Below, piece by piece: positions 1 through 17,212 of a stretch of 17,212 nucleotides of DNA. Numbering within the stretch: position 1 is the stretch's first letter; each line of letters begins with the position of its first letter. The notes beneath the pieces were generated by a model that was not told the origin of the DNA, searched no databases, and saw only the letters and a program-made list of their open reading frames with translations. The DNA comes from Actinomycetes bacterium (GTDB lineage Bacteria; Actinomycetota; Actinomycetes; Mycobacteriales; Mycobacteriaceae), in contig JAHZJY010000203.1 in assembly GCA_022600695.1 (NCBI GenBank), forward strand, positions 1 through 17,212. The letters are read 5' to 3'. Both the position numbers and the translations under genes were made by a program.

Positions 1-863
1 AGGAACGCGGTGAAGTGGACCCTGTCGTCGGCCCAGGCATAGCTGCCGAAGCCGTACCCGGTCAGCCGGTGGGTGAGATCGGCGGCGTTCAGCGACAGCG
101 CGAGCTTGATGCCCTCAGTCTCCGGGGAGGTGTGGGCTGGGAAGCTCTGCAACACCAGCAGGCCGTTGCCGTAGAGGGGGTGCGGCTGGTCTGTGAGCAA
201 CCGGCACTCAGAGGTGCTCTCACCGAACGGGAACTCGACGGTGATTCCGTCCGCCCCGGCGACGACGGGAGAAGGCGACCCGGCAGTGTAATGGTCCGCG
301 ACGGCGCGGACCTCGGCTCCGGTCCATGCGCAGGGCGCCTCGCCGCCGTTGGCAAAAACCTTTGCCGCGAAGGCCATCTGGTCGGGAACCGCCCGTGCGC
401 CGCTCTCCGGGTGCTCGCTGATCGCCGGTAGCGCCGCGGTGGCGCGAGCCAGCACGGGGGCCGTCATCCGTGTCTCGGCGAGTTGGAGCACCGCGGCGGC
501 GCCGAGCAGAAATCGCATCCAGCTGCCGTTGTCCTCAGTGACCCGCGCCAACGACCACAGGTCCAGTCGGCGGGCCTCGGGGTCGTAGACCGGCCCGGCC
601 ATCGAGGCACAGCGCATCGGCAAAGCGTTGATCTCGGCCAGTGCCGCCTCGGTGAGATCCAGCTCGCGGAGCAACTCGGTGCGCACACAGACCAGGTATC
701 CGGTCTCCCCGTTGGGCCCGGTCTCCTCACGGGTGATCTCGACGGTCTGGGCGAACTGGTCGGCCCACCAGGTCAACCCGGTCGGGAGCCGGTAGGACCA
801 CCGCTCGTCGATGCCGAGTTGGACGGTGGCCAGCCAGTCGATGATCTCCTCGGCGATGTTCAC
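1..863 (-). CDS. Conserved-looking protein of unknown function, C-terminus beyond the left edge
   Basis: I translated the minus strand from the GTG at 863 to base 1 and found 287 complete codons with no stop, so the C-terminus lies outside the window. The start is inferred: its GTG overlaps the TGA of the upstream acyl-CoA oxidase gene by 4 nt (GTGA), which suggests translational coupling. The protein begins MNIAEEIIDWLATVQLGIDE and has a WW pair near residues 32-33. I see no signal peptide, membrane segment or catalytic signature, and the composition is that of a soluble cytosolic protein. Third-position GC is high and matches the neighbours. I do not recognise the family. Its place as last visible gene of the dioxygenase/P450/acyl-CoA oxidase operon suggests a role in the same lipid pathway, which is inference only. 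Confidence 0.75.
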   Translation of the reverse strand, partial: MNIAEEIIDWLATVQLGIDERWSYRLPTGLTWWADQFAQTVEITREETGPNGETGYLVCVRTELLRELDLTEAALAEINALPMRCASMAGPVYDPEARRLDLWSLARVTEDNGSWMRFLLGAAAVLQLAETRMTAPVLARATAALPAISEHPESGARAVPDQMAFAAKVFANGGEAPCAWTGAEVRAVADHYTAGSPSPVVAGADGITVEFPFGESTSECRLLTDQPHPLYGNGLLVLQSFPAHTSPETEGIKLALSLNAADLTHRLTGYGFGSYAWADDRVHFTAF

Positions 864-2785
864 GAACCGGCCGCGGGGATGAGTTCGGGGTGCAGCATCT
901 CCGCGTAGCGCAGCTGCTCCGGAATTCCGAAGGCGTCCACCAGCGTCTCGGCGTGCGGGCGCAGGTTGCGGCAGCGTTCGTTGATCCCGTTGTTGACCGC
1001 CCTGGCCCGTTCCGTCGACAGCAGCCGATGCTCCAGGAAGAACGCCTTATCGGCCTCGATGACGCCCAGCGCGTAGAGGTCGCAGACCATGTCGAGGATA
1101 TTCCGGGCTTCTGGATCCTCACAGCCTTCGATACCGGCGATGAACGACTCCAGGACGGTGGTGTCGATATGCGCCCGCGCGAGGTGCATCACGTGGTCCT
1201 GCACCGAATTGAAGGCGTCGAACGCCGACATCGTCTTGGCTCTGCGCTGCAGCCGGCGGGCCAGCGATGACAGCAGGTACTCCTCGCGGTCCTCGAACAT
1301 TTTCGCCTGGGTGCCCCGGTTGAACAGGCTGCCTTCCTCGTCGTTGTCCTGGCGGTTGTCGAGGATGATCTGCATGATCTGCTGGCCGGCGGTCCTTCTG
1401 CGCACCCGCTCTCCGGCGAAATTGGCGGCGAACTTGACCCATTCGACCGGGCTCATGCCCTTGATATCGTCGTTGTAGCCGGTGAGTAGGTGCTTGGCCA
1501 CCAGTTGCAGCAGAACGTGATTGTCGCCCTCGAACGTGGTGAACACGTCGGTGTCGGCGCGCAGCTCGACCAGCCGGTTCTCGGCGAGGTAGCCCGCCCC
1601 GCCGCAGGCCTCCCGGGCCTCCTGGATGGCCGCGCTGGCGTGCCAGGTGCTGACCACCTTCACCCCGGCCGCATGCGCCTCGAGCTCGCGCTGCGCCTCC
1701 ATATCGCGCACTTCGGTGGTCTCCTGATCGTGCAGTGTGGCGACCAACTGGTTCTGGGCGAACTGCAGTGCATAGGACTGCGCGACATAGGGCAGCAGCC
1801 GGCGCTGATGCACCAGGTAGTCCATGATGGGAACTTCGCGGTCCTCGCCGGGAGCGTTGAACTGCCTGCGCTGCAGCGCGTATCGCACCGCGATGTCCAG
1901 TGCCACGCGAGCGGCCTGCGCGGCACTTCCTCCCACGGTGACCCGGCCGCGGACCAGCGTTCCCAGCATGGTGAAGAAGCGCCGGTTCGGGTTCTCGATC
2001 GGTGAGCTGTAGCTGCCGTCCGGTGCGACATCGGCGAACTTGTTCAGCAGGTTCTCCCGAGGCACCCGGACCTGGTCGAACATGATCCGGCCGTTGTCGA
2101 CTCCGGGTAGCCCTCCCTTGTAGTCGCAGTCCGAGGTGGTGACCCCGGCTAGATCGTTGCCCTGCTCGTCCCGGAGCGGGACCATGAAGCAGTGCACGCC
2201 GTGGCACTCGCCGCGGGTGATCAGCTGGGCGAAAACCGCTGCTACCGTGGCGCTCTCGGCGGCACCGCCGAGGTAGTCCTTGCGGGAGGTCGGGGTGGGG
2301 GAGTGGATGACGAACTCTTCGGTTTCCGGGTCATAGGTGGCGGTGGTCTCGAGGTTCTGGACGTCGCTGCCGTGACCGGTCTCGGTCATGGCGAAACACC
2401 CCAGCAGATCCAGGGTGATCAGCGGTCGGACGTAGGTCTCATGGTGCCGCTCGGTGCCTAGGTTCTCCACAGCCCCACCGAACAGCCCCCACAAGACCCC
2501 CGCCTTGACCATGAGCGATAGGTCCGACATCGCCAGCATCTCGATCTTGGTGACCGCGGCCCCGGCATCGCCGGTTCCGCCGTGGTCCTTCCGGAAGGCG
2601 TCCTCGGCGGCCCCGGCGGCCGCGATGATTCGCAGTTGCTCATTGACCCGGGCCCGGGCGACGGACTTGGTCGGGGTGAAGTGCGGGCGGAAGATCTCCA
2701 ACGACAGTTTCTCGCGGATCATGGTCTTGGTGTCGCGCCAGCGGCCGTCGAGTGCCCGCTGCAGGTGCTCGCTCGTGGTGGTCAT
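860..2785 (-). CDS. Acyl-CoA oxidase / acyl-CoA dehydrogenase family flavoprotein
   Basis: Predicted 641-aa FAD enzyme that oxidises an acyl-CoA to the 2-enoyl-CoA. The length fits acyl-CoA oxidases (about 600-700 aa) better than ordinary dehydrogenases (about 380-400). Visible motifs are MTETGHGS (133-140, flavin/substrate signature), ALQRRQF (303-309), CGGAGY (394-399) and TTFEGDN, where E419 is the expected catalytic base. The C-terminal third is helical, as in oxidases. The ATG at 2785 gives a typical N-terminus (MTTTSEHLQRALDGRW), but its purine-rich stretch AAAAGG ends only 1 nt before the ATG. An in-frame TTG at 2833 would add 16 residues without a better ribosome site. It lies 72 nt after the P450 gene, with an inverted repeat in the gap, and overlaps the next gene by 4 nt. 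Whether electrons go to oxygen or to an electron-transfer flavoprotein cannot be read from the sequence. Confidence 0.88.
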   Translation of the reverse strand: MTTTSEHLQRALDGRWRDTKTMIREKLSLEIFRPHFTPTKSVARARVNEQLRIIAAAGAAEDAFRKDHGGTGDAGAAVTKIEMLAMSDLSLMVKAGVLWGLFGGAVENLGTERHHETYVRPLITLDLLGCFAMTETGHGSDVQNLETTATYDPETEEFVIHSPTPTSRKDYLGGAAESATVAAVFAQLITRGECHGVHCFMVPLRDEQGNDLAGVTTSDCDYKGGLPGVDNGRIMFDQVRVPRENLLNKFADVAPDGSYSSPIENPNRRFFTMLGTLVRGRVTVGGSAAQAARVALDIAVRYALQRRQFNAPGEDREVPIMDYLVHQRRLLPYVAQSYALQFAQNQLVATLHDQETTEVRDMEAQRELEAHAAGVKVVSTWHASAAIQEAREACGGAGYLAENRLVELRADTDVFTTFEGDNHVLLQLVAKHLLTGYNDDIKGMSPVEWVKFAANFAGERVRRRTAGQQIMQIILDNRQDNDEEGSLFNRGTQAKMFEDREEYLLSSLARRLQRRAKTMSAFDAFNSVQDHVMHLARAHIDTTVLESFIAGIEGCEDPEARNILDMVCDLYALGVIEADKAFFLEHRLLSTERARAVNNGINERCRNLRPHAETLVDAFGIPEQLRYAEMLHPELIPAAGS

Positions 2786-2834
2786 ACCTTTTGATAGCTC
2801 AACACGCCTCGCGGCACCGGCCTTTCGAACCAAG

Positions 2835-2859
2835 AAGTCACACTCGGCGAGTGTGACTT
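2835..2859. promoter_or_regulatory. Perfect 11-bp inverted repeat, 3-nt centre, between P450 and acyl-CoA oxidase genes
   Basis: AAGTCACACTC (2835-2845), then GGC, then GAGTGTGACTT (2849-2859): all 11 positions pair. It overlaps the TAA stop of the P450 gene (2858-2860) and lies about 50 nt upstream of the acyl-CoA oxidase ATG. Read as minus-strand RNA it is a strong hairpin followed by CUUGGUUCG, only moderately U-rich, so it could be a leaky terminator. Read as DNA, a symmetric site of about 25 bp is also what a TetR-type repressor dimer would bind, giving the flavoenzyme gene its own control. I saw no second copy in the window. Confidence 0.6.
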
Positions 2860-4177
2860 ACGTCGCCGGGGTGACCTCGACTGTGAACCCGAACAGGTCG
2901 AGGCTGTGCGGCAGCGACTTCGCCGGATCGAGCCGCGCTCCGTTCACCGCGAGCGTACCGGCGCTGATCAGGTGAGCCATCACCGCCTGCCCCAGGAACA
3001 CCGACAGGCCGTAGCCGGGGCAGCCTTGCGGCCCGTGGCTCATGAAGTTGTAGGACCAGTCGTCGCCGGCTGTTCCGGTGACCCATTCACCGGGGGAGAA
3101 CCGGTCCGCATACGGGATGCGCGCCCGATTCCGGTGGTTGAACACGTTGTAGATCAACACCTGGTGTCCCTCGGGCAGAACGGCACCGTTGGGGAACTCG
3201 ATGTCGCGGGTTGCAACCCGGGCGAACAGGCCGGTGGTAGGCCACAATCGCATGGCTTCCAGCAGACAGCCGGCCAGGTATTTCAGCGACCCGACACCTT
3301 TGGGTGTGCCGATATCGGCGGCGCCGATCTCGGTGCGGACCTCGGCCTGCTGCTCGGGGTGCGTGGCGAGGGCGGCCAGCGCGCGGAGCGTGTTGGCGGC
3401 CAGCGTGTCTCCCATGGCGAACAACCAGTGGATCACCTGGCCGGCCGCGCCCCCTGGCGGGGCGGGCGTCTTGGCGATCTCCGCGGCCAGGCTGCCGGGC
3501 TCCGCCTTGTCCAGATGGCCCTCGATGATCCCGATCAACTCCGGGTATTGCGGACCGGGCTCGCCGGGCATCTTGTTGCCCTGGGACATCAGTTCACCGA
3601 GGACGTCCATCAATCGGGTGTCATCGGCAGCGTGGTCGCCGAACACGACGCGTCGCGTCATTCGCTGGAACGCTCGGTCGATGGTGTGGTAGTCGACCGC
3701 GACGCCGGTCAATTCCTTGGCGGTGTCGGCAGCGACCTTCACGAACGATTTGGCCATACTGTGTAGCGGTTTGCCGGGCTCGAGGACGGCGTCGGCGAAC
3801 TGCCGGCGCTGCGTCCACAGATCTCCCCGGGAAATGGTCAGGGCGTCGGGCTGAAAGGCCGACATTCCCTTGAGTTTCGGCTCCGGGTCCGAGGCGAACG
3901 GATCCGGGGAGCCGCCGAGAACGAACTTCAGGTCATCGGGGTGATGAACCAGAAGCGCTTCGTCCTTGGCGACACGGACGAAGAACGGTCCGGACCCGTA
4001 GCTTTTCACCATCTCTTCAACCAGCCGGTAACCCAGATGGTCGGTGCCCAGGCGGGATACCACCTTGGTGGGCAGCTCCCGTTTGTTGAACAGACCCTGG
4101 ATCACGTTGGGTAGGCCAACCTCGGCGGTGAACCGGATTCCCTCCAGAACAGAGGCGTGCGGGAAGTCATCGGTCAC
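2858..4177 (-). CDS. Cytochrome P450, partner of the adjacent alpha-dioxygenase
   Basis: A 439-aa soluble P450 without a membrane anchor. Visible landmarks are the C-helix W121xxxR125, the I-helix AMGDT (254-258) with the acid-alcohol pair D257-T258, the ExxR pair E307/R310, an ADRFSPGEW segment (358-366), and the heme loop HGPQGCPG with thiolate C386. Two positions are unusual: the Phe normally 7 residues before the heme Cys is M379 (a Phe sits at 378), and the I-helix Thr/Ser after D-T is L259. The GTG at 4177 lies 6 nt after the dioxygenase stop, and its GGGGG ribosome site is inside the end of that gene, so the two are probably co-translated. No ferredoxin or reductase gene is nearby. It may hydroxylate, isomerise or cleave the dioxygenase product; the reaction is inference. 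The CYP family cannot be assigned by eye. Confidence 0.92.
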   Translation of the reverse strand: MTDDFPHASVLEGIRFTAEVGLPNVIQGLFNKRELPTKVVSRLGTDHLGYRLVEEMVKSYGSGPFFVRVAKDEALLVHHPDDLKFVLGGSPDPFASDPEPKLKGMSAFQPDALTISRGDLWTQRRQFADAVLEPGKPLHSMAKSFVKVAADTAKELTGVAVDYHTIDRAFQRMTRRVVFGDHAADDTRLMDVLGELMSQGNKMPGEPGPQYPELIGIIEGHLDKAEPGSLAAEIAKTPAPPGGAAGQVIHWLFAMGDTLAANTLRALAALATHPEQQAEVRTEIGAADIGTPKGVGSLKYLAGCLLEAMRLWPTTGLFARVATRDIEFPNGAVLPEGHQVLIYNVFNHRNRARIPYADRFSPGEWVTGTAGDDWSYNFMSHGPQGCPGYGLSVFLGQAVMAHLISAGTLAVNGARLDPAKSLPHSLDLFGFTVEVTPAT

Positions 4178-4183
4178 AGCGGA

Positions 4184-5998
4184 TTACCCCCACGGCATGT
4201 AGGCGCGGACCGTATCGGCCAGCTGGACGATACGGTGCGGTTTGCCGGGCACCGGTGCGCCCAACTTGGGCCAGGGTGCGAACATCCGGTCGACACCTTC
4301 GAGCGCCGGCTCCAACTCCGGGTAATGCCGCAGCACGACATCTTTCATGCCGGTGTTGTTCACCCAGTCGAATCCGACCTGGGTGTAGACCTCCGGCCGG
4401 AAGTCGTCGGTGAAGAACCGGTCGGACTTCAGCCGGCGCGAGGCCATCAGGATGAAGACCCGGAAGGCGGTGTCGGAGAAGCCGAATCCCTTCGGTGGTT
4501 GCTCGGCCTGCATACCGATTTGGGTGTCGACCAGATCGACGTCGCCGTTGTAGATCTCGTTGATCTCCTTGGCCCACTGCTTGTTGGGGGTGATCTCGTC
4601 GATGCTCTTGCGGCGGGGCATGTGCATCGCCTCGCGGAAGTCGTTGTACCGCGGGACCCCGCGCTCGCGGTCGCGGACCAGGTCCAGGGTGGCCAGGTCG
4701 GTGAATTGACCGTCGATCCGCTCCAGTTGGCGCAGCGCGTTGGGGTAGTTGTGCAGGCAGATAGCGCCGGCACTGGCCTGACCCATGGAGTACCAGAGGT
4801 CGCCCATCTGCATGCTGTGCATGAAGTCGCGGGTGTACTTGCCCTGGATTTCGGTGAAGGTGGCGTTGCGCAGGTGCTCGCCAGACTCCAACGAGAAGAA
4901 GTTCCAGTCGTCCGGGATCAGCGGATGCAGCCGGTAGACGGTGACGAACTCCTCGGTCAGCGAGAACGGCGCCGCATGGTGTTCGAACGGGGAGCCGACG
5001 ATGCCCGACAGCGCTTCGCTGTCACCGACACGACCGATCTTGTCCTTGAACGTCTCGCCCAGGGCGCCGTACCAGTTGGCGTTCATCCCGATCTGCAGCG
5101 CGGGATGGCGCAGCACACACGTCGTCCACTCGACGGTGTGGATCTTGGCGATCAGCGCCGATACCGTCAGCACTCCGAGTTCGAACAGTCGCTGATCGTC
5201 GAAGCTGGGGTAGGCCTTCTTCAGTGCATCGCACACCGCGTTGTGCTCGCGAGCGAACAGGGTGTGCAGGATGCCCACCCCGCTCCAGTAGTTCTCCTCG
5301 AAGCCGGTCAGGTCGATACCCGCGGTGGCATCGCTCTCCGGTAGCCGGCCGTCGTTCTGGACCTTGATCTTGCCGTCCTTGAACGTGCGGACCCGTGCCT
5401 GTTTCTCATTGCCGCTGCCGTAGACCTGCGAGCCGTCCCACCAGTGTGTCTCGCTGTTGGGGAACACCGGTGCGGGCTTGCCGTCGACGATCTCCTGGCC
5501 GTCGATCGGGATCGTCCGGCGGATTTGCATCGGGTTCTTGGGGAAGTTGTCGCCCTCGCCCAGGGGAATGTCGATGACCTTGTCCGGCTCACCGTTGCCG
5601 TGGAAGAACCAGTTGTGGTTCTCGAACTGAATCCACGCTGCGGCGATCGTGTTGATGATGCCGGCCGGCTTGAACGAGTCGCGGGCCATCAGCTTGCGGC
5701 TGATCAGTCGCGGGTCCGGGTCGAGAAGCTTTTTGGTGTGGGTGATCGTCTTGTCCAGGGGGACGTTGCGACCGAATCCGGTCCCGGCCGCGCCCATCCA
5801 GGGGTCCGACAGATCGTTGAACGTGCCATCCGCGGTCCGACCGCGCTTGGCCTCCTCAGAGGGCTCGCCGAGATCGGTGTCGGGCCGGATGCCCTCGCCC
5901 TCGAAGAGGTTCTCCTCACGCATCGTGTCGCGCAGGCTCGCCAGTGCGTGAACCTGCAGGACCAATGACGGATGTTCGTACCACTGCCTATCGCTCAT
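4184..5998 (-). CDS. Alpha-dioxygenase-like fatty acid dioxygenase (animal heme peroxidase superfamily)
   Basis: A 604-aa heme enzyme resembling plant pathogen-inducible alpha-dioxygenases (about 640 aa), which convert fatty acids to 2-hydroperoxy acids that decay to aldehydes one carbon shorter. AAAWIQFENHNW (119-130) holds Q124 and distal H128 with the Q-x3-H spacing of cyclooxygenases. EEFVTVYRLHPLIPD (349-363) holds the radical Tyr Y355 and proximal heme ligand H358 with the Y-x2-H spacing. HWWDGSQVYGS (185-195), LFAREHNAVCD (247-257), AKIHTVEWT (284-292) and RDRERGVPRYNDFR (442-455) match remembered alpha-DOX blocks. There is no signal peptide or EGF domain, so it should be cytosolic. 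The ATG at 5998 follows an AGGGGAAAAC ribosome site; the gene starts 54 nt after the upstream gene and 6 nt before the P450. Linoleate 8R/10R-dioxygenase activity is the main alternative. Family is firm; position of oxygenation is open. Confidence 0.93.
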   Translation of the reverse strand: MSDRQWYEHPSLVLQVHALASLRDTMREENLFEGEGIRPDTDLGEPSEEAKRGRTADGTFNDLSDPWMGAAGTGFGRNVPLDKTITHTKKLLDPDPRLISRKLMARDSFKPAGIINTIAAAWIQFENHNWFFHGNGEPDKVIDIPLGEGDNFPKNPMQIRRTIPIDGQEIVDGKPAPVFPNSETHWWDGSQVYGSGNEKQARVRTFKDGKIKVQNDGRLPESDATAGIDLTGFEENYWSGVGILHTLFAREHNAVCDALKKAYPSFDDQRLFELGVLTVSALIAKIHTVEWTTCVLRHPALQIGMNANWYGALGETFKDKIGRVGDSEALSGIVGSPFEHHAAPFSLTEEFVTVYRLHPLIPDDWNFFSLESGEHLRNATFTEIQGKYTRDFMHSMQMGDLWYSMGQASAGAICLHNYPNALRQLERIDGQFTDLATLDLVRDRERGVPRYNDFREAMHMPRRKSIDEITPNKQWAKEINEIYNGDVDLVDTQIGMQAEQPPKGFGFSDTAFRVFILMASRRLKSDRFFTDDFRPEVYTQVGFDWVNNTGMKDVVLRHYPELEPALEGVDRMFAPWPKLGAPVPGKPHRIVQLADTVRAYMPWG

Positions 5999-6052
5999 GT
6001 TTTCCCCTGCCCTGTGAAGTGGTGTGATCTGCGGTAGCTGAGACGGATACGT

Positions 6053-6700
6053 TCAGCGCGGGATGCGCAGCGCGAAGTAGCCGATCTTGTTGTAACCCGC
6101 GTCGGTTTTGAACAAGATCTTTCCGAGGTACACGCCGGGCACCAGTTCGACGAGTTCGTCGCGGACGCTGCGGATGATCAGTTTCGGATTCTTCTCGACA
6201 TCGGCGTAGTCGATCACCATGACGTCGACGTCGGGATCTTCCTTGCCGGCCTCGACGTAGGTCTCGAAGTCGAAGGCCAGTTTGCCGTCGACGTGGTCCT
6301 TCATCGAGTACAGCGGCCACAGCAGTTTGCCCACCAGGCCGGTGCTCTTGGTCAGCCGATTGTCGCCAGTGGCGGCCTCGGAGTCGAAGCGCTTGCCCTG
6401 CCAGGGCATCCACAGTGCGGTGATGGCGCGCACCACAGCATCGAATCTGGGGTTGGTGGTGGTCATGACGAGCATGCCCTCGGTGGGTCCGTGCAGGTCG
6501 GTCGGCGCGGTGCCCAGCCTGAACAGCTCGTTGAGATCCGCGTCGGCACCGGTGGCGTCACTCTTCGCACGCTCGGCCAGATCGTCGATCCACGCCCAGG
6601 TCGAGTCAGCGGCCCCCTCAGGCTGGGCCTTGACCGAATCGCGCAACCATTCCAGCTTGCCCGCCACACCGGGAACCACGGTTTCGCGTTCCTTGGCCAT
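6053..6700 (-). CDS. 215-aa protein of unknown function, first gene of the dioxygenase/P450 operon
   Basis: I do not recognise this protein. The ATG at 6700 is chosen because AGGAGG sits 6 nt upstream; longer frames starting at 6715 or 6730 would read through that site. The N-terminal 60 residues are charged and helical (MAKERETVVPGVAGKLEWLR at the start). The C-terminal half alternates hydrophobic and polar residues, as in a beta-rich fold, with LVPGVYLGKILFK (186-198) and KIGYFALRIPR at the very end. There is no signal peptide, transmembrane helix or cysteine. A small lipid-binding or barrel-like accessory protein is conceivable but not shown. It stands 54 nt ahead of the dioxygenase gene on the same strand, so a role in handling the same fatty-acid substrate or product is a reasonable inference. 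Confidence 0.85.
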   Translation of the reverse strand: MAKERETVVPGVAGKLEWLRDSVKAQPEGAADSTWAWIDDLAERAKSDATGADADLNELFRLGTAPTDLHGPTEGMLVMTTTNPRFDAVVRAITALWMPWQGKRFDSEAATGDNRLTKSTGLVGKLLWPLYSMKDHVDGKLAFDFETYVEAGKEDPDVDVMVIDYADVEKNPKLIIRSVRDELVELVPGVYLGKILFKTDAGYNKIGYFALRIPR

Positions 6701-6704
6701 CAAC

Positions 6705-6761
6705 GTCCTCCTCATAACTGTCGCGTGCATACGTGATCGGGAACGATCCTATGAGGAAGAC
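6705..6761 (-). promoter_or_regulatory. Possible RNA hairpin sequestering the Shine-Dalgarno of the first operon gene
   Basis: On the minus strand GTCTTCCTCATA (6761-6750) can pair with TATGAGGAGGAC (6716-6705). As RNA all 12 positions pair, one of them a G-U wobble, around a 33-nt loop. The downstream arm contains the whole AGGAGG site of the ATG at 6700, so the folded leader would hide it. This holds only if transcription starts upstream of 6761. A long-spaced protein-binding DNA repeat is the alternative. Confidence 0.45.
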
Positions 6762-6776
6762 GCATGATTCCGCACG

Positions 6777-6782
6777 ATTATC
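6777..6782 (-). promoter_or_regulatory. Candidate -10 box (GATAAT) for the leftward lipid-oxidation operon
   Basis: The minus strand reads GATAAT, a 5/6 match to TATAAT. Transcription would start near 6770, giving a leader of about 70 nt that includes both arms of the SD-covering helix. The -35 at 17-nt spacing (TAGATC, 6805-6800) matches only 3/6 of the consensus. A competing TAGGAT (6751-6746) would start inside the loop and lose the helix. Confidence 0.35.
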
Positions 6783-7051
6783 GCGCATCGCGTCGCGCCG
6801 ATCTACCGGCGACCCGAACGCCGGACGTCAACAACCAACCCGGGGTAACCGCCGGCGCGGTGGGCCGCCGGTTGTTGCCGGATTCGACCCTGCTGCGACC
6901 GGGCTGTGCACTAACCTCGGCGCCAGTCCCAGAAACAGAAAGCAGCCCGGGTCCGGAAACGGCGGTGCGGCAGGGTTGGACCTGTCAGGTGTAGATGGAG
7001 CCGCGGAGGACCTCCTGATCCGGCACGCGTGCCACCAGGGAGGTACGAACC

Positions 7052-7441
7052 GTGGACCGAGCAGGCTCCGTGGCCCCCGATGCCGATACCGCGGGTGTCG
7101 CCGGTTGTGCGATCAGTGAGCAGTGGACGGATCGACTCGCGGTGATCTCGGTATCCGGGGTGCTCGACATGCTTACTGCGCCCCGGCTTTCGGCGGCGAT
7201 CACGGCATCATTGTCCGGGAACCCTTCGGCGATCATCGTCGATCTGTCCGACACCGACTTTCTGGCCTCAGCGGGAATGAGCGCACTGGTCGCCGGCCGT
7301 GAAGAGGCCGGTGCCGCCGTGGAGTTCCGGGTGGTCGCCGACGGGCCGGCCACGAGTCGCCCGCTCAAGATGGTGGGTCTGGCTGACCTGATCGGTCTCC
7401 ATCCGACCCGCGATGCGGTGCGCGCAACCCTGAGCGCGTAA
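7052..7441 (+). CDS. STAS-domain anti-sigma-factor antagonist (anti-anti-sigma factor)
   Basis: A 129-aa single-domain STAS protein. The family binds and releases anti-sigma (serine kinase) factors, freeing an alternative sigma factor such as SigF in mycobacteria. The GTG at 7052 follows GGGAGGT with 7-nt spacing. The fold is visible as LAVISVSGVLDMLTAPRL (29-46), IIVDLSDTDFLASAGMSALV (61-80) and the C-terminal helix DAVRATL. Against SpoIIAA (FxDSSGLG) the phosphorylated Ser column appears to be A74, with S73 next to it, so phospho-control may use S73 or be altered. No anti-sigma or sigma gene lies in the window, so the partner is unknown. It stands alone between divergent neighbours and 47 nt ahead of the PGPGW membrane gene. 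Confidence 0.88.
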   Translation: MDRAGSVAPDADTAGVAGCAISEQWTDRLAVISVSGVLDMLTAPRLSAAITASLSGNPSAIIVDLSDTDFLASAGMSALVAGREEAGAAVEFRVVADGPATSRPLKMVGLADLIGLHPTRDAVRATLSA

Positions 7442-7488
7442 GCGCGGCGCCGGCAAAGCTTCGGCGGTGGCGCACCGGCCGGCACGTA

Positions 7489-7914
7489 ATGTCTGCACTC
7501 GTGACCGGTATCAGACGCCGAATCGCCGGCAGCCGAGATCGGATCCGCAACCGCCCGATGGTCGATCTCGCTTACCGGGTGGCGGTCGGCGTCGTCGGTT
7601 TCGTGGTGTTGGCGGTCGGAATCGCCGCCATTCCGTATCCCGGACCGGGCTGGGCCATCGTGTTCGTCGGGCTGGCGATCCTGGCCTCCGAGTTCTACTG
7701 GGCGCACCGCACCCTGATGTACACCCGACGACGGTATGACAGCGCCATGATCTGGTTGCGTCGGCAGAGCTGGTGGGTGCAGGCACTCGGGGTGGTGTTC
7801 ACCGCGGCGGTCGTGGTGGTGACGCTCTGGCTGCTGGGTGCGCTGGCGTGGTCGGCCCGGCTCGTCGGACTGCACCACCCCGCCCTGGACAGTCCCATCG
7901 GCCTGGGAGCCTGA
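7489..7914 (+). CDS. PGPGW-family small membrane protein (TIGR02611-like)
   Basis: A 141-aa integral membrane protein named after the motif it carries, PGPGW (51-55). Predicted membrane segments are about 30-49, 55-70 (after the motif) and 96-119. A basic N-terminus ([15 protein letters not shown]) suggests a cytoplasmic N-terminus. The function of the family is not known to me. The start is uncertain: the ATG at 7489 has no good ribosome site, and a GTG at 7501 would remove four residues. It lies 80 nt upstream of thrS on the same strand and may or may not be co-transcribed with it. Confidence 0.85.
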
Positions 7915-7927
7915 CCGACGGCCTGGA

Positions 7928-7933
7928 TAGCAT
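7928..7933 (+). promoter_or_regulatory. Candidate -10 hexamer upstream of thrS
   Basis: TAGCAT fits the loose mycobacterial TANNNT -10 pattern and lies 61 nt before the thrS ATG. No convincing -35 is seen at 16-18 nt. The 80-nt gap before thrS is too short for a T-box leader and shows none of its parts. Confidence 0.25.
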
Positions 7934-7994
7934 TGGTCCGACCGCGCCGACCGGTGTGCGAGTCGATGCTGTCCGGAATGGAAAGAGATCGTTG

Positions 7995-10046
7995 ATGAGC
8001 GGCCCCGCACACCCCGTCTCGGCCGAGTTGCTGCGGATCCCCGCCGGCACCACGGCCGGTGCCGCCGTCCGCAGCGCCGGGCTGCCCGGGCGTGGCGATC
8101 CCGGTGCCATCGTGGTGGTCCGCGACGCGGACGGTGCGCTGCGGGACCTGAGCTGGACCGCGGTCTCCGACGCCGAGGTGGTCCCGGTGGCTGCCGACAC
8201 CGATGAGGGCCGCAGCGTGATCCGGCACTCGGCGGCCCATGTGCTCGCCCAGGCTGTCCAGGAGCTGTTCCCCGGGGCCAAGCTGGGTATCGGTCCGCCG
8301 ATCACCGACGGCTTCTACTACGACTTCGACGTGCCGGAGGCCTTCACCCCCGAGGATCTCGCGGCGTTGGAGAAGCGGATGCGTCAGATCGTCAAAGACG
8401 GCCAATTGTTCGCCCGCCGGGTCTACGAATCCAAGGATGCCGCGCGTGCCGAGTTGTCCGATGAGCCCTACAAGCTCGAATTGGTCGATGACAAGTCCGG
8501 TGACCCGGACGTGATGGAAGTCGGGGGCGACGAACTAACCGCCTACGACAACCTCAATCCGCGGACCCGGGAACGGATCTGGGGCGACCTGTGCCGTGGG
8601 CCGCACATTCCCACCACCAAGTACATCCCGGCATTCACCCTGACCCGAAGCTCGGCCGCCTACTGGCGCGGCGACCAGCGTAACGCCAGCCTGCAGCGGA
8701 TCTACGGCACCGCCTGGGAGTCTCAGGAGGCACTGGACCGGCACCTGGAGCTGCTGGCCGAAGCCCAGCGCCGGGATCACCGCAAGCTCGGCTCCGAGCT
8801 GGACCTGTTCAGCTTCCCGGACGAGATCGGTTCCGGCCTGGCGGTTTTCCATCCCAAGGGCGGTATCGTGCGCCGGGAGCTCGAGGAGTACTCGCGGCGC
8901 AAACACATCGAGGCGGGCTACGAGTTCGTCAACACTCCGCACATCACCAAGGAGCAGCTCTACGTCACCTCCGGGCACCTGGAGTGGTACGCCGACGGGA
9001 TGTATCCGCCGATGCACATTGATGCCGAGTACGGACCGGACGGGATGCTGCGCAAGCCGGGGCAGGACTACTACCTCAAGCCGATGAACTGTCCCATGCA
9101 CCATCTGATCTACCGGGCCCGCGGCCGCTCCTACCGTGAACTCCCGTTGCGGCTCTTCGAATTCGGCACGGTATACCGCTACGAGAAGTCCGGCGTCGTA
9201 CACGGTCTCACCCGGGTCCGCGGGATGACCCAGGACGACTCGCATATCTATTGCACCCGCGAGCAGATGCGCGACGAACTGGCGTCACTGCTCTGTTTCG
9301 TCCTCGAGTTGCTCGCCGATTACGGACTGGACGACTTCTTCCTCGAGCTGTCCACCAAGGATCCGGAGAAGTACGTCGGCTCCGACGAATTATGGGACGA
9401 GGCCACCGAGACGCTGCGGGAAGTCGCTGAGGCCAGCGGTCTGCACCTGGTGCCCGATCCGGGTGGCGCGGCCTTCTACGGGCCGAAGATCTCGGTGCAG
9501 GTGCGTGATGCCCTCGGCCGCAGCTGGCAGATGTCGACCATCCAACTGGATTTCACCATGCCGGAGCGGTTCGAACTCGAATACACCGCCGCCGATGGCA
9601 GCCGACAGCGGCCGGTATTGATCCATCGCGCCCTGTTCGGCTCCATCGAACGGTTCTTCGGGATTCTCACCGAGCACTACGCCGGAGCGTTTCCGGCGTG
9701 GCTGGCGCCGGTACAGGTGATGGGCATCCCGGTGGCGGCCGAGCATGTCGGCTATCTGGAGGGCTTGGCGGTCGAGCTTCGGTCCGGTGGGGTGCGGACA
9801 GGGGTCGACGCCAGTGATGACCGGATGGCGAAGAAGATCGTCAACCACACCAACCAGAAGGTGCCGTTCCTGCTGTTGGCCGGCGACCGCGACGTCGAGG
9901 CGGGGGCGGTGAGCTTCCGGTTCGGCGACCGCAGTCAGATCAACGGGGTTCCGCGGGAGAAGGCCGTCGCGGCCATCTCGGAATGGATCAGGCACCGCCG
10001 CAATGACTCTCCCACAGCGGAATCGGTGACGATCGACGGTGACTGA
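7995..10046 (+). CDS. thrS: Threonyl-tRNA synthetase
   Basis: A 683-aa class II synthetase that charges tRNA-Thr in the cytosol; the M. tuberculosis enzyme is about 690 aa. An N-terminal TGS-like domain (about 10-70) is followed by the editing domain with HSAAH (H78, H82), then the catalytic core (about 270-560) and the anticodon-binding domain. The zinc ligands expected for threonine recognition are C366 (MNCPMH), H417 (DDSHIYC) and H544 ([13 protein letters not shown]), with spacing almost the same as in the E. coli enzyme. The frame is open upstream to 7773, but the ATG at 7995 has a GGAAAGAG site and the N-terminus MSGPAHP resembles the M. tuberculosis start. The TGA overlaps the next gene by 8 nt, so thrS probably leads the transcript through pimA. 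Confidence 0.97.
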
Positions 10047-10590
10047 CGAGCAGCAGGCGATGGTCGATACCGGTATCGGGGCGCCCGACCGGCTTGAGCG
10101 GTTGTGGACGCCACATCGGATGAGCTACATCCGCGAGACTCCACAGCCGCGCGATGCGGGCCGAAACCGGCCGTTCACTGACATCCCCGCCATGACCGAC
10201 GAGGACGGTCTGGTGGTGGCCCGGGGTGCACTGGTGTACGCGGTGCTCAATCTCTACCCGTACAACCCGGGACACCTCATGGTGGTGCCCTACCGGCAGG
10301 TGTCTGAGCTCGAGGATCTCACCGAAGCCGAGAGTGCCGAACTGATGGCGTTCACCCAGCAGGCGATCCGGGTGATCAAGGCGGTGTCGAGGCCGGATGC
10401 CTTCAACGTCGGGTTGAACCTGGGTAAAACCGCGGGCGGCTCGTTGGCCGACCATCTGCACATGCACGTGGTCCCGCGCTGGACGGGCGACGCGAACTTC
10501 ATCACCGTCGTCGGCGAGACCAAGGTCATACCGCAGTTGTTGCGTGACACCCGCGCACTGCTCGCCGCAGAGTGGGCTGCCCGGTCGTGA
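10039..10590 (+). CDS. HIT-family diadenosine tetraphosphate phosphorylase/hydrolase (Rv2613c-like)
   Basis: A 183-aa HIT-superfamily protein. Its M. tuberculosis counterpart, Rv2613c, is described as an Ap4A phosphorylase, splitting Ap4A with phosphate to ADP and ATP. The histidine triad is [10 protein letters not shown] (H139, H141, H143, the middle one the expected nucleophile); [16 protein letters not shown] (71-86) is the family's upstream block. The GTG at 10039 overlaps the end of thrS by 8 nt, and an ATG at 10060 is a second possible start. Aminoacyl-tRNA synthetases make Ap4A as a by-product, so the thrS coupling makes sense, though that link is inference. Its TGA overlaps the pgsA1 start (GTGA). 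Confidence 0.93.
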
Positions 10591-11264
10591 GCGACTTCTA
10601 CCTGCTGACCCGGGCGGCCTACACCAAACTCAGCGCGCCGCTGGCCCGAGGTGCGCTCCGGGTGGGGCTGACACCGGATTCGGTGACCATTATCGGGACC
10701 GCCGGCTCGGTGCTCGCCGCTTTGATCCTGTTTCCCGCCGGGCACCTGTTCGCGGGCTGGCTGGTGATCTGGTTCTTCGTGTTGGCCGACATGTTGGACG
10801 GTGCGATGGCGCGCGAACGCGGCGGGGGAACCCGATTCGGCGCGGTGCTGGACGCTGCCTGCGACCGGATCAGCGACGGTGCGATCTTCTGCGGGCTGCT
10901 GTGGTGGGCGGCATTCGGGCTGCGGAGTGCCTCGTTGATGGTGGCCACGCTCATCTGCCTGGTGACCTCACAGGTCATCTCGTATGTCAAAGCCCGTGCC
11001 GAAGCCAGCGGGCTCGAGGGTGGCGGTGGGCTCATCGAGCGGCCTGAGCGGCTGATCATCGTGCTGTTGGGTGCGGGCCTCTCGGACTTGCCGTTCTTCC
11101 CGATTCCGATGGCCCTTCCGGTGGCGATGTGGGTGCTGGCGGTGGCCAGCCTGGTGACCGTGGGACAGCGCGTGCACACGGTGCGGTCGTCGCCGGGAGC
11201 AACCGAGGTGATCGCCCGGCCGGGTCCGCAAACCGGCACCGACGAGCCGGGGAGCGCCCAGTGA
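10587..11264 (+). CDS. pgsA1: Phosphatidylinositol phosphate synthase (CDP-alcohol phosphotransferase)
   Basis: A 225-aa integral membrane enzyme joining CDP-diacylglycerol and inositol 1-phosphate to give phosphatidylinositol phosphate, the entry to PI, PIM, lipomannan and lipoarabinomannan. The complete D-x2-DG-x2-AR-x8-G-x3-D-x3-D motif is present as D68, D71, G72, A75, R76, G85, D89 and D93. About six hydrophobic segments follow the family pattern, and SQVISYVKARAEASGL and IERPERLIIVLLGAGLSD match the M. tuberculosis protein as I recall it. The GTG at 10587 overlaps the HIT gene stop by 4 nt; the frame opens 15 nt earlier, but the homologue starts here. It shares one base with patA. The M. 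tuberculosis gene is regarded as essential. Confidence 0.96.
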   Translation: MSDFYLLTRAAYTKLSAPLARGALRVGLTPDSVTIIGTAGSVLAALILFPAGHLFAGWLVIWFFVLADMLDGAMARERGGGTRFGAVLDAACDRISDGAIFCGLLWWAAFGLRSASLMVATLICLVTSQVISYVKARAEASGLEGGGGLIERPERLIIVLLGAGLSDLPFFPIPMALPVAMWVLAVASLVTVGQRVHTVRSSPGATEVIARPGPQTGTDEPGSAQ

Positions 11265-12175
11265 TGACGAGACCGGCGCGGGAGAGCATCACCGACTGGG
11301 GCTACGCCGCGGGCTGGCGGCTGGTGCGAGGAATGCCGGATCCGCTGGCCCGCGGTATCGCGGTTGCAGGCGCCCGCTACGCGGCCCGCGACGGCGGCCC
11401 GGTGCAGCTGCGCAAGAACCTGGCGCGGGTGATCGGTACGACGCCGGATGACGTACCGGAGTGGCTGATTCGTGCGTCACTGGCCTCCTACGCACGCTAT
11501 TGGCGGGAGGCGTTCCGGCTGCCGACGATGGATCATGTGGTGCTGGCCAAGCGGCTCGATGCGGTATTCGAGGGCGCCGAGAAGTTCGATGCGGCATTGC
11601 AGGGTGGCCGCGGAGCGGTGATGGCGCTGCCGCACAGCGGCAACTGGGATATGGCCGGGGTGTGGCTGGCCCAGCACTACGGCACCTTCACCACGGTGGC
11701 CGAGCGACTCAAACCGGAATCGCTTTACCGAAGGTTCATCGAGTACCGGGAGAGCCTCGGCTTCGAGGTGTTGCCGCTCACCGGCGGTACCCGGCCCCCG
11801 ATGGAAGTCCTCGCCGAGCGGTTACGGGCCAACAGGTTCGTCTGCCTGATGGCCGATCGTGACCTGACCCGGGCCGGCGTCCAGGTCGACCTGTTCGGTG
11901 AACCGACCCGGCTTCCCGCCGGTCCGGCGAGGCTGGCGATCGAGACGGGCTCGCCGCTGCATCCGGCGCACATCTACTACGAGGGCGAGGATTGCGTGGT
12001 CCGGATCGACGATGCGTTGGACACCACCTCGGGTGACGTCGGTGTCATCACCCAGGCACTGGCCGACCGGTTCGCGGTGAACATCGCCGCCCATCCCCAG
12101 GACTGGCACATGCTGCAACCCCTGTGGCTGGCCGACCTCTCCGATCAGCGCCGCGCCTACCTCGAGGGAGGCTGA
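11264..12175 (+). CDS. patA: PIM acyltransferase (LpxL/HtrB family)
   Basis: A 303-aa acyltransferase that moves a palmitoyl group from acyl-CoA to the 6-position of the mannose placed by PimA on PI, at the cytosolic membrane face. The catalytic HSGNWD box gives H124 and D129. VAERLKPESLYRRFIEYRES (145-164) and WHMLQPLWLADLSDQRRA near the end match Rv2611c as remembered. The segment after the active site reads MADRDLT (196-202), where I remember Glu at the first acidic position in the M. tuberculosis protein. The ATG at 11264 shares its A with the pgsA1 stop and has a GGGGAG site; a GTG at 11261 would add one residue. The stop shares a base with the pimA start, so PI synthesis, first mannosylation and acylation are translationally linked. 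Confidence 0.94.
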   Translation: MTRPARESITDWGYAAGWRLVRGMPDPLARGIAVAGARYAARDGGPVQLRKNLARVIGTTPDDVPEWLIRASLASYARYWREAFRLPTMDHVVLAKRLDAVFEGAEKFDAALQGGRGAVMALPHSGNWDMAGVWLAQHYGTFTTVAERLKPESLYRRFIEYRESLGFEVLPLTGGTRPPMEVLAERLRANRFVCLMADRDLTRAGVQVDLFGEPTRLPAGPARLAIETGSPLHPAHIYYEGEDCVVRIDDALDTTSGDVGVITQALADRFAVNIAAHPQDWHMLQPLWLADLSDQRRAYLEGG

Positions 12176-13299
12176 TGCGTATCGGGATGGTGTGCCCGTA
12201 CTCGTTCGACGTCCACGGGGGAGTGCAGGCGCACGTTCTGCAACTGGCCGAGGTGATGCGAGCCCGTGGACATCAGGTCAGCGTGCTCGCCCCGGCCTCG
12301 TCACAGGTGGAGCTGCCCGACTATGTCGTCTCGGGTGGTAAAGCGGTTCCCATCCCGTACAACGGTTCGGTGGCCCGGCTGCGGTTCGGGCCGGCTACCC
12401 ACCGCAGGGTCAAGAAGTGGCTTTCCGAGGGTGAATTCGATGTGCTGCACCTGCACGAGCCCAATGCGCCCAGCCTGTCGATGCTGGCGCTGATGATCGC
12501 GGAGGGCCCGATCGTCGCCACCTTTCACACCTCCACGACGAAATCGTTGGCGCTCGGTGTATTTCAGAGTCTGCTGCGGCCATGGCACGAGAAGATCGTC
12601 GGCCGCATCGCGGTGTCCGATCTGGCCCGGCGCTGGCAGATGGAGGCCCTGGGCTCCGATGCCGTGGAGATTCCCAACGGCGTCGACGTCGGATCGTTCG
12701 TCTCCGCCGGACCGCTGCCCGGCTACCCGCGTGCGGGCAAAACGGTATTGTTCCTCGGTCGCTTCGACGAACCCCGCAAGGGGATGGCGGTCCTGCTGGG
12801 TTCACTACCCGCGCTGGTCGAACGGTTTCCGGAAGTGGAGATCCTGATCGTCGGCCGGGGCGACGAGGACGAGTTGCGTGAGGATGCCGGGAGCCTGGCC
12901 GGACATCTGCGGTTCCTCGGCCAGATCGGGGATGCCGAGAAGGCCGCGGCGCTGCGCAGTGCGGACGTCTACTGCGCATCCAATACCGGCGGGGAGAGTT
13001 TCGGCATCGTGCTCGTCGAGGCGATGGCGGCGGGCTGCCCGGTGGTGGCCAGCGACCTCGACGCCTTTCGCAGGGTCCTGGTGGAGGGTGAGGCCGGCCG
13101 ACTGGTACCGGTCGGGGATTCCGCGGCACTGGCTCAGGCACTGATCGCGGTACTGGCCGACGCCACGCTGCGGTCGCGCTACGTCGATGCCGGCGACGCG
13201 GCGGTGCAACGCTACGACTGGTCGGTGGTGGCCGACGAGATCATGATGGTGTACGAGACCGTGGCCGTATCCGGTTCCGCGGTGACGGTAGCGGGATGA
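12175..13299 (+). CDS. pimA: GDP-mannose-dependent phosphatidylinositol alpha-mannosyltransferase
   Basis: A 374-aa GT-B fold glycosyltransferase (GT4 type) adding the first mannose from GDP-Man to the 2-position of PI on the cytosolic face of the membrane. The residues expected from the M. smegmatis enzyme occur at the same numbers: G16 in HGGVQAH, H118 in ATFHTS, R196 and K202 in LGRFDEPRKGM, and the EX7E pair E274/E282 in GGESFGIVLVEAM. There is no signal peptide; membrane association should be peripheral. The ATG at 12175 overlaps the patA TGA by one base and follows GAGGGAGG. The next gene starts 10 nt after its stop. Confidence 0.97.
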   Translation: MRIGMVCPYSFDVHGGVQAHVLQLAEVMRARGHQVSVLAPASSQVELPDYVVSGGKAVPIPYNGSVARLRFGPATHRRVKKWLSEGEFDVLHLHEPNAPSLSMLALMIAEGPIVATFHTSTTKSLALGVFQSLLRPWHEKIVGRIAVSDLARRWQMEALGSDAVEIPNGVDVGSFVSAGPLPGYPRAGKTVLFLGRFDEPRKGMAVLLGSLPALVERFPEVEILIVGRGDEDELREDAGSLAGHLRFLGQIGDAEKAAALRSADVYCASNTGGESFGIVLVEAMAAGCPVVASDLDAFRRVLVEGEAGRLVPVGDSAALAQALIAVLADATLRSRYVDAGDAAVQRYDWSVVADEIMMVYETVAVSGSAVTVAG

Positions 13300-13309
13300 T
13301 GGCCGGCTA

Positions 13310-13816
13310 GTGGCCCCGGAGTTGTACTGGACTCTCACCGGCCTGCTGGTCGCTGTGCTGCTCGCGATCGCGGTGTGGGCCGTTCAGACCGCGAACCGGC
13401 TGGACCGACTGCATGTGCGCTGTGATCTGTCCTGGCAGGCGCTGGATGGTGCGCTGGCCCGCCGCTCGGTGGTGGCCCGGGCGGTGGCTGCCGACGTTCA
13501 TGACGGACGCGTCGACGGGGGGCGGTTGGCCGCGCTGGCCGGGGCCGCCGAGCGCTCGTCCCGGCCCAATCGGGAGGCTTACGAGAACGAGCTGTCCACG
13601 GTGCTGGGGCTCGTCGACCCGTCGTCGATACCGGTGGCGCTGGTCGCCGAACTGGCCGATGCGGAGGCCCGGGTGCTGCTCGCCCGTCGGTTCCACAATG
13701 ACGCGGTGCGAGATACCCTCGCGCTTCGGGAGCGTCGCTTCGTGCGGTTGCTGAAACTCGGCGGACGAGCCCCGCTGCCAACGTATTTCGAGTTCGCAGA
13801 GGCCGCGCAGCGGTGA
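13310..13816 (+). CDS. LemA-like membrane-anchored protein (N-terminal half of Rv2609c)
   Basis: A 168-aa protein with one N-terminal membrane segment (about residues 6-25) and a helical, Arg-rich remainder. RLDRLHVRCDLSWQALDGAL followed by ARRSVVARAV, and LLARRFHNDAVRDTLALRER further on, recall the LemA pattern of an N-terminal anchor with a helical bundle and a Y/F-N-D-x-V segment. The role is unknown. The start is a GTG 10 nt after pimA, without a strong ribosome site. In M. tuberculosis this sequence and the following Nudix domain are, as I recall, one 351-aa protein (Rv2609c); here a TGA ends it and a separate GTG starts the Nudix part. It probably travels with the PIM operon. Confidence 0.8.
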   Translation: MAPELYWTLTGLLVAVLLAIAVWAVQTANRLDRLHVRCDLSWQALDGALARRSVVARAVAADVHDGRVDGGRLAALAGAAERSSRPNREAYENELSTVLGLVDPSSIPVALVAELADAEARVLLARRFHNDAVRDTLALRERRFVRLLKLGGRAPLPTYFEFAEAAQR

Positions 13817-13835
13817 ATCGAGAGCAGCGGTGAAT
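13807..13835. repeat. 12-nt direct repeat (offset 17 nt) between the LemA-like and Nudix genes
   Basis: GCAGCGGTGAAT occurs at 13807-13818 and again at 13824-13835. The first copy contains the TGA stop of the LemA-like gene and the second contains the GTG start of the Nudix gene. Removing one 17-nt unit would restore a GTGA overlap of the kind seen repeatedly in this operon, so a recent tandem duplication is likely. Confidence 0.85.
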
Positions 13836-14360
13836 TGCCGGGTGGCGGCGCGCCCGAAACGCACCTCCGCGCGCGTCGTGCTCCTTGATGACCAGGGTGC
13901 GGTGCTGTTGTTCTGCGGTTCGGATCCGGCGATCACCGATGGCTCCGCGGCCCGATGGTGGTTCACCGTCGGTGGTCAGGTCGGGCCCGGAGAGCCGTTG
14001 GCCTCAGCCGCGGCCCGCGAACTCGGCGAGGAGACCGGCCTGCGGGTGGGTGCCGGGCGGATGCTGGGGCCGGTGTGGCGCCGGACCGCGGTGATCCGGT
14101 TCAACGGTGCGGTGCTGGCCAGCGAGGAGTTCTACTTCGTCCACCGGACCCGCCGGTTCGAGCCGTCATCGGAGTGGCGCACACCACTGGAACGGCGGTA
14201 CATCCACGGACATCGTTGGTGTGACCCGGCCGCCATCGGAGAACTCGAGGCGTCCGGCCAACGGGTTTATCCGCTGCAACTGGCGGAGCTGCTCCCGGCC
14301 GCGTATCGGTTCGCCGCCGGACCGCAGGCCCCGATGGGCGGGCCGCGGGTCATCCGCTGA
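13830..14360 (+). CDS. Nudix hydrolase (C-terminal half of Rv2609c)
   Basis: A 176-aa protein with a complete Nudix box fitting G-x5-E-x7-RE-U-x-EE-x-G-U: G49, E55, R63, E64, E67, E68, G70, L71. These glutamates bind the metal that activates water for cleavage of a nucleoside-diphosphate-linked substrate. VLLDDQGAVLLFCGSDPAI (18-36) is the first strand pair, and WWFTVGGQVGPGE leads into the box. The substrate is unknown; the position after pimA hints at a sugar nucleotide or housecleaning role, but nothing shows it. The GTG at 13830 lies in the second copy of a short direct repeat, 13 nt after the LemA-like stop. A 66-nt gap separates it from pdxS. Confidence 0.88.
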   Translation: MNCRVAARPKRTSARVVLLDDQGAVLLFCGSDPAITDGSAARWWFTVGGQVGPGEPLASAAARELGEETGLRVGAGRMLGPVWRRTAVIRFNGAVLASEEFYFVHRTRRFEPSSEWRTPLERRYIHGHRWCDPAAIGELEASGQRVYPLQLAELLPAAYRFAAGPQAPMGGPRVIR

Positions 14361-14392
14361 CCAGCCGGTACGTACACGCGTCGGCGACACTC

Positions 14393-14398
14393 TAGAAT
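14393..14398 (+). promoter_or_regulatory. Candidate -10 box (TAGAAT) for the pdxS-tesB-pdxT operon
   Basis: TAGAAT matches TATAAT at 5/6 positions and lies 28 nt before the pdxS GTG, predicting a short leader of about 20 nt. The -35 position at 17-nt spacing has no good hexamer, which is common in mycobacteria. The 66-nt gap after the Nudix gene is the largest since pimA, which supports a promoter here. Confidence 0.45.
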
Positions 14399-14426
14399 CG
14401 GATTGCAGCAAGTGAAGGAGCGCACA

Positions 14427-15359
14427 GTGGACAACGGAGCGTCAGCCAACGGGTCAGCCAACGGGTCGGCCAACCACGCACAGATCGGGACGGCGCGAGT
14501 CAAGCGCGGGATGGCCGAAATGCTCAAGGGCGGCGTCATCATGGATGTGGTCACCCCCGAGCAGGCGCGGATCGCCGAGGGTGCGGGTGCGGTGGCGGTG
14601 ATGGCGCTGGAGCGCGTCCCGGCCGATATCCGCGCACAGGGCGGCGTCGCCCGGATGAGCGACCCTGATCTGATCGAGGGCATCATCTCGGCGGTCAGCA
14701 TCCCGGTGATGGCCAAGGTTCGCATCGGCCACTTCGTCGAAGCGCAGATCCTGCAGAGCCTCGGCGTGGACTACATCGACGAGTCCGAGGTTCTCACGCC
14801 CGCCGATTACGCCCACCACATCGACAAATGGCGCTTCACCATCCCCTTCGTCTGCGGTGCCACCAATCTCGGGGAGGCGCTGCGGCGCATCACCGAGGGG
14901 GCGGCGATGATCCGGTCCAAGGGCGAGGCGGGCACCGGGGATGTCTCCAACGCCACCATGCACATGCGCACCATCGGTGGGGAGATTCGCCGTTTGTCGG
15001 CGCTGGCGGAGGACGAACTCTACGTCGCCGCCAAGGATCTGCAGGCACCCTATGATCTGGTCGTCGAGGTGGCCCGCGCGGGCAAGCTGCCGGTGACGCT
15101 GTTCACCGCCGGCGGGATCGCCACTCCCGCCGATGCGGCGATGATGATGCAACTCGGCGCCGACGGGGTGTTCGTGGGCTCGGGTATCTTCAAGTCCGGT
15201 GACCCCGCCGAACGCGCGGCGGCCATCGTGAAGGCCACCACCTTCCATGACGACCCCGATATGCTCGCCAAGGTGTCCCGCGGGCTCGGTGAGCCGATGG
15301 TGGGGATCAACGTGGCCGACATCCCGGTCCCGCACCGGCTCGCCGAACGCGGCTGGTAG
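14427..15359 (+). CDS. pdxS: Pyridoxal 5'-phosphate synthase, synthase subunit
   Basis: A 310-aa (beta/alpha)8 enzyme building PLP from ribose 5-phosphate, glyceraldehyde 3-phosphate and ammonia delivered by PdxT. D40 (GGVIMD), K97 (MAKVRIGH) and K165 ([11 protein letters not shown]) correspond to the catalytic D24, K81 and K149 of B. subtilis PdxS, each shifted by exactly 16. The C-terminal HRLAERGW matches the family. The GTG at 14427 follows AAGGAG with 6-nt spacing; the frame is open earlier without support. The N-terminus carries a [12 protein letters not shown] repeat, making the protein about 11 residues longer than the 299-aa M. tuberculosis enzyme. In M. tuberculosis PPE42 and pdxH lie upstream; neither is present here. 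Confidence 0.97.
14441..14476 (+). repeat. Three tandem 12-nt units inside the 5' end of pdxS
   Basis: GTCAGCCAACGG at 14441-14452 is repeated exactly at 14453-14464 and with two changes at 14465-14476. Each unit is a multiple of three and encodes Ser-Ala-Asn-Gly (last copy Ser-Ala-Asn-His), so copy number can change without breaking the frame. It lies in the disordered N-terminus before the conserved [13 protein letters not shown] core. Confidence 0.9.
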
Positions 15360-15368
15360 CCCGCGGCG

Positions 15369-16217
15369 GTGGCCATCGAGAAGATCCTCGATCTGGAACA
15401 ACTTGAGGTCAACATCTACCGCGGTGGTGTGTACAACCCCGAATCAGGTTTTTTGTCAAGGACATTCGGCGGCCACATCGCCGGACAGGCATTGGTGTCC
15501 GCTGTGCGCACCGTGGACCCCGAGTTCCAGGTGCATTCCCTGCACGGTTACTTCCTGCGACCCGGCGACGGAACCAAGCCGGCTGTCTATCTGGTCGACC
15601 GAACACGCGACGGCGGCTCCTTCTGTACCCGCAGGGTCAACGCCGTCCAGAATGGCGAGGTCATCTTTTCCATGGGGGCCTCCTTCCAGACCCCCCAGGA
15701 CGGTGTTGAGCATCAAGACGAGATGCCCGCGGTCGTGCCGCCCGAGGATCTCGTCGACTCCGAGGCGGGGGCAAGCCCGTTCGGCGACGGTGGCATCGCG
15801 CAGTTCGCCGAGTGGGATATTCGTCGGGTGCCGCGCGACCACGTGACCGCGTTACCCGGAAAGGCGTCGCAACAGCAGGTGTGGTTCAAACACCGGGACC
15901 CGTTGCCCGACGATCCGCTGCTGCACATCTGTGCGCTGGCTTACATGAGCGACCTCACTCTGCTGGGCTCGGCGCAGGTCAACCACGCCGAGGATCGCCC
16001 GCATCTGATGATCGCCTCGCTGGACCACGCAATGTGGTTCATGCGACCCTTCCGGACCGATGAGTGGCTGCTCTACGACCAGTTGTCGCCATCGGCGGGT
16101 GGCGGCCGGGCGCTGACCCAGGGCGCGTTGTTCAACCGGCGCGGGGACATGGTGGCCGCGGTGGTGCAGGAGGGGCTGACTCGCTATCGGCGCGGATACA
16201 CTCCGCCCGGCCGTTGA
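15369..16217 (+). CDS. tesB: Acyl-CoA thioesterase II
   Basis: A 282-aa double-hotdog thioesterase of the TesB type, hydrolysing acyl-CoA to free fatty acid and Co[19 protein letters not shown] (12-29) and [18 protein letters not shown] (33-50) form the N-terminal hotdog. [12 protein letters not shown] holds D219, and VVQEG holds Q267, corresponding to the Asp and Gln of the E. coli Asp-Thr-Gln triad; S240 or S242 in LSPSAGG probably replaces the Thr. The GTG at 15369 lies 9 nt after pdxS, and the last 4 nt overlap pdxT (TTGA). The homologue Rv2605c sits in the same place in M. tuberculosis. The reason for a thioesterase between the two PLP synthase subunits is unclear. Confidence 0.95.
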
Positions 16218-16831
16218 GACCGCCCGCGGTCGGTGTGCTGGCCCTGCAGGGCGACACCCGTGAGCACCTCGCCGCGCTGCGCGAGGCCGGCGCTCGGACC
16301 TCGACCGTGCGTCGGCGGGCCGAGCTCGATGCTGTTGAAGCCCTGGTGATTCCGGGCGGTGAGTCCACCACCATGAGTCTGCTGTTGCGCGAGCTCGATT
16401 TGCTGGAGCCGCTGCGCGGGCGACTGGCCGCCGGGATGCCGGCTTACGGGTCCTGCGCCGGGATGATCCTGCTGGCCCGCGAGATCCTCGACGCCGGTGC
16501 GGCGGGCCGGCAGGCCTGCGCGCTCGGCGCGATCGACATGACGGTGCGGCGCAACGCCTTCGGCCGGCAGCTCGATTCCTTCGAGGAGGATGTCGAGTTC
16601 CAGGGGCTCGACGGCCCCGCGCATGCGGTCTTCATCCGCGCGCCGTGGGTTGAGCGGGTCGGGGATGGGGTACAGGTGCTCGCCCGTGCGGGCCGGCATA
16701 TCGTCGCGGTACGCCAGGGGTCGGCGCTGGCCACCGCGTTCCACCCCGAGGTCACCGGCGATCGGCGCGTCCACAAGCTGTTCGTCGATATCGTCACCGG
16801 CCGGACAGAGCCGGGCGCAGGCGCCACGTAA
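16214..16831 (+). CDS. pdxT: Pyridoxal 5'-phosphate synthase, glutaminase subunit
   Basis: A 205-aa class I glutamine amidotransferase that releases ammonia from glutamine and channels it to PdxS. The triad is C81 in YGSCAGM, H177 and E179 in [15 protein letters not shown] (45-54) is the oxyanion and PdxS-interacting loop. The TTG at 16214 is chosen because it gives [14 protein letters not shown], aligning with the M. tuberculosis start, and overlaps the tesB stop by 4 nt. The frame runs open to 16064, but that part is an out-of-frame reading of tesB. The C-terminus is a few residues longer than the 198-aa M. tuberculosis protein. Confidence 0.95.
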
Positions 16832-16889
16832 ACTCGTCACGTCACGATCCCGGCGGGAAGGGTGGGCCGGGAAGAGGAGAGCGGGAGAT

Positions 16890-17212
16890 ATGAGCGGCCA
16901 TTCCAAATGGGCTACCACCAAGCACAAGAAGGCCGTCATCGACGCCAAGCGCGGCAAGATGTTCGCCAAGCTGATCAAGAACATCGAGGTTGCGGCCCGC
17001 GTCGGCGGCGGTGACCCCAATGGCAACCCCACCCTGTGGGATGCCATCCAAAAGGCCAAGAAGTCGTCGGTACCCAACGACAACATCGAGCGGGCCCGTA
17101 AACGCGGCGCCGGCGAGGAAGCCGGCGGTGCGGACTGGCAGAACATCACCTACGAGGGTTACGGACCCAACGGGGTGGCGGTTCTCATCGAATGCCTGAC
17201 CGATAACCGCAA
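16890..17212 (+). CDS. yebC: YebC/TACO1-family protein, C-terminus beyond the right edge
   Basis: The first 107 codons of a gene whose full product is about 250 aa in the family. It opens with the hallmark [20 protein letters not shown], followed by [32 protein letters not shown] and [16 protein letters not shown], all typical of YebC/TACO1. Members have been described as transcription regulators and, more recently, as factors helping ribosomes through difficult proline-rich stretches; which applies here is open. The ATG at 16890 has GAGGAG 10 nt upstream and a closer GGGAG. It is 58 nt after pdxT and corresponds to Rv2603c. Confidence 0.95.

What the first reader, a model, noticed from the sequence alone, without database searches (positions are those of the whole stretch)
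860..6700. Candidate bacterial oxylipin/alpha-oxidation operon: unknown protein, alpha-dioxygenase, P450, acyl-CoA oxidase, unknown protein
Five minus-strand genes are packed together: gaps of 54, 6 and 72 nt, then a 4-nt overlap. The dioxygenase keeps every catalytic landmark (Q124, H128, Y355, H358), so a fatty-acid hydroperoxide or its aldehyde is the expected product. An adjacent P450 and an acyl-CoA-oxidising flavoenzyme suggest a stepwise pathway, either controlled chain shortening or a hydroxylated lipid signal. I know of no such pathway in the M. tuberculosis block conserved next door, so this is probably an accessory system.
Basis: partly seen in the sequence, partly recalled or inferred. 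Interest (0 to 1): 0.82.

Follow-up and report, generated by a model that had tools for sequence, protein, structure and literature searches.

The report
Two-heme fatty-acid alpha-oxidation operon
A mycobacterial gene cluster pairs an enzyme that adds oxygen next to the acid group of fatty acids with its own unusual cytochrome P450; the pair is kept together in many actinobacteria and looks like a bacterial version of the two-enzyme oxylipin pathways of fungi and animals.

Summary
Confirmed: five minus-strand genes, gaps 54, 6, 72 and -4 nt, with all named alpha-dioxygenase (aDOX) residues. The genes are not scattered: in 61 named related loci a P450 lies within 400 nt on the same strand in 51, nearby in 5, absent or off-contig in 5. 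The 'unknown' first gene (215 aa, predicted barrel) has a homolog near the aDOX in 39. Gene order varies, so the core is aDOX + P450, usually with the first gene. The acyl-CoA oxidase is general (34 of 35 same-genus genomes); the fifth gene is lineage-restricted and unexplained.

The P450 is odd: Gln replaces Arg/His two before the heme Cys; in four close relatives Ala-Asn replaces the O2-activating Asp-Thr; no ferredoxin gene adjoins. Other aDOX branches are fused or adjacent to a catalase-like domain. I propose that aDOX makes a 2-hydroperoxy fatty acid and the P450 consumes it without redox partners, a split, alpha-position counterpart of fungal DOX-P450 fusions. The module is near certain; the P450 chemistry is inferred (about 0.5). 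The window's own P450 keeps Asp-Thr, so a normal monooxygenase remains possible.

The parts
6053..6700 (-). 215-aa protein, first gene of the operon; predicted N-terminal helices plus a lipocalin-like beta-barrel; candidate fatty-acid/hydroperoxide carrier
6707..6712 (-). Shine-Dalgarno-like AGGAGG of the first gene
   Evidence: Read in sequence, 6 nt before the ATG at 6698-6700.
4184..5998 (-). Fatty-acid alpha-dioxygenase, 604 aa (P0001)
   Evidence: PF03098 E 3.5e-95; 4hhr E 3.1e-115, 4kvj 3.3e-113; catalytic residues.
5615..5629 (-). Distal heme residues Q124 and H128 of aDOX
   Evidence: Q 82/82, H 73/82.
4925..4936 (-). Catalytic Tyr355 and proximal His358 of aDOX
   Evidence: 82/82.
2858..4177 (-). 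Cytochrome P450, 439 aa (P0002), 6 nt after aDOX
   Evidence: PF00067 E 1.6e-22; Cys386 in 55 of 55 family members.
3404..3409 (-). I-helix Asp257-Thr258 of the P450, replaced by Ala-Asn in four close relatives
   Evidence: KAN in 4 of 55 and 34 of 120 homologs.
3014..3040 (-). Heme loop SHGPQGCPG (residues 380-388) with Gln384 two before Cys386
   Evidence: Q384 54/55, C386 55/55; Gln in 118 of 118 readable of 120 homologs.
860..2785 (-). Acyl-CoA oxidase (P0003), general mycobacterial type
   Evidence: PF22924, PF01756, PF02770; rat ACOX 1is2 E 2.1e-77; position of rat Glu421 is Glu in 18/18 rows; 73-78% homologs in 33 other same-genus genomes.
3..863 (-). Last gene, cut by the contig end; full-length homologs about 364-374 aa in alignment A2; function unknown
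   Evidence: No family above threshold; homolog in 8 of 61 loci; among 298 order genomes only the own one; model pLDDT 48.8, unusable.

Best explanation
A two-heme alpha-oxidation module. aDOX abstracts a C2 hydrogen from a free fatty acid and adds O2, giving a 2-hydroperoxy acid (supported only by homology to assayed enzymes). The P450 made from the next gene takes that hydroperoxide as its oxygen and electron source and isomerises or cleaves it without ferredoxin, giving a 2-hydroxy/dihydroxy or 2-oxo acid instead of the spontaneous Cn-1 aldehyde (inferred). The lipocalin-like protein carries the acyl substrate or hydroperoxide between them (inferred from fold). The general acyl-CoA oxidase was added in some lineages and links the product to beta-oxidation (inferred).
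For: aDOX identity and residues. Pairing: 51 of 61 loci within 400 nt on the same strand, 5 more within 2.2 kb and/or on the opposite strand; several gene arrangements; paired in records labelled Mycobacterium, Mycolicibacterium, Nocardioides, Williamsia, Smaragdicoccus, Gordonia, Aeromicrobium, Antrihabitans, Skermania, Amycolatopsis and Thermoleophilaceae. In 298 order genomes a P450 of 60% identity or more was found in 4, all with this aDOX (at most 5 candidates per genome were scored). P450 oddities: Gln at Cys-2 in 54/55; L037, L039 and L060, with the same five genes in the same order, and L040, without the ACOX, have KAN for GDT; Asp lost in 6/55 in all; ExxR is DxxR in 9 of 67 readable locus ORFs, duplicates included. 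No ferredoxin-like gene next to it (motif scan judged by eye). Precedent: fungal LDS/EAS P450s that isomerise DOX hydroperoxides carry Asn at this site and need no redox partner (PMC13049297, passages). Other aDOX branches are fused or adjacent to a catalase-like domain, the other heme fold known to act on fatty-acid hydroperoxides (PMC10813956, passages).
Against: The window's own P450 has Asp257-Thr258, as do 86 of 120 homologs (Asp-Thr/Ser). Asn at the Thr site also occurs in a true monooxygenase (P450cin, recalled); in the fungal enzymes that Asn was dispensable. Fungal partners keep His at Cys-2; this family has Gln. Profile neighbours in the PDB include many monooxygenases (CYP3A4, BM3, carotene epsilon-monooxygenase). 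P450 homologs of 44-46% occur in genomes without an aDOX hit (G187, G242). One aDOX of the clade (L061) has no P450 within 8 kb. The first gene is missing next to the aDOX in 22 of 61 loci and lies far from it in G207 and G281. Of 24 more distant aDOX rows 10 have neither partner adjacent. The catalase-like domains have Phe-His or Ala-His at the presumed distal site, not the Thr-His reported (title only) as the hallmark of hydroperoxide action. Redox partners may be encoded elsewhere. No activity was measured.
Confidence: 0.5

Rival explanations
1. The P450 is a conventional O2/ferredoxin-dependent monooxygenase that hydroxylates the fatty acid, the 2-hydroxy acid or the aldehyde made after aDOX; redox partners are encoded elsewhere.
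For: Acid-alcohol pair Asp257-Thr258 in the window and in 86 of 120 homologs; nearest solved P450s by profile include many monooxygenases; mycobacterial P450s commonly use unlinked ferredoxins (recalled).
Against: 34 of 120 homologs lose both acid and alcohol; no ferredoxin-like gene next to it in the scanned loci (the one Fer2 match is at the far edge of L050, about 8 kb away); Gln at Cys-2.
Confidence: 0.27
2. Catabolic chain shortening: aDOX gives 2-hydroperoxide, then Cn-1 aldehyde or acid, which enters beta-oxidation through the acyl-CoA oxidase; the P450 only reduces excess hydroperoxide or handles branched substrates.
For: ACOX in 18 of 61 loci, placed differently in two Nocardioides; enoyl-CoA hydratase upstream in L037, its cluster also in L076; other aDOX neighbourhoods with FAD-linked oxidase, TPP enzyme, patatin or hydrolase.
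Against: ACOX is general to the genus and was not found in 43 of 61 loci (some cut by contig ends); among the five genes none is an aldehyde dehydrogenase or acyl-CoA ligase by Pfam.
Confidence: 0.17
3. The genes are neighbours by descent or chance with no joint function.
For: aDOX and P450 distances correlate (r 0.86, 51 loci), as vertical descent alone would also give.
Against: Pairing survives changes of gene order and insertion of ACOX between them, while other neighbours change.
Confidence: 0.02

Closest known systems
Plant and cyanobacterial fatty-acid alpha-dioxygenases (Arabidopsis 4hhr, rice 4kvj, CalDOX/LepDOX)
   Same: Domain, catalytic Tyr, heme ligands and substrate-carboxylate residues; 50% identity to a Calothrix PCC 6303 protein.
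   Different: Those are known as stand-alone enzymes giving aldehydes; here one is paired with a P450 and usually a lipocalin-like protein. The CalDOX paper noted actinobacterial aDOXs; its main text holds no 'P450' or 'operon'.
Fungal DOX-P450 fusions (linoleate diol, epoxy-alcohol and allene-oxide synthases)
   Same: Heme dioxygenase of the same superfamily plus a P450; Asn at the distal I-helix site in four close-relative P450s.
   Different: Separate genes, aDOX-type dioxygenase (C2), Gln not His at Cys-2, Asp-Thr in the window's own P450.
Catalase-heme dioxygenase and catalase-lipoxygenase fusions (cyanobacterial 10-DOX type, coral AOS-LOX)
   Same: Hydroperoxide maker joined to a second heme protein; catalase-like partner in other aDOX branches (PMC11719350 passage).
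   Different: The window uses a P450; dioxygenase acts at C2 by homology; distal Thr-His not seen.
Cyclooxygenase with prostacyclin or thromboxane synthase
   Same: An_peroxidase-fold dioxygenase feeding a self-sufficient P450, encoded separately (PMC13049297 passages).
   Different: Different substrate, different P450 families; analogy only.

Membership tests
Fatty-acid alpha-dioxygenase | An_peroxidase domain with closest solved relatives being alpha-DOX | tested here: met
   389 bits to 4hhr against 62 to lactoperoxidase and 60 to COX-2.
Fatty-acid alpha-dioxygenase | Catalytic Tyr, proximal His, distal His and Gln | tested here: met
   Y355, H358, H128, Q124 aligned to the Arabidopsis chain.
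Fatty-acid alpha-dioxygenase | Carboxylate-binding His, Thr, Arg (roles recalled from the plant structures) | tested here: met
   H287, T292, R522 (and R521) in 82/82.
Fatty-acid alpha-dioxygenase | C2 oxygenation of fatty acids | not testable with these tools
   Needs assay.
Fungal DOX-P450 (linoleate diol synthase type) | DOX and P450 in one polypeptide | tested here: not met
   Separate genes 6 nt apart.
Fungal DOX-P450 (linoleate diol synthase type) | Asn followed by Gln in SRS4 (NQxQ) | tested here: not met
   Window has DTLAAN; Asn is present in 4 of 55; in 34 of 120 homologs, followed by Q, E, L or H.
Fungal DOX-P450 (linoleate diol synthase type) | HxC in the heme loop | tested here: not met
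   QxC in 54/55; HxC only in L074.
CYP74 clan | Extra nine-residue motif in the heme domain | tested here: not met
   Loop read by eye as NFMSHGPQGCPG without an insertion; criterion from PMC10813956 passage.
Conventional P450 monooxygenase | Acid-alcohol pair in the I helix | tested here: met
   Window D257-T258, but lost in 34 of 120 homologs.
Conventional P450 monooxygenase | Arg or His two before the Cys | tested here: not met
   Gln384; criterion from PMC13049297 passage.
Conventional P450 monooxygenase | Dedicated redox partner | tested here: inconclusive
   No adjacent ferredoxin-like gene by motif; partners elsewhere in the genome not searched.
CYP152 peroxygenase | I-helix Arg-Pro and CYP152 homology (recalled) | not tested
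   No direct comparison run; the window P450's three NCBIfam rows at E 0.001 are not CYP152.
Acyl-CoA oxidase | ACOX domains and catalytic Glu (role recalled) | tested here: met
Lipocalin/calycin superfamily (first gene) | Up-down beta-barrel fold | tested here: inconclusive

The most novel reading that the evidence does not exclude
A P450 family dedicated to 2-hydroperoxy fatty acids: a bacterial two-heme oxylipin cascade at the alpha-carbon, fed through a lipocalin-like carrier. Bacteria solved the same hydroperoxide-handling problem twice, with a P450 in one aDOX branch and a catalase-like protein in others.
Probability: 0.42. Interest if true: 0.78.

Novelty: new variant of a known kind. 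Interest (0 to 1): 0.6.

Why it matters
Alpha-dioxygenases are studied mainly as stand-alone aldehyde makers, and their role in bacteria is open. A conserved P450 partner suggests that the 2-hydroperoxide is a pathway intermediate with an enzymatic fate, and gives a cheap in vitro test. It would extend the DOX-to-P450 logic of fungi and mammals to bacteria and provide natural variants (Asp-Thr versus Ala-Asn) of one P450 family for separating O2 activation from hydroperoxide use.

Tried and rejected
ACOX as an operon-specific enzyme: rejected. Close match to the fungal NQxQ motif: weakened, because in the KAN branch the residue after Asn is Q, E, L or H and the window has Asp-Thr. Mirror-tree correlation: not independent evidence, since species descent alone gives it. 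Structure of the last gene: model too poor; not searched. PDB profile search and Pfam with the first gene's alignment: nothing convincing. Solved-structure search with the separate catalase-like gene of L106: none, and Pfam none for L106 and L107. Only fused forms reach Pfam Catalase: of 9 fused proteins scanned, 6 pass the 25-bit cut-off, 2 match below it and 1 (L013) has no match. One of them was compared with the PDB and matched 3e4w; that entry's identity as a Mycobacterium avium catalase-related protein is recalled. Other long N-terminal ORF extensions of aDOX (L006/L061, L016, L024) showed no catalase-like match and were not counted as fusions. Promoters: none; terminators: one, below the shuffled mean; Rfam: none. 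Literature on a bacterial aDOX-P450 pair: none recognised in the listings of searches (open-licence papers only). Rows dropped: aDOX pieces spanning under 520 or 540 query residues and P450s under 400, and identical sequences, were left out of alignments.
Full report
What is there. The window is contig C247 of a 2.82-Mb, 401-contig assembly, 85.8% complete; its closest named relatives are Mycobacterium, Mycolicibacterium or unnamed actinobacterial MAGs. On the plus strand lies the threonyl-tRNA synthetase, Ap4A phosphorylase, PIP synthase, PIM acyltransferase, glycosyltransferase, NUDIX, SOR/SNZ, thioesterase, SNO and YebC block. Divergent from it are the five minus-strand genes reported. The first gene starts at 6700 behind AGGAGG; most of its listed homologs are 214-216 aa long.

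aDOX. The best solved relatives are plant alpha-dioxygenases (4hhr 389 bits, 4kvj 382, against 62 for lactoperoxidase). In 82 aligned sequences (81 bacterial plus the Arabidopsis chain) Gln124, His287, Thr292, Tyr355, His358, Arg521 and Arg522 never vary; His128 is Arg in 9 distant members. Kim et al. (PMC8720084, passages) likewise report a partly conserved distal His; they found aDOXs in Actinobacteria and assayed a Calothrix parietina enzyme. A Calothrix PCC 6303 plasmid protein is 49.8% identical to the window's; that this is CalDOX is my inference.

Neighbourhood. One scan for the aDOX gave 61 named loci. It used exact peptides of the query, so close relatives are favoured, and it is not free of near-duplicates. 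Same-strand P450 within 400 nt: 51 of 61; P450 further off (up to 2.2 kb) or on the opposite strand: 5 (L063, L068, L086, L087, L092); none: 5, of which three contigs end inside or just after the aDOX (L076, L085, L091), one has under 2 kb of flank on each side (L081) and one truly lacks it within 8 kb (L061). A homolog of the first gene near the aDOX: 39 of 61. Acyl-CoA oxidase: 18 of 61. Last gene: 8 of 61. Orders differ: first gene-aDOX-P450 in many mycobacteria (the M. gordonae-like loci L044-L048, L088, L090 lack the first gene there), first gene-P450-aDOX in Smaragdicoccus and Gordonia, ACOX inserted between aDOX and P450 in Nocardioides phosphati and jejuensis, aDOX-P450-first gene in Antrihabitans stalactiti, aDOX-first gene in the Jatrophihabitans MAG. 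Apart from aDOX, P450, first gene and ACOX no neighbour cluster exceeds 9 of 61 loci; the 9 is a PucR-type regulator (one member scanned) divergent from the first gene. P450s of 37-39% identity follow the aDOX even in Thermoleophilaceae-labelled contigs (L079, L082, L083), and one of 43% follows it in a same-phylum, more distant genome (L124).

Co-occurrence. In 298 order genomes, aDOX of any type (E 1e-30) is in 26, P450 at E 1e-40 in 52 (at most 5 candidates scored per genome), the first gene at E 1e-10 in 13, ACOX at E 1e-60 in 209, the last gene at E 1e-8 in 1. aDOX of 60% identity or more: 6 genomes (G000, G165, G199, G207, G271, G281). P450 of 60% or more: 4 (G000, G199, G207, G281), all among these six; G271 has a 40% P450 next to the aDOX; G165 (76% complete) has none. 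Against exclusivity: P450s of 44-46% occur in G187 and G242 without an aDOX hit; the first gene has homologs without aDOX (G052, 63%), and in G207 and G281 its 65-66% homolog lies megabases from the aDOX. ACOX is in 34 of 35 same-genus genomes, so it is not specific; in the own genome only the operon copy was found, with 4 of 21 first-look candidates scored.

The P450. In 55 distinct full-length sequences Cys386 is invariant, Gln384 is in 54, Thr258 is replaced in 4 and Asp257 in 6. Oliw (PMC13049297, abstract and passages) gives FGxGxRxCxG or FGxGxHxCxG as the usual loop, with Arg/His binding heme, and HxC retained in the fungal LDS; this family has QxC. In L037, L039, L040 and L060 the I-helix reads K-A-N instead of G-D-T; three of these four have the full five-gene operon. 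Among 120 listed database homologs (of 1464 matches) 34 have KAN and 86 GD(T/S); Gln is at Cys-2 in all 118 readable. The ExxR Glu is Asp in 9 of 67 readable locus ORFs (duplicates included) and in 2 of 119 readable database homologs. A motif scan, judged by eye, found no convincing ferredoxin-like gene next to the operon; one real Fer2 fragment lies at the far edge of L050, about 8 kb away. A P450 that tolerates loss of the O2-activating pair inside an unchanged operon, beside a hydroperoxide-making enzyme, is what a hydroperoxide-using enzyme would look like. In the fungal diol and epoxy-alcohol synthases Asn sits at this site, and in one of them the following Gln could be replaced without effect. 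But Asn was dispensable there, the window's P450 keeps Asp-Thr, and its profile neighbours in the PDB include many monooxygenases. So this is an inference, not a demonstration.

Other aDOX branches. Of the 24 aDOX rows below 60% identity, 7 carry catalase-like extensions (C-terminal in L008, L009, L013; N-terminal in L019, L022, L025, L026), 3 have an adjacent separate gene of 366-375 aa with 65-70% identity to the C-terminal extension (L106-L108 = rows L028-L030), 2 have a divergently oriented neighbouring P450 (L109, L112; L109 also has a 30% catalase-like gene about 2.8 kb away), 10 show neither next to the aDOX (L117, one of these, has a 34% catalase-like gene 2.6 kb away), and 2 fragments (L027, L031) were not examined. 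Pfam Catalase matches in 6 of these 7 fusions, 4 above its cut-off, and above it in Rhizobium phaseoli and Phyllobacterium plasmid fusions. The L022 extension matches 3e4w over 295 residues, E 1.5e-8. Two same-class loci (L133, L140) have catalase-like sequence directly before the aDOX as well. Catalase-heme dioxygenase fusions acting on linoleate are known (PMC11719350 passage). Thus several aDOX branches pair with one or other of two heme-protein folds known for fatty-acid hydroperoxides, which supports the idea that the 2-hydroperoxide is handed on. The expected distal Thr-His is not seen (Phe-His or Ala-His at the position I take for the distal His).

Verdict. The module is real, conserved and accessory. 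The dioxygenase assignment is strong (about 0.9). The P450 as a redox-partner-free 2-hydroperoxide enzyme is the best single reading (about 0.5), a conventional monooxygenase the main rival (about 0.27). No paper describing the pair was recognised in nine library searches, which cover open-licence papers only.

Noticed in passing
L008, L009, L013 (C-terminal); L019, L022, L025, L026, L142, L144 (N-terminal): Alpha-dioxygenases fused to a catalase-like domain in same-genus genomes, other actinobacteria and rhizobia; a similar protein is a separate adjacent gene in L106-L108.
   Followed up: partly
L010, L011, L012, L014, L016, L017, L021, L023, L024: Distal heme His of the alpha-dioxygenase replaced by Arg; three of these genomes (G088, G222, G262) also hold a His-bearing paralog elsewhere.
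   Followed up: partly
L052, L053, L054, L056, L062, L069, L070, L084, L088: The nearly universal ExxR Glu of P450 (recalled) is Asp in these aDOX-linked P450s.
   Followed up: partly
L143 (Streptomyces sp. NBC_00069 plasmid): Gene row of benzoylformate decarboxylase-like, FAD-linked oxidase, P450, hydrolase and alpha-dioxygenase, resembling an alpha-oxidation pathway.
   Followed up: partly
L035, L036, L038, L041 upstream of the operon: AurF-type N-oxygenase gene on the same strand (one member scanned; cluster).
   Followed up: no
window 7052-7441 and 7489-7914, + strand: STAS-domain anti-sigma antagonist and a PGPGW membrane protein between the operon and thrS; a related gene also lies before the operon in L032.
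   Followed up: no
G000:C247:860-2785: The operon copy is the only acyl-CoA oxidase of this type found in the own (incomplete) genome (4 of 21 candidates scored), while relatives keep it elsewhere; possible relocation.
   Followed up: no
L061 / G165: Window-type aDOX followed by the first-gene homolog but without any P450 nearby; its ORF has a 424-residue N-terminal extension with no Pfam match besides An_peroxidase.
   Followed up: no
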